Shown one piece after another: positions 1-64,000 of a stretch of DNA of 64,000 bases (within the stretch, counting starts at the first letter, position 1; the number at the start of each line of letters is the position of its first letter). Position numbers and translations under genes: made by a program. Source of the stretch: Paremcibacter congregatus (lineage in GTDB: Bacteria; Pseudomonadota; Alphaproteobacteria; Sphingomonadales; Emcibacteraceae); contig NZ_CP041025.1 of NCBI RefSeq assembly GCF_006385135.1, positions 372,001 through 436,000 on the forward strand, given 5' to 3'. The notes below the pieces were generated by a model that was given only the letters and a program-made list of their open reading frames with translations, was not told the DNA's origin and ran no database searches.

Positions 1-757
1 AGCTCGGGCGGAAGCGAATTTTGACATCGTCCAGCTCAAAGAACTTGCGGCAGAATTCCTCAATACACCATTTCAGGTGGCCCATATGGATATTCTTGTC
101 GATCACCAGGGCTTCGACCTGATGGAACATCGGCGTGTGGGTCGCATCGCTGTCGCAACGATAGGTGCGGCCCGGCGCAATGATGCGGTAGGGCGGCGGT
201 CCGGCCATCATGGTGCGGATCTGCACCGGTGAGGTATGGGTGCGCAGAACCTTGCGTTTGCCATCTTCGTCTTCCGGCAGATAGAAGGTATCGTGCATCT
301 GGCGCGCCGGATGTTCTTCGGGAATGTTCAAGGCGGTGAAGTTATAGAAATCTTCTTCGATCTCGGGGCCTTCGGCGACGCTAAAGCCAATTTCGGTGAA
401 GATTTCAGTTACCTCATCCATCACCTGGGTGATCGGGTGAATGCTGCCTTCCGGGGCAGGTCTTGAGGGCAGGGTGATGTCGATGCGTTCGGACTGCAGC
501 CGGGCATTGAGAGCGTCAAGTTCGAGGGCGGCCTTGCGGTCGGCGATGGCGTCGACCAGCACGGTTTTCAGCTTGTTGAATTTGGGGCCGAATTCTTTTT
601 TCTCGTCCGGGCTCATTTTCCCCAGTTCGCGCATCATCAGACTGACGCGGCCCTTTTTGCCTATCTCGGCGACCCGTAGGTCTTCCAGTTTGGCGAGGTC
701 TTCACAAGCGGTAATGGCCGCGACGATCTCGCTCTCTAATTTCTGAAGGTCTTCCAT
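1..757 (-). CDS. pheS: Phenylalanine--tRNA ligase subunit alpha (partial)
   Basis: Alpha subunit of the cytoplasmic alpha2-beta2 enzyme that charges tRNA-Phe. It reads on the minus strand from an ATG at 755-757, and its C-terminal part runs off the window, so about 252 residues are visible. The first 90 or so residues are the charged helical tRNA-binding arm; the class II catalytic core follows, with the motif 2 region around [17 protein letters not shown]. It lies downstream of rplT in the familiar rpmI-rplT-pheS order, with a hairpin in the 110-base gap. pheT is expected beyond the window edge. Confidence 0.96.
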
Positions 758-798
758 ATCTTCACCCAGCGTATTTTTTAAATATCGTTTAAATACAT

Positions 799-828
799 AA
801 AAGGAGCCTACTGCAAACAGCAGGCTCC
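799..828 (-). terminator. Hairpin between rplT and pheS, possible attenuator
   Basis: On the minus strand an 11-bp stem (803-813 with 818-828, one G-T pair) and a 4-base loop is followed by only four T before AT-rich sequence and pheS. It could be a partial terminator that lets ribosomal-protein transcripts read into pheS, or a pheS attenuator. I saw no Phe-rich leader peptide in the 40 bases before it. Confidence 0.5.
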
Positions 829-867
829 TCTTGACTATAAATTATCGTTCCGGTGTGATCAGCGCTT

Positions 868-1227
868 TTAAGCGTTAAGGGCGGCCTGGGCCTGATCAGC
901 AATCGCTTTAAAAGCTTCCGGTTCGCGAACGGCCAGATCAGCCAGAACTTTACGGTCAAGTTCGATGCCTGCGAGTTTCAGGCCGTTCATAAATCGTGAA
1001 TAAGTCATGTCGTGCAGACGGGCTGCCGCGTTGATCCGCTGGATCCACAGGGCCCGGAACGTGCGCTTGCGGACTTTCCGGTCACGGTATGCATATTGAC
1101 CGGCTTTTTCTACGGCCTGCATTGCAATGCGGATAGTACTCTTCCGGCGACCGCGGTAGCCTTTAGCGAGTTTCAAAACTTTTTTGTGACGTGCGTGAGA
1201 TGTCACGCCTCTTTTTACATGTGCCAT
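868..1227 (-). CDS. rplT: 50S ribosomal protein L20
   Basis: Primary binding protein of the large ribosomal subunit, needed early in 50S assembly. At 119 residues it has the normal family length, beginning [16 protein letters not shown] with the basic RNA-binding N-terminal tail and the conserved KGYRGRRKS stretch, then the globular region with [10 protein letters not shown]. The start ATG lies 13 bases after the rpmI stop, so the two are one operon. In many bacteria L20 represses its own operon by binding the leader; I did not identify such a site here. Confidence 0.97.
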
Positions 1228-1240
1228 TTTATCTTCCTAA

Positions 1241-1438
1241 TCAACCGTAGGGCATAAATTTCTTGACGATACGTGCATCCTGATCGGTCAGGACGGTTGT
1301 GCCGCGTTGGTTACGGATTTGCTTGTTGGTCCGTTTGATCATGCCGTGCTGTTTACCAGCCTGAGCAGCCATGATCTTACCGGAAGCGGTGACTTTGAAG
1401 CGCTTTTTGGCACTGCTTTTTGTTTTCATCTTGGGCAT
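1241..1438 (-). CDS. rpmI: 50S ribosomal protein L35
   Basis: Small basic 50S protein of 65 residues, with the family start [15 protein letters not shown] and the end [11 protein letters not shown]. The ATG at 1436-1438 follows an AAGGAT ribosome-binding site. It heads the rpmI-rplT unit. infC, normally directly upstream, is 2.9 kb away and has its own terminator, so this unit needs its own promoter. A weak candidate on the minus strand is TTGTCA (1482-1487) and TAAAAT (1461-1466), with a short 15-base spacer. Confidence 0.96.
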
Positions 1439-1559
1439 TTAGCTTATCCTTTTACTTAATATTTTACGCCATTGTTGCCAATGACAAGCTTTCCGGATGA
1501 TGAGGCATGCCCTTACATTCAGCCATATCATCCCGTGAAGCTGCGTTGTATAGCCTTCT

Positions 1560-2855
1560 TTATGGGGGAATGCAAGGGGATTCATTGGCCGGGGACGGGC
1601 TTTTTTTCAGGGGTTTTATTTCCCGGAAAGTCAGACACCGCCAGAGCCATTCCATGGGGCCATATTGGTGGTATTGCAGCCAAAGAGAGCTCATGACAAG
1701 TTGACCCGCCCAAATTACCACGATGACCCCGAACAGGTCGGCGCGGCCCAGGCTGTTGAACAACCCAAACCCGAATCCATAGAACAGGAAAATACAGATC
1801 AGCGTTTGCATCAGGTAATTGCTGAGCGCCATGCGGCCAACTGCTGCCAGGGCGTGCTTTAATCTGGGCAGGATCGGTGTGCTGGTGATCAGAATAATCA
1901 GGCTCATATGCCCCAGGGCCAAGGCGACACGGCTTACGTCAAAGGTAACCAACTGCAGCTGTTGGCTTATGAGGTCAAACTGGTGGTGTTGAAGATGCGC
2001 AAGGGTCGCTGCATTTACCCCGACTCCGATGAAATAGCTGATCACCATCAGGCGGAGATAAAAACGTCGGTTCCGCTCGCCTTGCAGTATCCCGGATTTA
2101 TACAGGGCCATCCCGAGCAACATCATGCTGGCGACGTCCCAAACTAAGTCCGTGAGATACCCATATGTCTGGATTAAAAAAGTATAAGGGGCGAAGAGCC
2201 GGAATGTTGCGCCATACCCTTGGGTTATGGCGCCGATTTCTTTCTGTATCTGCACCGGGTCGCTGAGATGCTCCTGCTGTATGTCGTGCAAGAGGTCTGC
2301 ATATATCCCGCCGTGGGTCGCCGCGAGATCAATCAGTTGCCTGAGACTGAAATATCGGGCTGCTTCGAACGCCATGCGGCCCGCGAAGATGCACAGCGCC
2401 AGAATGATCAGGGTGCGAGGCTTCAGGTTCCGCATGTAATAAAGCAGAAAGCCGGTGACCGCGTAGAAATACAAAACGTCTCCCGGCATGAGCATGATAT
2501 AGCCATGAAACAAACCAAAGATCAGTAACCACATATTGCGCCGGAAAAAATAGGTTTTCGCTGCTTTGACGCCGACATTCTGTTCCAGTTTTGCGGTCAG
2601 AAGGATGAGGCTGGCCCCGAACAGCATGGAGAAAATTCCCCGCATGCTGTTGCTGACCAAAAGGTCGGTCAGATACCAGGCGTGATGATCAACGGGCGAA
2701 TATACCCCGCCGATCAAGGGGTTGTTCAGGGCATCAAAAGGAAGGGCAAAGCCCGCCATATTGACGATTAATATGCCCAGCAACACCGCGCCCCGCAGAA
2801 TGTCGAGGGTGATAATGCGGTCCGGGGGCGAGGGGGGTGTCGTTGCCGTTTCCAT
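1560..2855 (-). CDS. DUF418 family membrane protein (YeiB-like)
   Basis: Integral inner-membrane protein of 431 residues. It opens with a short cytoplasmic tail and the RIITLDILRGAVLLGILIVN segment typical of the YeiB/DUF418 and related acyltransferase-3-like families. About ten hydrophobic segments follow; the second half carries the DUF418 domain, with ALSNYLMQTLICIFLFYG and a C-terminal WLQYHQYGPMEWLWR region. Family members are suspected of moving or transferring acyl groups, but no substrate is established, so no function is assigned. It sits on the minus strand between infC and rpmI, divergent from the TraB-like gene, and interrupts the usual infC-rpmI-rplT order. Confidence 0.88.
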   Translation of the reverse strand: METATTPPSPPDRIITLDILRGAVLLGILIVNMAGFALPFDALNNPLIGGVYSPVDHHAWYLTDLLVSNSMRGIFSMLFGASLILLTAKLEQNVGVKAAKTYFFRRNMWLLIFGLFHGYIMLMPGDVLYFYAVTGFLLYYMRNLKPRTLIILALCIFAGRMAFEAARYFSLRQLIDLAATHGGIYADLLHDIQQEHLSDPVQIQKEIGAITQGYGATFRLFAPYTFLIQTYGYLTDLVWDVASMMLLGMALYKSGILQGERNRRFYLRLMVISYFIGVGVNAATLAHLQHHQFDLISQQLQLVTFDVSRVALALGHMSLIILITSTPILPRLKHALAAVGRMALSNYLMQTLICIFLFYGFGFGLFNSLGRADLFGVIVVIWAGQLVMSSLWLQYHQYGPMEWLWRCLTFREIKPLKKSPSPANESPCIPP

Positions 2856-3026
2856 AGTCTTGCCTAAAACTTTGCCTTGTTCTTAACAGATTTAAAACTT
2901 AACCTTGATAATCAGATGAATAAAAGTCTAGGAGACCGGGGGCCGAAGGGCAATAGACCCGCGTCCTGACCTGTAGTCTGCGACGTTCCAGATGTCCATT
3001 CACTCTTAACCTGACAAGGATTATTT

Positions 3027-3959
3027 ATGATCTTGCATGTGATAGGCGCCTTAAGCCGCCGCCTTTTCTTGAAAACCAGTGGCGCTATTCTGACAGGACT
3101 TTTGCTGCTGTCCGTGCCGGTCGGCGCGAACGAAACAACATCCGTCAAAGCCACGCCCGCCTTGTGGGTCGTGGAAAAGGGAGACGCAAAAACCTATTTG
3201 ATGGGGTCTTTTCATTTACTGCCGAAGAATTATGACTGGTATCATGGCCCGGTGCGCACCTCTTTCGAGGCGGCCGACGAGATGGTGATGGAAACCGTGC
3301 TGGATCAGGCCGGCATGGCGGCGGTACAGGCCATCGTGATGCGGAACAGTTCCTTCACCGATGCGGATACCCTGAAAAACCATCTGGACGATGCCCATTA
3401 TCAGAAGATGCTGGGATTCAGCAAAGCGATGATGGGACTGGATGAGGCCACGGCCCAGAAGATGAAACCGTGGTTTATGGCGATCAATCTGTCGGTCTTG
3501 TCGATCATGTCGAGCGGCATGGACCCCAATTCAGGGGTGGACAAAATTCTGGAAGCCCGGGCCCGGTCGCGTCAGATCGCGGTTACCGGACTGGAAACCC
3601 CGACCGAACAGATGTCAGCCCTGATCCACCATCCCTTGCCGGTGCAAACTGCCATGTTGACGGACACTCTGGACAAGCTGGACGATTTCAAGAGCTATAT
3701 CGACCTGTATCTAAGCGCCTGGGCATCGGGAGATAACGATAAAATCGCGGAAGCGATGGTTGAGGATATGGAAAAATACGAGGCCATGTATCAGGCGCTG
3801 CTGGTTCAACGCAACGAGAACTGGATGCCGGGGATCGAAGGCTATCTCGGTAATGGTAAAACCAGTTTCATCGTGGTGGGCGCCGCGCATCTGGTGGGCA
3901 AGGATGGCATCGTTAAAATGTTGCGGGATAAAGGCTATAACGTGATCAAACTGCAATAA
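3027..3959 (+). CDS. TraB/GumN family protein, probably exported
   Basis: Protein of 310 residues with an N-terminal basic stretch and hydrophobic segment ending near VGANETT, which looks like a signal peptide. The first family motif follows: the LWVVEKGD strand, then YLMGSFHLLP, where the GSxH motif is expected to help form the active site. The second conserved site is FIVVGAAHLVGKDGIV near the C-terminus, followed by LRDKGYNV. TraB/GumN proteins are related to metal-dependent Tiki-type proteases, but the role in bacteria is unclear. The start ATG has an AAGGA site 9 bases upstream, and a strong terminator follows the gene. It is a single-gene plus-strand unit inside a minus-strand translation block. 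Confidence 0.88.
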   Translation: MILHVIGALSRRLFLKTSGAILTGLLLLSVPVGANETTSVKATPALWVVEKGDAKTYLMGSFHLLPKNYDWYHGPVRTSFEAADEMVMETVLDQAGMAAVQAIVMRNSSFTDADTLKNHLDDAHYQKMLGFSKAMMGLDEATAQKMKPWFMAINLSVLSIMSSGMDPNSGVDKILEARARSRQIAVTGLETPTEQMSALIHHPLPVQTAMLTDTLDKLDDFKSYIDLYLSAWASGDNDKIAEAMVEDMEKYEAMYQALLVQRNENWMPGIEGYLGNGKTSFIVVGAAHLVGKDGIVKMLRDKGYNVIKLQ

Positions 3960-3991
3960 TCGGGGTCGTCACCCGTGTTTTGAATATAAAA

Positions 3992-4028
3992 AACCCGCCG
4001 AGCCTTTTGCTTCCGGCGGGTTCTTTCT
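3992..4028 (+). terminator. Rho-independent terminator after TraB/GumN gene
   Basis: A 9-bp perfect stem (AACCCGCCG with CGGCGGGTT) around a 13-base loop, followed by a T-rich tract. It lies 33 bases after the stop codon at 3959. Confidence 0.85.
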
Positions 4029-4030
4029 CT

Positions 4031-4268
4031 GGGCCGTTGGACGATTCAGCTGCGATCCTTCAGCGGCTCAAGATGTGCTTGCCTTTGGGCGCACAATTAA
4101 ATGTTAGTATACCGGAAAACGCGAATTTTTCAACCGCAGGCCCCTGGACTGAGGTTAGGGGCTTGTTTAAAATTATTCGAAGATATTTTGCTGCCGACTC
4201 GCAGATTGAGGTGTTGAACCCTTCTCCTGCGTCATCTTCTCGCGGGAATGGGGATCACCTTATGCCAA
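4031..4268. other. Gene-free gap between TraB-like gene and infC terminator
   Basis: No convincing coding sequence is seen. It holds one small hairpin, GCCCCT (4140-4145) with AGGGGC (4157-4162), followed on the plus strand by TTGTTT, which could be a weak second terminator. The rest is featureless to my reading. Confidence 0.4.
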
Positions 4269-4297
4269 CAAAAAAAGGCAGGGGAAAACCCTGCCTC
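4269..4297 (-). terminator. Rho-independent terminator after infC
   Basis: On the minus strand a 7-bp GC stem (4277-4284 with 4289-4295) and a TTTT loop is followed by a run of eight T (4269-4276). It lies about 45 bases after the infC stop and should end the infC transcript before the inserted genes. Confidence 0.88.
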
Positions 4298-4339
4298 CTG
4301 TCTTAAAGCTGCCGTCCGGATGTCCCGGACGTACATGTT

Positions 4340-4876
4340 TTATTTCGGCGACATGACCATGATCACCTGGCGGCCTTCCATTTTAGGCGCCTGTTCGATC
4401 TTGGCGACTTCCTTGAAGTCTTCCTGAACCCGCTTCAACACATCAAGCCCGAGTTCCTGATGGGCCATTTCCCGGCCGCGGAAACGTAGGGTCACTTTGA
4501 CCTTGTCACCGGCGGTAAGGAATTTTGTGACCGCACGCATTTTCACATCATAGTCATGTTTTTCAATCCCCGGACGGAGTTTGATTTCCTTGACATCGAC
4601 GGTGCGCTGTTTCTTTTTGGCGAGGCTGGCTTTCTTCTGGGCCGCGTAACGAAAGCGACCGTAATCAAGAATTTTACAAACCGGCGGTTCGGCGTTGGGC
4701 GAGATTTCCACAAGGTCGAGACCTGCGGCTTTCGCCATGGCTAACGCTTTTTCAACATTGACGGTGCCGTGATTCTCACCTTCTGCGTCGATCAGTCTGA
4801 TCTCATCGGTGGTGATGTCTTCATTGACCCGTGGCCCTTTTTTTGATGGGGGGCCCTGCATTGGACGTTTAGCTAT
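4340..4876 (-). CDS. infC: Translation initiation factor IF-3, probable ATA start
   Basis: IF-3 binds the 30S subunit, keeps it apart from the 50S and rejects wrong start codons. The N-domain follows GPRVNEDI, with [13 protein letters not shown] and the linker; the C-domain has [18 protein letters not shown] and ends at VIMVMSPK. An ATG lies at 4859-4861, but the strong AGGAGG site (4885-4890) is 23 bases from it. An in-frame ATA at 4874-4876 is 8 bases from that site and just after an in-frame TAG (4877-4879). ATA is therefore the likelier start, giving a 178-residue protein beginning (M)[13 protein letters not shown]. Non-AUG starts on infC are a known autoregulatory device (AUU in E. coli). 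The gene has its own promoter candidate and terminator. Confidence 0.95.
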
Positions 4877-4884
4877 CTAAGTTT

Positions 4885-4890
4885 CCTCCT
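4885..4890 (-). promoter_or_regulatory. infC ribosome-binding site that selects the ATA start
   Basis: AGGAGG on the minus strand, 8 bases upstream of the ATA codon at 4874-4876 and 23 bases upstream of the first ATG. The in-frame TAG at 4877-4879 excludes any earlier start. This spacing is the main evidence for a non-AUG start. Confidence 0.75.
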
Positions 4891-4958
4891 GCGGTAAACC
4901 ATATTTCGGCATATCTCCGCTTTGCTGTTTCAGTTGGTGTAGTCATAATAAGTGTACG

Positions 4959-4986
4959 TTATTACTGAAAAGTGAAAAAATTGCAA
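4959..4986 (-). promoter_or_regulatory. Candidate promoter for infC
   Basis: On the minus strand TTGCAA (4981-4986), a 16-base spacer and TAATAA (4959-4964) lie between the thrS stop and the infC start. This would allow infC to be expressed apart from thrS. It was read by eye only. Confidence 0.4.
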
Positions 4987-5005
4987 CGGTCAATAATGAC
5001 CCTCT

Positions 5006-6955
5006 CTAGGATCTCAGGTCCGGTGCATAGGATTCCTGCTTCAGTTTATGGATTGCATCCGCCAAATCAACCGTTTCCTGGTTTTTTGATCCCAATCGAC
5101 GGACGGTGACGGTGCTCTCTTCTGCTTCCCGGGCGCCGATGACAAAAATGGCCGGCACCTTGGCGTGGGAATGTTCGCGAATCTTGTAATTGATCTTTTC
5201 GTTGCGGATGTCCATTTCAGCCCGAAGCCCGGCGGCTTTTAGCTGAGTATACACTTTTTCCACGGCGGCGTCCTGATCCGATGTAATGCCGGTGACGACA
5301 ACCTGGGTCGGGGCGAGCCAGACCGGGAAACGTCCGGCATGTTCTTCGATCAGAATACCGATAAAACGCTCAAAAGATCCAAGGATCGCCCGGTGCAACA
5401 TCACGGGGCGATGTTTTTCATTGTCGGAGCCGATAAAGTTGGCGTTCAGGCGTTCCGGCAGGACAAAATCCACCTGCATGGTGCCACACTGCCAGTCACG
5501 ACCAATGGCATCCACAAGAACAAATTCCAGTTTCGGGCCGTAAAAAGCGCCTTCGCCGGGGTTCATGGTATAGTCAAGACCAGCGGTGTCGACGGCATCT
5601 TTTAATGCTTTTTCCGCTTCATCCCAGGTCTCGTCCGATCCGGCCCGTACGTCCGGGCGGTCAGAGAATTTGACCTTCAGGTCGGTAAAGCCGAAATCTT
5701 CGTAGACTTCTTTCAGCATTTGACAAAAAGTAACGGTCTCGGAAGTGATCTGGTCTTTGGCGCAGAAGATATGCGCATCATCCTGAACAAAAGCACGCAC
5801 CCGCATCAGGCCGTGCAGCGCGCCGGACGGCTCGTAACGATGGCAGGAGCCGAATTCAGCGAGCCGCAGCGGCAGGTCGCGGTAACTGACGATGCCCTGA
5901 TTGAACACCTGCACATGGCAGGGGCAGTTCATCGGTTTAAAGGCCAGCGCCCGTTCGTCGGCTTCTGTGGTGTACATATGTTCGCGGAATTTTTCCCAGT
6001 GACCGGACGCTTCCCACAATTTACGATCAACGAGCTGCGGGGTCTTGATCTCCTGATAGCCGTAGGCCTTCTGCTTGCGCCGCATATAGGCCTCGACCTC
6101 CTGATAGATGGTCCAGCCATTAGGGTGCCAGAAAGGCATGCCGGCGGCCTCTTCCTGAAAATGAAACAGGTTCATTTCCCGGCCCAGCTTGCGGTGGTCG
6201 CGTTTCTCGGCTTCTTCGAGGCGCAGCAGATAAGCTTTCAGTTCTTTTTTGTTGCGCCAGGCGGTGCCGTAAATCCGTTGCAGCATCTCATTGTTGCTGT
6301 CACCGCGCCAGTAAGCCCCGGCCACCTTCATCAATTTGAAGCTGTCCTTGTCAAGCTTGCCGGTGCTCGGCAAATGCGGCCCGCGGCACAGGTCGATGAA
6401 ATCGCCCTGGCGGTAGAGGGTGATGGTCTGGCCTTCGGGAATGGCGGCGATCAGCTCGGCTTTATAGGTTTCCCCCATATCGGCGAAGAATTTGACCGCG
6501 TCATTGCGGTCCATCTCGCGACGGATGATTTCTTCATCGCGTTCGATGATTTCCCGCATGCGCTTTTCAATGCCTTCGAGGTCATCGGTGCTGAAGGGGT
6601 CCTTGCGGGCGAAATCGTAATAGAAACCGTTTTCGATGGCGGGGCCGATGGTGACCTGGGTGTCGGGATAGAGTTCCTTCACCGCCTCGGCCATGATATG
6701 GGCCGCGTCATGGCGCAGTATTTCCAGCGCCGCGTCATCGCGGTTTGTGATGATAGACACATCAGCATCCTGGGTGATTTCCCGGCTCAGGTCCCATTGT
6801 TCACCGTCGACGACGATGACGATGGCGGCTTTGGCCAGCCCCGGTCCGATATCAGATGCCAGCGTGCTGCCGGTCACCGGACCCGGATAGGTTCGGACAC
6901 TGCCATCGGGCAGGGTTAGGGCAACTTTTGCATCTGTATTCATCGGTTCACTCAT
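5006..6955 (-). CDS. thrS: Threonine--tRNA ligase
   Basis: Class II synthetase that charges tRNA-Thr in the cytoplasm. It has 649 residues, the usual length. Domains in order are an N-terminal TGS domain (about 10-70), the second additional (editing) domain with [11 protein letters not shown] and a later [10 protein letters not shown], the class II core with motif 2 region [17 protein letters not shown] and the zinc-binding MNCPCH, then the anticodon-binding domain from about 540 with [10 protein letters not shown]. Start ATG is at 6955; a second ATG four codons in is possible. infC follows on the same strand after about 130 bases, the conserved thrS-infC neighbourhood. Confidence 0.97.
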
Positions 6956-7114
6956 CTTTTGTTTGGTTAGGGGACCTTATAAAAGTCTATGTCATTCTAT
7001 AAACTGTTCCGCGTGACATTATAAGGAAAATATCCAGAGTCAAGAAACAGTTGCCTTTTAGGAGGAGCTTTGCCATAAATTTTTTAATCATTTATGAAGG
7101 AAGAAAGCCACACC

Positions 7115-7858
7115 ATGGAATTTATCACCTACGAAGACCGGAAACTGGCTTATGTCACGCATGCAGGGCGCGGGCCGACGGTGGTTTTCTTTCCCGGATT
7201 CATGTCCGATATGGAGGGCAGCAAGGCGCTGGCGCTTGATGATTTTTGCCAGAGCCGGGGGCAGGCCTATGTGCGCTTTGATTATTCCGGCCACGGCCAA
7301 TCCTCGGGCGCCTTTACCGACGGCACCATTGGCGCCTGGACGGCGGACGCGCTGGCGATTATCGATCAGGTAACGGACGGTGATCTGGTGCTGGTGGGCT
7401 CCAGCATGGGCGGCTGGATCGGGCTGCTCGCGGCGCTCGCCCGGCCGGATCGGGTCAAGGGCTATATCGGTCTTGCCGCCGCTCCGGATTTCACCAAGGA
7501 ACTGTGCTGGGACCGTTATAGCGACGAGATCAAGGCGACGCTGCGCCGCGACGGGGTTTATTATGAGGCCTGTGACTACGGCGATGATCCCTATCCCATG
7601 ACCCTGCGGTTGCTGGAGGAGGGCAATGATCATCTGCTGCTCGGGGCGACAATTCCGCTCACCTGCCCGGTGCGCCTGATTCAGGGTCAACAGGACCCGG
7701 ATGTGCCGTGGCAGACCGCTCAACGTCTCAGTGACCGTCTGCAGTCCGAAGATGTGGTGATCACCTATGTCAAAAGCGGCGACCATCGCCTGTCGACCGA
7801 CGCCGATCTCAAACGCCTGTGTCAACAGGTCAAGGAAATTTCCGGAGAATTAGCATGA
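7115..7858 (+). CDS. Alpha/beta hydrolase
   Basis: Serine hydrolase of about 247 residues with one alpha/beta hydrolase domain. The nucleophile elbow is LVGSSMGGW; the acid is probably the Asp in QGQQDPDVPW and the base the His in SGDHRLST. The oxyanion region FFPGFMSDMEGSKA and the motif FDYSGHGQS resemble ABHD10-type thioesterases or carboxylesterases, but the substrate is not known. Start chosen at the ATG at 7115 (AGGAAG 11 bases upstream); an ATG at 7094 lacks a close site. It overlaps the next gene by four bases (ATGA), so the two are translationally coupled. Confidence 0.9.
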   Translation: MEFITYEDRKLAYVTHAGRGPTVVFFPGFMSDMEGSKALALDDFCQSRGQAYVRFDYSGHGQSSGAFTDGTIGAWTADALAIIDQVTDGDLVLVGSSMGGWIGLLAALARPDRVKGYIGLAAAPDFTKELCWDRYSDEIKATLRRDGVYYEACDYGDDPYPMTLRLLEEGNDHLLLGATIPLTCPVRLIQGQQDPDVPWQTAQRLSDRLQSEDVVITYVKSGDHRLSTDADLKRLCQQVKEISGELA

Positions 7859-8520
7859 AAACCGAAACACTGATCGATGTCAGCCATGTGGTCGAGCATG
7901 GCATGATCACCTATAAAGGTCTGCCCGCGCCGATCATTTGTGATTTTCTCAGCCGGGAGGCCTCGAAAGAAATTTACGCCGACGGTACCAGCTTTCAGAT
8001 CGGCCGCATTGATATGGTGGCCAATACCGGCACCTATATGGATGCGCCGGCGCATCGTTTCGCCGATGGCAAGGATCTGTCGGAACTGGATCTGAGTTCT
8101 GTTGCCAACCTTGATGGTCTGGTGGTTGCTGTCGGGCCGGAAACCCGGGAAATCACGCAGAATCATTTTAAAGGTCTCGCGCTGCGCGGCAAGGCGGTGT
8201 TGATCCGCACCGACTGGTCCCGCCACTGGGCGACCGATCAATATTTCGAGGATTTCCCCTTTGTCACAGAGGCGGCGGCGGAATATCTCCGGGACCAGGG
8301 CGTGGCGCTGGTGGGCATCGACAGTCATAATATTGATGATACCCGTCAGAACACCCGCCCGGCCCATACGATCCTGCTCGGGGCGGATATTCTGATCGTT
8401 GAACATATGACCGGGCTCAAGGCCCTGCCGGAAACAGGTTTTAAATTCTTCGCCGTGCCGGTGAAGGTCAAGGGCATGGGCACCTTTCCGGTCCGGGCCT
8501 TTGGGCTAGTCGCCGACTAA
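7855..8520 (+). CDS. Cyclase family protein (kynurenine formamidase-like fold)
   Basis: Putative metal-dependent hydrolase of 221 residues of the cyclase/KynB family. The family signature appears as NTGTYMDAPAHRFADGKD, the metal site normally written HxGTHxDxPxH; here the second His is Tyr, as in several non-KynB members. Later conserved parts are RTDWSRHW, VGIDSHNIDD and VEHMTGLKALP. It probably hydrolyses a small amide or lactone, but the substrate cannot be read. The ATG overlaps the stop of the upstream hydrolase (ATGA), suggesting a shared pathway. It converges with and overlaps the SDR gene by 15 bases. Confidence 0.85.
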   Translation: MKTETLIDVSHVVEHGMITYKGLPAPIICDFLSREASKEIYADGTSFQIGRIDMVANTGTYMDAPAHRFADGKDLSELDLSSVANLDGLVVAVGPETREITQNHFKGLALRGKAVLIRTDWSRHWATDQYFEDFPFVTEAAAEYLRDQGVALVGIDSHNIDDTRQNTRPAHTILLGADILIVEHMTGLKALPETGFKFFAVPVKVKGMGTFPVRAFGLVAD

Positions 8521-9378
8521 TGCCTTAAAGCCTTCCCGATAAGTCGGGTATTTCAGGGTGACGCCCAGTTCCTGCTTGATGCGGTCGTTACGCACCCGTT
8601 TGTTTTCGCTGTAGAACATCCGCATCATGGGCGAAAGGGTGGCGTCAGTGATGTCTACGGCAGGCAGGGGCGGCTTGACAAGCAAGTCACAAACATAATC
8701 CAGAACTTCCGGGCTCGGGGCGGGCAGGTCATCGACCACATTGTATGTTTGACCGGGATGAGGCCGCGCCATTGACGCGCGCAGCACCCGGGCGATATCT
8801 TCCACATGAATGCGGGAGAAAAACTGCCCCGGCTTGACGATCTTGCGGGCCTTGTCGCTCATCAGGCTGGTCAGTTGACCGCGGCCGGGTGAGCGGCCCA
8901 CCGGCGGGCCGTAAATGCTGCCGAGGCGGAAAATATGCACCGGAAGATCATAATCCTGACAGAGAACCCGCCAGTCCTGTTCCGCTTTCAGGCGCAGATG
9001 TCCACGCGTGGCGGTCGGGGCGGGCGGCGTATTGTCATCCACCCACGCGCCTTGTCGGTCCCCGTAAACCCCGGTGGTTGACAGATAACCGACCCATTGC
9101 ACATGGGGCAGGCGGGTCAAGATATCACGGTGGTGATGCAATACCGGATCACCGATATCCTCCTGCGGCGCAATGGAAATCAGCAGATGGGTGACATCCC
9201 GCAAAATTTTTTCCGGGTTTTCGAGCGGATGATCATTGGCAAAAGCATAAAGTCCCTGTGCCGGGTCAGCCGTTCGACTGGTGCCGGCAACGGACCAGGT
9301 TTCACCAGCCTGGCGCATCTGTCGCGCCAGAATCTGGGCGCTGTAGCCATAGCCGAAACAGAATAATTTTGGGGTCAT
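8506..9378 (-). CDS. SDR family NAD(P)-dependent epimerase/dehydratase (YeeZ-like)
   Basis: Extended short-chain dehydrogenase-like protein of 290 residues. The N-terminal Rossmann glycine motif is FCFGYGYSAQIL; the catalytic region is YLSTTGVYGDRQGAWVDD, with Ser/Thr and the Tyr of GVYG. IFRLGSIYGP and SRIHVEDIARVL are typical of YeeZ-type epimerases. The substrate is unknown. Start chosen at the ATG at 9378 (AGAGAG upstream). Its head-to-head neighbour is a TPR protein, and downstream it converges with the cyclase gene. The combination of this SDR, queG and a FzlA-like GST nearby recurs in alphaproteobacteria. Confidence 0.86.
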   Translation of the reverse strand: MTPKLFCFGYGYSAQILARQMRQAGETWSVAGTSRTADPAQGLYAFANDHPLENPEKILRDVTHLLISIAPQEDIGDPVLHHHRDILTRLPHVQWVGYLSTTGVYGDRQGAWVDDNTPPAPTATRGHLRLKAEQDWRVLCQDYDLPVHIFRLGSIYGPPVGRSPGRGQLTSLMSDKARKIVKPGQFFSRIHVEDIARVLRASMARPHPGQTYNVVDDLPAPSPEVLDYVCDLLVKPPLPAVDITDATLSPMMRMFYSENKRVRNDRIKQELGVTLKYPTYREGFKALVGD

Positions 9379-9469
9379 CGGGGCTCTCTTTTCCAGTTGG
9401 CCATGATTTCGCCTTACGGGCTGTGATAATGGCTTGATCTTGACCCTTTTTAACGTGATAGTGCCTCTC

Positions 9470-10303
9470 ATGAAACAGATAACTTTTTTGATGATGATTT
9501 TTGCTTCTTTCCCGGCAGCAGCGGCGGAGCCTGAAGCGCCCCTGAGTGATCCGGCGAAATATCAACACTGCCTGACGCTGGTGGGCCGTGACCCGGTGGC
9601 GGCGCTTGCCTATGCCAATGACTGGGTATTTGGCGGGGTCGGGGATGTGCCGGCGGGCCATTGCAAGGCGCTGGCGTTGCTGGAAAGTGGCAAGCCCGTC
9701 GCGGCGGCGGAATTGTTGGAAAAACTGCTCGATGACCTGATGGTCAATGGCGATCCGACGGTGCGGCAGAATAATGATAATCTGCGGGTGCAATTATCTA
9801 TTCAGGCGGCGCTGGCCTGGAAGGCGGCCGGGGCCACGGCCCCGACTTATTATGACAAGGCCTATGTCGCCTATAGTGATGCTCTGTCGGGTATAAAAAC
9901 AGATAATCCCTTGCTCAACAATAAAGTTTTGTTGTGGGAATTATATGTCGAACGCGGAACCCTGCAGATCCTGCGGGGAGAGAGCCGGGCGGCGATCGGG
10001 GATTTTACCCAGGCGATTGTCCAGGATGATCAGCAATATGAAGCCTATCTGCAACGCGCCAAGGCGTATCGCAAAACACGCAATTTCCTGAAAGCCCGCC
10101 TGGATCTCAAGGTGGCGGACAAGCTCGGGGGTGAAATCCCGGAAGCCCGTGGCGAAATTCTGCTGGAAAGTGGCATTCTGTTTCGTGAACAGGGCCGCAA
10201 GCTGGAGGCGCGTCAGGCCTGGCAGGCGATTATTGACGCCTATCCGACACAGGATGTCGCCGAAATGGCGCGGACAAATATTGCGCTTCTGCCGGTAGAA
10301 TAG
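9470..10303 (+). CDS. Exported tetratricopeptide-repeat protein
   Basis: Protein of about 277 residues. From the ATG at 9470 the sequence begins with a short signal peptide (MKQITFLMMIFASFPAAAAE). The mature part is alpha-helical, with TPR-like units most clearly at RGTLQILRGESRAAIGDF, YLQRAKAYRKTRNFLKARLD and ESGILFREQGRKLEARQAW. TPR proteins mediate protein binding; no partner is evident. A TTG 36 bases upstream would extend the frame but would put residues before the signal peptide, so the ATG is preferred. It is divergent from the SDR gene. Confidence 0.8.
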   Translation: MKQITFLMMIFASFPAAAAEPEAPLSDPAKYQHCLTLVGRDPVAALAYANDWVFGGVGDVPAGHCKALALLESGKPVAAAELLEKLLDDLMVNGDPTVRQNNDNLRVQLSIQAALAWKAAGATAPTYYDKAYVAYSDALSGIKTDNPLLNNKVLLWELYVERGTLQILRGESRAAIGDFTQAIVQDDQQYEAYLQRAKAYRKTRNFLKARLDLKVADKLGGEIPEARGEILLESGILFREQGRKLEARQAWQAIIDAYPTQDVAEMARTNIALLPVE

Positions 10304-10330
10304 TCAGGGGTCACACTTCTGCCTTAATCA

Positions 10331-10360
10331 TTGGACAATCTGTTTAGTGTTACCTAATAT
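10331..10360 (+). promoter_or_regulatory. Promoter candidate for the Lys-rich protein
   Basis: TTGGAC (10331-10336), an 18-base spacer and TAATAT (10355-10360), about 45 bases before the start codons of the downstream gene. Confidence 0.5.
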
Positions 10361-10408
10361 GGTAAAGTTACACAGTCATTTACAATTTAAAATATGAAGG
10401 GAAGAATG

Positions 10409-10720
10409 ATGATGAAAATTTTTACGCCTAAAACCTTGGGGGCGCTTCTGGTCGCTGTGTCTTTTGCTGTTTCTCCTGTGATCGGCCATGCCGGTGACAA
10501 AGAGAAGGGGAAAGAGAAAAAATCTGAAATGATGATGAAAAAAGACGCCCATAAAGCTGAAATGGAAGCCAAGAAGGCTGAAATGAAGGCCCATAAAATG
10601 GACAAAAAAGCCTATAAAGAAGACATGAAGGGGCATAAAAAAGCTGAAAAAGACGCCAAAAAGGCCGAAAAGAAAGCTAAAAAAATGAAGAAGAAACTTA
10701 CGGACGACGATGAGTCCTGA
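10409..10720 (+). CDS. Small exported Lys/Ala/Met-rich helical protein
   Basis: A protein of about 103 residues with a clear signal peptide (KTLGALLVAVSFAVSPVIGH, cleavage near GHAG). The mature part is almost entirely Lys, Glu, Ala, Met and His in short repeats such as KKAEMKAHKMDKKAYKEDM and KKAEKDAKKAEKKAKKMKKK, ending in TDDDES. It should be a long charged helix in the periplasm. Function is unknown; nucleic-acid, phosphate, lipid or metal binding are all possible. Three ATG codons lie in a row at 10406-10414; AAGGGA upstream favours the second or third. Own promoter and terminator, so a single-gene unit. Confidence 0.75.
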   Translation: MMKIFTPKTLGALLVAVSFAVSPVIGHAGDKEKGKEKKSEMMMKKDAHKAEMEAKKAEMKAHKMDKKAYKEDMKGHKKAEKDAKKAEKKAKKMKKKLTDDDES

Positions 10721-10742
10721 TGTGTTCTGCATGATGAACCAA

Positions 10743-10767
10743 GGCGGCCTTTGTGCCGCCTTTTTTA
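10743..10767 (+). terminator. Rho-independent terminator
   Basis: Stem GGCGGC/GCCGCC with a 6-base loop, followed by six T (10761-10766), just after the Lys-rich gene and at the 3' end of the convergent queG. Confidence 0.88.
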
Positions 10768-11880
10768 ATGCCATTCCAGCCTGACATCAGGATCAGTTTC
10801 CTGATTGATGGATCTTTCCCGGTGAGCGCGCCATTGATCCTGATCACAGAGCTGACGCAGGGCCCAGACTGCCATGGCGCGGATATGAGGACTCGGATCG
10901 GTGAGCTGCTGCTCGACCTTCGGGATCAGGGTGCGATCCGCACTATTGCCGATGGCGATCAATACATTGCGGATAAACCAGGTCCGGCCGATGCGTTTGA
11001 TCGGTGAGCCGGAAAAAACCTGGCGGAAACCGGCATCATCCAGCTCCACCAGATCACTTAAGGCCGGGAAGGCCAGTTCCAGACGCGGCAGATAGGCGGG
11101 CTCGACAAGTTTCTTGGCGTATTTATTCCACGGACAGACGGCGAGACAATCATCGCAGCCGTAGATGCGGTTGCCCATGGGCTTGCGGAATTCTTCCGCG
11201 ATATGGCCCTTATATTCGATGGTCAGATAAGATATGCAGCGCCGGGCGTCGAGCTGGTTCGGGGCCGGGAAGGCCTTGGTCGGGCAGATGTCGAGACAGG
11301 CGCGACAACTACCGCAACTGTCGCGTCCCGGCGGGTCGGCGGGCAGGTCGAGGGTGGTAAATATACTGCCGAGAAACAGCCAGGAGCCAAACTCGCGACT
11401 GACCAGATTGGTATGCTTGCCCTGCCAGCCGAGGCCCGATTTGGCGGCCAGCGGCTTTTCCATCACCGGTGCGGTGTCGACGAAGACCTTGACCTCGGCG
11501 TCGAACTGTCGATGCAGATCACGGGCGACCTGTTTCAGCTTCTTCTTGACCACATCATGATAATCCTTACCCCGGGCATAGACCGATATATTGCCGCGGT
11601 CCTTGTGGGCGAGAGTGTCCAGAGGATTCTGGGCCGGGCTGTAATTCATCGCCAGCAGAATAATGCTTTTCACGTCCGGCCACAGGGTGCGGGGATCAGA
11701 GCGTCGGTCGGCCTTGTCACGCATCCAGGCCATCTCGCCATGACGTTCCAGATCGAGAAACTCGAAAAAATGCGCAGCATTGGGATCAAGCCCGTCCGGT
11801 CCCGTGATGCGCACCACGTCGAAGCCGGCCGCCTTTGCGGTGTCAATAATATGGGTTTTGGCGGCCGCTGGGTCGGTCAT
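10765..11880 (-). CDS. queG: Epoxyqueuosine reductase QueG
   Basis: Last enzyme of queuosine synthesis: a cobalamin- and iron-sulfur-dependent reductase that turns epoxyqueuosine into queuosine at tRNA position 34. It has 371 residues, the usual length. The N-terminal DUF1730 region includes YARGKDYHDVVKKKLKQ; two ferredoxin-like 4Fe-4S motifs follow, CGSCRACLDICP and CDDCLAVCPWNKYAKK. The C-terminal part is helical and resembles the HEAT-like end (PHIRAMAVWALRQL). It starts five bases after the stop of the GST-like gene and is probably cotranscribed with it. Confidence 0.95.
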   Translation of the reverse strand: MTDPAAAKTHIIDTAKAAGFDVVRITGPDGLDPNAAHFFEFLDLERHGEMAWMRDKADRRSDPRTLWPDVKSIILLAMNYSPAQNPLDTLAHKDRGNISVYARGKDYHDVVKKKLKQVARDLHRQFDAEVKVFVDTAPVMEKPLAAKSGLGWQGKHTNLVSREFGSWLFLGSIFTTLDLPADPPGRDSCGSCRACLDICPTKAFPAPNQLDARRCISYLTIEYKGHIAEEFRKPMGNRIYGCDDCLAVCPWNKYAKKLVEPAYLPRLELAFPALSDLVELDDAGFRQVFSGSPIKRIGRTWFIRNVLIAIGNSADRTLIPKVEQQLTDPSPHIRAMAVWALRQLCDQDQWRAHRERSINQETDPDVRLEWH

Positions 11881-11885
11881 TGCGG

Positions 11886-12554
11886 TTAAAAATCAAGGTT
11901 TTTATAGTGGGATACCGGGGGCAGACCGGCAATCAGGTCTTTCAGAAGCGGCTGGAAGCTGGGCCGCGATTTTATGCGGGCGTACCAGTCCTTGGCGCCC
12001 TGAAAGTCCTCCCATGGCACATCGCCGAGGTAATCGATGCAGGAAAGATGGGACGCGGCGGCAATGTCGGCATAGGAAAACCGGTCGCCTGCCAGCCAGT
12101 TACGGCGTTCGGCGAGATATTCGATATATTTCAGATGCTGCTTGATGTTGATGCCGGCGCAGCGGATGTTCGCGGCTTCCGGTACCCCAAGTTTGAGAAA
12201 GCGTTTCATAACCTTTTCTATGATCAGGATGTCGGTGACTTCGGTATAGAACTTAACGTCAAACCATTCAATCAGGCGGCGGGTTTCCGCCCGTTCCGCC
12301 GGGGTATCGCCCAGCAGGCTTTCCGTGGTCTGGGTATCCTGAAGATATTCCTGAATGGCATAACTGCCGCAAAGTTTCACCTCGTCTTCACACAGCAAAA
12401 CCGGCACCGTGCCCGCCGGGTTCAACGCCAGAAAATCGCGCCGCCGGGTCCAGGGCATTTCCAGCACCAGCTCAAATTCAATCGCCTTTTCTGCGAGGGC
12501 GACACGGATGGCCCGGGAAAAGGGCGAAAACCAATAATGATATAATTTATTCAT
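11886..12554 (-). CDS. fzlA: Glutathione S-transferase-like protein, probable FzlA
   Basis: A 222-residue protein with the thioredoxin-like N-terminal domain (LYHYWFSPFSRAIRVALAEK, LNPAGTVPVL, SYAIQEYL) and the helical C-terminal GST domain (FSYADIAAASHLSCIDYLGD). In alphaproteobacteria the GST homologue next to queG is often FzlA, which binds FtsZ filaments and is needed for division in Caulobacter. Length, neighbours and the SPFSRAIRVALAEK start fit that, but I could not align it. A generic GST is the alternative. Upstream of queG on the same strand. Confidence 0.75.
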   Translation of the reverse strand: MNKLYHYWFSPFSRAIRVALAEKAIEFELVLEMPWTRRRDFLALNPAGTVPVLLCEDEVKLCGSYAIQEYLQDTQTTESLLGDTPAERAETRRLIEWFDVKFYTEVTDILIIEKVMKRFLKLGVPEAANIRCAGINIKQHLKYIEYLAERRNWLAGDRFSYADIAAASHLSCIDYLGDVPWEDFQGAKDWYARIKSRPSFQPLLKDLIAGLPPVSHYKNLDF

Positions 12555-12626
12555 GAATCGGATTTTACAGAAAGCGATCTGTTATGTCCTCCTTAAAAAA
12601 TCATTCCGGTGCAGAAAGTTAAATTA

Positions 12627-12650
12627 ATATTTGAATAATTGTTCAAGTAT
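12627..12650. promoter_or_regulatory. ArsR/SmtB-type operator palindrome
   Basis: A 24-base near-perfect palindrome, centred between 12638 and 12639, with matching halves except for two transition pairs. The core is TTGAA-N6-TTCAA, like known SmtB/CzrA operators. It ends 15 bases before the arsR-type start codon and should overlap its promoter (a TATGAT -10-like element is at 12648-12653). Likely autoregulation by the downstream sensor. Confidence 0.75.
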
Positions 12651-12664
12651 GATATATTGAGAGC

Positions 12665-12970
12665 ATGAAAACATTATCAGAAGACGACGCCGTGGAACTG
12701 GCGGAAATTTTTCACCTGCTTGGCGATCCCAGCCGATTGCGGATTGTGTATGCCTGTCTGGGGGAGCCGGTTAATGCCGGCGCTCTCGCGGCGGACCTGA
12801 AGCTTAGTCCGTCCCTGGTCAGTCATCATCTGCGGCTGTTGAGAGCGGCGCGTATATTAACAAGTGACCGTCGGGGGCGGCATATTTTCTATGCAGCCGA
12901 AGACGATCATATCCGGGATATGGTGCGGGATATGGCCGTGCATATCAAGGAAGACCATAAAGTCGAGTAA
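12665..12970 (+). CDS. ArsR/SmtB-family zinc-type metal sensor repressor
   Basis: A 101-residue winged-helix repressor. The helix-turn-helix is around LKLSPSLVSHHLRLLRAARIL. The last helix carries D80-x-H82 and H93-x2-E96, the same spacing as the alpha-5 zinc site of SmtB (D104, H106, H117, E120). No Cys pair of the arsenic or cadmium type is seen in the recognition helix. A zinc- or cobalt-responsive repressor that leaves its operator on metal binding is inferred. A strong palindrome lies directly upstream, and a cation exporter starts 11 bases after the stop, forming a two-gene resistance operon. Confidence 0.9.
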   Translation: MKTLSEDDAVELAEIFHLLGDPSRLRIVYACLGEPVNAGALAADLKLSPSLVSHHLRLLRAARILTSDRRGRHIFYAAEDDHIRDMVRDMAVHIKEDHKVE

Positions 12971-12981
12971 AGGGGAATGAG

Positions 12982-13614
12982 ATGTCCGGTTGTTGCGACC
13001 ATGATGATATTGATAAAGCGGATTTGCAGATAAAATCCTTTCGTCGCGCTTTATGGGCGGTGTTGCTGATTAATGGCGTGATGTTCGTGATGGAATTCAG
13101 CAGCGCCTTTTTTGCCGGTTCCGTTTCCTTGCAGGCGGATGCCCTGGACTTTCTCGGGGATACCGTAACCTATGCGATAACCCTGCTTGCCATGGGATAT
13201 TCACTACAAACCCGTGCGCGGGTTGCGCTGTTCAAGGGGCTGAGCCTGGGGGTTTTGGGCCTGTGGGTTTATGGTCAGGCGCTTTATTATATCCTGACGG
13301 ATCAAATTCCCTCTTATGAAATTATGGGATTGATGGGGGTGATCGCCTTCTTCGCCAACCTGGGGAGCGCACTGTTGCTGTATCGTTACCGGGTGGGGGA
13401 CAGCAACATGCAATCTGTCTGGCTTTGTTCACGCAATGATGCGATCGGTAATCTGGCCATTATTGTTGCGGCGTCGGGGGTGTTTGCCACAGGGTCGGCC
13501 TGGCCTGATTTCGCCGTGGCGACCGTAATGGCGACTTTGGCGGTGACCGCAAGCCTGCGCATTATTCGGCTGTCGTTGCGGGAAATGCGGGCGGAGGTTC
13601 ACGAGCACCCCTGA
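12982..13614 (+). CDS. Cation diffusion facilitator family transporter, short form
   Basis: Inner-membrane metal/proton antiporter of 210 residues with six predicted helices and little or no cytoplasmic C-terminal domain, so shorter than typical CDF proteins (about 300). The transport-site motif in helix 2 is D56-x3-D60 (ADALDFLGD). In helix 5 the usual His-x3-Asp is C149-x3-D153 (CSRNDAIGN). The N-terminus MSGCCDHDD may also bind metal. Zinc, cobalt or cadmium export is likely given the upstream sensor; the Cys substitution may shift selectivity. Cotranscribed with the repressor. Confidence 0.87.
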   Translation: MSGCCDHDDIDKADLQIKSFRRALWAVLLINGVMFVMEFSSAFFAGSVSLQADALDFLGDTVTYAITLLAMGYSLQTRARVALFKGLSLGVLGLWVYGQALYYILTDQIPSYEIMGLMGVIAFFANLGSALLLYRYRVGDSNMQSVWLCSRNDAIGNLAIIVAASGVFATGSAWPDFAVATVMATLAVTASLRIIRLSLREMRAEVHEHP

Positions 13615-13620
13615 ACAAGG

Positions 13621-13645
13621 CCCGACATCTCTTGGGAGATGCGGG
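13621..13645. terminator. Hairpin between convergent genes
   Basis: CCCG and CATCTC pair with GAGATG and CGGG around a 4-base loop; one A is bulged. There is no T run on either side, so termination is possible but not typical. It lies between the ends of the CDF gene and the DUF3126 gene. Confidence 0.4.
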
Positions 13646-13665
13646 ACGGGTTCAGGTCCTGAATA

Positions 13666-13899
13666 TTAAATCAGGGAGGCGTCAGCGGCGTTGGGCAGGT
13701 CTTCTTCCAGAATTGCGATGTTAAGGGCGTAGGAAACTTCGCCTTCATCTTCATCTCTGTAGATAACGCCCAGAAATTCACCTTTATGGTGAACTTCCAT
13801 GCTGCCGTCTTTTTGCATGCCGGCATCCAGGGTAAATTGGTCTGTGTCGAATCTATCGTTAAGATATTTTTTCAGACGCATGGTTTCGGTTCTGTTCAT
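13666..13899 (-). CDS. DUF3126 family protein
   Basis: A 77-residue cytoplasmic protein of a family found mainly in alphaproteobacteria. The N-terminal helix is TMRLKKYLNDRF; it is followed by strands with MEVHHKGEFLGVIYRDEDEGEVSYALNI in two parts and the end AILEEDL, matching the family pattern of KxEVYxGxEFIGVL and ILDxDL as I recall it. No function is known. Its start overlaps the stop of the upstream exported protein (ATGA). Confidence 0.85.
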   Translation of the reverse strand: MNRTETMRLKKYLNDRFDTDQFTLDAGMQKDGSMEVHHKGEFLGVIYRDEDEGEVSYALNIAILEEDLPNAADASLI

Positions 13900-14474
13900 T
13901 CTGTGTCCTCAAATAGTATTTCCAGTTTCCGCATATAAGGCTTCAGGGCCTTTTGATCGGCTTTCACCTGGGCGGACGGATTTGTCATCATCGCCAGACC
14001 TTGTTTCAGGCCCACCAGCATCTGGGCTTTGGTCTCAGGGGATAGATATTCGTTTTTTTCCAATTCTGCAATACTCTCTTGCATTTTCTCTACATCGGCG
14101 GGGGACATATTGGCGGTCATTTTAAGGCCCATGTAGGCTTTGAGGATCCGGTCACCGACGTTGGCCCACTGATCTGGCGACGTGAAGCCGGCGTCATCAA
14201 TGATCTTGGCGAATTCCGGAAAGGATTTGTGGGTGCGGATGGTTTTGAGGGAATGTGTCATGGGACCAAACGTCTCGGAACCAGGAAGCACGCTCTGCAT
14301 ATCCGACCCGTCCTCTTCGAGGATGTCGTATTTTTCTTCAAGCTTCTGCATGGGTTTCATCACAGCAATAAAGCTTTCAATGTTGTCTCGGCTCAGCGGG
14401 GTGGCGGCCTGCACCGAAAAACTCATGCAAAGGGCCGCAAACAAGCTCAGGCCTGTAATGGCTATTTTGTTCAT
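13896..14474 (-). CDS. Exported hypothetical helical protein
   Basis: A 192-residue protein with a signal peptide (MNKIAITGLSLFAALCMSFS, cleavage near VQAA). The mature part is helical and has no motif I recognise; MSPADVEKMQESIAELEKN and SPETKAQMLVGLKQGLAMM are its most regular stretches. The last codons overlap the DUF3126 start, so the two are translationally coupled. Periplasmic location inferred; function not assigned. Confidence 0.78.
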   Translation of the reverse strand: MNKIAITGLSLFAALCMSFSVQAATPLSRDNIESFIAVMKPMQKLEEKYDILEEDGSDMQSVLPGSETFGPMTHSLKTIRTHKSFPEFAKIIDDAGFTSPDQWANVGDRILKAYMGLKMTANMSPADVEKMQESIAELEKNEYLSPETKAQMLVGLKQGLAMMTNPSAQVKADQKALKPYMRKLEILFEDTE

Positions 14475-14801
14475 TTCTCAATACCTCTTAAGGGAGTTAG
14501 GGATGTTTTTTCACACCAAACGACAGAGGAGTAGACTAGTCAATTCCCCCCCGTCAGGTCAATTTATTTAAAAGTATTATTGCTGATGGTGTTGGTGAAA
14601 ATAAGGCAAAAATGGGGTGTTTTGGCCGGAAACCCGGATTGATATTTAGGTAAAATTTTATCTTTAAGTTTCGGTTTACGAATTGTCTGTATAGTGATTC
14701 GTATCGGACGGAATAATAACAAAAGCATTCTTCACTGTGATGGTTCAGATGAAGAAGCAAATAAGCGTCTAAAGACGTCATTTTTAGTAAGGAGATTTAT
14801 T
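14475..14801. other. Divergent intergenic region, 327 bases
   Basis: Separates the exported protein (minus) and the TonB-domain gene (plus). The frame of the plus-strand gene stays open upstream for 36 codons, but the residues there do not resemble protein and the ribosome-binding site is at 14789. TATAGT near 14690 may be a -10 element. Nothing else was recognised. Confidence 0.4.
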
Positions 14802-15185
14802 GTGAAGCGAGTACTGGGAAAAATTTGGTTGAGTATAATGGCCGTGGCGATGATGTCATTTGTTGGCGTCGGCTTTTCATCAAGCGCGCAGGCGGGTGAT
14901 ATAAAAGATTGGCAAGTCAAAATTGTTAAGCTTGTGGCGAAGAAGCAGGTTTATCCTCGCGCTGCCATGCGTAAAGAACTTGAAGGCCGGGCAAAAGTCC
15001 GGGTCAATATTGACCGCAGCGGCGCTATTGTCAGCCACGAAATTATCACACCGACCGGTGAAGAGGTGTTTGATAAAGAAATTCCAAAGCTGATTGCACG
15101 CATCAATCCACTGCCAACGCCACCTTCTGCGCTTGGCGATGATCAGTTGAGTTTTGTTCTGCCCCTGTCTTGGGTCATTCGCTAA
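14802..15185 (+). CDS. Exported protein with a lone TonB C-terminal domain
   Basis: A 127-residue protein starting at a GTG with AAGGAG 8 bases upstream. Residues 1-31 are a signal peptide ending SSAQAGD. The mature part is a single TonB C-terminal domain: YPRAAMRKELEGRAKVRVNI, then GAIVSHEIITPTGEEVFDKE and PLPTPPS. The long proline-rich spacer and retained N-terminal anchor of true TonB are missing, so it is probably soluble in the periplasm and cannot by itself link to ExbB/ExbD. It may be an envelope binding or adaptor protein. Alone in its unit, with a terminator downstream. Confidence 0.82.
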   Translation: MKRVLGKIWLSIMAVAMMSFVGVGFSSSAQAGDIKDWQVKIVKLVAKKQVYPRAAMRKELEGRAKVRVNIDRSGAIVSHEIITPTGEEVFDKEIPKLIARINPLPTPPSALGDDQLSFVLPLSWVIR

Positions 15186-15244
15186 GTTCAGGCGACGCAT
15201 AAAACTTTTATATTATTTTTTAAGTGATCATTTGATCTTTTAAG

Positions 15245-15275
15245 ACGGCCTCCCTATGGGAAGGCCGTTTTTTTA
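15245..15275 (+). terminator. Rho-independent terminator after TonB-domain gene
   Basis: A stem of ACGGCCT and CCC paired with GGG and AGGCCGT around a TAT loop, then seven T (15268-15274). Confidence 0.9.
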
Positions 15276-15425
15276 CTTGCGCTTTGAGTGAGAAAACCAT
15301 ATGACATCGGGGATGGATTAGGGTTTGGGAAAGGGATTAAGATTTGCCAAATACGTAAATCCCTCTATATTACCCTGATCATTATTCGTATTAATAAAGC
15401 GGTTTAAAACCCCGTAGGAGGTTAC

Positions 15426-16043
15426 ATGAAACAGCCTTTGATGCCAATGGCGACGGCCGTATGGTTGGTTGACAACACAAGTCTTTCTTTTCGTCAGATT
15501 GCGGAATTCTGCAGCCTGCATGAACTGGAAGTGCAGGGCATAGCTGATGAACAGGTCGCGCAGAACATTGTCGGCCTGGACCCGATCGTCAATGGTCAGT
15601 TGAGCTGGGATGACATTAAACGTTGTCAGGATGATCCCAGTGCCCGACTGGAATTGCTGGAAGAAGAAATTCCCGCCAAGACCCGTTCCGGCGGCGCCCG
15701 CTATACCCCGGTATCCAAACGCCAGGATAAGCCGGACGCCATTGCCTGGTTGCTGAAATTTCATCCGGAGCTGTCGAATGCCCAGATCTGTCGCCTGGTG
15801 GGAACCACCAAGCCAACGATTGTGGCGATCCGGGAACGCTCTCACTGGAACATGTCCGAGATCAAGCCGGTAGACCCTGTTCTGCTGGGGCTGTGCAAAC
15901 AGACGGAACTCGACGAAGCCGTGAAGAAAGCGGCGCCTCCTGTTGTTGAAGAGCCTGCTGTGGAAGAGCCTGAGGCCGTTGTTGCGGAAGACGTCTCTGA
16001 AGATGCCGCTCCTGCGGATGCGGTTTCTGAAGACCAGGTCTGA
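15426..16043 (+). CDS. trcR: Cell cycle transcriptional regulator TrcR (DUF1013)
   Basis: A 205-residue protein with the DUF1013 domain over about 1-150: MPMATAVWLVDNTSLSFRQI, the QNIVGLDPIVNGQL segment, and PDAIAWLLKFHPELSNAQI with VGTTKPTIVAIRERSHWN, which looks like a helix-turn-helix. In Caulobacter and relatives TrcR is a conserved, nearly universal alphaproteobacterial protein linked to transcription during the cell cycle. The C-terminal 50 residues are an acidic Pro/Ala/Val/Glu tail with VVEEPAVEEPEAVVAEDVSE, of variable length in the family. A ribosome-binding site (GTAGGAGG) precedes the ATG. Own unit, closed by a terminator. Confidence 0.9.
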   Translation: MKQPLMPMATAVWLVDNTSLSFRQIAEFCSLHELEVQGIADEQVAQNIVGLDPIVNGQLSWDDIKRCQDDPSARLELLEEEIPAKTRSGGARYTPVSKRQDKPDAIAWLLKFHPELSNAQICRLVGTTKPTIVAIRERSHWNMSEIKPVDPVLLGLCKQTELDEAVKKAAPPVVEEPAVEEPEAVVAEDVSEDAAPADAVSEDQV

Positions 16044-16136
16044 TCCGATTGATATGCTGCGGCCCGAAGGCCTGTCAGGATAAAGGAACTGACTGTTTTC
16101 TGTGAAGGAAAACAGATGCGCTTTAAGGCCGTCACA

Positions 16137-16170
16137 TAAAAAAGGCCCCCGGGATCGGGGGCCTGTTCTT
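16137..16170. terminator. Bidirectional terminator between trcR and YdcH gene
   Basis: Eight-bp stem AGGCCCCC/GGGGGCCT (16143-16150 with 16157-16164). On the plus strand it is followed by GTTCTTTT, on the minus strand by seven T, so it can serve both convergent genes. Confidence 0.85.
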
Positions 16171-16183
16171 TTGGAGACGGATA

Positions 16184-16354
16184 TCAGCCCGTTCGCTTAT
16201 ATCGCTCGATCTCATCTTTTAGCTTCAGTTTTTCTCTCTTGAGGTCATGAAGGACGACGCTGTCTGGGGAAGGGCGATGTTCCTCTTTGAGGATAATTTC
16301 ATCTAGTTTGGAGTGTTTTTCTGAAAGTGCTGTAAGATGAGCTTCTACGTGCAT
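16184..16354 (-). CDS. YdcH/DUF465 family small protein (first copy)
   Basis: A 56-residue protein beginning MHVEAHLTALSEKHSKLDE, with the second half HDLKREKLKLKDEIERYK. This is the DUF465 helical hairpin: a first helix, a short loop (HRPSPDS) and the conserved LKxxKLxLKDEI helix. A good AGGAG site lies 10 bases before the ATG. The family is short, probably dimeric, and of unknown function. It is divergent from ubiX, and a second member lies on the other side of ubiX. Confidence 0.85.
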   Translation of the reverse strand: MHVEAHLTALSEKHSKLDEIILKEEHRPSPDSVVLHDLKREKLKLKDEIERYKRTG

Positions 16355-16524
16355 ATTTGGTTCTCCTGATTGGAAAGTTTAGCGGTATAATTTAATCATA
16401 AAAATAAAATACTGTCACGGAAATCTATCATTCCGGTCCGATATTCGACATAATAGTTCGCATTGGAACGCATTTTGAACTAATATTTCATGAATCTAAT
16501 ATAAAGTTAGGGAGCCGGCGAATC

Positions 16525-17103
16525 GTGGGCGAGAGAAAAAAGAAGATTATTGTCGGCATATCGGGCGCGTCCGGCATTTGCTACGGCGTGCGATTGCTGG
16601 AATTGTTGCAGCGGGTGGATGTCGAAACCCATTTGGTGATGTCCCGGTCTGCCAAGATCACGCTCGGTCATGAAATGGACCTTAAAGTATCCCAGGTAGA
16701 GGCGTTGGCGGATCAGTGTCACAAGGCCGACGATATCGGCGCGAGTATTGCCAGTGGGTCGGTGCATAGCCTGGGCATGTTAATTGTACCCTGTTCCGTG
16801 CGCAGCATGTCGGAAATCGCCAGTGGCGTGACCTCGACCCTGTTGACCCGCGCGGCGGATGTGGTGCTTAAAGAACGGCGCAAGCTGGTGCTGATGGTGC
16901 GGGAAACCCCGTTGCATACGGGCCATCTTCGCACCATGACCCGGCTTTCCGAAATGGGCGCGATTATCGCGCCGCCGGTGCCCGCCATGTATGCCAAACC
17001 TGAAACCATCAGCGATCTGGTCGATCATACGGTGGGGCGTTTGCTGGATCTTTACGATATTGATGTGCCGGAAGTCCGTCGCTGGAAGGCGGATAAATCT
17101 TAG
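16525..17103 (+). CDS. ubiX: UbiX family flavin prenyltransferase
   Basis: A 192-residue enzyme that attaches a dimethylallyl group to FMN, making the prenylated cofactor used by UbiD-type decarboxylases, for example in ubiquinone synthesis. FMN-binding motif at the N-terminus: IIVGISGASGICYGVRLLE. Further conserved parts are VPCSVRSMSEIASGV, KERRKLVLMVRETPLHTGHL and APPVPAMYAKPE. Starts at GTG with GGAG about 11 bases upstream. The order ubiX, YdcH, purE, purK is frequent in alphaproteobacteria. Confidence 0.95.
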   Translation: MGERKKKIIVGISGASGICYGVRLLELLQRVDVETHLVMSRSAKITLGHEMDLKVSQVEALADQCHKADDIGASIASGSVHSLGMLIVPCSVRSMSEIASGVTSTLLTRAADVVLKERRKLVLMVRETPLHTGHLRTMTRLSEMGAIIAPPVPAMYAKPETISDLVDHTVGRLLDLYDIDVPEVRRWKADKS

Positions 17104-17227
17104 GCGTATGGTGTGTTCTTCAGGCAAAAATCTACAGATAATCGCAGATAGTTGACGGAAAATATGCTATATTTTGTCTCGCCTTTCGTTGATGGCGAAA
17201 TCATTCCCCAGGGGATCAGTTAGAAGT

Positions 17228-17431
17228 ATGATGATGGACGATAATGAAATTGTAGAAAAGATTCAGGAACTCACCGTTCAGCATAGGGATCTGGATATGG
17301 CAATTGAGGCTCTGATTGAAAGCGGCAAGGCTGACGTACTGCAGATACAGCGGTTGAAGAAGCAGAAACTGCATCTGCGCGACCGGATCAACCATCTGGA
17401 GAATTATCTTCTGCCTGATATTATAGCCTGA
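17228..17431 (+). CDS. YdcH/DUF465 family small protein (second copy)
   Basis: About 67 residues from the first of three clustered ATG codons (17228, 17231, 17234). The body, KIQELTVQHRDLDMAIEAL then LQIQRLKKQKLHLRDRINHL, is a clear DUF465 helical hairpin with the LKKxKLxLRD motif. It lies between ubiX and the convergent diguanylate cyclase gene. Function of the family is unknown. Longer translations upstream into MSRLSLMAKSF are possible but have no ribosome-binding site. Confidence 0.85.
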   Translation: MMMDDNEIVEKIQELTVQHRDLDMAIEALIESGKADVLQIQRLKKQKLHLRDRINHLENYLLPDIIA

Positions 17432-17481
17432 TATTATCGCCAAATATTACCGACTGAGCATCCGGCCTTGTGCGGGGTCGG

Positions 17482-18216
17482 TTATTCTTTCTTAAGTTCT
17501 TTTTTATGGACATACATATTCTGGTCGGCCTGATCCAGAGCCTGATCGGCGCTTTCCGTCCCCAGCAGGGGATGAATGCCGTAAGCCACATGCAATGTGA
17601 TGGCCTTATCTTTCCAGGTGAAGGGTGTTTGTTGTATGGTGGCCACCAGGGACTGGGCTTTAACCTTGGCGACTTTCTCGTCCGCCTTGGGCAGAATGAC
17701 GCCAAATTCGTCACCACCGAGGCGTCCGACGATATCTGAATCACGTAAATTCTTGACGATGATATTGGCCATATGGGTCAGGGCGGCGTCGCCAGCTGCA
17801 TGTCCGAGCGTATCATTGATCACCTTCAGATCATTAAGATCAAGATAGATCAATGAACTGTTGATGCCATAACGCTGTGAATAGGAAATCATCCGGGTCA
17901 TTTCCCGTACAAAAGCCCGCCGGTTGGAAATGGCCAGCATGCCGTCCTGGTCCGCCAGTTTCTCCAGTTCCGATATCTTGCGCTGGGCCAGTTCAAGTTC
18001 CTTGCGCATGCTGTCGACTTCTGACATCAGGGCCATAATGGCGGTGCGTACTTTTTCGGTCATTTCCTCAGGGGGAATGCCGAGGATAACGCTGGTGTCC
18101 TGAATGTTTCGGGGGGCTGATGTTCCGGCAACGGATGGGGCGTTCCCAACATTTTTCACCGTTTTTCGACGCAGGGGAGCGGTTTGACGGGTGGGGCCGG
18201 TTTTGGGCACTCTCAT
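17482..18216 (-). CDS. GGDEF-domain diguanylate cyclase
   Basis: A 244-residue cytoplasmic protein predicted to make cyclic di-GMP. A basic, disordered N-terminus (about 1-45) is followed by a coiled coil (EVDSMRKELELAQRKISELEK) and the GGDEF domain. The active-site loop RLGGDEFGVIL is intact, the metal-binding Asp is in YLDLNDLKVINDTLGH, and RDSD five residues before GGDEF matches the inhibitory I-site RxxD. No sensor domain or membrane segment, so control is probably by partner binding to the coiled coil. Cyclic di-GMP often controls pili and exopolysaccharide, both hinted at in this window. Confidence 0.92.
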   Translation of the reverse strand: MRVPKTGPTRQTAPLRRKTVKNVGNAPSVAGTSAPRNIQDTSVILGIPPEEMTEKVRTAIMALMSEVDSMRKELELAQRKISELEKLADQDGMLAISNRRAFVREMTRMISYSQRYGINSSLIYLDLNDLKVINDTLGHAAGDAALTHMANIIVKNLRDSDIVGRLGGDEFGVILPKADEKVAKVKAQSLVATIQQTPFTWKDKAITLHVAYGIHPLLGTESADQALDQADQNMYVHKKELKKE

Positions 18217-18265
18217 TTTAGTCTTCTACCTGATATGTTGCATTCTGCTACTAGATCGTGTTTTG

Positions 18266-18277
18266 ATTGTCGACAAT
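18266..18277. promoter_or_regulatory. Perfect 12-base palindrome upstream of the GGDEF gene
   Basis: ATTGTCGACAAT, within the 250-base divergent region between the cyclase gene and purE, about 50 bases before the cyclase start. It could be a repressor site; no family is suggested. Confidence 0.35.
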
Positions 18278-18341
18278 ATAGCATATTTTGATGTTTTTAC
18301 CAGAAAGCTTTGCAGGGAAGCGGAGTTGACGCATTGAACAG

Positions 18342-18369
18342 TTGCACTGTGTGGCGGGATCGTTATAAT
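18342..18369 (+). promoter_or_regulatory. purE promoter candidate
   Basis: TTGCAC (18342-18347), a 16-base spacer and a consensus TATAAT (18364-18369). It would give a leader of about 90 bases before purE; I recognise no riboswitch in it. Confidence 0.6.
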
Positions 18370-18466
18370 CCGCGACTTTCTAGCATTTGCCAACGTGAAG
18401 ACAGGGTGCTTTCGAGGCAGAAATTTTAGGGCCGGGATCAGGGGCCCAGGATGAGGAAATGGAACA

Positions 18467-18961
18467 ATGAACACGCAAAAGCCGGTGGTTGGGGTGATTA
18501 TGGGCAGTCAGTCTGACTGGGATACCATGAAAGAAGCAACGGAGGTTCTGACGGCGCTTGGGGTCGGGTTTGAGGCAAAAATTGTTTCGGCTCATCGTAC
18601 CCCGAAACGTCTGGTGGAATACGCAGAGACGGCTGCTGACCGTGGCCTGAAGGTGATTGTCGCCGGGGCCGGCGGCGCGGCGCATCTGCCGGGGATGGTG
18701 GCGTCCATGACGGCGGTGCCCGTGCTTGGTGTTCCGGTAGAAAGCAAGGCTTTGAGCGGCATGGACAGTTTACTGTCGATCGCCCAGATGCCGGGAGGCG
18801 TGCCGGTTGGGACGCTGGCAATCGGCAAGGCGGGGGCGAAAAACGCCGGCCTGCTGGCGGCATCGATTATCGCGTTGATGGATGATCAGGTCGCGGAAAA
18901 ACTTACCGCCTGGCGGACGGCGCAAAGCGATGCCGTGGCTGCGGCGCCTGTGGATCAGTAA
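18467..18961 (+). CDS. purE: 5-(carboxyamino)imidazole ribonucleotide mutase
   Basis: Class I PurE, 164 residues, which moves the carboxylate of N5-CAIR to give CAIR in purine synthesis. Substrate loop [12 protein letters not shown] at the N-terminus, catalytic His in [15 protein letters not shown], and [17 protein letters not shown] all match the family. Start ATG follows GAGGAA. purK begins 13 bases after the stop, and the two act in sequence, so they form an operon. Confidence 0.97.
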
Positions 18962-18974
18962 CGGAAAAAGTCTT

Positions 18975-20066
18975 ATGAAAACATGTGCTCCCGGATCTGT
19001 TATTGGAATGCTTGGCGGGGGGCAGCTGGGCCGGATGCTCGCCCTGGCGGCGGCGCAATTGGGCTATCATACCCATGTATATTGTCCGGATGAGAAAAAT
19101 CCTGCCGAACAGGTGACGGACCGTTTGAGCCGCAACAGCTATACGGATGAGGCGGCACTGGTTGAATTCGGCAAATCCGTCGATGTTGTGACCTATGAAT
19201 TTGAGAATATTCCCGTTGAAACGGTGGAGCTTCTCCAGAAACATGTGCCGGTTTTCCCCAGCGCCAAGGTCTTGAAAGTATCCCAGGACCGGCTGCGGGA
19301 GAAGGATTTTCTCAATGGTATCGGCATTGAAACCGCCCCTTACGCACCGGTCGCCACCGTGGATGAAGCTGCGATAGCCCTGCGGGATATTGGCTACCCG
19401 GCGGTATTGAAAACCAGGCGTTTTGGCTATGATGGCAAGGGGCAGGCGATCGTCCGGCAGCCGACCGATTTGCTGGACGCCTGGGCCAGCCTGAAATCCA
19501 GTGAAATAATCATCGAAGGGTTTATTCCCTTTGATATGGAAATATCCGTTCTGGCGGCCCGGGGACAGGATGGGGAAATCCGTTGTTTCGATCCGGCGGA
19601 AAATATTCACAAGAACCATATCCTTGACCTGTCCATTGCCCCGGCCCGTATTGCGCCGGAATTGCGTGCGGAGGCGATCGAGATCGCCCGGCGCATAGTG
19701 GCGGAGCTGGATTATGTCGGGGTGCTGGCGGTAGAGTTCTTTGTTTCCGGTGCGGCGCCGGTCTTTCGTGTCAATGAAATCGCCCCCCGGGTGCATAACA
19801 GTGGCCATTGGTCAATCGAGGCCTGCCCCACCAGCCAGTTTGAGCAGCATATCAGGGCGATCTGCGGCCTGCCGCTCGGCGACACCACCCTGTACGGGCG
19901 AACAGAAATGAAGAATCTGATCGGGGATGATATCCTGGATATGGAAAGTTATCTTAAGGATCCGGCGGCGAATTTCCACCATTATGGGAAGAAACAGGCG
20001 CATCCTGGCCGCAAAATGGGGCATGTGACCTGGGTTTATCCTGATGCGGCGTCGTGGGATGACTGA
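18975..20066 (+). CDS. purK: 5-(carboxyamino)imidazole ribonucleotide synthase
   Basis: ATP-grasp enzyme, 363 residues, that makes N5-CAIR from AIR, bicarbonate and ATP. The N-terminal dinucleotide-like fold opens with VIGMLGGGQLGRMLALAA; the ATP-grasp domain includes YPAVLKTRRFGYDGKGQ and the metal-binding end VNEIAPRVHNSGHWSIEA. Start chosen at the ATG at 18975 (GGAAAAAG before it). The upstream extension in frame overlaps purE and is not family sequence. Followed by a bidirectional terminator. Confidence 0.96.
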   Translation: MKTCAPGSVIGMLGGGQLGRMLALAAAQLGYHTHVYCPDEKNPAEQVTDRLSRNSYTDEAALVEFGKSVDVVTYEFENIPVETVELLQKHVPVFPSAKVLKVSQDRLREKDFLNGIGIETAPYAPVATVDEAAIALRDIGYPAVLKTRRFGYDGKGQAIVRQPTDLLDAWASLKSSEIIIEGFIPFDMEISVLAARGQDGEIRCFDPAENIHKNHILDLSIAPARIAPELRAEAIEIARRIVAELDYVGVLAVEFFVSGAAPVFRVNEIAPRVHNSGHWSIEACPTSQFEQHIRAICGLPLGDTTLYGRTEMKNLIGDDILDMESYLKDPAANFHHYGKKQAHPGRKMGHVTWVYPDAASWDD

Positions 20067-20097
20067 CGCGGTCGGCGTTTAAATCAGTTACGGTTAT

Positions 20098-20135
20098 AAA
20101 AAAAGCGCCCCCCAGATTTGGGAAGGCGCCTTTTT
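20098..20135. terminator. Bidirectional terminator between purK and PEP-CTERM gene
   Basis: GC-rich stem GCGCC and CCC paired with GGG and GGCGC (about 20105-20129), five T on the plus side (20131-20135) and seven T on the minus side (20098-20104). Confidence 0.85.
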
Positions 20136-20158
20136 CTCTCAGAATATAAGGTATGGCT

Positions 20159-20848
20159 TTAAGCAGAAAACTTCCGCCGCCACAGCAGCCCACCAAAAGC
20201 CAGGACCATCAGGCCCGCCATGGAAGAAGGCTCGGGCACGGTTGTACCGCAGCAGTTTGTCAGTTTACTGGAGCCTTCTCTGTCATTGCCATCAAACGCG
20301 CTGGTGGCGCGGACAGCCATAAACTGTTCCATATTGGCGGGGAAGAAGGTATCAAGATCAAGGCTGCCGCCAATTACAGTTGTTGCGAGATCGAAGGTGA
20401 TGCTTTTGATGTCATCTCCGCCACCAATGCCATTATGCCCGAATTCAACCGCAATGTCATAATTGCTGAGGCCGGTCATGCTTGACCCGTTCAGGTTGAA
20501 AGTTGGAGTGATGTCGAATGTTTTGGCGTCGCCGGTCATGTTCTGAACGGCGGAGACAAATGAAATATCAAGATCATTAAGATTAATGACATTCTCGTTG
20601 ACGTGGAACAACAGGCCACGCAAATCGCCAAAGGCGTTGGGGTTGTTCTGATCCAGAGTGAAGCGGATGGTCTCGTTGTCCCACTGGGACACGGTCACCT
20701 GCACATCAATAGGTATGGCGCCGGTATTGACCATATCGAAGACAAAATCCCCGGCGGTTGCAGAAAGGCTGCTGGCGCCAAAAAGAAGGCCTGCGGCACA
20801 AAAAGACAAGGCTTTACGCGGTATCGCGTTTTTGATCATATTAAGCAT
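20159..20848 (-). CDS. PEP-CTERM sorting domain protein
   Basis: An exported protein of 229 residues. The signal peptide is at 1-32 (ALSFCAAGLLFGASSLSATA). The mature part is a beta-rich domain with no recognised enzyme motif. The C-terminus has the complete PEP-CTERM tripartite signal: VPEPSS, a hydrophobic helix (MAGLMVLAFGGLLW) and RRKFSA. Such proteins are processed by an exosortase (EpsH/XrtA type) and released or anchored outside the cell, usually in exopolysaccharide-forming species. No exosortase gene lies in the window. Two Cys (NCCGTT) sit just before the PEP motif. Confidence 0.92.
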   Translation of the reverse strand: MLNMIKNAIPRKALSFCAAGLLFGASSLSATAGDFVFDMVNTGAIPIDVQVTVSQWDNETIRFTLDQNNPNAFGDLRGLLFHVNENVINLNDLDISFVSAVQNMTGDAKTFDITPTFNLNGSSMTGLSNYDIAVEFGHNGIGGGDDIKSITFDLATTVIGGSLDLDTFFPANMEQFMAVRATSAFDGNDREGSSKLTNCCGTTVPEPSSMAGLMVLAFGGLLWRRKFSA

Positions 20849-21078
20849 AATAACTCAACTCTTATTCTTTTTTAAGATTCTATGTTTCTGGTGCTTTTTA
20901 CCAAAAAATATCATTACAGGCCTTATCATGCAAATGCCATGCCATAATAATTTTATCCCTAAATTATAACACGATATGGATTTATAGAGTCTTAAGGATA
21001 GGGAAAACTGTAAAGATTCCCGACTCTTTTGTCAGAAAATGTTTCATTCTGGGACAGTGGCAGTTGAAGGGAGGGGCG

Positions 21079-21750
21079 TTAGCGCGCCGGATAGCGGAGA
21101 CGACTGACATTTTTCCAGAAAGAACTGGTGATGTCCGGCAGGCGTTCTGACAGTTTCCGCGCCCGGGCCTTACCTTTTTCGAACTGTATGACATTTTCGA
21201 TGCGGCGGTCGAGGAAGGCCCAGGTGTCTTGTCTGTCCGCGCTGTCGTCATTCAGCCAATAGAGCAGCGTGGTGCTATAGACGCCGGACAGGGTCAGGCG
21301 TTTGGTGTAATAATTAAAGTCCGTGGAAGGGTCGCCGGTTGTTTTCCACATCAGATCCACCGTGCGATACATCATTTTCAGACCCTGGGCGCTGTGGGTT
21401 GGCAGGGCGAGATAGGCGACTGCGGCCCGGGCGGCGTCCCGCAAGGGGTCTTCCGCCTCGATTCGGGTTCTGACCAGAAAGGTGATTTTCTCGCGGATTT
21501 TCATTTGGGCGAGTTTTTCCGGCGGGCAGGCTTCAACCATCATCTGGTCGCGTTGTTGCGCCATCAGGTCAATCATGTCAATGGCGCCGCTGGGGAAAGC
21601 CAGTTTCGCGATGCCGGGATTTAGTCCAATTTCTTCTGCAGCGCGTGTCAGGGTTTGATCTGACCAGCCGTCAAACGGCACATGCGGCAAGGCTGCCACC
21701 AGCAAAGGGGCGCGCCAATCGTCGGGAATATCGCTTGGTTTTTTCGTCAT
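21079..21750 (-). CDS. COQ9 family protein (ubiquinone biosynthesis)
   Basis: A 223-residue protein related to mitochondrial COQ9, a TetR-like fold lipid-binding factor that assists the COQ7-type hydroxylation step in ubiquinone synthesis. Family features are an N-terminal HVPFDGWSDQTLTRAAEEIG helix-turn-helix-like segment and the C-terminal domain with YYTKRLTLSGVYSTTLLYWL. Divergent from rpsU, which is the common alphaproteobacterial context. Confidence 0.93.
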   Translation of the reverse strand: MTKKPSDIPDDWRAPLLVAALPHVPFDGWSDQTLTRAAEEIGLNPGIAKLAFPSGAIDMIDLMAQQRDQMMVEACPPEKLAQMKIREKITFLVRTRIEAEDPLRDAARAAVAYLALPTHSAQGLKMMYRTVDLMWKTTGDPSTDFNYYTKRLTLSGVYSTTLLYWLNDDSADRQDTWAFLDRRIENVIQFEKGKARARKLSERLPDITSSFWKNVSRLRYPAR

Positions 21751-21948
21751 GAAAGCATCATATCAGGCGGGGCGGCGGCGATAAAGCGCTTTTGCGTCGG
21801 GATCGGTGTTTTTGCATCATTGGCGATATTTTGATAAAATACTTCCCAAGCCCGCCTGTTTTTGTTACAAGGCGAAGCCCTTTGGAATCGGTGACGGTTC
21901 CACGGGGTTTATTTTAACACTTGACCCTAGAAAGGAGTGTGACAGACC

Positions 21949-22155
21949 ATGCAGGTTTCTGTCCGCGACAATAACGTAGACCAAGCTCTTCGTGCGCTGA
22001 AGAAAAAATTACAGCGCGAAGGCGTCTACCGCGAAATGAAAATGCGTCGCTTTTTCGAAAAGCCTTCTGAAAAGAGAGCTCGCGAGAACGCCGCAGCGGT
22101 ACGCCGTGCGCGTAAGCTTGACCGTAAACGTCTAGAACGTGACGGCGTTATCTAA
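21949..22155 (+). CDS. rpsU: 30S ribosomal protein S21
   Basis: Small basic 30S protein of 68 residues, beginning [20 protein letters not shown] and containing [19 protein letters not shown], as expected for bS21. GGAG lies about 11 bases before the ATG. It has its own promoter region (200-base gap to coq9) and a terminator downstream. Confidence 0.97.
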
Positions 22156-22183
22156 AACGTCTCGTTATAAAATTTAGTTTAAA

Positions 22184-22218
22184 GGCCGACCTCAAATCGT
22201 TTGAGGCGCGGCTTTTTT
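22184..22218 (+). terminator. Rho-independent terminator after rpsU
   Basis: Stem CCTCAAA/TTTGAGG with a TCG loop, extended by GCCG/CGGC across a small bulge, then six T (22213-22218). Confidence 0.85.
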
Positions 22219-22270
22219 ACTGTATGATCCATAAAAAAGTACAATAATAAAAAAAATAATAGGGTTCAAG

Positions 22271-22738
22271 ATGATTGAAATTGTTGAAATGCGGGATATT
22301 AAATTCGCACAATGGGCGGATCTCTATCAGAGCTATGCAGAATTTTATAAACTGTCTTTGACGCCGCAGCAATTGCAAACAGCCTGGGAATGGCTGAGCG
22401 GCCATGACACGGAATTGCGGGGTCTGGCAGCGCTGGTGGACGGCGAACCGAAGGCCATCGCGCATTATCGGCGTTTCCTGCGTCCTCTTGCCGGGGAAGT
22501 TGGTATTTTTCTGGATGATATTTACGTCTGTCCGTCCGTGCGGCGGCACGGGGTGGGCAAAATTCTTCTGGAACGTCTCGAGAATATTGCCAAGGCGCAG
22601 GGCTGCACGGTGATCCGCTGGATGACCGCCGGTGATAACCGGGGCGCTCAGTCTTTTTACGATACGTTTGGCAAGCAGACGGACTGGATTACCTATGACC
22701 ATAACATGAGCGATGAGGATGACGTCAGACGCAAATAA
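22271..22738 (+). CDS. GNAT family N-acetyltransferase
   Basis: A 155-residue acetyl-CoA-dependent transferase. The acetyl-CoA binding motif is VCPSVRRHGVGKILLERL (R-x2-x-G-x-G/A pattern), preceded by the strand GEVGIFLDDIYV and followed by VIRWMTAGDNRGAQSFYDTF, typical of GNAT motifs A and B. Substrate unknown. The next gene starts within its last codons, so it heads a three-gene operon with a YheT-like hydrolase and a lipoprotein. Confidence 0.88.
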   Translation: MIEIVEMRDIKFAQWADLYQSYAEFYKLSLTPQQLQTAWEWLSGHDTELRGLAALVDGEPKAIAHYRRFLRPLAGEVGIFLDDIYVCPSVRRHGVGKILLERLENIAKAQGCTVIRWMTAGDNRGAQSFYDTFGKQTDWITYDHNMSDEDDVRRK

Positions 22739-23753
22739 AACAGGATATCGGTTTCTCGGCCAGGAGGTCGAGGGACTGGATTTGCCAGCCTTCCAGGTGG
22801 GGATCAAATGGCGGGGGGGCGACCTTCAGACCATGCGCAATACCATTATGGGGCCGGTATGCCGTTTGGAAGACGAGGCCGAGCGGGTCTTTTTCGACAT
22901 CGGCGCGCCAGGTCGTCTGAGTGGGGCCCTGCACCGCAAGGACGCCCGGGCGCATTTACCTTTGGTGGTGATTATTCACGGGCTGACGGGTGATGAAGGG
23001 TCTCCCAATGTGATTTCGGCCGCCAGCAGCCTGCTCGAACAGGGCTATCCTGTCTTGCGGCTCAATCTGCGGGGGGCAGGGCCGTCGGTCCGCACCAGTC
23101 AGGGCAGCTATCATGCGGGGATGACAGAAGACCTGGCTCAGGTTATTTCTCAGTTGCACAGCCGGGCCTACGGCGCCGGCATTGTACTATATGGTATTTC
23201 CCTCGGGGGGAATATGATGTTGAAATACCTGGGGGAGCAGGGCGCGGACGCCAATATCCTTGCCGCCATCGGGGTCAGCACGCCTCTGGATCTGAAGGCG
23301 GTGCAAGGGCGCCTGATGGATGCCCGTAACGCCATGTATCATAATTATCTTCTGCTGGGCATGAAGAAATACGCCAAGCGGTTGACCGGACGGGTCGCCG
23401 CCCTGCATCTGGAAAAAGCTCAGGCGGCCGCGTCTATTCTGGAATATGATGATCAGTATGTCGCGCCCAGTCATGGTATGGCCGGGGCGGAAGACTACTA
23501 TCGCCTGCAGTCTTCGGGGGTCTATCTTGATAAGATCAGAGTGCCGACCCTGTTGATACATGCGGAAAATGATCCGTGGGTACCGGTCGAAAGCTATTAT
23601 GACCACGACTGGTCTGGCAATGACCGGCTTCATGTGATTGTGTGCAACGATGGCGGTCATGTGGGCTTTCACGGGAAAGATAGTAAGGTGCCGTGGCATG
23701 AACAGGCGATGGCCCGGTACCTGGACCATATACTGGACCTGTCGCAGGTATGA
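22719..23753 (+). CDS. YheT family alpha/beta hydrolase
   Basis: About 344 residues. Oxyanion region PLVVIIHGLTGDEGSPNV, then the YheT-type LRLNLRGAGPS; nucleophile elbow LYGISLGGNMML; acid in IHAENDPWVP; His in NDGGHVGFHG. All catalytic parts are present. YheT/EMB8-type proteins are esterase-like, with poorly known substrates. The start is one of two ATG codons (22713 or 22719) inside the end of the GNAT gene. The stop overlaps the next start (ATGA). Confidence 0.9.
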   Translation: MTSDANKTGYRFLGQEVEGLDLPAFQVGIKWRGGDLQTMRNTIMGPVCRLEDEAERVFFDIGAPGRLSGALHRKDARAHLPLVVIIHGLTGDEGSPNVISAASSLLEQGYPVLRLNLRGAGPSVRTSQGSYHAGMTEDLAQVISQLHSRAYGAGIVLYGISLGGNMMLKYLGEQGADANILAAIGVSTPLDLKAVQGRLMDARNAMYHNYLLLGMKKYAKRLTGRVAALHLEKAQAAASILEYDDQYVAPSHGMAGAEDYYRLQSSGVYLDKIRVPTLLIHAENDPWVPVESYYDHDWSGNDRLHVIVCNDGGHVGFHGKDSKVPWHEQAMARYLDHILDLSQV

Positions 23754-24394
23754 GACAGGGCGGGTTTTTGCGGCCGTGGGGGGCTGTTGCCGGGATGGTT
23801 TTATGTCTGGCCGCCTGTACGGGCAACCCGACGGAAGCATTGCTCAAGAAAAATCATCAGGACGTTATCCTGCCGGGGGACTTCGGGATCTGCAAGGGCT
23901 ATGGCTGCCGCCGTTACGTGAAAACCGGGCTGGCGCCGGAGGAATGGCGGCAGATTGAAAATATTTTTGTCCCCGCGCCAGTGACGGCAGAAACAGAACG
24001 TCAGATGATTCGTCAGGCGATTGCCCTGTTTGAACGGTTTGTCGGTCCTAAAACCGGCACGGATCAGGATGCCGCCGGCGCCGTGATCCTCAACTTTTCC
24101 ACAAAAGGCCAAATGGATTGTATTGATGAGGCGTTCAACAGCAGCACCTACTTGCATTTGCTGCGGAAAGCCGGGCTGGTGCGGTTCCATGCTCTGGGCG
24201 CGCCGTTGCACCGGGGAAATTATATCACGCGCTGGCCTCATAATACCGCGACCATCCATGTGATGGGTCAGCCCCGGACGATAAAGGGCGAAGGGCATTT
24301 TGTCGTGGATTCCTGGTTCCACAAGAATGGCGATATGCCGGAAATTATTCCGGCGGCGCAGTGGGCTGAAGGATGGTCACCGGATCAGGAATAG
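23750..24394 (+). CDS. Hypothetical lipoprotein
   Basis: A 214-residue protein with a type II signal peptide: charged start, hydrophobic AVAGMVLCLAAC with lipobox LAAC, so the mature protein starts at that Cys. The rest has CKGYGCRRYV, NFSTKGQMDCIDEAFN and HVMGQPRTIKGEGHFVVDSW, with Cys residues that may form disulfides. I recognise no domain, although the pattern is of a conserved single-domain protein. It is translationally coupled to the YheT gene (ATGA). Confidence 0.8.
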   Translation: MRQGGFLRPWGAVAGMVLCLAACTGNPTEALLKKNHQDVILPGDFGICKGYGCRRYVKTGLAPEEWRQIENIFVPAPVTAETERQMIRQAIALFERFVGPKTGTDQDAAGAVILNFSTKGQMDCIDEAFNSSTYLHLLRKAGLVRFHALGAPLHRGNYITRWPHNTATIHVMGQPRTIKGEGHFVVDSWFHKNGDMPEIIPAAQWAEGWSPDQE

Positions 24395-24412
24395 CGCATC
24401 TACAGCGGTGCC

Positions 24413-24592
24413 CTAAAGTTCTTCTACGTTACTATCGGAGAAGGCCCAGTCCTGCGCATTTTCCATTTCAGCCAGAAACAGATGTTCCGCGGAAACGATG
24501 GCTTCTTCTTCGCTGGCGGCGTCAACCGTGGTGACCCAATAAAAAGACCCGCGTTTCAGGTCGGCTTTCAGGGTGACGTTAAAGGTGGCCAT
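24413..24592 (-). CDS. Small conserved-looking hypothetical protein
   Basis: A 59-residue protein beginning MATFNVTLKADLKRGSFYWV and ending DWAFSDSNVEEL. An alternating strand-helix-strand pattern, DAASEEEAIVSAEHLFLAEM in the middle, resembles small proteins with a DUF-type beta-alpha-beta fold. AAGGA lies about 8 bases before the ATG. It is convergent with the lipoprotein gene. Function unknown. Confidence 0.65.
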   Translation of the reverse strand: MATFNVTLKADLKRGSFYWVTTVDAASEEEAIVSAEHLFLAEMENAQDWAFSDSNVEEL

Positions 24593-24668
24593 GGATCATT
24601 CCTTTGTCTAAAATTCTATTGCCCCCTATACATCCTAAAGCCGGCGGCGTTTCAAGTAAAAAATATGC

Positions 24669-24705
24669 AAAAAAAAGGCGCTCCTCATAAAAATGAAGAG
24701 ACGCC
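24669..24705 (-). terminator. Terminator of the small RNA candidate
   Basis: On the minus strand GGCG, CTC and TCAT pair with ATGA, GAG and CGCC across single mismatches, then eight T (24669-24676). Confidence 0.85.
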
Positions 24706-24824
24706 AAGTCGCAAGGAGGGTTTCGATCCAAGATGAGCCGCAAATCGCAAGAACGACTCACCCGGCATAATCCGTCAGGATATGCTAGATCGGGGACCTT
24801 GGGCTGCTTAAGCCCTCATCCACC
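24669..24824 (-). ncRNA. Candidate structured small RNA of about 156 bases
   Basis: On the minus strand a promoter (24829-24857) is followed by a stretch without coding potential that ends in a strong terminator. Local stems are GGGCT/AGCCC, GCATA-TCC/GGA-T-TATGC and GAGTCG/CGGCTC, with CCAAG/CTTGG and CGATC/GATCG able to close a multi-branch core. Near the 3' end lies CCCTCCTT, complementary to a Shine-Dalgarno sequence, which could bind mRNA start sites or be masked by GAGGG near the 5' end. Length suits 6S RNA, but the shape does not look like the long 6S rod, so no family is assigned. Confidence 0.6.
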
Positions 24825-24828
24825 TGAT

Positions 24829-24857
24829 ATTCTAATTGAATAGTGAATAATAGGCAA
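24829..24857 (-). promoter_or_regulatory. Promoter of the small RNA candidate
   Basis: TTGCCT (24852-24857), exactly 17 bases, then TAGAAT (24829-24834) on the minus strand. The predicted 5' end is near 24822-24824. Confidence 0.6.
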
Positions 24858-24936
24858 ATATTATTTGTTTATCTATATTTTATGTAAATTTATACTAAAT
24901 AATAAACTATATTACCCTATAAATAGGAAATAAATA

Positions 24937-24965
24937 TTGACAAAGCGGGGTTAATAGGCTATTAT
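24937..24965 (+). promoter_or_regulatory. Near-consensus promoter upstream of the GTA cluster
   Basis: TTGACA (24937-24942), exactly 17 bases, then TATTAT (24960-24965). The predicted start is near 24972. It is divergent from the small RNA promoter across an AT-rich stretch of about 80 bases (24858-24936). Confidence 0.7.
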
Positions 24966-25027
24966 TTTTCACATGATCAAGAATTGGCTCTCGGAGAGAG
25001 GGCGTACAGACTGATTTCCTGACACAG

Positions 25028-25054
25028 GTCGCCAGATTTATGGCGGCTTTTTTT
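25028..25054 (+). terminator. Intrinsic terminator in the GTA leader (possible attenuator)
   Basis: Stem GTCGCC/GGCGGC (one T-G pair) with an 8-base loop, then seven T (25048-25054), only 17 bases before terS. Transcripts from the promoter at 24937 would end here after about 80 bases unless terminated early or antiterminated. Confidence 0.7.
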
Positions 25055-25071
25055 ATGGCGAAGGGGCATCT

Positions 25072-25515
25072 ATGGCGAAAACGACGGCATCGGGGCGCTG
25101 GTCGGCTGAAAAAGAATCAGTCTTTCTCAGTATTTTACAGCAGAGCGGTAATGTGACGGCGGCGACGGCGGCGGCGGAGCTGGACCGGTCTCAGGTCTAT
25201 CGCCGCCGGGTCGCCCACCCGGCCTTTCGCGACAAATGGCAGGCGGCGATGGATCAGGCGCTCGACCATCTGGAGGCTTATCTCTGGGACAAGGCGTTGG
25301 GCGCCACGGGACAACAGGATAGGGCAGACGGAGGCAAAGCCCCGGTGATTGATGAGAAGGTGGCGATCTTTCTGCTGAAAGCCCACCGGCCGGAAATTTT
25401 TGGCGACGGTAAGCGGCGACCAACTTCCCTCCGTAAAGGCAAAACCCTGTCCCCCCGGGCGCGGTTGCTTAAAAAGTTGGACCAAATGGGGGATCACGCC
25501 CCGACCAAAGATTGA
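25072..25515 (+). CDS. GTA/phage terminase small subunit-like protein (g1)
   Basis: A 147-residue protein at the head of the cluster, in the position of RcGTA g1. N-terminal helix-turn-helix: FLSILQQSGNVTAATAAAEL then DRSQVYRRRVAHPAFRDKW, a pattern seen in phage small terminases. The C-terminus is basic (KRRPTSLRKGKTLSPRARLL). It should recognise DNA or load the large subunit for packaging; in GTAs packaging has little sequence specificity. An AAGGGG site precedes the ATG. terL follows after 7 bases. Confidence 0.8.
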   Translation: MAKTTASGRWSAEKESVFLSILQQSGNVTAATAAAELDRSQVYRRRVAHPAFRDKWQAAMDQALDHLEAYLWDKALGATGQQDRADGGKAPVIDEKVAIFLLKAHRPEIFGDGKRRPTSLRKGKTLSPRARLLKKLDQMGDHAPTKD

Positions 25516-25522
25516 GACATTT

Positions 25523-26857
25523 GTGACAGATCACCGTTCGCTCGCCGAGGCAATCGCGGCCATGGAGCCCGCACGTCGTAAAGAACTGTTGCACGGCCTG
25601 TCGCCGGAGGAATGTGAGGCGCTGCTTTATGACTGGTCCTTCTGGGCGCGGCACAATCAGTTGCCGCCCGACGGCGACTGGTTCTGCTGGTTGATCCTCG
25701 CCGGGCGCGGCTTTGGCAAGACCCGCACGGCGGTGGAATGGATCCGCACCCTGGTGGAAGGCGACAGCCCGCTCGTCGCGCCAAAGGCCGCCCCGGACCG
25801 GATCGCTTTGGTGGCGGATAATTTTCTTGAGGGGCGACTGACCATGATCGAGGGCGAAAGCGGCCTGCTGGCGGTCTGCCCACCGGATTACCGTCCGGTC
25901 TTCGAGAGCAGCAACAAGAAACTGATCTGGCCCAACGGCATTCAGGCCTTCCTTTATTCGGCGGAAAGCCCCGATCAGCTGCGCGGGCCGCAGCATCAGG
26001 TGGCCTGGGCCGACGAGCTCGCCAAATGGCGCTATGTCGAGGATACCTGGTCGAATCTGCTGCTCGGGCTGCGTCTGGGCAAGATGCCACAGGTGCTGGT
26101 GACCACCACGCCGCGCAATATTCCCCTGTGCCGGGACTTGGTGGCGGACCCGCGAACCCGGGTGGTGCGCGGCTCGACCTATGACAATCGCGCCCATTTG
26201 CCGCAAAGTTTCTTTGATCAGGTGGTGGCGCAATATGAAGGCAGCCGTATTGGCCGTCAGGAAATTTACGGTGAGATTCTCACCGATGTGCCGGGGGCCT
26301 TGTGGAGCCGGCCGCTGCTGGATGATAACCGGGCCGGGGATCTGCCCGACCTTGACCGTATCGTGGTGGCGGTGGACCCGCCGGTGACCAGCGGCAAGAA
26401 GGCCGATACCTGTGGCATCATTGTCGCGGCGCGGGACCGGGCGGGGCAGGGCTATATCATCGCCGATTGTTCGGTGCAGGGGTTGAGCCCTCACGGCTGG
26501 GCCCGGGCGGCGCTGGCGGCTTACGCCCGCTATGAGGCCGACCGGCTGGTGGCCGAGGTCAATAATGGTGGTGAGCTGGTGGAAAGCCTGCTGCGCCAGA
26601 TCGATCCCGAGCTCAGTTACCGCGCGGTGCGCGCCAGTCGCGGCAAGGTGCTGCGGGCGGAACCGGTGGCGGCGCTGTATGAGCAAGGACGCATCAAACA
26701 TTGCGGCACTTTCGCGGCTCTCGAAGACCAGATGTGCGGCCTGACCAGTGACGGCCCGAGCGACGGCAAAAGCCCGGACCGGGTCGACGCGCTGGTCTGG
26801 GCCCTGACCGAATTGCTGCTGAAAGCCCGGGGGCAGCCGCAAATACGCAATATTTAA
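25523..26857 (+). CDS. Terminase large subunit (GTA g2)
   Basis: DNA packaging motor and nuclease, about 444 residues. Walker A is LAGRGFGKTRTAVEW, Walker B VAWADELAKW, and the motif after it is VLVTTTPRN. The RNase H-like nuclease has Asp residues in IVVAVDPPVT, EVNNGG and SPDRVDALVWALTEL. This AGRGFGKTRT form is characteristic of GTA-type TerL. Starts at a GTG (25523) just after terS; an ATG at 25562 is an alternative. A 154-base structured gap separates it from the portal gene. Confidence 0.94.
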   Translation: MTDHRSLAEAIAAMEPARRKELLHGLSPEECEALLYDWSFWARHNQLPPDGDWFCWLILAGRGFGKTRTAVEWIRTLVEGDSPLVAPKAAPDRIALVADNFLEGRLTMIEGESGLLAVCPPDYRPVFESSNKKLIWPNGIQAFLYSAESPDQLRGPQHQVAWADELAKWRYVEDTWSNLLLGLRLGKMPQVLVTTTPRNIPLCRDLVADPRTRVVRGSTYDNRAHLPQSFFDQVVAQYEGSRIGRQEIYGEILTDVPGALWSRPLLDDNRAGDLPDLDRIVVAVDPPVTSGKKADTCGIIVAARDRAGQGYIIADCSVQGLSPHGWARAALAAYARYEADRLVAEVNNGGELVESLLRQIDPELSYRAVRASRGKVLRAEPVAALYEQGRIKHCGTFAALEDQMCGLTSDGPSDGKSPDRVDALVWALTELLLKARGQPQIRNI

Positions 26858-26868
26858 TAAAACAACCT

Positions 26869-26981
26869 TTGTCTTCTTGCGAAGACAATCCGGACGGCGG
26901 CTTGGGGCCGCACCTGCAAACTTTTGAACCGCTATTGAGTACCCGTGCAGCGCACGCGGTGACCTGCGCCGTTTGTCCGGA
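26869..26981 (+). other. Structured gap between terL and portal genes
   Basis: Two inverted repeats in a 154-base gap: an 8-bp perfect hairpin TTGTCTTC/GAAGACAA with a TTGC loop (26869-26888), then TCCGGACGGCG (26889-26899), which pairs with CGCCG and GTCCGGA (26967-26981) across a 4-base bulge. No T run follows, so it may be an mRNA processing or stability element. No gene is seen. Confidence 0.5.
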
Positions 26982-27011
26982 CCTTATATTTACTCAGAAC
27001 AGGAGCACGTT

Positions 27012-28232
27012 ATGGGCGCGATAGATCGCTTGTTTGGCCGCAAAAGCAGGGCCCAAAAAGCCCCGGCCCACGAAGAAAAGCAGTCGGCGACGGCGGCCTT
27101 GCGCGGGGCGGAAAGCCTGTGGATGGGCTGGGCCGATCCGCGCTGGACCGGACGGGTCTATGAAAAGCTCGCCGAGGAAGGCTACCGCAAGAATGTCATT
27201 GCCCATCGGGCGGTGCGCATACTGGCGGAATGCGCCGCCTCGGTGCCGCTCCGGCTGTATCGCGGCGATAAGAAACTGGCGCATCATCCCCTGCTTGATT
27301 TGTTGGAGCGGCCCAACCCGTCTCAAGGGCGGGCGGCCTTTTTCGAAAGCGCCTACGCCTTTCTCAATATCGCCGGCAACAGCTATCTTGAAGCCGCCCT
27401 CGGCCCCGACGCCCGCCCGGCGGAACTTTATGTGCTGCGCCCTGACCGGATGAAGATCGTGCCGGGGCTCGGCGGCTGGCCCAAGGCCTATGTCTATAGT
27501 CTGTCTGGTCGCCAGCATTCTTTTGCCGTCGATCAGGTGACGGGCGAGAGCCTGATCCTGCAGCTCAAGACCTTTCACCCACTGGATGATTATTACGGTC
27601 TGTCGCCTTTGGAGGCGGCGGCCTATAGCGTCGATATCCATAACGGCGCGTCGGGCTGGAACAAGGCGCTGCTCGATAATTCGGCCCGGCCCTCGGGCGC
27701 GCTGGTGTTCGAGCCGAAAGAGGGCAACGCGAGCCTCAGCCGCGAACAATTCGACCGGCTGAAGGCGGAGATGGAGGAAAATTTTCAAGGCAGTCATAAC
27801 GCCCGCCGTCCCCTGTTGCTCGAGGGCGGTCTGAAATGGCAGCAGATGGCTTTTTCCCCCGCCGACATGGACTTCATCAATGCCAAGCATGTGGCGGCGC
27901 GGGAAATAGCACTGGCCTTCGGGGTGCCGCCGATGATGATGAGCATTCCCGGCGACAATACCTACAGCAATTATCAGGAAGCCAACCGCGCTCTGTGGCG
28001 GCTGACCCTTCTGCCGATGATGGACAAGATGATGTCGTCGCTGAACCGCTGGCTCACGCCGCAGTTCGGAGATGACCTGACGCTCAGCTACGACCAGGAC
28101 GCCATTCCGGCCCTGAGCGCCGACCGTCAGGCCCTGTGGCAGCGGATCGGGCAGGCGGACTTTATGACCCTTAACGAGAAGCGCGCCGCCCTCGGGCTCG
28201 GGCCTTTGCCCAATGGCGACAGCCTGTCATGA
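27012..28232 (+). CDS. HK97-family phage portal protein (GTA g3)
   Basis: Dodecameric portal at the capsid vertex through which DNA enters and leaves; 406 residues. Family features are YRKNVIAHRAVRILAECAAS, LDLLERPNPSQGRAAFFES, YVLRPDRMKIVPG, then FHPLDDYYGLSPLEAAAYSV and AREIALAFGVPPMMMSIPGD. Start ATG 27012 has GGAG 8 bases upstream. The stop overlaps the next start by four bases. A typical GTA/HK97 portal with no sign of decay. Confidence 0.94.
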   Translation: MGAIDRLFGRKSRAQKAPAHEEKQSATAALRGAESLWMGWADPRWTGRVYEKLAEEGYRKNVIAHRAVRILAECAASVPLRLYRGDKKLAHHPLLDLLERPNPSQGRAAFFESAYAFLNIAGNSYLEAALGPDARPAELYVLRPDRMKIVPGLGGWPKAYVYSLSGRQHSFAVDQVTGESLILQLKTFHPLDDYYGLSPLEAAAYSVDIHNGASGWNKALLDNSARPSGALVFEPKEGNASLSREQFDRLKAEMEENFQGSHNARRPLLLEGGLKWQQMAFSPADMDFINAKHVAAREIALAFGVPPMMMSIPGDNTYSNYQEANRALWRLTLLPMMDKMMSSLNRWLTPQFGDDLTLSYDQDAIPALSADRQALWQRIGQADFMTLNEKRAALGLGPLPNGDSLS

Positions 28233-28549
28233 GAATCGGGGCCGGCCTCACCCAGGCGGTGCGTCAGGCGGAACGGCAGGGCATCGCCCCGGAACTTATT
28301 TATGACCTGATTGAGCAGGCCTCGGAAGAAGGCGCGCGGCGGGCCTTGGCGCAGCTGGGGCTCAGCGATGGTCAGGCGGGCACTGACATCACCGAATTGC
28401 GCCTGCTGCTCGACAGTTGGCGTGACGTGCGCCGCACCGCGCTGCAGGCCTTGGTGCGCTGGCTGATGCGCTTGTGTTTCTCGGCCCTGATCCTCGGGCT
28501 GGCGGTGAAATTCAAGCTTCTGCAACTCGGACAAATTTTTGGACAATGA
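28229..28549 (+). CDS. GTA g3.5-like small membrane protein (DUF6127-type position)
   Basis: A 106-residue protein between portal and protease, the position of RcGTA g3.5. The N-terminal half is helical and charged (AVRQAERQGIAPELIYDLIE, EEGARRALAQLGL), followed by a predicted membrane or amphipathic helix (WLMRLCFSALILGLAVKF). Possibly a scaffold or assembly factor; function not established. It overlaps the portal stop (ATGA) and is directly followed by the protease gene. Confidence 0.7.
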   Translation: MRIGAGLTQAVRQAERQGIAPELIYDLIEQASEEGARRALAQLGLSDGQAGTDITELRLLLDSWRDVRRTALQALVRWLMRLCFSALILGLAVKFKLLQLGQIFGQ

Positions 28550-29104
28550 ATGAAAAACTCACTTTACGCCACCCCTGATATCAAGGCTGACGTCATGACC
28601 GCGCTCGGCCATTTCGCGGGCTATGCCAGCATATTTCATGTGGTCGACCGGGGTCGGGACCTGATCCTGCCCGGGGCCTTTCAACAGTCCTTAAAAGACC
28701 GGGGCGCTGCCGGGGTGAAACTTCTGTGGCAGCATGACCCGAAGGAGCCGGTCGGCGTGATTGACGAACTGCGGGAAGACGGGCGCGGGCTGTATGTCCG
28801 GGGCCGTCTGATGTTGCAGGTGGCGCGGGCGCGGGCGGCGGCGGATTTGCTTGCCGCCGGGGCGCTCGACGGCTTGTCAATCGGCTTTCACACGGTGGAA
28901 AGTGATCAAAGGTCGGACGGCGTGCGGCTGCTGCGGCGGGTGGATCTGTGGGAGATCTCCCTGGTGACCTTCCCGATGAATGAACAGGCGCGCATCTCTC
29001 ACTTCAAGTCCGCCGCGCAGCAGGCCACCGAGACCGCGGACCTTATTACGTCACTCACCCATCTTACGCAACTCATGACCCCCCTATCATCACAGAAAGG
29101 ATGA
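28550..29104 (+). CDS. HK97-family prohead maturation protease (GTA g4)
   Basis: Serine protease of 184 residues that trims the capsid protein during head maturation. Conserved parts are FAGYASIFHVVDRGRDLILPG, the catalytic His in VKLLWQHDPKEPVG and the catalytic Ser in LDGLSIGFHTVE, then WEISLVTFPMNEQARI. Complete and in frame. The capsid gene starts within its last bases. Confidence 0.93.
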   Translation: MKNSLYATPDIKADVMTALGHFAGYASIFHVVDRGRDLILPGAFQQSLKDRGAAGVKLLWQHDPKEPVGVIDELREDGRGLYVRGRLMLQVARARAAADLLAAGALDGLSIGFHTVESDQRSDGVRLLRRVDLWEISLVTFPMNEQARISHFKSAAQQATETADLITSLTHLTQLMTPLSSQKG

Positions 29105-29109
29105 CTTCC

Positions 29110-30318
29110 ATGACATTAGAGACCAAAGAGGCGCTGGAAAATCTCAGCCGCGCCTTCGAACAGTTTAAAACCACCAACGACGATCGCCTGGGCGAAATCG
29201 AACGCAAGGGCCAGGCGGACGTCGTGACCGAGGAGAAGCTCGCGCGCCTCGATCAGGAGATCCAGCGCCTGCACAATATGACCCGCAGCCTGCATATGGC
29301 GGGAGGGCGCCCCGCCCTCGACGGCAAGACGGCAGATTCCGGCCCCGACCTGCAACAGAAAGCGCAGTTCTTCGATGGTTTTATTCGTAAAGGACAGGAG
29401 ATCACGCTGGATCAGAAAGCTTTGAGCACGGCGGTAGATACCGACGGGGGTTATACGGTGCCGGTGGCGCTGGATCAGCAGATCGAGAAACGCCTGCGGG
29501 ACATATCGCCGATCCGGGCCGAGGCCCATGTGATCGCCATCGGCACGTCGCGCTATAAGAAGCTGGTCAATACCGGCGGCATGACCTCGGGCTGGGTGTC
29601 CGAGAGTGGGGCGCGGATTGAGACCGACAGCCCGAGTTTTCAGGAAATCGAACCGCCGCTCGGCGAGATTTACGCCAATCCGGCGGCGACCCAGACCATG
29701 CTGGATGACGCCTTCTTCAATGTGGAAAGCTGGTTGTCCGAGGAGCTGGCGGAAGAGTTTGCCCAGCAGGAAAACGCCGCCTTCGTTACGGGCGACGGGG
29801 TCAACAAGCCGAAAGGTTTCCTCACCTACGCCCTGTCGGCCAATGATGACGGCAGCCGGGCCTTCGGCGAGATCGAGACGCTGGCCACCGGGGTGGCGGG
29901 TAACTGGGCGGCAACGGACCCGTCAGATATCCTCGTCGATATGGTGCATGCGCTGAAAAGCGGGTACCGGGCCGAGGCGAAATTCTACATGAACACCGGC
30001 CTGCTCAGTGAAATCCGCAAATTCAAGGATGCCGACGGTCATTATCTCTGGCGGCCGGGCCTGGAAAGCGGCGCGGCGGCAACCTTGCTCGGCTATCCGG
30101 TGGTCGAGGTGGCCGAGATGCCGAACCGGGCGGTGTTCTCCCTGTCGCTGTGTTTCGCCAATATGAAGCGGGCCTATAGCGTCACCGACCGCATGGGAAC
30201 CCGGATATTGCGCGATCCCTATTCCCACAAGCCCTATGTGCATTTCTACACCACCAAACGGGTCGGTGGCGCGGTGACCAATGATCAGGCGATCAAGCTG
30301 CTGCAGTTCAGCGCTTAA
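29110..30318 (+). CDS. HK97-family phage major capsid protein (GTA g5)
   Basis: Main head protein, about 402 residues. The N-terminal delta domain is a coiled coil (LETKEALENLSRAFEQFK, DQEIQRLHNMTRSL), removed by the protease; the fold proper begins near LSTAVDTDGGYTVPVALDQQ and includes WVSESGARIETDSPSF, EEFAQQENAAFVTGDGVNKP and the C-terminal YSHKPYVHFYTTKRVGGAV. Start chosen at the second ATG (29110), which is 8 bases from AAGGA; 29101 is possible. A strong terminator follows the stop. Confidence 0.95.
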   Translation: MTLETKEALENLSRAFEQFKTTNDDRLGEIERKGQADVVTEEKLARLDQEIQRLHNMTRSLHMAGGRPALDGKTADSGPDLQQKAQFFDGFIRKGQEITLDQKALSTAVDTDGGYTVPVALDQQIEKRLRDISPIRAEAHVIAIGTSRYKKLVNTGGMTSGWVSESGARIETDSPSFQEIEPPLGEIYANPAATQTMLDDAFFNVESWLSEELAEEFAQQENAAFVTGDGVNKPKGFLTYALSANDDGSRAFGEIETLATGVAGNWAATDPSDILVDMVHALKSGYRAEAKFYMNTGLLSEIRKFKDADGHYLWRPGLESGAAATLLGYPVVEVAEMPNRAVFSLSLCFANMKRAYSVTDRMGTRILRDPYSHKPYVHFYTTKRVGGAVTNDQAIKLLQFSA

Positions 30319-30336
30319 AAAAGTTTCCTCCAGCCT

Positions 30337-30374
30337 GGAGAAGGCGGCGGGTGACTGCCGTCTTCTCCTTTTTT
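30337..30374 (+). terminator. Terminator inside the GTA cluster, after the capsid gene
   Basis: GGAGAAG and CGGC pair with GCCG and CTTCTCC around an 8-base loop with one G-T pair, followed by six T (30369-30374). It lies just before the ribosome-binding site of the connector gene. Partial readthrough would give more capsid mRNA than tail mRNA. Confidence 0.8.
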
Positions 30375-30387
30375 GAAAGGGTTTCTG

Positions 30388-30945
30388 ATGCATCTGGAAC
30401 TTGTCACAGCCCCTGTTGGCTTGCCGGCGCAAGTCGATGAACTGCGCGACCACCTGAAGATTTCTCATATGGACGAAGATGGGGTGTTAACCACTTATCT
30501 TCAGGCGGCGACAGCGGCCTGTGAATGTTATCTCGGGCGAAAATTGCTGGCTCAGCAATGGCGGCTGACCCTGAATGACTGGGGCGACGGCATTGTCACC
30601 CTGCCGTTATCACCGGTCCTGTCGGTTGATGAGGTAAGGGTCTGGCGCGCGGGGGCGTTCGAGACGTTGGACCCGGCGATGTTGCTGCTCGATCACGCCT
30701 CTTACGAGGCGCGCCTGATGAGCCGGGAAGGCAGCGTCTTTCCCGACCCCGACCGGCAGATGGCCGGCATTGAAATCAGTTTCAGCGCCGGATTTGGGGC
30801 GAACCCCAACGCCCTGCCGCCGGACCTGCGGCAGGGAATCTTGCTGTGGGTCGGGGCGCTCTACGATCCCGAAAGCCCGGCGATGGCGCAGGGGGCGGCA
30901 CTTGCCGAAAGGCTGTGGCAGCCTTACCGCCGGATGGTGCTGTAA
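30388..30945 (+). CDS. Head-tail connector (adaptor) protein (GTA g6)
   Basis: A 185-residue protein of the phage gp6-like/phiE125 gp8-type connector family. MHLELVTAPVGLPAQVDELR, then LKISHMDEDGVLTTYLQAATAA with YLGRKLLAQQWRLTL, is the typical start. The C-terminus has NALPPDLRQGILLWVGALYD. Forms the ring below the portal. Start ATG 30388 after GAAAGGG. The next gene overlaps by one base. Confidence 0.87.
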   Translation: MHLELVTAPVGLPAQVDELRDHLKISHMDEDGVLTTYLQAATAACECYLGRKLLAQQWRLTLNDWGDGIVTLPLSPVLSVDEVRVWRAGAFETLDPAMLLLDHASYEARLMSREGSVFPDPDRQMAGIEISFSAGFGANPNALPPDLRQGILLWVGALYDPESPAMAQGAALAERLWQPYRRMVL

Positions 30946-31265
30946 TGACCCGCGCTCTGCATGAAAAAATCATCTGCCAGAAACCGGTGTTGCTGGCCAG
31001 CGGCGCCGGGGAACAGCATGACAGCTGGGAGGATATTGCCGAGGTCTGGGCGGCGGCGACACGGGTGTCTGACCGACCCGAGACAGAGGCGCGGCAAACC
31101 CGTTTCACCACATCTTATCGCCTTCTGATGCGTCATCAGGATATTCTGGAGGAGACCCGCCGTATTCTGTGGCGGGGTAAAATTTATCAGGTGACGGGGA
31201 TGGGTCAGCCGAACGCCCGGGGTCAAATGCTGGAAATCATGGTGCGCGAGGAACTGCCCGCATGA
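30945..31265 (+). CDS. Phage head closure/stopper protein (GTA g7)
   Basis: A 106-residue member of the head-tail joining (SPP1 gp16-like) family: EDIAEVWAAATRVSD, RFTTSYRLLMRHQDILEETR and ILWRGKIYQVTGM are the conserved strands. Stopper rings hold DNA in the filled head. The TAATG overlap with the connector gene and a four-base overlap with the next gene mark one operon. Confidence 0.82.
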   Translation: MTRALHEKIICQKPVLLASGAGEQHDSWEDIAEVWAAATRVSDRPETEARQTRFTTSYRLLMRHQDILEETRRILWRGKIYQVTGMGQPNARGQMLEIMVREELPA

Positions 31266-31603
31266 CGGTGGAAAAATTATCCCGTGATCTGGACCAGCAG
31301 GCCCGGCTCTATGAACGGCGCCTGGCGGAGATGGTCGATCAGCTGGCGGCGGCGGTGGTGCGCGGGGCGCGGGCGCGGGTTTTGCGCAATCTGAAGCATC
31401 CGAAAGATCATAGCGATCTGGCCGCATCCCTCCGGGTGGAAAAAGATCCTGCGGGTGACCTGCGGGTGATCACCGATCTGCCTTATGCCCGCTATTTGGA
31501 ATTTGGCACCCGTTATCAGGCGGCGCGCCCTTTCCTCACCCCGGCGGTGGAGGAGGTGAAAGTCGCCTTCGCCGGGCTCAGGCACCGCTCTCAACAGGAA
31601 TAA
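31262..31603 (+). CDS. HK97 gp10-family tail completion protein
   Basis: A 113-residue protein. The N-terminal helix RLYERRLAEMVDQLAAAVVR and the signature LPYARYLEFGTRYQAARPFLTPA near the C-terminus (a Y-x3-EFGT-x-RP-FL pattern) identify the gp10/DUF646-like family, which joins the tail end to the head. As I recall, RcGTA goes from g7 directly to the DUF3168 g8, so this may be an extra or divergent member. Confidence 0.84.
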   Translation: MTVEKLSRDLDQQARLYERRLAEMVDQLAAAVVRGARARVLRNLKHPKDHSDLAASLRVEKDPAGDLRVITDLPYARYLEFGTRYQAARPFLTPAVEEVKVAFAGLRHRSQQE

Positions 31604-31607
31604 TGAC

Positions 31608-32015
31608 ATGACGTTTCTCGCATCCGACAGCCTGTGGCAGGCGATCTATGACCGGCTGAGCGCTGATGCCGCCCTGATGGTGGAAATTTCCGGCATTTAT
31701 GACACGGCCCCGGAAGGACGGCCCTTGCCCTATATCACCATCGGTGAAGGGGTGGTCAGCGACTGGTCGGCCAAGGATTTCTCCGGTCAGGAACATCTGT
31801 TGGATATTCATATCTGGGCGCGCGGCCGGGGCGGCGGCGCGGTGCGCGGTCTGGCGGATCAGGTGGCGGCGTTGCTCAGCGACGCGGATTTGATTTTGAC
31901 CGGGCATCAACTGGCCCGACTGGAATTTCGCCTGTTCGAGAATTTCTTTGACAGCGACGGTCGGGTGCGCCACGGCGTGCTCCGTTTTCGCGCCCGCACC
32001 AGACAGATCATTTAA
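31608..32015 (+). CDS. DUF3168 tail terminator protein (GTA g8)
   Basis: A 135-residue protein. LWQAIYDRLSADAALM, PYITIGEGVVSDWSAKDFSG and LLDIHIWARGRGGGAVRGLA match the DUF3168 family, which forms the ring capping the tail tube. Ends at ARTRQII. Four bases after the previous stop. Confidence 0.9.
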   Translation: MTFLASDSLWQAIYDRLSADAALMVEISGIYDTAPEGRPLPYITIGEGVVSDWSAKDFSGQEHLLDIHIWARGRGGGAVRGLADQVAALLSDADLILTGHQLARLEFRLFENFFDSDGRVRHGVLRFRARTRQII

Positions 32016-32042
32016 GCATTCAACCAGACAGGAGATCCAGAG

Positions 32043-32450
32043 ATGGCGATCGAAAAGGGACGGGCGTTCTTGCTCAAAATAGGCGACGGCGGCGGGCCGG
32101 AAAATTTCGCAGTGATCGGCGGCATGCGCTCGACGTCGCTGCGGATCAATAATGAAACCGTCGATGTCACCAACAAGACCTCGGGCGGCTGGCGCGAGCT
32201 TTTGTCCGGGGCGGGCATTCGTCATGTTTCCCTGTCCGGTGGCGGCATCTTCACCGACAGTGCGGCGGAAAATCTGCTGCAGGCCAAGGCGCTGACCAGC
32301 AGCGTTGATAATTATGAGGTGGTGTTTGAAAGCGGCGGCAAATTCACCGGCGGCTTTCAGGTGACCTCGCTGGAATATACCGGGGATTATAACGGCGAGC
32401 GCAGTTATGCCTTGAGCCTCGAGAGCTCCGGGGTGGTGAGTTATGTCTGA
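32043..32450 (+). CDS. TP901-1-type major tail tube protein (GTA g9)
   Basis: Tail tube subunit of 135 residues. MAIEKGRAFLLKIGDG, INNETVDVTNKTSGGWRELL and VSLSGGGIFTDSAAEN, then FQVTSLEYTGDYNGERSYAL, are typical of the family. In GTAs it forms a short non-contractile tail. AGGAG lies before the ATG. Overlaps the next gene by 8 bases. Confidence 0.92.
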   Translation: MAIEKGRAFLLKIGDGGGPENFAVIGGMRSTSLRINNETVDVTNKTSGGWRELLSGAGIRHVSLSGGGIFTDSAAENLLQAKALTSSVDNYEVVFESGGKFTGGFQVTSLEYTGDYNGERSYALSLESSGVVSYV

Positions 32451-32757
32451 GGGCTTTAAAAACAGCCTGCATCTGCGGCTGGGCGGCGACGACTATCGCC
32501 TGCGGCCCACCTTCCAGGCGATTATGGATATGGAGGAGCGGCTCGGCGGGCTGCTCGGCCTGGCGGTGCGGGCGGCGGAGGGCGATTTCGGTCTCAAGGA
32601 AATGACGGTAATCATCTGGGCCTGCATGGAAGAGCGACTGGCGTTCGACAAGGTGGGGACGTTGATTCTCGCGCAGGGGCTGACGGAGGTCAGTCCGGTG
32701 GTGCGGGCGCTGCTGACCCTGTGCCTGACGGGGGCTCAGGAATCTCCCGAAAGATGA
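32443..32757 (+). CDS. GTA gp10-like tail assembly chaperone
   Basis: A 104-residue protein of the GTA-gp10 family: LHLRLGGDDYRLRPTFQAIM then DMEERLGGLLGLAVRAAEGD and LKEMTVIIWACMEER. Thought to assist tail assembly with the small protein encoded next; in lambda-like phages such pairs come from a frameshift, but here they are separate genes overlapping by ATGA. Confidence 0.87.
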   Translation: MSEGFKNSLHLRLGGDDYRLRPTFQAIMDMEERLGGLLGLAVRAAEGDFGLKEMTVIIWACMEERLAFDKVGTLILAQGLTEVSPVVRALLTLCLTGAQESPER

Positions 32758-32972
32758 CAGAGATCAACTGGCGGCGCTATGCGGAGGTGGCCTATGTCAG
32801 CTTCGGCTGGTCGCCGGAGACTTTCTGGCGGGCGACGCCGATGGATTTCTGGTGCGCCTATCACGGATTTCGAAAATTGCGCGGCGATGGCCATGGGGAT
32901 CCCCTCAGCCGTGCCGAATTGAATGATTTGCTGAAAAGCACTTTGCGGCGCGATAAAGAATCGCTAGACTGA
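32754..32972 (+). CDS. Phage tail assembly chaperone (GTA g10.1)
   Basis: A 72-residue protein: INWRRYAEVAYVSFGWSPET, FWRATPMDFWCAYHGFRK and LSRAELNDLLKSTL are typical of the short chaperone (DUF2376/TAC type) before the tape measure gene. The start ATG overlaps the stop of the previous gene. Confidence 0.85.
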   Translation: MTEINWRRYAEVAYVSFGWSPETFWRATPMDFWCAYHGFRKLRGDGHGDPLSRAELNDLLKSTLRRDKESLD

Positions 32973-32976
32973 GACT

Positions 32977-33273
32977 ATGAGACAAAAAGCAACAGATAAA
33001 CCGGCCAAGACCCTGCGCCAGCGGGTCGCCGATCGCAAGGCGGGCATTAAGCCGGAGCAGGACCCGCGTCGGGAGAAAATCCTTGGCCGGGTGCGGCTCG
33101 CCGCCAATCTGTCGCAAGGGGTGGGGCTGGTGATGTTGCTGGTGGTGCTGGCGCAATATATCAGCAGCGGCTATGCGGTGATGAACTGGATTGAGGTGAT
33201 GGTCTATTCCGCCTTGTTCCTGGTCGGCCGCGCCGTGACATCTTTCCTCAATCTGAGCAATATCACGCGATAG
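32977..33273 (+). CDS. Small two-TM membrane protein within the GTA cluster
   Basis: A 98-residue protein with a basic N-terminal half (KTLRQRVADRKAGIKPEQDP, REKILGRVRLAANL) and two hydrophobic helices (VGLVMLLVVLAQYI, VMVYSALFLVGRAVTSFL). I recall no counterpart between g10.1 and g11 in RcGTA. It could be an accessory, a holin-like protein or a membrane anchor for assembly, but nothing in the sequence decides. It starts four bases after the previous stop and is followed by a 183-base gap, unlike the tight spacing elsewhere. Confidence 0.65.
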   Translation: MRQKATDKPAKTLRQRVADRKAGIKPEQDPRREKILGRVRLAANLSQGVGLVMLLVVLAQYISSGYAVMNWIEVMVYSALFLVGRAVTSFLNLSNITR

Positions 33274-33341
33274 CTTTTTATACCTGAATTAATCCAAAAG
33301 TAGCACCTGCCCGAGCGCTTATCTTCCTCATCGCCCTGTAT

Positions 33342-33379
33342 CGCCCGGCGGCCTTTTATTTTCGCCTGATGGCCGGGCG
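33342..33379 (+). other. Hairpin before the tape measure gene
   Basis: Perfect 8-bp stem CGCCCGGC/GCCGGGCG with a 22-base loop in the 183-base gap between the two-TM gene and the tape measure gene. No T run follows. It may be a partial terminator or mRNA element; the rest of the gap shows nothing I recognise. Confidence 0.4.
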
Positions 33380-33456
33380 TTATCTTGGGGGACGTTTCCG
33401 GCGGTAGAGGCTACAACCTCCTTTTAGCCGTCAGGCCCATTTTCAGGACATTTACC

Positions 33457-34044
33457 ATGACAGAAACCACAATCGACAGCCTGGTCGTCAAGATCAGGGG
33501 GGATGGCGCCGACCTGCGCGCAGAGTTGGGAACCATCAAGCGGGAGTTTGACAGTCTTGACCAGATCGCGACCCAGACCGCTGAGGGCTTGACCCGAACT
33601 TTCAGCGATTTCGCCCGCTCCGGCGAGCTGAGTTTTAAAAGCCTCGGTCAGGTGGCGCAATCGGTGCTCGCCGATATCGCCAATAGCGCCCTTCAATCGG
33701 GGCTCTCCAATCTATTTGGCGACAGCAACGGTGACATGGGCGGCGCCATCGGCAGTTTCTTTGGCAGTCTTTTTGGCCGCGCCGGGGGCGGCACCGTCGG
33801 GGCGCGACAGCCCTATCTGGTCGGCGAACGCGGGCCGGAACTGTTTGTGCCGAGTGGTCCCGGGCGTATTCTGCCCCGGGCCGAGGCGGCGCGCATCGGC
33901 GGGGCGGGTTCTGGTCGGGCGGCCCCCCAGATCACCATCAATATCACCAATCAGGGCGGAGGTCAGGATATGACCCGTCGCAGCGCCGGTCAGGTGGCGG
34001 TGGCTGTACGCCGCGCCATGGACCGGGCCGAGAGGGACCTGTAA
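33457..34044 (+). CDS. Short phage tail tape measure protein (GTA g11)
   Basis: A 195-residue protein. SLVVKIRGDGADLRAELGTI then FDSLDQIATQTAEGL, and a Gly-rich centre (SFFGSLFGRAGGGTVGARQP) with YLVGERGPELFVPSGPGRIL, matches the C-terminal part of lambda-type tape measure proteins. RcGTA also has a short tape measure (about 220), consistent with a short tail. Start chosen at the ATG at 33457 after AGGA. The stop overlaps the next start. Confidence 0.85.
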   Translation: MTETTIDSLVVKIRGDGADLRAELGTIKREFDSLDQIATQTAEGLTRTFSDFARSGELSFKSLGQVAQSVLADIANSALQSGLSNLFGDSNGDMGGAIGSFFGSLFGRAGGGTVGARQPYLVGERGPELFVPSGPGRILPRAEAARIGGAGSGRAAPQITINITNQGGGQDMTRRSAGQVAVAVRRAMDRAERDL

Positions 34045-36389
34045 TGTATTGGCTGGCCGGGGAAGGCGATCAAACCGACCAGGGGTTCATCCGGCGGTTT
34101 TCGCCGCGCTTCTGGACGCTGAATTTTCCGCGCCCGATGACAGCATCTCTGATCACCACCGGTTTTGACAGCCTGCAGATCGACCTGACCTATTATCGCC
34201 ATGAGGATCTCTGCGGCCTGATCTGGCAGACGGAAGACACCCTGGATCATCCCTTCCATCGTTATCAGACCCGCCGGGATTATCGCCATACGCTGCTGCA
34301 GTTCCGCTGGCAATCGAACGGCCTTCGCCCGCTGGACGGGTTGCACAGCCCGACCCTGACCATTGAGGGACGGGACAGTGAGGGCGTGCCGCGGGTCTGG
34401 TATGTGCGGCTGTGGAATTATGCGGTGGGCGGGCCGGAAGATGCCGTGATTACCCTCGATTTTGATGCGCTGGCCGGGGGGTTTATGCATCCGGAGGAGG
34501 CTGATCCGGTCTGGCCGCAAGATATTGACCGGCTGTTTATCAGCATGGTGGCACCGGAATTTGACGGGGTGACAACAGGGCCTCTGCCCTCGGCGCGGGA
34601 CAGTCAGGTGATCCTGTCGCAGATCACCGTCACCGGCCCGACCTCGACATTGAAAATCGGCGACGGTTATGTCAGTCCCCACGACCTGCGCATCGCCAAT
34701 GGCTATGACGATGTCTATAACCAGACACCGGAACGGGTGATCTGGAACATGCTGAAAGCGGGCTATCGCGGCTGGATCACTCATTATATCGGGATGAGTC
34801 ATTATTTCAGTCTCACCTGGCAGGCGGGGACGGCCCGCTATGTGGTCGACCCCGCCAAACCGGCGTTGAATGTTGCGGCGGCGCGCTGGCATGAAAATTT
34901 CCTCACCCTCGCCCGGCAGTTTGATGTTCAGGTGATTCTGTCCCTGTCCTATGAAATCCTGGCGGAGAATATGCCCGAAGACTGGCAACAACGCGCCCAT
35001 GACGCCAGCCCGGCCCGCACCGGCTGGACTCCGCCGTCGGGTCTGATCGCCCCGACCAATGATGACGCTCTCGCTTATTTGCGCGATGTGTTTCTCGCCC
35101 TCGGGCAGCTGGCGGCGGGCGCCGGGCTGGAAATTCATCTCCAGATTGGCGAGCCCTGGTGGTGGATCGCCGACGGGGTCGGGGCGCCGCATTTCTATGA
35201 TGATGTCACGACGGCGCGCTATGCCGTGGAAACCGGACAACCCGTGTCCACGCCGCATCTTCTTGCCTCAGAAACGGCAACCCCGGACCAGCAGCTCTAT
35301 CTCGACTGGCTCGGCGACAAGCTCGGGCAATCGACCCTGTGGCTGCGCGATCAGATCAGGGCAGGTCTGCCGACAGCAAAGGTGGGACTGTTGTTTTACA
35401 GCCCGCAGGTGATGCGGCAGGATGCACCCATGGCGGAGACGGTCAATTTCCCCGTCGTCTCATGGGCCCATCCGGCCTTCGATTTCTGGCAGCTGGAGGA
35501 TTATGACTTCGTGCTCGACGGGGTCTGGGGGGAAAAGACGCAGGCGATTGACAAAATAGATCAGCAGCTGGGCTACCCCCGCGCCAGCAGCCATTATTTC
35601 GCCGGGTTTAATCTGTCGGCGAGCACGCCGGAAAACTGGCGCAATATCGACCAGGCCATTGGCGGTGGTTTTGCAGCGGGCTTCGCTGAGGTCTTTGTCT
35701 GGGCCTATCCCCAGCTGCAGCGCGACGGGGTGATATATGGCATGGATCAGGAGCAGGATATGACAGGATTTCACGAGATACGGCTGCCGGTGGATATCAG
35801 CTTTGGCGCCAGCGGCGGGCCGCAATTTATGACCAGCATCGTGACGCTGGCCTCAGGTCATGAGCAGCGCAACCGCGAATGGCAGGAGGCGCGCAATCTC
35901 TATGACATTGGTTACGGCTTGCGGTCGGAGCAGGATCTCGCGGAGGTGATCGGTTTCTTCCGCGCCCGCGCCGGTCGGGCTTACGGTTTCCGCTATAAAG
36001 ACTGGCTTGATTTCAGCAGCGGGACGCCGGGCGCGGCGGTGAGCGCCAATGATCAGGAGATCGGCACCGGTGACGGCGCGACAGTGGGATTCCAGCTGGT
36101 GAAAAAATATGACAGCGGCGGTGAACATCACCTGCGCACCATTACCAAGCCCGTGGCGGGAACGGTTCTTGTGGCGCTGGACGGTATTGTCCAGTCCGCA
36201 GGCTGGCAGGTGGACCTGACCACGGGGGAGATCACTTTCGAGGTGGCGCCGACAAATGGGACCGTAATCACCGCCGGGTTTGAATTTGATGTACCGGTGC
36301 GTTTCGCCGAAGACAGCCTGACCGTGACCCAGGAAAATTTCCGCGCCGGACAGCTGCCGAACATTTCCCTGATCGAGGTGCGGCTGTGA
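34044..36389 (+). CDS. Tail protein with TIM-barrel-like module fused to DUF2460 (GTA g12)
   Basis: A 781-residue protein, about 570 longer than a normal DUF2460 distal tail protein. Residues 1-150 are a beta-rich domain (FSPRFWTLNFPRPMTASLIT, YYRHEDLCGLIWQ). Residues about 160-560 alternate strands and helices like a TIM barrel (IGMSHYFSLTWQAGTARYVV, LEIHLQIGEPWWW, VGLLFYSPQVM). From about 573 the DUF2460 domain begins: MTGFHEIRLPVDISFGASGG, then GHEQRNREWQEARNLYD, FFRARAGRAYGFRYKDW and VRFAEDSLTVTQENF. The extra part resembles phage tail-sheath or tail-tip glycosidase-type barrels; sugar binding or cleavage is inference. Confidence 0.85.
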   Translation: MYWLAGEGDQTDQGFIRRFSPRFWTLNFPRPMTASLITTGFDSLQIDLTYYRHEDLCGLIWQTEDTLDHPFHRYQTRRDYRHTLLQFRWQSNGLRPLDGLHSPTLTIEGRDSEGVPRVWYVRLWNYAVGGPEDAVITLDFDALAGGFMHPEEADPVWPQDIDRLFISMVAPEFDGVTTGPLPSARDSQVILSQITVTGPTSTLKIGDGYVSPHDLRIANGYDDVYNQTPERVIWNMLKAGYRGWITHYIGMSHYFSLTWQAGTARYVVDPAKPALNVAAARWHENFLTLARQFDVQVILSLSYEILAENMPEDWQQRAHDASPARTGWTPPSGLIAPTNDDALAYLRDVFLALGQLAAGAGLEIHLQIGEPWWWIADGVGAPHFYDDVTTARYAVETGQPVSTPHLLASETATPDQQLYLDWLGDKLGQSTLWLRDQIRAGLPTAKVGLLFYSPQVMRQDAPMAETVNFPVVSWAHPAFDFWQLEDYDFVLDGVWGEKTQAIDKIDQQLGYPRASSHYFAGFNLSASTPENWRNIDQAIGGGFAAGFAEVFVWAYPQLQRDGVIYGMDQEQDMTGFHEIRLPVDISFGASGGPQFMTSIVTLASGHEQRNREWQEARNLYDIGYGLRSEQDLAEVIGFFRARAGRAYGFRYKDWLDFSSGTPGAAVSANDQEIGTGDGATVGFQLVKKYDSGGEHHLRTITKPVAGTVLVALDGIVQSAGWQVDLTTGEITFEVAPTNGTVITAGFEFDVPVRFAEDSLTVTQENFRAGQLPNISLIEVRL

Positions 36390-36390
36390 G

Positions 36391-37233
36391 ATGAAACAGA
36401 TTTCCCTGGACCTCAAAACCCATCTGGCGGGGGAGGTGACGACTTTGGTCACCTGCTGGCGGCTGACCCGGCGTGACGGGTGCAGACTGGCCTTCACCAC
36501 CCATGACCAGATACTCAGGATTGATCATGTGAGTTTCCGGCCGGTGAATAGTTTTTTCTCTACGGCGGTGAGCAGCAGCAACGCCCTGAATGTGGATAAT
36601 CTGGCGGTCGATATGATGTTGAGCAGCGAGGGCATTGACGAGAGGGACATCCGCGCCGGGCTTTATGACCATGCGGCGATCGAGATCTTTCAGGTCAACT
36701 GGCAGGACCTGTCCCAGGGAAAATTGCCGATCCGCAAAGGCTGGCTCGGGGAATTCAGCCTCAAGGACGATCAGTTCACCGTGGAAATTCGCGGCCTCAG
36801 TCAGAAATTGCAGCAGACCATCGGTGATGTCTTCTCACCGGATTGCCGGGCCGATCTCGGCGGGGACCGCTGCCATGTCAATCTGGAAAAAGTTTCGCGT
36901 CTCGGTCGGGTGACGGCGGTTCTGGAGCCGGACCGTTTTCAGGACAGTGGGCGGGCGGAAGCCGGTGGCTGGTATGATTATGGGGTGCTACGCTGGATAT
37001 CCGGGGAAAATGCCGGCCTGAAGAGCGAAATCAAACGCTATACGGTGGGTGACTTCCGTCTGTATGATGATCTCAAATCGCCCATCGCGGTGGGGGATAT
37101 TTATCTGGCGGTGGCGGGCTGTGACAAACGCGCCGCTACCTGCAAGGCCAAATTTGAGAATTTCGCCAATTTCAGGGGCGAGACAGCGATACCGGGCACG
37201 GATGCCCTTTATCGCTATCCCGGCCTGAAATAG
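36391..37233 (+). CDS. DUF2163 baseplate hub protein (GTA g13)
   Basis: A 280-residue protein: TLVTCWRLTRRDGCRLAFTT, DHVSFRPVNSFFST, IRAGLYDHAAIEIFQVNW and GLSQKLQQTIGDVFSPDCRA are typical. Four Cys are placed as C152-x8-C161 and C244-x6-C251 (CDKRAATCKAKFENFANFRG), fitting the iron-sulfur site reported in the RcGTA hub. It starts one base after the previous stop. An antisense gene ends two bases beyond its stop, breaking the operon here. Confidence 0.92.
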   Translation: MKQISLDLKTHLAGEVTTLVTCWRLTRRDGCRLAFTTHDQILRIDHVSFRPVNSFFSTAVSSSNALNVDNLAVDMMLSSEGIDERDIRAGLYDHAAIEIFQVNWQDLSQGKLPIRKGWLGEFSLKDDQFTVEIRGLSQKLQQTIGDVFSPDCRADLGGDRCHVNLEKVSRLGRVTAVLEPDRFQDSGRAEAGGWYDYGVLRWISGENAGLKSEIKRYTVGDFRLYDDLKSPIAVGDIYLAVAGCDKRAATCKAKFENFANFRGETAIPGTDALYRYPGLK

Positions 37234-37235
37234 GA

Positions 37236-37919
37236 TTATTTTTTCGCCGCAGCCTTTTTAGGCGCTGCTTTTTTCGCCGCAGGTTTCTTGGCGGGTGTTT
37301 TCTTCGGGGCGGTTTTTTTCGGCGCCGCTTTTGTGTCTTCCGCCGGGGCGGCGTCTTCCACAGGGGCTTCCGGCTCAACTTCTTTCCACTGATCAGGATA
37401 GAGACGCTGATGGATCTGGTTTACCCGATTGCTGACATCGGCGATGGCTTTCAACAGCGCATCGAGATTATAGCTAACACCACGGAAGGCGTAAATTTTT
37501 GTGGTCGGATCAAAGGCGCGGAAGATATTCTTCGGCTCCACATCCTTATGGCGACTGTTGGCGATATCGCCTATGAAATCATAGAGGATATATTGATCCT
37601 TGGACTGGGCGATCCACTGGTCATTGGCTTCATCGGCCTGATCGACCAGGGCCAGAATATTTTCGTTATTCAACGGATATTTTTCCGGCAGCTCAAGAAC
37701 CTGGCGCAGGCCGGCGGCCCGTTCCTTGCCTTTTTTACGCGGGGACCACAACATGCGGGCCAGTTGGTTGCTGCCTAGCATGATATTCTGCAGGCCGAAA
37801 AACGCGCCGACGGCGGCCTGGTTTTCCATTGACTGGTTCAGAATATCCACGCTCGCCTCGATAAAGCGGCACTGGTTTCTTAATTCGTGAATATGCAACC
37901 CAATTACATTCATGTCCAT
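37236..37919 (-). CDS. Antisense gene in the GTA cluster: helical domain with histone-H1-like tail
   Basis: A protein of about 227 residues on the strand opposite to all other GTA genes. Residues 1-180 are helical: FFGLQNIMLGSNQLARMLW, then LPEKYPLNNENILALVDQAD and FDPTTKIYAFRGVSYNLDAL, an arrangement like HEPN-type four-helix proteins but without a clear R-x4-6-H motif. The C-terminal 45 residues are a Lys/Ala/Pro-rich tail (APKKTPAKKPAAKKAAPKKA) like AlgP or bacterial H1-like proteins, expected to bind DNA. Start chosen at the ATG at 37919 (AAGGA 10 bases upstream). It may be a cargo or regulatory gene. No function is assigned. Confidence 0.8.
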   Translation of the reverse strand: MDMNVIGLHIHELRNQCRFIEASVDILNQSMENQAAVGAFFGLQNIMLGSNQLARMLWSPRKKGKERAAGLRQVLELPEKYPLNNENILALVDQADEANDQWIAQSKDQYILYDFIGDIANSRHKDVEPKNIFRAFDPTTKIYAFRGVSYNLDALLKAIADVSNRVNQIHQRLYPDQWKEVEPEAPVEDAAPAEDTKAAPKKTAPKKTPAKKPAAKKAAPKKAAAKK

Positions 37920-37978
37920 GCGGAACAAATCCTTCTATATTTTTTTATGATGAACAGTGATACCAAATTTTTTTTCAA

Positions 37979-38413
37979 ATGACCACAGGTGATCTGCAGC
38001 GAAAACCCATATTTTTGGCGGCCCGCGCCTGTGTTGGCTGTCCGTTCCGCCATCAAGGCCGTATTCCGGCGACAGGACTAGATTGTGTGGGGCTGATTGT
38101 CCATGTGGCGACAGCATTACGGCTTGGATATTTTGACCGGCGGGACTATCGGAAAATCCCCGGCAGGCGGGCGATTTCCCGAGCGGCGGAACAGGCGGGG
38201 TTTCGGCCCGTCGCGGTTTCTGACCGGCGAGCGGGAGATGTGGTGATCCTGCGGTTCGGTCGGACCCTGGAGCATGCGGGCATCCTGTCCGACCGGGGTC
38301 TGGTTCATGCCTGTGAAAAATTTGGCCAGGTGGTGGAACATCGTCTGGACAAAGACTGGGTGGCGCGCATCACCCATATATACGCCTTCCCCTCCATAAA
38401 AGAGCAGGACTAG
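37979..38413 (+). CDS. NlpC/P60-type cell wall peptidase (GTA g14)
   Basis: A 144-residue tail-associated peptidoglycan peptidase. Catalytic Cys36 in TGLDCVGLIVHV, probable catalytic His99 in GRTLEHAGIL and a third polar residue, His110 in GLVHACEKFG. The N-terminus AARACVGCPFRHQGRIP matches the GTA form. No ribosome-binding site is visible before the ATG at 37979, and the gene is 745 bases from g13, separated by the antisense gene, so it probably has its own promoter or is reached by readthrough. Confidence 0.87.
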   Translation: MTTGDLQRKPIFLAARACVGCPFRHQGRIPATGLDCVGLIVHVATALRLGYFDRRDYRKIPGRRAISRAAEQAGFRPVAVSDRRAGDVVILRFGRTLEHAGILSDRGLVHACEKFGQVVEHRLDKDWVARITHIYAFPSIKEQD

Positions 38414-38416
38414 CAT

Positions 38417-40675
38417 ATGGCATCACTGGTTTTAACGGCCGTTGGCACCTATTTCGGCGGACCCATCGGCGGCATGATCGGTGGCATGGTCGGTCAACAG
38501 GTCGATAAGGTGATTTTTAGCAGCCACAGCAGCCACACTCAGGAAGGTCCGCGCCTGAATGACCTGACGGTGCAGACCTCATCCTACGGGGTGGCGATCC
38601 CCCGGGTATATGGGACACTGCGGTTGCCGGGAAATGTGGTCTGGTCATCGGGCCTGAAGGAGACGCGCCAGGAGGCGTCCGAAAGCACAGGCGGTAAGGG
38701 CGGCGGGGCGACAGTAAAGACCGTGACATATTCCTATACAGTCTCCTTTGCGGTGGTGTTGTCCGGCCGGGAAATTCATGATGTCGGCCAGATCTGGGCT
38801 GATGGCAAGTTGCTGCGTGATGGCGCTGGCAAACTGGCGGTCGACGGCGCGGTGAGAATTTATACCGGTCAGCCCGGTCAGCAGCCAGATCCTGTGATAG
38901 AGGCCCTGGAAGGTCAGGAGAATGTTAACGCCTTTCAGGGACGCGCCTATGTGGTGTTTGAAGATCTTGCGCTTGGTGAATATGCCAACCGCATTCCCAA
39001 TATGACGTTCGAGGTCGTGGGCGATGCAACAGGGGATGTGGCGCTGGCGACCATTGTCGTGGACATTTGCCGGTTGAGCGATTTGTCGGCCATTGATGTT
39101 TCGGCGCTAGATCAGCGGGTGGCCGGTTATATGATTCCGGGACCGGTGCAATCCCGCCGGGCGCTGGAAGAACTGGCGCAGATTTATCACTTCGATATGG
39201 TGGAACAATTGGAGGGACTGGTGTTTCGCCCGTTGGGGCGACCTGCAGTACAGATGATTGCTGATGCGGATGTGGTCAAGCGCGGGCAGGGCGACACTTC
39301 GGGGGAGAAAATCACCCGAAGCCGGCAGCATGATCTGGAACTGCCCCGGGAAATCGGTATGTCTTTTATTGACCCGGCCCGCGATTATCAGACCGGACAC
39401 CAGCGGGCCCGTCGTCAAACCGGGGCGAGCCACATGGTAAAGGAAAGCAGCCATGCCCTGGTGCTGTCCGCCTCTACCGCCAAGGCGGTGTCAGAGGTGA
39501 GACTGGACCTGGCTTGGTACGGGCGGGAAAGGGTGCAGGTTGTTTTGCCGCCGCGTTTTGCGGATCTGTCGCCCGGGGATGTGATTACCTTGCCGGCGGC
39601 CGGGGGCGATCAGGAATATATGGTGCAGGAAACGGAACTGAGTCCTGCCGGTCTGATCTGTCAGGCGGTGAAATTCTCCGCCAGGCTGCTGGACCGTGTG
39701 GCGGTGGCCGACAGTGGTGCTGTGCCGCCCCAAACGGTGCCCGACCTTGCCGAAACGATGTTGTTTGCCCTTGATATGCCGGCGATAACGGCGGAAGAAG
39801 TGATCAGTCCGGTGATGTTTTGGGCGGTGGCGGCGGGGGCGGGAAAATGGGAAGGGGCGCGGTTGTATCTTTCCCGGGATGGCGGGGACAGTTACAGCCC
39901 CTTGGGGGCGCATGTGCATCCGGCGGTCACCGGGATTGTTGAAAATTTTCTCAGTAACGGCCCGACCGCCTATTGGGACACGGCCAGTGAAATTCTGGTG
40001 CGGCTGGATCGGGCGGATCACGGCCTCGCCTCATCGGACAAGGGAGCGGTGTTGCGGGGGGCGAACCTTGCCTGGGTCGCAGGGGAAATCGTGCAATTTC
40101 AAAATGCAGAAGAACTGCCCGATGGCCGTTTCCGCCTGACGCATTTGTTGCGTGGGCGACGCGGGACGGAACATTATGTTGCCGGACATGGGGCGGGTGC
40201 GCCGTTCGTGCTGCTTACGCCGGCGGCAGTGGCGGTGGCGGGGCTCAATCTGGCGGATGTTGGCCGGGCCTTGAAATTGAAGGCGGTGACCGTGGGCGGA
40301 CTGCTGGATGATACCCCGGCGGTTGACCTGGTGTTTCAGGCCCGCGTCTTGACGCCTTTCGCTCCGGTGCGGGCGACGGCGACGCGGGACGGGGCGGGTA
40401 ATATCACGTTGTTCTGGATCCGCCGCAGCCGGGTGGGCGGCGATTGGCAGGATCATGCGGATGTGCCGCTTGGCGAACGTTATGAAAAATATGATATCGA
40501 GATACTTGATGCAGCGATCCCTGTGCGGACCCTGACCAGTGAAGCCCCGACCTGCTTTTATCCCGTCACGCAGCAGGTGTCGGATTTTGGTGCTGTTCAG
40601 ACGAGCCTTACGGTCAGGATCATGCAGCTCAGCGATACGGTGGGGCGGGGGCAGCCGCTCACCGTAACCCTGTAA
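38417..40675 (+). CDS. Phage tail tip/host specificity protein, short form (GTA g15)
   Basis: A 752-residue protein. A Gly-rich hydrophobic N-terminus (VGTYFGGPIGGMIGGMVGQQ) is followed by the family start YGVAIPRVYGTLRLPGNVVW, then the phage-tail-3-like region (VDICRLSDLSAIDVSALDQR, RRALEELAQIYHFDMVEQLE, FRPLG) and a C-terminal beta domain with RLTHLLRGRRGTEHYV. RcGTA g15 is about 1,300 residues and contains a TIM-barrel domain; that part is missing here. Starts three bases after the g14 stop. It should form the receptor-binding tail end. Confidence 0.87.
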   Translation: MASLVLTAVGTYFGGPIGGMIGGMVGQQVDKVIFSSHSSHTQEGPRLNDLTVQTSSYGVAIPRVYGTLRLPGNVVWSSGLKETRQEASESTGGKGGGATVKTVTYSYTVSFAVVLSGREIHDVGQIWADGKLLRDGAGKLAVDGAVRIYTGQPGQQPDPVIEALEGQENVNAFQGRAYVVFEDLALGEYANRIPNMTFEVVGDATGDVALATIVVDICRLSDLSAIDVSALDQRVAGYMIPGPVQSRRALEELAQIYHFDMVEQLEGLVFRPLGRPAVQMIADADVVKRGQGDTSGEKITRSRQHDLELPREIGMSFIDPARDYQTGHQRARRQTGASHMVKESSHALVLSASTAKAVSEVRLDLAWYGRERVQVVLPPRFADLSPGDVITLPAAGGDQEYMVQETELSPAGLICQAVKFSARLLDRVAVADSGAVPPQTVPDLAETMLFALDMPAITAEEVISPVMFWAVAAGAGKWEGARLYLSRDGGDSYSPLGAHVHPAVTGIVENFLSNGPTAYWDTASEILVRLDRADHGLASSDKGAVLRGANLAWVAGEIVQFQNAEELPDGRFRLTHLLRGRRGTEHYVAGHGAGAPFVLLTPAAVAVAGLNLADVGRALKLKAVTVGGLLDDTPAVDLVFQARVLTPFAPVRATATRDGAGNITLFWIRRSRVGGDWQDHADVPLGERYEKYDIEILDAAIPVRTLTSEAPTCFYPVTQQVSDFGAVQTSLTVRIMQLSDTVGRGQPLTVTL

Positions 40676-40704
40676 CCACTCTATTTCCCGAAAGGATACT
40701 TCTG

Positions 40705-41208
40705 ATGACAGATCAAACCCCGCGGCTGCAAATGCCTTATATTATCGCCAGTCAGGCGCAAAAAGAGGTCAGCCATAATCAGGCGTTGAACCAGCTGGAC
40801 GCACTGGTGCAGCCGGTGGTGGAAACGGCTGACCTGAGCGAACCGCCCCTGACCCCGATGGCGGGCGGATTGTGGCTGGTCGCCAGTGGCGCCAGTGGGG
40901 ACTGGGCCGGGCATGAGGACCATGTGGCGCAATATATGGGGGGAGGGTGGCTTTTTTACGCTCCCTTTGAGGGCATGTGCGTGGGGGTGAAAGACCAGAA
41001 TATAACCGCGAGATATGTGGCGGGACTGTGGCGAAAGGGGCAGGTCACGGGTCTGTCATTTGAAATTTCAGGACAGCAGGTGGTCGGGCCGCAGCAGGGG
41101 GCTGTTTCTGATCCGGTTGGGGGCGCAATCATAGACACAGAGGCGCGTTTGGCCCTTACTGAGCTTCTGGCGGCGCTCAGATATCACGGGCTGATTGCAG
41201 CCCTGTAA
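40705..41208 (+). CDS. DUF2793 family tail fibre-like protein
   Basis: A 167-residue protein. The N-terminal LQMPYIIASQAQKEVSHNQA, then LNQLDALVQPVVETADLS and GDWAGHEDHVAQYMGGGWLF with YAPFEGMCVGVKDQ, is typical of DUF2793, often found at the end of GTA and phage tail clusters. Likely part of the tail tip or fibre. AAAGGA precedes the ATG. Last gene of the cluster. Confidence 0.87.
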   Translation: MTDQTPRLQMPYIIASQAQKEVSHNQALNQLDALVQPVVETADLSEPPLTPMAGGLWLVASGASGDWAGHEDHVAQYMGGGWLFYAPFEGMCVGVKDQNITARYVAGLWRKGQVTGLSFEISGQQVVGPQQGAVSDPVGGAIIDTEARLALTELLAALRYHGLIAAL

Positions 41209-41325
41209 CGCCTTATTTTGTCATGTCCCAATAGCGCCATATTTTACCGGATAATGAAAATATAGAATTTTAATTAAATGGGCGGTATGGTGCCGCCAAA
41301 TTTGAAGACCAAAGAGGGTAAAACA

Positions 41326-42474
41326 ATGAGGAAAATTATTTTAAGCACAGTTTGCGGGGTTGCATTGATCAGTGGTAATGCGGTTGCCGATGAGGGGAGC
41401 TGGTATGCCGGTATTGATGGTTCATACAGCATTCTGGGCAAGGAAAAAGCCAAAGGCTCCACATTGGACCTGCAAAGCCATTTCAATGATGGCTGGGCTC
41501 TGGGCGGAACCATGGGGTATGATTTTGGCGTCTGGCGTCTGGAAGGTGAAATTGGCAAACATTTCCATAATGCGGACCGCTTCGCCATCACCAATGACGG
41601 GGGACTTGGGCTTGGCGGCGGGTCTGTGAATGCGACGACAGGAAAATCTCGTCTGACCCATTACATGGTCAATGCGGTGTATGATTTCGCCGCGCTTTCT
41701 GATGATAATAAAGTGGAGCCTTTCATTGGGGCCGGTCTGGGGCTTGGCGATCTGAATATGAAAAACCTGGCGACTGCCGGCGGGGCTTTTGCCCATGACA
41801 AGGATAGCGTCTTCGCCTATCAGATGTTCGCCGGATTGCGGGTGCCGCTGGCCAATGCATTTGAAATGTCGCTTAAATACCGTTTCCTGGGCACCGCCGA
41901 TGCCAGTCTGCAGGATAATCTTGGCAACCGCTTCAAGGCCAGTTACGGCGTTCATGATATTATGATGGGTGTGACTTATCGGTTTGGCGGTAATTCAAAA
42001 CGGGCGGCAGCAGAAATGCCGCAACCGATTGAGGTCGCGGCCGCACCGGAAATAAAAGAAGAGATTGTGCCGGAGCCAGTTGTTGAAGAACCTGTTCAGG
42101 CGCCAGACCCGATGCCGGAGCCTGCCGCGGGACCTGAGGTCGATATGGGCCCTTATGTGGTTTATTTTGACTGGAACAGTAAAGCCATTACGGCACAGGC
42201 GCAGGATATTATCAGCAAAGCCGCCTCTGAAGCTGGAAAATTGAAGGAAATCGAAATTAAGGTTGTTGGCCATGCGGACCGTTCCGGTCTGGACAGCTAT
42301 AATGATAAACTGTCTCTGGCCCGTGCGGCGGTTGTGAAGCAGGCCTTGATTGATGCGGGCGTTGACGCCGGGGTCATTACCATGGAAAGTTTTGGTGAAA
42401 CAGCCGGTGAAGTCGTGACAGAAGACGGGGTGCGGGAAGCCAGAAACCGTCGGGTTCTGATTACATTGAAATAA
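41326..42474 (+). CDS. OmpA family outer membrane protein
   Basis: A 382-residue outer-membrane protein. Signal peptide at 1-21 (LSTVCGVALISGNAVAD). Residues about 25-220 form an eight-strand beta-barrel with alternating aromatic strands (GSWYAGIDGSYSILG, YGVHDIMMGVTYRFGG). A Pro/Glu linker (EPVVEEPVQAPDPMPEP) leads to the OmpA C-terminal domain, with YVVYFDWNSKAIT, VVGHADRSGLDSYNDKLSLA and REARNRRVLI, which binds peptidoglycan. Start chosen at the ATG at 41326 with the signal peptide directly after it. Own unit with a terminator. Confidence 0.93.
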   Translation: MRKIILSTVCGVALISGNAVADEGSWYAGIDGSYSILGKEKAKGSTLDLQSHFNDGWALGGTMGYDFGVWRLEGEIGKHFHNADRFAITNDGGLGLGGGSVNATTGKSRLTHYMVNAVYDFAALSDDNKVEPFIGAGLGLGDLNMKNLATAGGAFAHDKDSVFAYQMFAGLRVPLANAFEMSLKYRFLGTADASLQDNLGNRFKASYGVHDIMMGVTYRFGGNSKRAAAEMPQPIEVAAAPEIKEEIVPEPVVEEPVQAPDPMPEPAAGPEVDMGPYVVYFDWNSKAITAQAQDIISKAASEAGKLKEIEIKVVGHADRSGLDSYNDKLSLARAAVVKQALIDAGVDAGVITMESFGETAGEVVTEDGVREARNRRVLITLK

Positions 42475-42500
42475 AACTTAATCTGACAGCATAATGAAAA

Positions 42501-42530
42501 AGGCGTCCCTGAGGGGGCGCCTTTTTTTTT
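42501..42530 (+). terminator. Rho-independent terminator after ompA
   Basis: Stem AGGCG and CCC with GGG and CGCCT, short GA-containing loop, then a run of nine T (42522-42530). Confidence 0.9.
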
Positions 42531-42549
42531 GCGTTTGGGACAGAGAGGA

Positions 42550-42849
42550 TCAGCCGAAGAGCTCGCCGAGCTTCAGGGCGAGACCCATATCGCCGTCAAT
42601 CTTCAGTTTACCCATCATAAAGGCCATCTGGGGATTGAGGGAGCCGTCGATCAGGCCTTCGAAATTATCTTCACTCAGGGTCAGGGTGACATCGGCATCA
42701 AGATCGTCATTGCTGACGGTAGGTGGATTGGTCGTGCCATCAATGAAAATAAAGCCGTCACCTTTCAGGTCAATTTTAACTTTCTTGCCGTTGGCGTCCA
42801 TGGCGTCTGTTTTGCCGCGGATGGTGGAGGTAAGATCTTCGAGGCTCAT
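42550..42849 (-). CDS. SCP2 sterol-binding domain protein
   Basis: A 99-residue single SCP2 domain, a small lipid-binding fold: KVKIDLKGDGFIFIDGTTNP, then DADVTLTLSEDNFEGLIDGS, MAFMMGKLKIDGDMGLALKL. Typical length for alphaproteobacterial stand-alone members. Probably carries or senses hydrophobic ligands; ligand unknown. Single gene convergent with ompA. Confidence 0.92.
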   Translation of the reverse strand: MSLEDLTSTIRGKTDAMDANGKKVKIDLKGDGFIFIDGTTNPPTVSNDDLDADVTLTLSEDNFEGLIDGSLNPQMAFMMGKLKIDGDMGLALKLGELFG

Positions 42850-42974
42850 GTCTCATTCCTTTATGTGGTTCGGGGCCTTATCAGGTTATGCGGCCTTTAA
42901 CAGTGGGTGCGGTTAAAATCTAACATACGTTTGATTTTATTGCCAGAGGTCATTTAGACCCTGCCGGGAGGCAG

Positions 42975-43766
42975 TTACCAGGTGTTGCGTCGCGCTCTCA
43001 ATGCGGTAAAGACGTCTCTTGGGGACGGCGCGGCGGAGAAGTCGGGGTCCTCTGATTTGAGTTTATCAATAATCACCGGGCTGTCGAGGCGGAAAAAACT
43101 GTTGATCCGGCGCTCTTCCGCCATGGTGGTGATATAGGCGTTATGGGGATCGTGATCCAGCAACATGTTTAGCATATCCTCGGCCGCCCGGTTTCCCGGT
43201 TCCCGATCAAGGGTGAATTTCAGGTTTGTGAGGATATAGTCATGCCCGGGGTATATTTTCGTATTGTCGGGCAGCTTGGCCAGCTGTTGTGAAAAGGTAT
43301 CATAGAGATCATCAACATTTCCACCGTTATGACAGTTTCCCGCGCCGGCATTAAACAGGGTGTCGCCACAAAATAGCCCCGGCACGGCACTGTTGGCCAG
43401 CAGGCATACGTGGCTTCTGGTATGACCGGGGGTGTCGAGAACCTTCAATTTGATGCTTTGGCCGACGGCGATGGTATCACCGGCATACAGGCCGACATCC
43501 ACATGATCAATCACGCCCATGGCCCCGTTATGGGCGTAAAGCCGGGCCCCGGTATGGCGGCGCATTTCTTCATTGCCGTCAATATGGTCCCAATGTTCAT
43601 GAGTGTTGAGAATCTTCGTGATCTTCAGGCCATGCTGTTTGGCGGCCGCAAGACACCGTGTCACATCCAGCGGATCGACCACCAAGGCTTCCCGGCTGCT
43701 TGGGCAGGCGATCAGATAATTGAAATTCCGCAGGGGATTATCGGCATAAATCTGGATGACAAGCAT
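42975..43766 (-). CDS. gloB: Hydroxyacylglutathione hydrolase-like metallo-beta-lactamase-fold enzyme
   Basis: A 263-residue enzyme, probably glyoxalase II, hydrolysing S-lactoylglutathione to lactate and glutathione. Metal-site motifs are ILNTHEHWDHIDGN, VLDTPGHTRSHVC, GLFCGDTLFNAGAGNCHNGG and YPGHDYILTNLKF; the C-terminal glutathione-contact domain is hinted at by EERRINSFFRLDS. Complete. Followed upstream by the DUF2849 gene on the same strand (33-base gap), likely cotranscribed. Confidence 0.88.
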   Translation of the reverse strand: MLVIQIYADNPLRNFNYLIACPSSREALVVDPLDVTRCLAAAKQHGLKITKILNTHEHWDHIDGNEEMRRHTGARLYAHNGAMGVIDHVDVGLYAGDTIAVGQSIKLKVLDTPGHTRSHVCLLANSAVPGLFCGDTLFNAGAGNCHNGGNVDDLYDTFSQQLAKLPDNTKIYPGHDYILTNLKFTLDREPGNRAAEDMLNMLLDHDPHNAYITTMAEERRINSFFRLDSPVIIDKLKSEDPDFSAAPSPRDVFTALRARRNTW

Positions 43767-43799
43767 GGGGCCTTCTCCTGATGGTGTAACGCGATTGTA

Positions 43800-44084
43800 T
43801 TATTGCGCCCCATAAGCGGTGGATGGGCCACCGGCGCGAATTTTTTCCCGGGTGGTCAACGGGGTATGATTCTCATCCACGGGCACGATGACGCAATCGA
43901 CGACCACATTCTGGTCCATATCCTTTTTCGCCAGTGCAAAGGCGGCCTCAACGGTGTCTTCGGCATAAACGCTGGCCTTGGCGGCGTCCGTATGCCATGT
44001 CGTGGCTTCCCCCTCCTGGGAAAAATATACATTTAAACCGGTCCGCAGGTCATTGGCGGAAATCATATTAAGGGGCGTGCTCAT
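43800..44084 (-). CDS. DUF2849 family protein
   Basis: A 94-residue protein. The pattern MISANDLRTGLNVYFSQEGE with WHTDAAKASVYAEDTVEAAF and the end LTTREKIRAGGPS matches DUF2849 of alphaproteobacteria as I recall it (often beside sulfite or nitrite reductase genes, which is not the case here). Function unknown. Probably one unit with the glyoxalase gene. Confidence 0.82.
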   Translation of the reverse strand: MSTPLNMISANDLRTGLNVYFSQEGEATTWHTDAAKASVYAEDTVEAAFALAKKDMDQNVVVDCVIVPVDENHTPLTTREKIRAGGPSTAYGAQ

Positions 44085-44254
44085 GTTCTGTCCTGATCGT
44101 TACAGCTAAGGTTGGGGTATACGCCAGTATTATATGTGGTCAGGGCCGGGCAACGCAAGAGGGCAGGTCGACTATTTTATCGACCGATACAAAAGCGGCC
44201 CAGATCCGGCTCATGCCCAGCTTAGATTCAGTCCAGGCCAGATCCAGCCCAGAA

Positions 44255-45445
44255 CTAGTCCAGGCGGCGGGCCGGCAGATGCAGACTGACTTTTGCGCCC
44301 TGGCCAAGCGCGCTGATGATTGATACGGTGCCGCCATGACGTTCTATCATCTGTTTGACGTAAGACAGTCCAAAACCGATGCCGACGGTTGGATTGGAAT
44401 AGATGTCGGACAGATGGGTATCGTGGCTGAAGACCTTCGCGAGCTGTTGTGACGGCATGCCAACACCATTATCCACGCAGTTGATGATACAGGACCCGTC
44501 GGCGGCCAGTTCGGCGGACAAGGTGATCTTGCCGCCGGACGCGGTGAATTTAAGGGCATTGGTCAGCAGGCTGTGGACCACCTGTTGTAAACGGCATTTG
44601 TCACCGTAAATGACGGGGAAGTCTTCTTTGACATTGCTTGACAGATGGATGTTGGCCTTGGCCGCATCAGGGGAAACCTTCTTCAGGCATCCGGCAAGCA
44701 GATCGATGAGGGTGAACCGTTCCTCGTGGAGCTCGAATTCCGTGGTTTCCAGTTCCTTCAGTTCCAGAAGATTGTCGATTAACTGCAGCAGATCCTGTCC
44801 GGCGCCATGAATGTCCCGGGCGTAATCACGGTAGGAATCCTGTCCGACGGGGCCGAGCATTTCAGTCATGATAACTTCTGAATAGCCAAGAATACCGTTG
44901 AGAGGGGTGCGGAAATTATGGTGCATGGCGGCAAGCAGATTGCGCTTGATTTCCCGGGCGGCCTGATCACGGCTTTTGTTTTCGGGTTTGTTTTCCCGCA
45001 GTACACAGATAAACCGGGAATCGTCCTCTTCACTGGTGAAAGGCCGGATGGTCATATTGATGTCGAGTACTTTCCCGGTGGCGGTGATCCACGGACAGAA
45101 AAAAACCGCAGACTGGCGACTGTGGATGACTTGCTCAATGATCTGACGATCGGGGCTCGTTGAATTGTCGCCAAGAAAATCATACAGATTTTTACTGCGG
45201 ATCTGTTCAAGGGTATGGCCAGTGACCAGTTCAAAGTGGTGATTGACGTCGGATATAACCGGAGACTGGCTTTCACTGTCCCGGGCGATGATGACGATGG
45301 CGTTGCTGACCTCGTGAAAGACGGAATCGAACAGACCAAATTCTTGCTCATAGCGAGAACCCGTCAGAATATCGGGGTCCGAGATTCTGCCATGTCCGGC
45401 AGATTGGCTGTCAATTACAGAAACTTTCATGATCCGAATACTCAA
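44255..45445 (-). CDS. PAS-domain sensor histidine kinase
   Basis: A 396-residue soluble kinase. PAS domain at about 35-155 (NAIVIIARDSESQSPVISDV, VTGHTLEQI). HisKA with phospho-acceptor His in LLAAMHHNFRTPLNGILGYS. The ATPase domain is intact: N box LLTNALKFTASGG, D box VDNGVGMPSQQ, G2 box GIGFGLSYVKQMIERHGG. There is no transmembrane segment or receiver, and no response regulator gene adjacent. It lies just downstream of the tad locus on the same strand; partner unknown. Two start ATG codons are close together; the first is given. Confidence 0.92.
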   Translation of the reverse strand: MSIRIMKVSVIDSQSAGHGRISDPDILTGSRYEQEFGLFDSVFHEVSNAIVIIARDSESQSPVISDVNHHFELVTGHTLEQIRSKNLYDFLGDNSTSPDRQIIEQVIHSRQSAVFFCPWITATGKVLDINMTIRPFTSEEDDSRFICVLRENKPENKSRDQAAREIKRNLLAAMHHNFRTPLNGILGYSEVIMTEMLGPVGQDSYRDYARDIHGAGQDLLQLIDNLLELKELETTEFELHEERFTLIDLLAGCLKKVSPDAAKANIHLSSNVKEDFPVIYGDKCRLQQVVHSLLTNALKFTASGGKITLSAELAADGSCIINCVDNGVGMPSQQLAKVFSHDTHLSDIYSNPTVGIGFGLSYVKQMIERHGGTVSIISALGQGAKVSLHLPARRLD

Positions 45446-45619
45446 TATCCGTTAGGGCGAATATACTAAAAAATTATGGATCTTTCTCTTCAGGCGGATG
45501 AAATTTTGCCTCCAGAGTCAAATCATTAGAAGGAATCATCCCTCATATGATTCGCGGAATCAACTAAAAAATTAACCTTTTGTTAACTATTTTGTCTGGA
45601 AAGTGGCAACGCAGCCTGT

Positions 45620-45645
45620 TTATCCCGACGGACCCGCCGGGATAA
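45620..45645 (-). other. Hairpin downstream of the tad locus
   Basis: Perfect 8-bp stem TTATCCCG/CGGGATAA around a 10-base loop, 20 bases after the last tad gene stop. No T run follows on the minus strand, so it may protect the mRNA 3' end or be a weak terminator. The rest of the 219-base gap (45446-45664) is AT-rich without a gene. Confidence 0.4.
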
Positions 45646-45664
45646 AGTCAGTGGTACAGAGGGG

Positions 45665-46279
45665 TTACGGGCAGCCGGACGTAAACTGGACTTCACCGTA
45701 ACGGGGTTTCTGAACCGCGACATGATACACATCATGGGCGGCAAACATGCTGTTGTTCAGCCAGCCGCTGAGATTGATGATTACGGGTTTATAACGATAA
45801 ACCACTTCGGAAACCACCACCGTTTCAAATTCCGCCAAGGTGAAATTTCCGGGCAGTCGGGCGAGGTCGGCCTCATTGTTGACCGCCCCGATCTTGCTGG
45901 CGTAGGTCGTATCGGCTGTGCCCCGGCATTGCAGGGTGATGGTCGTGCCGGTATTTGTCCCGATGACATAAGACACTAATATCTGTCCGTTGCCCTTCAG
46001 TTCCAGAGGCTGCATGATGTTGTCAACGGCATCAAATATGTTCGAGACCGCCGCGTTGCTGAGAACTTTATTCTGGCTGATCAGGTTACCGATGGACATG
46101 GCTGTCATATTGGCTTTGCGGTGGGCCATAAGTAACCGGAAGGTCTCAAACCCGCCCAGCAGCATGATCAGCGTAATCGGAAAGAGAAAGGCGAATTCAA
46201 TCAACATCGTGCCCTTATCAGAACGCCTCAGACGTTGCATGAAACGCGGAATGACGAGGTTTCTAAGGTGTATCAGCAT
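45665..46279 (-). CDS. TadE-like pilus assembly protein
   Basis: A protein of about 204 residues with one N-terminal membrane helix after a basic stretch: LRRSDKGTMLIEFAFLFPIT, the TadE/TadG signature with the conserved Glu (GxxxxEF), processed like a pilin by the prepilin peptidase. The exported part is beta-rich with two Cys (LQCRGTADTTYA and the C-terminal SGCP). Minor pseudopilin-like role in the Flp pilus is inferred. ATG 46279 has GAGGGAGG five bases upstream; a GTG at 46294 overlaps the previous gene. Confidence 0.87.
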   Translation of the reverse strand: MLIHLRNLVIPRFMQRLRRSDKGTMLIEFAFLFPITLIMLLGGFETFRLLMAHRKANMTAMSIGNLISQNKVLSNAAVSNIFDAVDNIMQPLELKGNGQILVSYVIGTNTGTTITLQCRGTADTTYASKIGAVNNEADLARLPGNFTLAEFETVVVSEVVYRYKPVIINLSGWLNNSMFAAHDVYHVAVQKPRYGEVQFTSGCP

Positions 46280-46290
46280 GATTCCCTCCC

Positions 46291-46932
46291 TCACATTTTT
46301 ACTTCGACAACACAGCCAGGGGGCGGGGTGCCGTAAGGTTCGTTCTGAATGACCGTACTGGCGCTGAGTTGCATTTTTCCGTCGTCGTCACCGATCATAT
46401 GTGAAAAATACCCGGTCATGAAATTGGCGTCATACACAGCCTTGTACATGACGACTTCGCCGGGACCGCCCGCGCCTTTTTTTCCGACCTCGTCATCCCA
46501 TTTATCATTGCAATTGATGTCCGTATAGGCGTCAACGCCGGGGCTGTAGATGCCGTCACCGTCGTTGTCGGCGAAAGGTTCCGGGGTGCCGACATCGGCA
46601 AATTCCTCATAGACCTTCTGGGTGATGACCAGATTATTCAGGTCGATCATGCCAAAGGTTTTTTCTTTCAACAGGTCGTTGATATATTGTTCGCGTGTCT
46701 GGCCGTTTTCCGTGGCCCCGGTCATCCCGGCCCGGGAAGCTTCCGAGATGGCGCCTTCCAGCATGACAATACTGAGCATGGTCACGCCCACTTCCAGAGT
46801 ACCGATGGTCGCCAATGCAATCACCGGTATGACAAAGGCGGATTCAATCAGAACAGCCCCGGTCTGATGTTGTCGTAATCGTCGCAGAAAGGTCTGCAGA
46901 CCACCTGTGATCCTGTTGTTTTTTTGCCTCAT
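46291..46932 (-). CDS. TadE-like pilus assembly protein with Ca-binding-like loops
   Basis: A 213-residue protein with the TadE signature HQTGAVLIESAFVIPVIAL and membrane helix at about 20-50. The exported domain has an Asp-rich stretch, ADNDGDGIYSPGVDAYTDIN followed by CNDKWDDEVG, like EF-hand or thrombospondin type 3 calcium loops. Two Cys (INCNDKW, PPGCVVEV) could pair. Probably a minor pilin-like component. It precedes the other TadE-like gene with a short overlap region. Confidence 0.87.
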   Translation of the reverse strand: MRQKNNRITGGLQTFLRRLRQHQTGAVLIESAFVIPVIALATIGTLEVGVTMLSIVMLEGAISEASRAGMTGATENGQTREQYINDLLKEKTFGMIDLNNLVITQKVYEEFADVGTPEPFADNDGDGIYSPGVDAYTDINCNDKWDDEVGKKGAGGPGEVVMYKAVYDANFMTGYFSHMIGDDDGKMQLSASTVIQNEPYGTPPPGCVVEVKM

Positions 46933-47029
46933 GTCAAGAGCTCCTTCATCATATCAAGAGTGAATGGCTCTCCTTGCGGGTCTTCAAGATGCATCTGTTT
47001 TGTCATCGATGTCGTTTGTCTTTCCGCCC

Positions 47030-48001
47030 TTAGGCGATGGTACCATTGAGCTGACAGGCTGCGGGACCGATTAACACGACAAACAGGGTCGGCAGTATAA
47101 ACAGGATCAATGGAATGGTCATGGTCGCGGGCAGTTTGGCGGCCTTTTCCTCGGCTTTCATCATACGTTCATTGCGAAATTCAGCAGAGAGCACCCGCAG
47201 CGACTGGGCCAGCGGGGTGCCGTATTTCTCTGATTGAATCAGGGTCGCCGTCACAGAACGCACAGACGGAAGGGTCACACGATCGGCCAGATTGTTCAGG
47301 GCCTGTCGCCGTTCCGGCAAGAAACCGAGTTCGACGGCGGTATAGTTTAATTCGTCCGCCAATTCAGGACCGGTCTGCCCCATTTCCTTGACCACCCGCT
47401 GCAGGGCGGAGTCAAGGGTCAGGCCGGCCTCGGCGCAGATGACCAGAAGATCCAGCATATCCGGCAAGGATCTCTGCATGGCTGTATTGCGCTTGATGGT
47501 GATATTCTTCAGGATCGTTTCCGGCAGAATGGAAGACACCAGGATTGCCCCGCCACTGGCGAGAACTTTCATCATCGGCTTAAGATCGAACATGTTAAAG
47601 CCGTAAATCATCACCATGGCGACGGCGCCAATAAGCAAAGGTAAAATCAGTTTGAAAAACAGAAAATACACCAAAGATTCTTTCGAACGGAAACCGCCCT
47701 GAAGTAATTTGACCCGGAATTTCTCCGCCTGTTCATTTTTCAACAAATTGAAGCTTTTGACGATGCTTTGCATCAGGCTGAAATGGCCGGCCTGTTTGAT
47801 GGTGGCCCGGCGTTTTGTCGGGGCGCTATAGCCGCGTTTGAGATCGCTGCGCCGGTCCTGCAGATGCTTGATCCGGCCATGCATGGAATCCTTGACGATC
47901 CCGGTGCTCCAGATGGCGAGCATCACCAGAAAGGCGGAAATCGCCGCCATTACGGTAATAATATCTTCGATGCTGACGCCGTCAGGTAAATATTCTTCCA
48001 T
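47030..48001 (-). CDS. tadC: Tad inner-membrane platform protein TadC
   Basis: A 323-residue inner-membrane protein with the type II secretion F domain (about 175-305: LPDMLDLLVICAEAGLTLDS, LGFLPERRQALNNLADR, TLIQSEKYGTPLAQSLRVLS) and three or more membrane helices, including FFKLILPLLIGAVAMVMIYG and the C-terminal PLILFILPTLFVVLIGPA. With TadB it forms the platform for the CpaF ATPase. Three bases after the tadB stop. Confidence 0.93.
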   Translation of the reverse strand: MEEYLPDGVSIEDIITVMAAISAFLVMLAIWSTGIVKDSMHGRIKHLQDRRSDLKRGYSAPTKRRATIKQAGHFSLMQSIVKSFNLLKNEQAEKFRVKLLQGGFRSKESLVYFLFFKLILPLLIGAVAMVMIYGFNMFDLKPMMKVLASGGAILVSSILPETILKNITIKRNTAMQRSLPDMLDLLVICAEAGLTLDSALQRVVKEMGQTGPELADELNYTAVELGFLPERRQALNNLADRVTLPSVRSVTATLIQSEKYGTPLAQSLRVLSAEFRNERMMKAEEKAAKLPATMTIPLILFILPTLFVVLIGPAACQLNGTIA

Positions 48002-48004
48002 CAG

Positions 48005-48988
48005 CTATACCTCAAAATTAATCATATTGGCGAGAATGAAGACGCCAATCCCCATCCAGATTGCGGCTCCCAGAAGAGCGATCTGGCCTTGCGGATTGGT
48101 GAACATGACAAACATATATTCCGGGTTCATCAGGGACAGAATGCCGCACATGATAAAGGGCAGAGAGCCAATAATATACGCACTGGCCTTGCCTTCGGAA
48201 ATCATGGCGCGGATTTTAAGTTTCAGTTTTGTCCGGCCCCGCAGGATATCTGTCAGGTTGGTCAGGGTTTCGGCAAGGTTGCCCCCGGTTTCCTGCTGAA
48301 CCGCCAGGCTGATAACAAAGAACTTGAAGTCAGGCGTATCTAGTCGTTTGGCTGTTGACCACAGGGCCTCGTCCATGGTTTTGCCCAGACGGATTTCATC
48401 CGAAATCATGGCGAATTCCGTGGAAATCGGGTCCTGCATTTCCCGAGAAACCGCGGCAATGGATTCTGTGACTGGCAAACCGGCCCTTAGGCCCCGGACA
48501 ATCAGATCAATCGCTTCCGGGAACTGGAGCGTGAATTTGGCCAGTCTTTTCTTGATGACCCTGTTGATATATAAATGTGGCAGAAACAGACCGCCAAAGA
48601 TGCCGACCATCAGGCTCGGGGTGAAGGATAGCCCGCTCAGAATGACCATCGAGAAAGTGACGACCACGCCAACTACAATGCTGGAGATCACATATTTCTT
48701 GAAACTGATGTCGCGCCCGGTTTTGTTAAGCCGCCGCCGCATTTCTTCCGGTTTTGGCACCAGATTATCCAGGAGCGAGACTTCTTTTTTGACGAACAGG
48801 TTTTTCTTGGCCTGAGCCGCGGCAAGGGCCGCGTTGCCGCCATGACGCATTTTAATCTTGGCCAGGCGTTTGCCAGCGATCTTGTTCTGTTTACCCAGTA
48901 AGCCACCGGCCAGGGCCAGGGTCGCGATCAAGAGGAACACGCAGATGGCGATCCCGATAATGACGATGGTGGGGTTGGCAATATCCAT
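48005..48988 (-). CDS. tadB: Tad inner-membrane platform protein TadB
   Basis: A 327-residue inner-membrane protein. N-terminal helix IVIIGIAICVFLLIATLALA, a basic cytoplasmic segment (KRLAKIKMRHGG), two helices (YVISSIVVGVVVTFSMVILS) and the F domain with FPEAIDLIVRGLRAGLPVTE and VQQETGGNLAETLTNLTDIL. Partner of TadC. Five bases downstream of the cpaF stop, in one operon. Confidence 0.93.
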   Translation of the reverse strand: MDIANPTIVIIGIAICVFLLIATLALAGGLLGKQNKIAGKRLAKIKMRHGGNAALAAAQAKKNLFVKKEVSLLDNLVPKPEEMRRRLNKTGRDISFKKYVISSIVVGVVVTFSMVILSGLSFTPSLMVGIFGGLFLPHLYINRVIKKRLAKFTLQFPEAIDLIVRGLRAGLPVTESIAAVSREMQDPISTEFAMISDEIRLGKTMDEALWSTAKRLDTPDFKFFVISLAVQQETGGNLAETLTNLTDILRGRTKLKLKIRAMISEGKASAYIIGSLPFIMCGILSLMNPEYMFVMFTNPQGQIALLGAAIWMGIGVFILANMINFEV

Positions 48989-48993
48989 GAGCT

Positions 48994-50727
48994 TTACAGA
49001 GCCTCCATCAATGCTTTGTCCAGACCGTAATAGGCGGCTTTTTCCATAAAATGCGGACGCACGCCGGTTGATCTGAAGTTGCCGGTCAGTTTTCCGTCGG
49101 CATCTTCACCGGTAAATTCATAAAGGAACAGATCCTGAGTGGTGATGATGTCACCTTCCATGCCGACGATTTCCGTCACCGCACAGCAACGACGGCCACC
49201 GTCGCGCATCCGCGAGACCTGTACCACCAGATCAACCGCGCCGGAAATTTGCTCTCGTACCGCCTTGGGCGGCAGTTTCAGATCGGCCATGCCGATCATA
49301 TTTTCCATACGGGTCAGGGCTTCACGCGGGTTATTGGCATGGAGCGTACACATGGAGCCGTCATGGCCTGTGTTCATCGCCTGCAACACGTCAAAGGCTT
49401 CCGCGCCGCGGACCTCGCCGAGGATGATGCGGTCCGGCCGCATACGCAGCGCATTCTTTACCAGATCACGCATGCTGATCTCGCCTTTGCCTTCCAGGTT
49501 GGCCGGGCGGGTTTCAAGGCGCACCACATGGGGTTGTTGCATCTGCAGCTCGGCGGTATCTTCAATGGTCACCACGCGTTCGCCGACATCAATCATGCGC
49601 GACAGGGCGTTGAGCATGGTGGTCTTCCCCGAACCGGTACCGCCGGAAATCAGAATGTTCAGACGACAGGCGCCGGCGATTTTAAGCACCGTACCCATTT
49701 TGTGAGACATGCTTTGCCAGTCGATCATGTGATCAAGAGTGATTTTCTGTTTAGCGAATTTACGAATGGAGATCGAGGCGCCGTCAATGGCCAGCGGCGG
49801 GATGATGATGTTCACCCGGCTGCCGTCCGCCAGACGGGCATCACAAATCGGCGTCGATTCATCGACGCGACGTCCGACGGCGGTCACTATGCGCGTACAG
49901 ATATTCAACAGATGCTGATTGTCGCGAAAGGTGACATCTGACATGGTCAGTTTACCCTTCTGCTCGATGTAGATCTGTTTTGGCCCGTTGACCATGATTT
50001 CGGTGATGCTTTCGTCACTCAGAAGAGGCTCAAGAGGGCCGAGGCCGAGCATGTCATGCAACAGCATGTTGACCAGGTCACGTTGTTCCCGCAGGTTGAG
50101 GTTAATCTTCTCCTGAACCATCAATTCATTGACGGCCTCGCTGACCTGTTCCGCCAGTTCGGAGCGGTCCATTTCGTTGGCGGCGGAGGCGTCGATATAT
50201 TCAAGCAGCAAGGGTTGCAGCCGGTCCTTGGCATCCATGATGCTGTCCTGGCTAACCTGCTGTATCTGTTCGTTGGTCTGTTTTTTGGCTTCTTTGCGCT
50301 TGCGGATGACTTCGCCGCCTTCTTCGGCGGGTTCAGGGTCTTTTTTCGGGACGCTGTCAGACGTCAGAAGTTCATTAAGCAGAACAGTAATCAGATCGCG
50401 GCGTTCAAGTTCGTTCAGGTCGATGTGATGACGGGCGGTTTCTGTGTCGATAAGACCTTCAATGAACTGAGTGACTTCATTGCGTTCCATGTCACGGGCG
50501 ACGGCCGGATCCATCTGTTCGAGCATAACTGATTCAATCAGCTCGTAGGCGCGGTCCACCATATTGGCATTTGACACACTGGGGGCATTAACCGCGAGCG
50601 CTTTGGGAATATCCTTGAGTGAGGCAACGCCATTCCCCTTGCCGAAGCCAGTAGGTGCGCCGGGTTTTTTTGTGATAACGGTCGGTTTGTTATCTGCAGT
50701 TGATTTTTTTCCAAAGGCCGGTTTCAT
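48994..50727 (-). CDS. cpaF: Tad secretion ATPase CpaF/TadA
   Basis: A 577-residue hexameric ATPase that powers Flp pilus assembly. The N-terminal 160 residues are charged and longer than in many homologues (LITVLLNELLTSDSVPKKDP, EEGGEVIRKRKEAKKQ). The core has LGPLEPLLSDESITEIMVNG, Walker A ISGGTGSGKTTMLNALS, the Asp box VVTIEDTAELQ and Walker B RPDRIILGEVRGAEAFDVLQ with the His box TGHDGSMCTLHANNP. All motifs complete. Confidence 0.95.
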   Translation of the reverse strand: MKPAFGKKSTADNKPTVITKKPGAPTGFGKGNGVASLKDIPKALAVNAPSVSNANMVDRAYELIESVMLEQMDPAVARDMERNEVTQFIEGLIDTETARHHIDLNELERRDLITVLLNELLTSDSVPKKDPEPAEEGGEVIRKRKEAKKQTNEQIQQVSQDSIMDAKDRLQPLLLEYIDASAANEMDRSELAEQVSEAVNELMVQEKINLNLREQRDLVNMLLHDMLGLGPLEPLLSDESITEIMVNGPKQIYIEQKGKLTMSDVTFRDNQHLLNICTRIVTAVGRRVDESTPICDARLADGSRVNIIIPPLAIDGASISIRKFAKQKITLDHMIDWQSMSHKMGTVLKIAGACRLNILISGGTGSGKTTMLNALSRMIDVGERVVTIEDTAELQMQQPHVVRLETRPANLEGKGEISMRDLVKNALRMRPDRIILGEVRGAEAFDVLQAMNTGHDGSMCTLHANNPREALTRMENMIGMADLKLPPKAVREQISGAVDLVVQVSRMRDGGRRCCAVTEIVGMEGDIITTQDLFLYEFTGEDADGKLTGNFRSTGVRPHFMEKAAYYGLDKALMEAL

Positions 50728-50779
50728 TTTATCTCACAAAAGTTGCTTACTGTTTTTGTGACCTGTTTCAGATCACAGG

Positions 50780-52018
50780 TCATTTTTTTGCTTTCGGGGC
50801 CAGTTTTGACCAAATGGACCCTTTGGCGGTGTCTTCTTTGTTGCCGGTAACATCGTCGCAGATGGACTTCAACACCTTGACAACCTTGCTCATTTTCGCG
50901 GCCTGGGGCAGAGGTTTGCCGGATCGGGAAACCTGAACCATAAGCTTCGGATCGAAGGGAATTTCCCAATCAATGGCCCGCTCAATCGACGCCTCAAAGT
51001 CTTTCTTGTCGACCTCGACCATGCCGGGGCCAGCGACCTTGTTCAGCAAAATCTTGATTGTCGCACTCGGGGCAACTGTTTTACACAGGGCCAGAAAGCG
51101 AATGGTGTCGCGGGCGGCGGCAAGGCTCAGGTCGGTGACCAGAATAATTTCATCGGCTTCCGAGAGCATCAGCGGATATTCCGCCGCCATATTGCGCGGC
51201 AGATCGAGTACGATATAGCTGAAGTTATGTTTCAATTCTGACAGCAGATGGCTCATGGCGGCCGGATCGGTGTAGGTTGGCTCGTTGAGGCTCGCTTCCG
51301 CGCCGAGGATCGAAAGATTTTCGCTTTCGCGCACCATGGCCCGTTCAATGAACAAACCATCAATCCGGCTGGGGTTTTCAAGGGCATCACACAATCCCCG
51401 ACCTGGTTCCAGATCAAAGGTGAGCGCATCGGTGCCAAAGTATATATCCATATCCAGAAGGCCGGTATTGCGTTTCATATCGTGAGACAGAATCCACGCG
51501 CAGCTGCTGGCGACCGTACTGGCGCCAACGCCTCCACGGATGCCGACGACAGCGACCAGCTTGTCCGTTTCATCTTCATTCAGTTCGACTTCCGGTTCAC
51601 TGGCCAGACGCATGGCGTTATCCGCCGCGAGGATGGATTCGCGGATCTGGTCTGTGGTAACCGGTTTCACCAGATATTCCTGGACGCCGGAGCCGATCAG
51701 GTTTCTGTATAGTTCGATGTCATTTTCCTGCCCAATGGCAATGACCATTGTGCCGGGCTCACAGACTTCCGCCAACGCATTCATATCATCCATAGCCGAG
51801 GAGGATTTGGACAGATCCACGACCAGGAATCTTGGCGATGTGGCGGTTGCCAGGGTGCGGATAGCATTTTCGATTCCGCCATTCTTGATATTGGATGTAT
51901 GCCATTCCCGCTCGTTGAGAACAGGGACAAGGGCCTGCGTGGTCTGATCATCGCACACATAAGCCTCGAATTCACTGACGGCGGTCTCTTCTGATTTGAG
52001 TAATGACGCTATGCTCAT
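50780..52018 (-). CDS. cpaE: Pilus localisation ATPase CpaE/TadZ
   Basis: A 412-residue protein with an N-terminal receiver-like pseudo domain (about 15-135: FEAYVCDDQTTQALVPVLNE, VVDLSKSSSAMDDMNALAEV, YLVKPVTTDQIRESI) and a C-terminal MinD/ParA-type ATPase. The deviant Walker A is VVGIRGGVGASTVASSCAW: both signature Lys positions are replaced, as is usual in TadZ. TadZ/CpaE marks the pole or site of pilus assembly. 52 bases upstream of cpaF, same operon. Confidence 0.92.
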   Translation of the reverse strand: MSIASLLKSEETAVSEFEAYVCDDQTTQALVPVLNEREWHTSNIKNGGIENAIRTLATATSPRFLVVDLSKSSSAMDDMNALAEVCEPGTMVIAIGQENDIELYRNLIGSGVQEYLVKPVTTDQIRESILAADNAMRLASEPEVELNEDETDKLVAVVGIRGGVGASTVASSCAWILSHDMKRNTGLLDMDIYFGTDALTFDLEPGRGLCDALENPSRIDGLFIERAMVRESENLSILGAEASLNEPTYTDPAAMSHLLSELKHNFSYIVLDLPRNMAAEYPLMLSEADEIILVTDLSLAAARDTIRFLALCKTVAPSATIKILLNKVAGPGMVEVDKKDFEASIERAIDWEIPFDPKLMVQVSRSGKPLPQAAKMSKVVKVLKSICDDVTGNKEDTAKGSIWSKLAPKAKK

Positions 52019-52029
52019 GGTTTTTTCCG

Positions 52030-52689
52030 TTATTTCTTTGTGCTTGTAGCAGTTGTCGTTGTGGCAGGTTTTGTCAGATATCCTTTGACGCCTCTGGCGG
52101 CCTGTTCGGCGTTGGGGTGGTTATTGGCATTACCGACGACCAGATCCCGTGGATTGGCGACCATAAGGCCAAGTTGTGCCTGTGAGGCGCAGCCAAATGT
52201 TTTCAGAGGGGCATTGTTGAAATTATCTGTGGAAGGCTGTGACCAGTCGCCACAGTGTGGTGGCGTGACCACATAGCGGGAGACCAGCAGGCGGGCCTGA
52301 TGTTTCCCTGGACTGCTGCCATAAGGCGTTACATTCGGGGCCAGATGCAGACCGCGCTTTTTCAAAAGTGCGGTGAGGGCGGTAAGTCTTTCCTGATCCT
52401 GTTCGGTAAGCTGGCCATCACGGGTCAAGGGGAAATCCATGCTGAGTTCATCCCCATATGACACGTGGCTTGTCATCATAAAGCGGTCGAGACGTGCGAC
52501 TTCGGTTGCGGACAGTTCATGCGCGGTGGGGCCGAAGGTAATCACATGGGGAATGCGCACCATCTGAACCTCATTACGTTTATGGCTGTCACCATCCATA
52601 TAGTGTGATGAACCGGCACAGCCTGCAATCACCAGGCAGGATAAACCAGACAGGCTTTTCAGTATGATATGAATAATATTCTTTGTCAT
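52030..52689 (-). CDS. cpaD: Pilus assembly lipoprotein CpaD
   Basis: A 219-residue lipoprotein: signal with lipobox VIAGC near residue 24. The CpaD domain includes ELSATEVARLDRFMMT, QERLTALTALLKKRGL, and the conserved FGCASQAQLGLMVANPRDLV near the C-terminus with a Thr-rich tail (TKPATTTTATSTKK). Works with the CpaC secretin in the outer membrane. Thirteen bases after the cpaC stop. Confidence 0.92.
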   Translation of the reverse strand: MTKNIIHIILKSLSGLSCLVIAGCAGSSHYMDGDSHKRNEVQMVRIPHVITFGPTAHELSATEVARLDRFMMTSHVSYGDELSMDFPLTRDGQLTEQDQERLTALTALLKKRGLHLAPNVTPYGSSPGKHQARLLVSRYVVTPPHCGDWSQPSTDNFNNAPLKTFGCASQAQLGLMVANPRDLVVGNANNHPNAEQAARGVKGYLTKPATTTTATSTKK

Positions 52690-52701
52690 TATATCTGTCC
52701 T

Positions 52702-54159
52702 TTAATCCAGAATGAAGCCAGCGGCACTTTTCAGGGTGTGGCCATTCTTGCCTTGAGCAGGCGGGGCGATGTCGGGTTTACGGGTGGTGAAGGATTGCCC
52801 TTTGATATAACGGTCATAGTCATTGGGGATTTCCAGACCATCGGTCGGCATCGGCATGCTGCCGCCATTGTGGGGCTGCACGATATAGGGCGTCACGATG
52901 ATCACCAGTTCGGTTTCCTGGCGGTTGTATTTGCTGGACCGGAACAGGGTGCCGAGAATGGGAATATCGCCGAGCCATGGGAATTTCGTCAGGTCATGAT
53001 TGACGCTGTTCTGCAAAAGACCGGCAATGGCGAAGCTTTGACCAGAGCCCAGTTCAATGGTGGTTTCCGCCCGGCGGGTGCTGAGGGCGGGAATATTAAA
53101 GCCCTGGATGGTCACCGCCCCGTTGGAGGTCAGTTGGCTGACTTCCGGTTTAATGTGCATGTTGATCCGGCCATCGTCGAGCACCACTGGGGTGAAATCA
53201 AGGGAAATACCGAATTCCTTATATTCGATGACCACCTGGCCTTCGTCAAGGGAGGGAATGGGATATTCACCCCCGGCGAGAAAGTTCGCGGGTTCTCCGG
53301 ACAGGGTGGTCAGGTTTGGTTCGGCCAGAACGGAAAGAACGCCTTCCGTCTCCAACGCATCGATGATGAAGTTAATGTCAAAATTACCCGCGCGGAAGCC
53401 GCCAAACAAACTGTTCAGGCCCCGGCCCTGTACGGCGAATTCTTTTATCAGATTATTGGTGATGCCGGTGGGATCAGGAATAAGATCAATAACATTTGCG
53501 CCCTGGACCACGCCGATGGCGGTGCTGCCGTTGGCGAAGAGATTCTCCCAGCTGAAACCCAGCTGTTTTTTTGTATCGCGGCCGATCTCGGCGATGCGCA
53601 CCCGCAGATTGACCTGAACCGGGGTGGCGATCTGCAGTTTATTGATGATGGTCTTGTCTTTGCCAATGAAGTCTTCGGCCATGCGGCGGGCGTCTTCGGC
53701 TTGCTCCGGACTTTTGACATTGCCGGTCAGCAGCAGCAGCCCTTCATAGGACTGGACCTGGATGCTGGCGTCGGGAATGACGTGGCTCAGGGCCGCTTCG
53801 AGGCTGCCGAGGTTATGATTAACGGCAATCTTGCCTTCATAAATCACCCGGTCGTCGTCGGTGACCGCATAAAGATTGGTTTCCCCCTGTTGCTTGCCAT
53901 AAATATAGACCAGGGTCGGGGATTTAACCTGAAGGTCGGCGATCGCGGTGTTGGCGATGAAGACATTATTGACTGGTTCCTTGAATCTCAACAAGGTACC
54001 TTTTCCAACTTCAATATTGTTTTGCTCTACTTTCTTTTCGGCAGAGGCCGACATCGGGGCGCTGACACATAATGTGGCTGCGGCAACGACCATCACACTG
54101 CAACGCAGGAGATGTTTCATTAAAGGAATAGAGGTGTAAGTCTTTACTGGGTTAATCAT
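52702..54159 (-). CDS. cpaC: Tad outer-membrane secretin CpaC/RcpA
   Basis: A 485-residue secretin. Signal peptide at about 15-40 (VVAAATLCVSAPMSASA). N-terminal domains: BON/N0-like KGTLLRFKEPVNNVFIANTA, then LRVRIAEIGRDTKKQLGFSW; the secretin core has AEPNLTTLSGEPANFLAGGE, FGISLDFTPVVLDDGRINMH and GLLQNSVNHDLTKFPWLGDI, with PILGTLFRSSKYNRQETELV near the end. Forms the outer-membrane ring for the pilus. It overlaps the cpaB stop by four bases. Confidence 0.94.
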   Translation of the reverse strand: MINPVKTYTSIPLMKHLLRCSVMVVAAATLCVSAPMSASAEKKVEQNNIEVGKGTLLRFKEPVNNVFIANTAIADLQVKSPTLVYIYGKQQGETNLYAVTDDDRVIYEGKIAVNHNLGSLEAALSHVIPDASIQVQSYEGLLLLTGNVKSPEQAEDARRMAEDFIGKDKTIINKLQIATPVQVNLRVRIAEIGRDTKKQLGFSWENLFANGSTAIGVVQGANVIDLIPDPTGITNNLIKEFAVQGRGLNSLFGGFRAGNFDINFIIDALETEGVLSVLAEPNLTTLSGEPANFLAGGEYPIPSLDEGQVVIEYKEFGISLDFTPVVLDDGRINMHIKPEVSQLTSNGAVTIQGFNIPALSTRRAETTIELGSGQSFAIAGLLQNSVNHDLTKFPWLGDIPILGTLFRSSKYNRQETELVIIVTPYIVQPHNGGSMPMPTDGLEIPNDYDRYIKGQSFTTRKPDIAPPAQGKNGHTLKSAAGFILD

Positions 54160-55100
54160 TCTTCTGATTCCTCGTCGTCATTCGCGGATTGTTTTTGTGC
54201 GATTGCCTTATTCAGTAATTTATTAAAGTCGACATTTTCAGAGTTGGCGCTGCTGCCGCGGAAGACCTTGACGGATACATTCCGGCCAGTGGGGCCCACG
54301 CTGCCGCCGCCTGAAGAAACCTGGCTGCTGACTTCGCTGTCCCAAGTGATGGTTCTGTCATCACCGGCGGTTTGCTGAACATCATTCTCATCAGGGCCCA
54401 GGCTTCTCAGGATCAGGGTCAGTTCGCCCATGTTTTTGATCAGAGAAACCTTTTCCGCTTCTTTTGGCGTTACTTCCAGAGTAGCGGTTTGTCCAACAGC
54501 CGGGGTATGTGTCGGGTTGTCTGTGCTTTGGTTAATGGCCAGAATACGGACGTTTTTAAGTACTGTTTCACTTATCCGGGCGGTTTTTTCTGTGCCGCTG
54601 GTTTCAATCTGGTGGGTCAGCAGAATATCGACCCGGTCACCGGGAAAGACAAAGCCGGCATTGCCAGATGTGGCATTAATCCGGATGGAGATGGCGCGCT
54701 TGCCTTTTGGCAGTACGGCGGCCATGAATCCTCTGTTTCCGGGTTTGACCAGACGGCCTGAGAGAATGGGTTCTCCGGCCGCAATGTTGGTTTTCAAAAC
54801 GGCGCCTAAAAAGGATTCGGGTGTCACTTCAGCATCCTGCTGGATATAAGATTCATGTACGCTTTCATCTGGCCAGGATTGCCACACCATATCTTCCTGT
54901 TTGATGAAATGACCAACAGACAGGTTGTTGGCGGCCACCAGAATTTTCATATCTGATTCGCGGACCTGCGTGATGATTTCCTGTGTGCTGGCGGTTTGTT
55001 CTTTGGGAGAGCTGATCAGGCTTCTCGCGAGAAGAGCCGTTAGAATCGCTACCACAAGGGCAACACCGATAAGGACAACGCTTCTTATATTTATATTCAT
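54156..55100 (-). CDS. cpaB: Pilus assembly protein CpaB/RcpC
   Basis: A 314-residue periplasmic protein with an N-terminal membrane helix (VVLIGVALVVAILTALLARS). The SAF domain starts at MKILVAANNLSVGHFIKQED and continues with SRGL-type loop IAAGEPILSGRLV; later NATSGNAGFVFPGDRVDILL and TLEVTPKEAEKVSLIKNMGE are characteristic. SAF domains may bind peptidoglycan and position the secretin. The C-terminus is charged (QKQSANDDEESEE). Upstream of and overlapping cpaC. Confidence 0.93.
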   Translation of the reverse strand: MNINIRSVVLIGVALVVAILTALLARSLISSPKEQTASTQEIITQVRESDMKILVAANNLSVGHFIKQEDMVWQSWPDESVHESYIQQDAEVTPESFLGAVLKTNIAAGEPILSGRLVKPGNRGFMAAVLPKGKRAISIRINATSGNAGFVFPGDRVDILLTHQIETSGTEKTARISETVLKNVRILAINQSTDNPTHTPAVGQTATLEVTPKEAEKVSLIKNMGELTLILRSLGPDENDVQQTAGDDRTITWDSEVSSQVSSGGGSVGPTGRNVSVKVFRGSSANSENVDFNKLLNKAIAQKQSANDDEESEE

Positions 55101-55129
55101 CTATATATTTCCTGTCTTGCTCGTTCCGT

Positions 55130-55675
55130 TCAGCCTTGGCTTATCGCGGTAAACTGGTTCAATGTTGTTGCCAAATTATAGGCGACATAAATTCCACCGC
55201 CTGCAATGCCAACACCATAAGGAACCGCACTTTCATTCTTTTCTGCCACGGAGAGGTTTATATTTTCTGAAGATTTGTAATATTTTGAAGCTTTTAGGCG
55301 ATTATTCAGAAGAATGACCGCTGCAATGCCGCCGCCAATCAGGGCCATAAGGAATAAGAACTGCAAGCTGTAAGTGGGACCGGCCCATAAGGCGACCGCT
55401 GGAATCAGTTTGACGTCACCGCCGCCCATAATATTCAGGGCGAATAAGACTGCAAAAACAATGAAGATCAGGGCCGCAATGGCGAGGGCCAGCAGCACTG
55501 TGGACCAGGGCAGCATTTGGCCATCCAGGTAGCGGCTCAGGAGATAGATGGGGTAAAGCAGCGCGACGCTTAAGCACAGTTTGTTGGACAAGGTATAGCT
55601 GGTAAGGTCGCTATAGGCTGCCCAAAGCATTAAAATCACAAATAATGCGATGACTATTATGGTTAACACACGCAA
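55130..55675 (-). CDS. cpaA: Prepilin peptidase CpaA/TadV
   Basis: A 181-residue inner-membrane aspartyl protease of the type IV prepilin peptidase family. First catalytic Asp in AAYSDLTSYTLSNKLCL, second in LNIMGGGDVKLIPAVALWAG (GxGD motif). Six or so helices. It removes the leader of the Flp pilins encoded just upstream. 131 bases after the pilin gene. Confidence 0.93.
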   Translation of the reverse strand: MRVLTIIVIALFVILMLWAAYSDLTSYTLSNKLCLSVALLYPIYLLSRYLDGQMLPWSTVLLALAIAALIFIVFAVLFALNIMGGGDVKLIPAVALWAGPTYSLQFLFLMALIGGGIAAVILLNNRLKASKYYKSSENINLSVAEKNESAVPYGVGIAGGGIYVAYNLATTLNQFTAISQG

Positions 55676-55806
55676 GTATCCCTAAATCTTGTATTACTTA
55701 ATTCATTGGAATACTAAGATTAAAAAATGAGGAAATGGTTAATGGGGATAGGGGGAGCCGCCTGGTGTGCCGGATAAGGCGGTGGATCGTGGAGAACCAA
55801 AAGGGG

Positions 55807-55986
55807 TTAGGGGGTCATGGCATTACTGACTTTTGATGAGGTATCGTTGAAGTTGGTCACAACGGTGGAACTCATGGCGCTGAGGGCGCCAATGGACGCG
55901 ACGACGATCAGGGCAGCAATCAGACCATATTCAATGGCCGTAGCACCTTTTTCGTGGGAGTGTAACTTTTTAATAAACTGCCGCAT
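55807..55986 (-). CDS. flp: Flp family type IVb pilin (second of two)
   Basis: A 59-residue prepilin. MRQFIKKLHSHEKGATAIEY shows the processing site after Gly in EKG and the ATAIEYGLIAALI signature with the conserved Glu and Tyr of Flp pilins. The C-terminal part is SSTVVTNFNDTSSKVSNAMT. Start chosen at the ATG at 55986, 6 bases after AGGAGGG; an upstream in-frame start would include the hairpin. It differs clearly from the first pilin in its C-terminal half. Confidence 0.94.
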   Translation of the reverse strand: MRQFIKKLHSHEKGATAIEYGLIAALIVVASIGALSAMSSTVVTNFNDTSSKVSNAMTP

Positions 55987-56005
55987 GGGTCCCTCCTGAA
56001 AGTGA

Positions 56006-56041
56006 AATAGAGGCTTTGGAATATTTGCCAAAGCCTCTATT
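56006..56041 (-). other. Perfect 14-bp hairpin between two pilin genes
   Basis: Arms 56006-56019 and 56028-56041 match perfectly around an 8-base loop, with only a weak T tract (ATTTC) after the stem on the minus strand. It lies between the stop of the first pilin and the ribosome-binding site of the second. It may stabilise the abundant first-pilin mRNA or partly terminate transcription. Confidence 0.65.
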
Positions 56042-56079
56042 TAAAGAATTACTGATCCTGTAACTTAAAAATTTTAAGA

Positions 56080-56244
56080 TTAATTCAGGCTACTGTTGAT
56101 TTCAACGAATTTGGCGTCAAGGGAAGTACCAACGCTTGTCATTGCGCCAATGGCGGCGACAGCGATCAAAGCAGCGATCAGACCATATTCAATAGCCGTT
56201 GCGCCTTTTTCGTTCTTACGTAATTTTGCAAAAAATTTGTTCAT
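56080..56244 (-). CDS. flp: Flp family type IVb pilin (first of two)
   Basis: A 54-residue prepilin: MNKFFAKLRKNEKGATAIEY with processing after EKG, then GLIAALIAVAAIGAMTSVGT and the short end KFVEINSSLN. AGGAG lies 8 bases before the ATG. It is the promoter-proximal gene of the tad locus and probably the main pilin. The two pilins share the leader and helix but differ beyond. Confidence 0.94.
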   Translation of the reverse strand: MNKFFAKLRKNEKGATAIEYGLIAALIAVAAIGAMTSVGTSLDAKFVEINSSLN

Positions 56245-56315
56245 CTTATTTCTCCTAAATGTGTACCAAGTAAAATTTCGTTCGTTGCCATGTTGTGACC
56301 CTAATATGCAGGCAA

Positions 56316-56359
56316 GTTATGAATAAAAGGTTAACAGGTATCAAGAAAAATACTTGATA
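56316..56359 (-). promoter_or_regulatory. Promoter and operator candidate of the tad locus
   Basis: On the minus strand TTGATA (56339-56344), 17 bases, CATAAC (56316-56321), about 70 bases before the first pilin. The -35 lies in a perfect 7-bp inverted repeat, TATCAAG-N7-CTTGATA (56339-56359), a likely regulator site. TTAACC inside the spacer resembles a CtrA half site, which is only a suggestion. The rest of the gap to 56553 is AT-rich without a gene. Confidence 0.45.
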
Positions 56360-56553
56360 TTTCAAAAGGTTAGATGGATAATTTTAAAATTATTTTATTT
56401 AAAATTCCGAAAAATATTCTCATAAAAATCAGCTAAAATTTTATGTTTTTGATGTGATCCATCGGGAAATGGCGAAGCTGTTCTCGCAGGGAAATGGGTG
56501 AAATATTATAAAATACACAGGGTTAGGGGCTGCCATCCCCTTCGGGCAGAGGG

Positions 56554-58692
56554 TCAGCCGGGCAGGTCGTGATTGGTCAGGGTGAGCACAAGATGGCTGA
56601 CTTTGCCTTGTGAAATATGGGTGGAAATATTCCCGCCAATCAGATGCGCGAGGTTCTGCGCGATCGATAATCCGAAGCCTGTGGAGACTTTTGGGGTGTA
56701 ATTTAGGGTGTTTTTTTGTGGATATGGTTGATTATTTTGTGTCTCGACCGGGGTTGTTTGTAACTTTTCGAACAATTCCGGGGCATCTTTTTCATCGATT
56801 CTCGGGCCGAGTAGCGGGATTTCGATTCTCACCTGGGCATTGCTGTTGATCAGGACGGACGGGCTTAACGTTTCCCCGGCCTGAGCCCGTTTCAGGGTGC
56901 TGGCCAGTATCTTGGTCAGGCACAGTTCAACACTTTGCTTGTCATTATAAAGAATAACATCAATGTTATTGCTATTGTCGATCAGTTCGACCTGCATGTC
57001 GTGGGCCATGGTTGCGACATTTTCCTGACATGCCTTCAAAACCGCTTTCAGAGAGAAGGATTCGGGATCGATCTGCATCAGGCCGGCCTCAATCTTGGCG
57101 GAATCCAGCACATCGTTGACGGCTTCTTTCAGCTGCACGGCGGCGGCGAGGATGCTTTTTGTATTTTGATGGTACTTTTCATTGACCGGACCCCAGGCTT
57201 CCATATCAATCATTTCGGAAAAGCCGATAATCGCGTTCAAAGGGGTGCGGAATTCGTGAGACAGGTTATGCAGCAATTCCGCCGCCACTTCTTCATGGGG
57301 GATATTCTGTGGTGTAATGTCTGTTTCAGCCGGGAACGAGGCGACATGTTTTTCCGGCGTCGCGGCCTTATGTTCTTCATGTTCTGCGGCGTCCGGAGTT
57401 TGTTCCGGAGCGTCTTCGGCGCGGGCGCTGCCACGGAAACCGGTAAAGCGGCCTGTATTAATATCAAAGATGGCGATGGCGCTGACATACCAGAGTGTCT
57501 TGTCGCCATGTTGTGAGTCTATATAGAAGGGCACGTCGCGGAAAGACGTGCGCCGTTCAAACAGCGCTTCAAAATTTTCCGGGGCGCCTTTCGTGTCATC
57601 CTCCTGGGGTGGCGGGGTGCAGAGCGAGATCATGTCCTCGCCAATCAGGGACTGCACAGGGCGGCCAAAGACGGTGAAGGCTTCCTCTGACAGAAAGCTG
57701 AGGCTACCGGTGCGGTCCACTTCCCAGAACCAGTCCGCAACCGACCTGACCAGTTCGCGTTGGCGCTGGCTTTCATCGCGGGCGTGCTGCACCTGTTCCC
57801 GGAGATCGGTTGTCAGGTCATCGACCGCCTCTTCCATATGGATCATTGGTTCCGGTATGCGGGGCTTTTCCGGGAAGCTGGCGTCATTGGCGACCTTGTC
57901 AGACGGAAAAGAAAGCGGGGTATCGCCGGAGGACGCCCGATCCTTGTAGGCGTGATCAGCCGTTTTGGGCTCGGATTTTTGCGGGGCTGCCGTCGGGGCA
58001 GCAGGCTTTGCGTCAAGGGAAGAGGTTTTCTCGGGCCTGACATTGCTAAAAATTGACAGTCTGGGGGTTTCTGCCTCCGGGGCTATCCCGCTTGCTGTGG
58101 CTTTTTTGCCGTCTTCTGTGTAGGTCTTGTGAATATTCTGGGCGCGAAGAAGTTCCAGGATATTGATGGTGGTTTCTTCATCAAGATCAGGATTTTCATC
58201 CCCGGCCAGGCGTTCCAGTTCGCTCAGACTGTATTTCAGTTTGGAACTCTGGGCGGCTTTCTGCGCCCGTTCCAGTTCATGCCGCACGAGAGGCGACAGG
58301 CCAAAGCGGCGAGAAATGTGAATGCGGTGAGCTTCTGTACCATAGCGGATCAAATGAATAAGTTTTTCATCGGGCAGAATGGCTTTTTCAAGCAGAGGGC
58401 CGGAAACCTCGACGACATCCTCGGACATAATGTCGGTCAGTTCCGTCGGGGGGGCGGTCAACGCGCAAAGAGCGGTGACAATGCCCTGACGGGTTTCAAT
58501 CTCGACCTGGCTCAGCAGTTCTTTCAGAATCTCGGTCAGCATACGGACTTGTGTGTCGGATGCCATTGGCCGACGTTGCAGGAATAAATCACAGATGTGG
58601 GAAAACAAAAGCGTTCGGCTGTGCGTTGATCCATCCTGCGCAAGCGCAATCAGATTACGAATTCGATCGTCAAACTGAGCTGGTTTCTGCAC
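56554..58692 (-). CDS. DUF2336-PAS-HisKA protein, probably a degenerate histidine kinase
   Basis: A protein of about 712 residues. An N-terminal helical DUF2336-type domain (FDDRIRNLIALAQDGSTHSR, RQGIVTALCALTAP, RFGLSPLVRHELERAQ) is followed by a disordered Pro/Lys region, a PAS domain (LVRSVADWFWEVDRTGSLSF, FTGFRGSARAED) and HisKA with His in LLHNLSHEFRTPLNAIIGFS. The ATPase part keeps GFGLSIAQNLAHLIGG but the N box is ILASTLKR without Asn and no DxGxG box is found, so kinase activity is doubtful. GTG start at 58692 after GGGGAA is preferred; an in-frame ATG at 58800 is the alternative. It lies directly upstream of the pilin genes, same strand. Confidence 0.85.
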   Translation of the reverse strand: MQKPAQFDDRIRNLIALAQDGSTHSRTLLFSHICDLFLQRRPMASDTQVRMLTEILKELLSQVEIETRQGIVTALCALTAPPTELTDIMSEDVVEVSGPLLEKAILPDEKLIHLIRYGTEAHRIHISRRFGLSPLVRHELERAQKAAQSSKLKYSLSELERLAGDENPDLDEETTINILELLRAQNIHKTYTEDGKKATASGIAPEAETPRLSIFSNVRPEKTSSLDAKPAAPTAAPQKSEPKTADHAYKDRASSGDTPLSFPSDKVANDASFPEKPRIPEPMIHMEEAVDDLTTDLREQVQHARDESQRQRELVRSVADWFWEVDRTGSLSFLSEEAFTVFGRPVQSLIGEDMISLCTPPPQEDDTKGAPENFEALFERRTSFRDVPFYIDSQHGDKTLWYVSAIAIFDINTGRFTGFRGSARAEDAPEQTPDAAEHEEHKAATPEKHVASFPAETDITPQNIPHEEVAAELLHNLSHEFRTPLNAIIGFSEMIDMEAWGPVNEKYHQNTKSILAAAVQLKEAVNDVLDSAKIEAGLMQIDPESFSLKAVLKACQENVATMAHDMQVELIDNSNNIDVILYNDKQSVELCLTKILASTLKRAQAGETLSPSVLINSNAQVRIEIPLLGPRIDEKDAPELFEKLQTTPVETQNNQPYPQKNTLNYTPKVSTGFGLSIAQNLAHLIGGNISTHISQGKVSHLVLTLTNHDLPG

Positions 58693-59027
58693 GTTACTAT
58701 ATTCCCCGAGGTTTATGGATTTTTGGTCCTGATTCTGCCTGCATACTAGATTGTGTTTTCTTTTTAAAAGCTTAACAATAGTAAGCACAAAAGATAGCAT
58801 TTATGACGCTATATAGCCAGTTAAAAGCTTGAATTATGAAAGTAATTATTACGTAAAATATTACTAAACTTTTAAAAAAAATGTATTTTATGATGTGATT
58901 CATTCCATTTATAATATATTCTGTCTTAAGTGAGAAATTTTGTTTCGAAATGTTTGCAATTGAAACATTTCTGTATAACCTGTCGCAGTATAAAAAATCA
59001 TAGAAGCAAGTTTAAGGAACAGACAGA
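58693..59027. other. Divergent AT-rich intergenic region
   Basis: Separates the DUF2336-type gene (minus) and the Lrp gene (plus). It is rich in T and A, with several TTGAAA/TTTAAAA-like words but no clear pair of promoter elements. If the ATG at 58800 were used, part of this region would be coding. Confidence 0.4.
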
Positions 59028-59510
59028 ATGCATCGTGTTAAACTGGATGATATTGATCAGAGAATTTTGGAGAAGCTTCAGGAGGACGGTCGGATCACCA
59101 ATGTAGAACTGGCAGAAAAAGTTGGAATTACAGCACCCCCATGCCTGCGGCGGGTGCGGGCTTTGGAAGAAGCCGGGTTTATACAGGGGTATCATGCAGA
59201 CCTTAATCCAGAAGCCATGGGCTTTGGTCTGACGGTTTTTGCCATGGTGGGTTTGCACAGCCAGGCGGAAAGTGACCTGAAGGCGTTTGAAGAACTGGTT
59301 ACGGAATGGCCGCTGGTGCGGGAAACCTATATGCTGAACGGCGAAATTGATTTTATTCTTAAAATCGTCGCCCGGGACCTGTCCCAGTTCCAGAACTTTC
59401 TGACCACCAAACTGACGCCGGCGCCGAATGTGGATAGTGTCAAGACATCGCTGAGCATCCGGTGCGCCAAAAAACTGCAAGGTGTGCCGGTGGGCGAATA
59501 TCAAGGATAA
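59028..59510 (+). CDS. Lrp/AsnC family transcriptional regulator
   Basis: A 160-residue regulator. Helix-turn-helix DIDQRILEKLQEDGRITNVE, AEKVGITAPPCLRRVRALEE, then GFIQGYHADLNPEAMGF; the RAM ligand domain has VRETYMLNGEIDFILKIVAR and a C-terminal SIRCAKKL. Very like the alphaproteobacterial Lrp members that follow amino acid levels. Effector unknown. Own unit, closed by a terminator. Confidence 0.94.
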   Translation: MHRVKLDDIDQRILEKLQEDGRITNVELAEKVGITAPPCLRRVRALEEAGFIQGYHADLNPEAMGFGLTVFAMVGLHSQAESDLKAFEELVTEWPLVRETYMLNGEIDFILKIVARDLSQFQNFLTTKLTPAPNVDSVKTSLSIRCAKKLQGVPVGEYQG

Positions 59511-59526
59511 GTCTCTTGCGGGACCA

Positions 59527-59564
59527 TTAAAAAAGGGCCTAACGATTTCGTAAGGCCCTTTTTT
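59527..59564. terminator. Bidirectional terminator between lrp and greA
   Basis: Stem AGGGCCT/AGGCCCT (59534-59540 with 59553-59559), extended inward by ACG/CGT, with T runs on both strands. Confidence 0.88.
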
Positions 59565-59601
59565 GTTTTCTGCGCCTCATTACAGGCCCTGCACCAAGGT
59601 G

Positions 59602-60075
59602 TTAGATAAAATCAATCTGGGTGATTTCGTAATAAGTTTCGCCGCGTGGCGTTTTGACTTCGATTTCATCCCCGAGCTTCCGGCCAATCAAGGCCCGGCC
59701 AATAGGGGAAATATAGGAAATCTTGCCTGCCGCCACATCGACTTCATCGACACCGACAATCTGGTATTTGACAATTTTGTCTTCTTCATCGGCAAGATGC
59801 ACGGTGGCGGCGAAGAGGATCTTCTCCCCAGACAGTTCTCTCGGGTCAATCACTTCGCACCGGCTGATCTTGCCTTCAAGATCCTGAATGCGGGATTCGA
59901 TGAAGCCCTGACGTTCCTTGGCGGCATGATATTCCGCATTCTCGGACAGGTCGCCGTGGGCGCGCGCTTCTTCGATCGCCTTGATCACAGCCGGGCGTTC
60001 CACATGCTTCAACATTTTTAATTCTGCTTCCAGCCTTTCGTGGCCTTCAACGGTCATGGGTACTTTTTCAACCAT
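59602..60075 (-). CDS. greA: Transcription elongation factor GreA
   Basis: A 157-residue factor that rescues backtracked RNA polymerase by stimulating transcript cleavage. N-terminal coiled coil: [40 protein letters not shown] (with the Asp and Glu at the tip) and [17 protein letters not shown]-terminal FKBP-like domain with [20 protein letters not shown] and [20 protein letters not shown]. Full length and intact. It lies 103 bases downstream of carB, same strand. Confidence 0.96.
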
Positions 60076-60178
60076 AATGTATATTTTCTATTCTTAGCAT
60101 TAATAAAGCATCTGCTCCGGGATGACCGAAGAGCATATACTGAAACAGTTCTTCTTGGAAAGACTAACTTGCGGCTAC

Positions 60179-63100
60179 CTACTCAAATACATAAGACTGG
60201 AGGGGTTTAACTTCAAGTGAGCTGGATTTCAAGACTTTTATTGCCTCCATCGCTGAAATGGCCCCGCGTGTGGTCGTGTAATAGGGGATATTGTGGGTCA
60301 GGGCCGTTCGACGCAATTCATAGCTGTCGGTGATCGACTGGGCACCTTCGGTGGTGTTGAAAATCAGCTTGATCTCGTCATTCTTGATGGCGTCGACAAT
60401 ATGAGGCCGGCCTTCGAGCACCTTGTTGATGCGTTTGACTTCAAGGCCGGCATCCTGCAGGCACTTTGCCGTGCCACCGGTGGAGACAATCTTGTATCCC
60501 ATTTCAATCAGCTCGCGGGCCGGTTCCACCATTTTCTGCTTATCTTCATTCTTGACGGAGATAAACACGGCCCCTTCCAGAGGCAGATGGGTGCCGGCAG
60601 CGATCTGTGATTTCAGGAAGGCCTTGGCGAAGGTGTCATCCAGGCCGATGACCTCACCGGTGGAGCGCATTTCCGGGCCGAGCAGAATATCGACGCCGGG
60701 GAACCGGTTAAACGGCAGGACCGCTTCCTTCACCGCCACATGATTTGGTGTGGCGGACGGGAAGGTGAAGTTCGACATCGGTTCGCCGGCCATAATCCGG
60801 GCGGCATATTTGGCGATCGGGGCGCCAATCGCCTTGGCGACGAACGGTACGGTGCGGCTGGCGCGGGGATTGACCTCGATCAGGTAAACCACGTCATCCT
60901 TGACCGCAAACTGGACATTCATCAGACCTTTGATGTTGAGCGCGAGGGCGAGCTTCTTCGTCTGCTGGCGAATATCCTCCATGACGCTTTCCTTCAGGGA
61001 GAAGGGCGGCAGGGAACAGGCGCTGTCGCCGGAATGAATGCCGGCTTCCTCGATATGCTGCATGATGGCGGCGACATGAACGGTGGTGCCGTCGCTGAGC
61101 GCATCGACATCCACTTCTGTCGCGCCGCCGAGATAGCGGTCGATCAATACCGGGCTGTCCCAGGAGACGGATACGGCTTCGGTCATATAACGTTTGAGGG
61201 ACGCGGTGTCATAAACGATTTCCATCGCCCGGCCGCCGAGGACGTAACTCGGGCGGATCAGGATAGGATAGCCAATGTTTTCGGCAATCTCGATCGCCTG
61301 TTCCGTGGTGGTCGCCAGGCCATTGTCCGGCTGACGCAGATCCAGTTTATGGACCAGCTGCTGGAAACGTTCGCGGTCTTCCGCCAGATCAATGGCGTCG
61401 GGGGAGGTGCCGAGGATCGGAATATCGGCCGCCAGCAAAGCATGGGACAGTTTCAGCGGGGTCTGACCGCCGAACTGAACAATCACGCCGAGCACTTCGC
61501 CGGTTTCCTGTTCGCGGCGGATCAGCTCAATCACGTCTTCCGCGGTCAGCGGTTCAAAATACAGCCGGTCCGAGGTGTCGTAATCGGTGGAGACGGTTTC
61601 CGGGTTACAGTTGACCATGATGGTCTCATAGCCCTGATCGCTGAGGGCGAAGGCGGCGTGACAGCAGCAATAGTCAAATTCAATGCCCTGGCCGATACGG
61701 TTGGGTCCACCGCCGAGAATGATAATTTTCTTCTTATTCGTCGGGTTGGATTCACATTCCGCCGTGCCGGCCGCATCCCGTTCGTAGGTGGAATACATAT
61801 AAGGCGTCTTGGCTTCGAATTCCGCCGCACAGGTATCGACCCGCTTAAAGACCGGATGCAGATTGAGGCTGTGGCGCAATGTGGATACTTCGGCTTCCGT
61901 TTTACCGGAAACTTCGGCCAGACGGGCGTCAGAAAAGCCGATAGATTTCAGGCGACCGAGCGTGTAGGCATCCGTCGGCAGGCCATTTTCCTTGACCTCG
62001 GCCTCGGCGTCGACAATCATTTTGATCTGGTCGATAAACCAGGGATCATATTTGGCGATGGCATGTACATCTTCCGGGGTTACCCCGAGACGCAGGGCCT
62101 GGGCCATGATCAGAAGCCGGTCATCGGTCGGGCTGGCCAGGGCGGCGCGCACGGCATTGATGTCGCCATGTTCGGGATCATAACCCGGAATGTCAATCTC
62201 GTTGAGGCCGTTGAGCCCGGTTTCCATGGAGCGCAGGGCTTTTTGCAGGGATTCCGCAAAATTGCGACCAATGGCCATGGCTTCACCGACTGACTTCATG
62301 GCGGTGGTCAGGGTCGGTTTGGTGCCGGGGAATTTCTCAAATGTAAAGCGCGGGATTTTGGTGACGACATAATCGATGGTGGGCTCGAAGGATACGGGCG
62401 TCGCGCCGGTGATGTCATTCTGTAATTCGTCCAGCGTATAGCCGACCGCGAGCTTGGCGGCGACCTTGGCGATCGGGAAGCCGGTGGCTTTGGAGGCCAG
62501 CGCCGAGGAGCGGCTGACCCGCGGGTTCATTTCAATGACAATCAGCTCTCCGTTTTCCGGATTGACCGAGAATTGCACGTTCGAGCCGCCCGTTTCCACA
62601 CCAATCTCGCGCAGAACCGCAATCGAGGCGTTGCGCATGATCTGATATTCTTTATCGGTCAGGGTCAGGGCCGGAGCGACGGTGATGCTGTCGCCGGTAT
62701 GGATGCCCATCGGGTCGAGATTTTCAATGGAGCAGATAATGATGCAATTGTCCGCATGGTCGCGCACCACTTCCATCTCATATTCTTTCCAGCCGAGCAC
62801 CGACTGTTCCACCAGCACTTCTGTGGTGGGAGAGGCATCAAGGCCGCTGGTGACAATCTGCTCATATTCTTCCCGGTTATAGGCGATGCCGCCGCCGGTG
62901 CCGCCCATGGTGAAACTCGGGCGGATGATGCTGGGCAGCTGGACATAGTCGAGCGCCTCGAGGGCTTCCTCCAGAGATTTGACCACACGGCTGCGCGGGG
63001 TACCGAGGCCGAGCTTGTCCATGGCGTCGCGGAACAGCTGCCGGTCTTCGGCTTTATTGATGGCCTCTTCGTTGGCGCCGATCAACTGGACATTATATTT

Positions 63101-63427
63101 GTCGAGGATGCCGCGTTTGGACAGTTCCAGCGCCGTATTGAGGCCGGTCTGGCCGCCCATGGTCGGCAGGATCGCATCGGGGCGTTCCTTTTCGATGATC
63201 TTTTCGACCATCTGCCAGGTGATCGGTTCGACATAAGTCGCGTCCGCCAGGTCGGGATCGGTCATGATGGTCGCCGGATTGCTGTTGACCAGGATCACCC
63301 GGTAGCCTTCCTCTTTCAGGGCCTTGCAGGCCTGAGTGCCGGAATAATCGAATTCACAGGCCTGACCGATAATGATCGGGCCGGCGCCAATGATGAGAAT
63401 GGAGTGTATGTCTGTACGTTTAGGCAT
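60179..63427 (-). CDS. carB: Carbamoyl-phosphate synthase large subunit
   Basis: A 1082-residue enzyme, using ammonia from CarA, bicarbonate and two ATP to make carbamoyl phosphate for pyrimidine and arginine synthesis. Two ATP-grasp halves: first with [56 protein letters not shown]; second with [37 protein letters not shown] and [22 protein letters not shown]-terminal allosteric domain ends [12 protein letters not shown]. Start overlaps the carA stop by 8 bases. Confidence 0.97.
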
Positions 63428-64000
63428 GTTTTGCGATCAATTCCATAAAGCGGTCAAAGAGATAATGGCTGTCTTGGGGGCCTGGGCTGGCTTCGGGGTG
63501 GTGCTGGACAGAGAAGACGGGTTTGTCTTTCAGCTCAAATCCGCACAGCGTCTGGTCGAACAGCGAGATATGGCTGATCCGGGCGCTGTCGGGCAGGCTG
63601 TCTTTGTCGACCATAAAACCATGGTTCATGGAGGTGATCTCCACTTTGTTGGTATTAAAGTCCATCACCGGGTGATTGGCGCCGCGGTGGCCCTGGTGCA
63701 TCTTGCTGGTTTTGGCGCCGATGGCCAGCGCCAGCATCTGGTAGCCGAGGCAAATGCCAAACATGGGGATGTTGCTGTCCAGGAGTTTCCGGATCACCGG
63801 GATGGCGTATTCACCGGTTGCTGCCGGGTCGCCGGGGCCGTTGGACAGGAAGATGCCGTCAGGGTTCAACGCGAGAATATCTTCGGCCGTGGCGGTGGCC
63901 GGCACCACGGTGATGCGGGCGCCGACGGTCGCCAGGCAACGCAGGATATTACGCTTTACACCGTAATCAACGGCGACGATATGGGCCTTGGGGGTGTCGT
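63420..64000 (-). CDS. carA: Carbamoyl-phosphate synthase small subunit (partial)
   Basis: Glutaminase subunit that supplies ammonia to CarB. The C-terminal 193 residues or so are visible; the N-terminus lies beyond the window. Class I glutamine amidotransferase motifs: [15 protein letters not shown], the nucleophile Cys in [27 protein letters not shown] and the catalytic His/Glu in [19 protein letters not shown]. It precedes and overlaps carB on the same strand. Confidence 0.96.

Follow-up and report, generated by a model that had tools for sequence, protein, structure and literature searches.

Directly upstream of terS in the window (the whole 64,000-nucleotide stretch analysed here, G000:C1:372001-436000, from a genome of one contig, 4.19 Mb), a near-consensus promoter is followed by an intrinsic terminator, and this order of elements is found before terS in all 14 Emcibacteraceae leaders examined. 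We consider it probable that this is an RcGTA-type late promoter with an attenuated leader, under promoter-loaded processive antitermination of the kind known from lambda Q, AlpA and GafZ. Since GTA production kills the producing cell, how the cluster stays off is a central question. The genes after the leader form a complete RcGTA-type cluster. The first structural gene is terS (terminase small subunit, 25072-25515, + strand; PHROG 4044, E 6e-12), followed by terL (PF03237/PF17289), portal, DUF6127, protease and capsid, in that order, and the head-tail genes are accompanied by GTA tail genes that include Rcc01695- and Rcc01698-type proteins. Three open reading frames in or beside the cluster (37410-37778, 42494-42916 and 24413-24592) have no family in Pfam or PHROGs.

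The promoter (+ strand) consists of a -35 hexamer TTGACA (24937-24942), a 17 bp spacer (24943-24959; AAAGCGGGGTTAATAGG in the window) and a -10 hexamer TATTAT (24960-24965). It matches the consensus at 11/12 positions and is the top promoter-like site between 22 and 40 kb. The pattern TTGACA-N17-TANNNT is not significant by itself (one match in the window against 0.22 expected; 21% of shuffles). The leader terminator (25026-25054, + strand) is made up of a 9-bp stem, a 6-base loop and T7, with stem arms AGGTCGCCA and TGGCGGCTT at 25026-25034 and 25041-25049 and the T7 at 25048-25054. It ends 17 bases 5′ of the ATG of terS at 25072, and the AAGGGG Shine-Dalgarno sequence sits 3′ of it. The hairpin has a predicted energy of -13.8 kcal/mol (z -4.4, equalled in 0/200 shuffles); the 9-bp stem is only moderately strong. 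The positions that the first-pass annotation had given for the promoter, stem, T-run and 17-base gap were all confirmed.

By itself the promoter match could be due to chance; the decisive support for the leader arrangement comes from comparing leaders. We aligned 14, the window's and 13 others of the family, including two further genera (G016, G017). As in the Q and AlpA systems, a terminator lies between promoter and first gene in every leader, compared with 34/560 and 14/210 (6-7%) of dinucleotide shuffles. TTGACA is invariant in all 14 (2.0 bits/position), the spacing to the -10 is equal throughout, and the -10 region, which reads TAGTCT or TAGTAT in the relatives, carries 1.6 bits/position. 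The spacer always starts with the conserved AAAGCGGGGT (first nine bases, 1.73 bits/position), again consistent with Q and AlpA logic. The first ~20 transcribed bases are also conserved (CATGATCAAGAATTGGCTC at 24972-24990, + strand; consensus CATGGTCnGAAATTGGCTC; 1.62 bits/position), and the spacer element and this downstream block combined are single copy in the genome. Just downstream the information drops to 0.61 bits/position and the middle of the leader is free in sequence and in length (97-154 nt, approximately from start to terS), until a T-run recurs 19-25 bases 5′ of the alignment's terS start in all 14. Across the eight different stem sequences that share one length, 95.8% of cells are paired and five are double-changed; two stem pairs change on both sides, and the covariation score was reached by no shuffle. 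Eight related sequences are few, so this covariation is supportive, not conclusive alone.

A second intrinsic terminator (30337-30374, + strand; 14-bp stem and T6, -27.9 kcal/mol, z -5.4) follows closely on the major capsid gene (29101-30318). Its position could be compared in five clusters, the window's and those of the four relatives whose contig reaches far enough (L098, L099, L102, L103), and a terminator occurs at the equivalent place in each of the four, each with different stem sequences. Two conserved intrinsic terminators in one operon fit a factor that would travel with polymerase. The first-pass annotation had predicted an attenuated leader, to be overcome by antitermination or readthrough. 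The conservation, the covariation in the leader terminator and the terminator after the capsid gene agree with this prediction. The annotation had not listed the second terminator, the conserved spacer and 5′ block, or a palindrome at 24916-24927.

From the promoter, spacer, 5′ block and two terminators we infer the following course of events. The near-consensus sigma-70 promoter would make a leader RNA of ~80 nt, with its predicted 5′ end near 24972, that ends at the intrinsic terminator before terS, so that only a modified RNA polymerase would go on to transcribe the operon. The conserved spacer between the two hexamers is most likely bound by a GTA-specific factor; this factor would join polymerase slowed at the conserved transcript start and then travel along, overriding the terminator in the leader and also the one behind the capsid gene. 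Such a factor would not be a GafZ, GafY, DUF6362 or Phage_antitermQ protein detectable by profile searches. The 5′ block is not conserved as a reading frame; it may be a nucleic-acid element, possibly a promoter-proximal pause site. The relatives do not all share a -10-like or elemental-pause match in it. A boxA-like reading of GGCTCTTGA in the block was dropped because conservation stops past GGCTC.

Since it is the promoter and the transcript start that are conserved, and the leader body is not, we favour a factor that loads at the promoter over an RNA switch or a peptide. Attenuation might be RNA-based: whether a terminator or an antiterminator fold forms would depend on a ligand, an RNA-binding protein or the position of a ribosome, and the small extra GGG...CCC hairpin found before the terminator in genus relatives (G001, G002, G004, G005, G008-G013, G015), although not in the window, would suit such a device. 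We nevertheless judge it very improbable: between the 5′ block and the terminator the leader is unconserved in sequence and length, 24972-25020 folds like shuffles (z -0.53), an Rfam search of window and leader returned no match, the reading frame is not conserved, and the second terminator, conserved within the operon, could not be bypassed by local attenuation. A leaderless leader peptide that couples translation to attenuation, as the first-pass annotation had conceived, is barely credible. Its frame does exist (ATG...TGA, 24973-25014, 13 sense codons), with the ATG kept in 11/14 leaders, but the other three have lost the start codon, peptide lengths, stop positions and phase to terS differ, two frames run on beyond the terminator, and changes at the variable sites of the block are not synonymous but alter amino acids.

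The promoter and terminator could instead be an independent small-RNA gene, with GTA transcription beginning elsewhere. A promoter, a body of ~80 nt and a terminator are indeed the anatomy of such a gene, and a divergent structured ncRNA-like unit adjoins the leader. We consider this quite improbable, because the body is the least conserved part and the promoter-terminator unit always lies 5′ of terS, even where the neighbouring genes are others (G004, G012, G013); moreover, the 17 bp from terminator to terS are too little for another promoter. The divergent unit itself, a putative structured ncRNA (24669-24855, - strand; promoter-like TTTACA/AATAAT, fold z -4.4), has a terminator with T8, is conserved in the genus and has no Rfam family. 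It can be parted from the GTA, since its match in G012 and G013 and the GTA leader there are found on separate contigs.

In lambdoid phages the intrinsic terminator tR′ precedes the late genes. The pR′/Q system further resembles the arrangement favoured here in its sigma-70 promoter, its short leader, a factor site in the spacer and a transcript-start element able to hold polymerase (PMC6606751); in contrast, the Emcibacteraceae have no Phage_antitermQ homologue over cut-off and no clear -10-like pause sequence in all relatives. With AlpA of Pseudomonas aeruginosa the leader shares a promoter followed by an intrinsic terminator (tB) directly before the first gene, alpB, of the lethal operon, and a factor site between -35 and -10 (PMC7969949), whereas the AlpA motif GGGACGN5GGTA is absent from the window spacer. 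By its position, the conserved spacer is a candidate antiterminator loading site like ZBE, QBE and ABE (PMC11150451, PMC6606751, PMC7969949).

PgtaT of Caulobacter crescentus, which involves GafY, IHF and GafZ, is likewise the single promoter of an RcGTA-type cluster, with a key element between -35 and -10 and operon-internal terminators that need processive antitermination (PMC11150451). GafZ was shown in 2024 to be the antiterminator of this GTA, loading between -35 and -10 (PMC11150451). The first-pass annotation had given known RcGTA control as working through GafA at the promoter and had taken an attenuated leader for a different layer; the former needs correcting, and the latter layer was already known through GafZ, so that antitermination as such is not a new form of GTA control. 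What differs here is that the terminator stands before terS and a further one behind the capsid gene, whereas in Caulobacter it follows the first gene; that the -35 is TTGACA instead of the degenerate AATCAT that needs GafY and IHF; and that the spacer lacks the palindromic ZBE GCGCCCG-CTGGCGC and holds another conserved element (PMC11150451). GafY and GafZ, present in Caulobacter, are not detectable in the window's family. When the degenerate Caulobacter -35 was swapped for a near-consensus one, the promoter became GafYZ-independent, though weaker (PMC11150451). By this comparison the near-consensus -35 of the window should need no activator, and the chief obstacle would be termination, as at lambda pR′ or at the alpB leader under AlpA (PMC7969949); a match to the consensus does not by itself tell how strong an alphaproteobacterial promoter is.

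In sister families of the order, regulators lie beside the cluster. gafZ is directly upstream of terS in f2, f3, f4, f7 and f8, and at nearly all loci, where the contig allows, a repressor stands beside it that we call RogA-like because it has an N-terminal HTH and neighbours gafZ; RogA has an S24-like plan (PMC9632790). The rogA-like gene and gafZ are divergent neighbours directly 5′ of terS at L032-L038, L040, L044 and L106-L109, in contrast to gafYZ of Caulobacter, which is located elsewhere. A DnaA-C protein resembling GafY was looked for in three of the rogA-gafZ genomes (G032, G034, G037) and not found. The terS promoters of the sister families mostly follow one plan, with a palindrome ACCAAATnGGT, TTGACA or TTGACT, a spacer equal or similar to AGCGTCACG, an extended -10 and conservation at the transcript start. 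This plan is like that of the Emcibacteraceae, and several of the families have a leader terminator (f4 3/3, f7 3/5, f2 1/4, f8 0/2, f3 0/1); the differences are that regulators are adjacent and the spacer is AGCGTCACG in the sister cassette, whereas the Emcibacteraceae lack the regulators and have AAAGCGGGG. As some GafZ-bearing relatives have no leader terminator (L032, L037, L040, L041, L042), it is not essential to the GafZ system. In f5, a different repressor and a DUF6362-type protein precede terS in several genomes, and all ten upstream regions (counted per region, the clusters being GTA or prophage) have a terminator. At L126, L128, L129, L134 and L135 the DUF6362-type protein is encoded upstream of terS, in the place that GafZ has in other families, and in most cases its neighbour is a phage-type repressor (S24-like or HTH). 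We regard DUF6362 as a candidate for either an antiterminator or a late activator.

Profile searches of the window's family gave a different picture from the sister families, absence meaning absence at the sensitivity of those searches. Some assemblies of the family are incomplete drafts, but the nearly complete ones (G000, G013, G016, G017) give concordant results. GafZ is represented by DUF6456 (PF20057), which is also the C-terminal part of GafA (PMC9638019, PMC11150451). Its profile gave a best E of 0.82 in G000 and nothing over cut-off in the family; as a control, it gave E 1e-38 to 1e-51 in the sister families and was also positive in Caulobacter. A second GafZ profile (A1) had no credible match in the family. 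Weak DUF6456 matches in G009, G011, G014 and G015 are put down to chance, judged from two inspected loci, one with ribosomal-protein-like and enoyl-CoA-hydratase-like genes, the other with a sigma-factor-like gene. In the search for GafY, the only DnaA-C match over cut-off was DnaA itself, at that model's own sensitivity; at a second DnaA-C match in G000 (2316425) there is no GafY-like gene. RogA of the sister-family type was absent by profile search, the matches in G006 and G018 being ordinary phage-type repressors beside recombinase-like or other genes. DUF6362 gave nothing convincing in GTA-bearing Emcibacteraceae, and the Phage_antitermQ profile, which stands for another family than lambda-Q PF03589, nothing over cut-off in eight genomes. 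No viral contig searched carried the leader; the sole close viral terS (L146, IMGVR_UViG_2786546679_000002) is identical to the window's own, the cluster being catalogued in IMG/VR as an uncultivated virus, and the retrieved stretch starts exactly at terS.

What appears to be new, on these genome comparisons, is that a family keeps the leader without detectable GafZ, RogA, GafY, DUF6362 or Phage_antitermQ, while its sister families carry regulators upstream of terS. The Emcibacteraceae may have a diverged GafZ; the altered spacer would suit divergence of the factor as well as its replacement.

That no antiterminator was found by these searches also suits another account, in which there is no dedicated one: the terminator would lower basal expression of a lethal cluster, induction would take place at the promoter through a repressor or an activator, and transcription would leak through normally. 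A repressor could act at the palindrome CCTATAAATAGG just 5′ of the -35 (24916-24927; 1.3 bits/position in the leader alignment), a possible operator. A palindrome or repeat is kept there in nearly all relatives, as CCTATTnATAGGAA or, in G004, G012 and G013, as a direct repeat of ATAGG-type half-sites. In GafZ-bearing families ACCAAATnGGT takes its place and recurs between rogA and gafZ. We regard induction at the promoter as rather unlikely, for it leaves unexplained the conserved spacer, the conserved transcript start and two position-conserved terminators per operon. At ≤2 mismatches the palindrome turned up only at GTA promoters and at dispersed positions, with no candidate regulator next to any of them; its use as a pointer to the regulator's own promoter was abandoned, the extra sites falling inside or near unrelated genes.

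With promoter-loaded antitermination as the preferred reading, we tentatively suggest that the GTA of the Emcibacteraceae is run by a novel class of processive antiterminator that has replaced both GafZ and its promoter element, in a promoter-terminator switch fixed across the order whose loading factors (GafZ, perhaps DUF6362, and this novel one) have been exchanged. If the antitermination reading is right, domesticated phage clusters would retain their late-gene switch (start, stop, antiterminate) despite loss or replacement of the regulator. DUF6362 would then be a testable antiterminator candidate in another family, and the Emcibacteraceae leader, being short and open to genetic manipulation, a reporter with which to hunt for the missing factor.

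Follow-up and report, generated by a model that had tools for sequence, protein, structure and literature searches.

In the window analysed here, a 64,000-nucleotide stretch of the Paremcibacter congregatus genome, a single gene, which we call X, runs antisense between g13 and g14 of a gene transfer agent (GTA), a domesticated, phage-like gene cluster. In several lineages of the same order this one internal gene has been kept while the GTA block was deleted on both sides, and X, being intact where the GTA was deleted around it, has its role in the cell and not in the particle. The reading that we prefer, and which we hold to have about an even chance of being right, is that X is a cell gene, a domesticated HEPN-like protein with a decayed RNase motif that binds nucleic acid (probably RNA) as a non-catalytic regulator and has a control element of its own upstream. 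Discussions of GTAs usually treat them as units that a lineage either retains or loses; X marks a host function interleaved with the GTA, offers a natural experiment in which selection on the GTA can be told apart from that on the cell, and draws attention to an uncharacterised protein family that is constrained and whose conserved upstream element is nearly unique in each genome. That GTA clusters can hold additional conserved genes is generally known (PMC9765227), and GTA loss has been described too (PMC10883770); in the open-access literature we found no report of an antisense gene at this GTA site or of such a gene surviving the loss of its GTA.

The antisense gene and its cluster

The cluster around X is clearly of the RcGTA type, with a TIGR02218 hub, a megatron-like g15 and GTA-type tail genes (Table 1). 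The original prediction placed a single gene antisense between g13 and g14 and tightly abutting g13, and both points were borne out by the minus-strand ORF, its conserved start and its homologues, with the X and g13 stops only 2 nt apart and no terminator-like site found between them. The predicted span had to be shortened: the strand and the g13-side end stood, but the end at 37978 did not, because a CDS of 37236-37978 has many stops in the frame of that end. The most likely start is ATG 37919, with AAGGA just before it, and the N-terminus of the protein (M-D/E-x-x...) is kept in all homologues. The divergent region was indeed A+T-rich (about 73%), although it measures 59 bp and not the predicted 50 or so, and g14 lacks a ribosome-binding site as had been proposed, in that no Shine-Dalgarno sequence precedes it here, and the same is true of several relatives in the genus.

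By sequence comparison, the coding status of X is confirmed far beyond chance, with homologues 30-84% identical in six families and a dN/dS of 0.07 in the genus. X is present in one copy in the window genome. The protein matched no named family in the libraries searched (including Pfam, NCBIfam and PADLOC), and neither Rfam nor a tRNA scan gave a match in the window.

Table 1. Features at the X locus (window coordinates)
Feature	Position	Strand	Description and basis
Gene X	37236..37919	(-)	227 aa; antisense between g13 and g14; ORF and conserved start
Conserved N-terminal domain	37374..37919	(-)	residues 1-182; alignment, AlphaFold2, R[ND]xxEH family homology
Degenerate HEPN-type motif position, LNNENILALVDQADEANDQW	37614..37673	(-)	residues 83-102; aligned with LNNRDARNALEHFDERID of relatives
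Variable C-terminal tail	37236..37373	(-)	Lys/Ala/Pro-rich in the window
g13	36391..37233	(+)	baseplate hub, TIGR02218, 229.6 bits; convergent neighbour of X
g14	37979..38413	(+)	NlpC/P60 peptidase, PF00877; divergent neighbour of X
X-g14 divergent gap	37920..37978	(.)	59 bp, A+T-rich
Upstream element, window form TTTGGTATCACT of TGTGCTATCGCT	37956..37967	(-)	putative promoter or operator

Other genes of the cluster were characterized as well. In g12 (34044-36389) a non-contractile tail sheath N-domain and a TIM barrel are fused to DUF2460, and in g15 (38417-40675) the middle of the megatron model (about 206-756) is missing, a gap found order-wide; a domain transfer between the two genes is possible. 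Downstream in the cluster lie genes for a tail-fibre-like protein (phrog_5363, 40705-41208) and an OmpA-like outer-membrane protein (41278-42474), which stay beside the GTA in several families.

Distribution of X with and without the GTA

Among the 201 genomes of the order, X homologues were present in 78 and the GTA hub g13 in 108. X and g13 were adjacent in 30 genomes and convergent in every one of them, with a match spacing of <0.5 kb in 29 and 1.2 kb in one, and 48 genomes carried X without an adjoining g13 (30 of family f5, 13 of f1-g4, five of f2; families are coded f1-f8, of which f6 appears to be Sphingomonadaceae-like and f5 Kordiimonadaceae-like). In f1-g4, an Emcibacter-related genus, the left flank (window about 24,390-24,600) and the right flank (about 42,480) both adjoin X, in the same order and orientation as in the window, so that the gene has lost about 17 kb of GTA around it, on either side. 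In f5, X was intact in all 30 sampled genomes and still sits within this pair of flanking genes, where a few additional genes also lie. In f2, decayed GTA fragments (terminase, portal or capsid genes) remain near X and possibly represent GTA loss under way. The second GTA marker, megatron, agreed with g13: in f1-g4 it matched only in G032, which is GTA-bearing, and in G021, where the copies lie near separate hub matches far from X, and in f5 the matches were weak only.

Individual f2 loci (L042, L044, L048, L053, L058) hold differing GTA subsets around X, either terminase and portal or capsid. The window gene just left of the GTA is an unnamed 59-aa ORF (24413-24592, minus strand), which GTA-free families keep on the corresponding side of X at about 46-68% identity. 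On the other side there is a conserved 99-aa gene (42550-42849, minus strand) that we call SCP2-like from a reading of its sequence; a plus-strand ORF overlapping it (42494-42916) is less conserved and probably no gene.

Presence in related GTA loci, proposed with the original prediction as a check, held within the order, where X was convergent to g13 in 30/30 genomes, but not in family f6, whose GTAs are present without X, or in loci of other orders. In a 387-genome class sample no relative of X was found besides the window's own genome, and the GTA loci examined from other orders showed no X in the g13-g14 interval, both results being subject to limits of sampling and sensitivity; two of these loci (L092, L097) do have g13-g14 inserts, which are unrelated to X. 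We thus rejected a class-wide GTA gene on the class sample and the other-order loci lacking X, and free-living phage cargo because the viral-contig matches were only GTA loci of this kind. The objection foreseen at the outset, that X is a common chromosomal gene merely inserted here in one strain, was half right: X does behave as a cell gene, but the one-strain insertion was ruled out by a position that is fixed across families.

The g13-g14 interval holds X in f1, f4, f7 and f8, so the gene had joined the cluster before these families diverged. On the rpoB tree f6 is nested among X carriers, which would imply that f6 lost X, but in AU tests the X carriers as one clade were not rejected (p 0.15; p 0.47 for the GTA genes), and X may instead have been gained later. 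GTA loss or decay that spared X requires at least three state changes on the rpoB tree. From simple pairwise counts, which give rough values, the dN/dS of X within the genus was 0.069, and all the GTA genes compared lay above it (g13 0.094, g12 0.102, g15 0.137, g14 0.166). In GTA-free groups, with few pairs each, X gave 0.077 (3 pairs) and 0.171 (8 pairs), and such low values mean that the protein is still constrained there. Whether the GTA is present or absent, purifying selection acts on X (dN/dS 0.07-0.17).

The X protein and its upstream element

The original prediction described a helical, HEPN-like domain lacking the usual catalytic motif. The N-terminal domain is predicted to be mostly helical with a small sheet (AlphaFold2 pLDDT 93.6). 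Its relatives were found via a guessed R-N-x-x-E-H-F-D-E-R pattern followed by tblastn, which led from the pattern proteins to plasmid proteins and to gp37 of Gordonia phage Madeline (QDH47640.1), whose length is the same; these relatives carry R[ND]xxEH[FY]D[ED]R, which is an HEPN-type Rx4H motif. When X was compared with a nine-protein profile of the relatives, hhalign gave 99.6% (E 5.4e-24, 163 columns), against 0.1% for an unrelated helical protein used as control. In Foldseek the X model matched the viral model A0A514A2X7 of Gordonia phage Madeline (E 8e-5, probability 1.0), which from the phage and the length should be gp37, so that the structure search and the sequence route would have reached the same phage protein independently. 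Direct tblastn of X against phages gave chance matches only. Judged by the profile alignment, the N-terminal domain of X is homologous to an unnamed R[ND]xxEH[FY]DER phage/plasmid family.

Against solved structures the X model gave no significant match in Foldseek, with HEPN appearing only at E 1 or worse, and the model of a relative likewise reached HEPN only at E 1 or worse; curated HEPN profiles matched neither X (Pfam, NCBIfam, PADLOC) nor its relatives (Pfam, NCBIfam). The proposed structural check was answered in part, by a confident model and a phage/plasmid homology but not by a solved HEPN domain, and since both a Pfam HEPN match and a significant solved-structure match are wanting, X as a member of the HEPN superfamily is unproven. 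The loss of the catalytic pair was upheld: L89 and Q94 replace the motif R and H in the window, the aligned R89 and H94 occur together in none of 34 homologues, and Rx4-6H with a polar residue after the R is absent from the window protein. X is thus probably catalytically dead, although R87 and H94 (six apart, with a hydrophobic residue after R87) are found in 11/34 homologues, so that some proteins outside the window's family may still be active. Motif loss is known in the HEPN superfamily, of which MtlR is a non-catalytic member, and HEPN domains without the motif have been proposed to bind RNA (PMC3710099); by analogy, X may bind RNA, action on RNA having been one of the original suggestions, and it may act as a regulator.

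The Lys/Ala/Pro tail that had been predicted is present at about residues 183-227 of the window protein. Across homologues its net charge runs from -9 to +37, being basic (+8 or more) in 14/33 and neutral or acidic in another 14, and with a charge so variable the tail cannot carry the core function, though in some species it may contribute to the binding of nucleic acids.

Upstream of X we found a 12-bp element, TGTGCTATCGCT, that is common to GTA-bearing and GTA-free families and of which the window carries a diverged form, TTTGGTATCACT. Among 20 held-out genomes unused in motif finding, which are mostly f5 and related and so not independent draws, it was exact in 14 and had at most two mismatches in 17. 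Its distance before the X ATG is mostly 93-137 nt. A 12/12 match was absent from 10,000 Markov-shuffled controls, and in ten whole genomes the exact 12-mer occurred upstream of X, and at other places at about the chance count, which ruled out a general promoter motif. A two-part form, CTRG-N15..18-TGCTATCGCT, selects mainly X, in GTA-bearing f8 as well. The element is nearly unique to X in each genome, and we infer that it is the promoter or operator of X. Several f1-g4 genomes showed no clear element, and there X is close behind the SCP2-like gene. In one genus relative the X-g14 gap is interrupted by a MITE-like insert (L071, about 10160-10420) that bears inverted ends (GGTCTGTGGACAATTACGATCAGGGTGT...) and parts X from the upstream element.

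According to our preferred reading, a member of a mobile HEPN-like family would have been domesticated inside the GTA in an ancestor, after which its RNase motif would have decayed; the protein would now be a regulator, probably RNA-binding, driven from its own upstream element, and selection has kept it while the surrounding GTA was deleted or decayed at least three times.

Alternative readings and comparison with known systems

The alternative that survives best, though we think it unlikely, is that X came from its phage- and plasmid-borne relatives as a defence or immunity gene and guards its host against phages or GTA particles, a reason to retain it whether or not a GTA is present. Defence is a common role of HEPN proteins (PMC3710099), and Madeline gp37 lies in a stretch with an integrase, an HTH protein and an immunity repressor, but PADLOC gave no match to X, and typical defence genes are patchy, whereas X is single copy, vertical at one locus and strongly constrained. 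Ranking next, and improbable, is an anchor-like role, in which X does something ordinary and important for the cell and its position puts a cost on removing the GTA in one step, the two being functionally unconnected. The deletions in GTA-free lineages did go around X and not through it, and every sampled f5 genome has it intact; yet f6 GTAs persist without X, and this explanation leaves unsaid what X does.

Transcription gives two further alternatives. The layout makes interference between X and GTA transcription, and with it the antisense control of late genes originally suggested, possible: X would be transcribed into g13 and away from g14, the GTA would be transcribed antisense through X, and their mutual lowering would control the GTA. 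As a two-way switch, to which we give the same low likelihood as the anchor-like role, X and its element would restrain the late GTA genes in non-producers, induction would silence X by antisense transcription, and X would control host RNA after GTA loss. A little further down in probability stands interference by itself, which is consistent with the convergent/divergent layout fixed in 30/30 genomes, with the closely spaced stops lacking a terminator-like site, and with an element lying directly beside the g14 start; since X persists without a GTA to control, it cannot be the sole selected role. Least credible by far is histone-like DNA compaction for GTA packaging, as originally predicted from the tail, which is Lys/Ala/Pro-rich in the window and gives a sub-threshold HC2 (PF07382) match (13.2 bits, cut-off 40), but which is not conserved and is neutral or acidic in 14/33 homologues, while X persists where nothing is packaged and many GTAs, those of f6 and of the other-order loci, do without it, so that compaction is unsupported.

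Compared with known systems, our preferred domesticated regulator is closest to the R[ND]xxEH[FY]DER family (Madeline gp37 and proteins of Alteromonas, Rhodococcus, Enterobacter and Thiodictyon plasmids), to which X is homologous over 163 columns and whose Madeline member has a similar predicted fold. From that family X differs in the missing aligned R and H, in its variable tail and in being fixed on the chromosome as a single copy, whereas these relatives are mobile cargo. With the HEPN superfamily the relatives of X share Rx4H with a polar residue after the R, but X itself has neither a Pfam HEPN match nor a significant solved-structure match. Some X homologues share a Lys/Ala/Pro-rich tail with the histone H1-like HC2 proteins; X differs in a score far below the cut-off, in an unrelated folded domain and in a tail that is no conserved basic Lys/Ala/Pro core. 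Finally, X sits inside an RcGTA-type cluster. A gene of the RcGTA structural set would be expected in GTAs at large and to disappear with them; X is antisense, is absent from the other-order GTAs examined, and is kept after the GTA has been lost.
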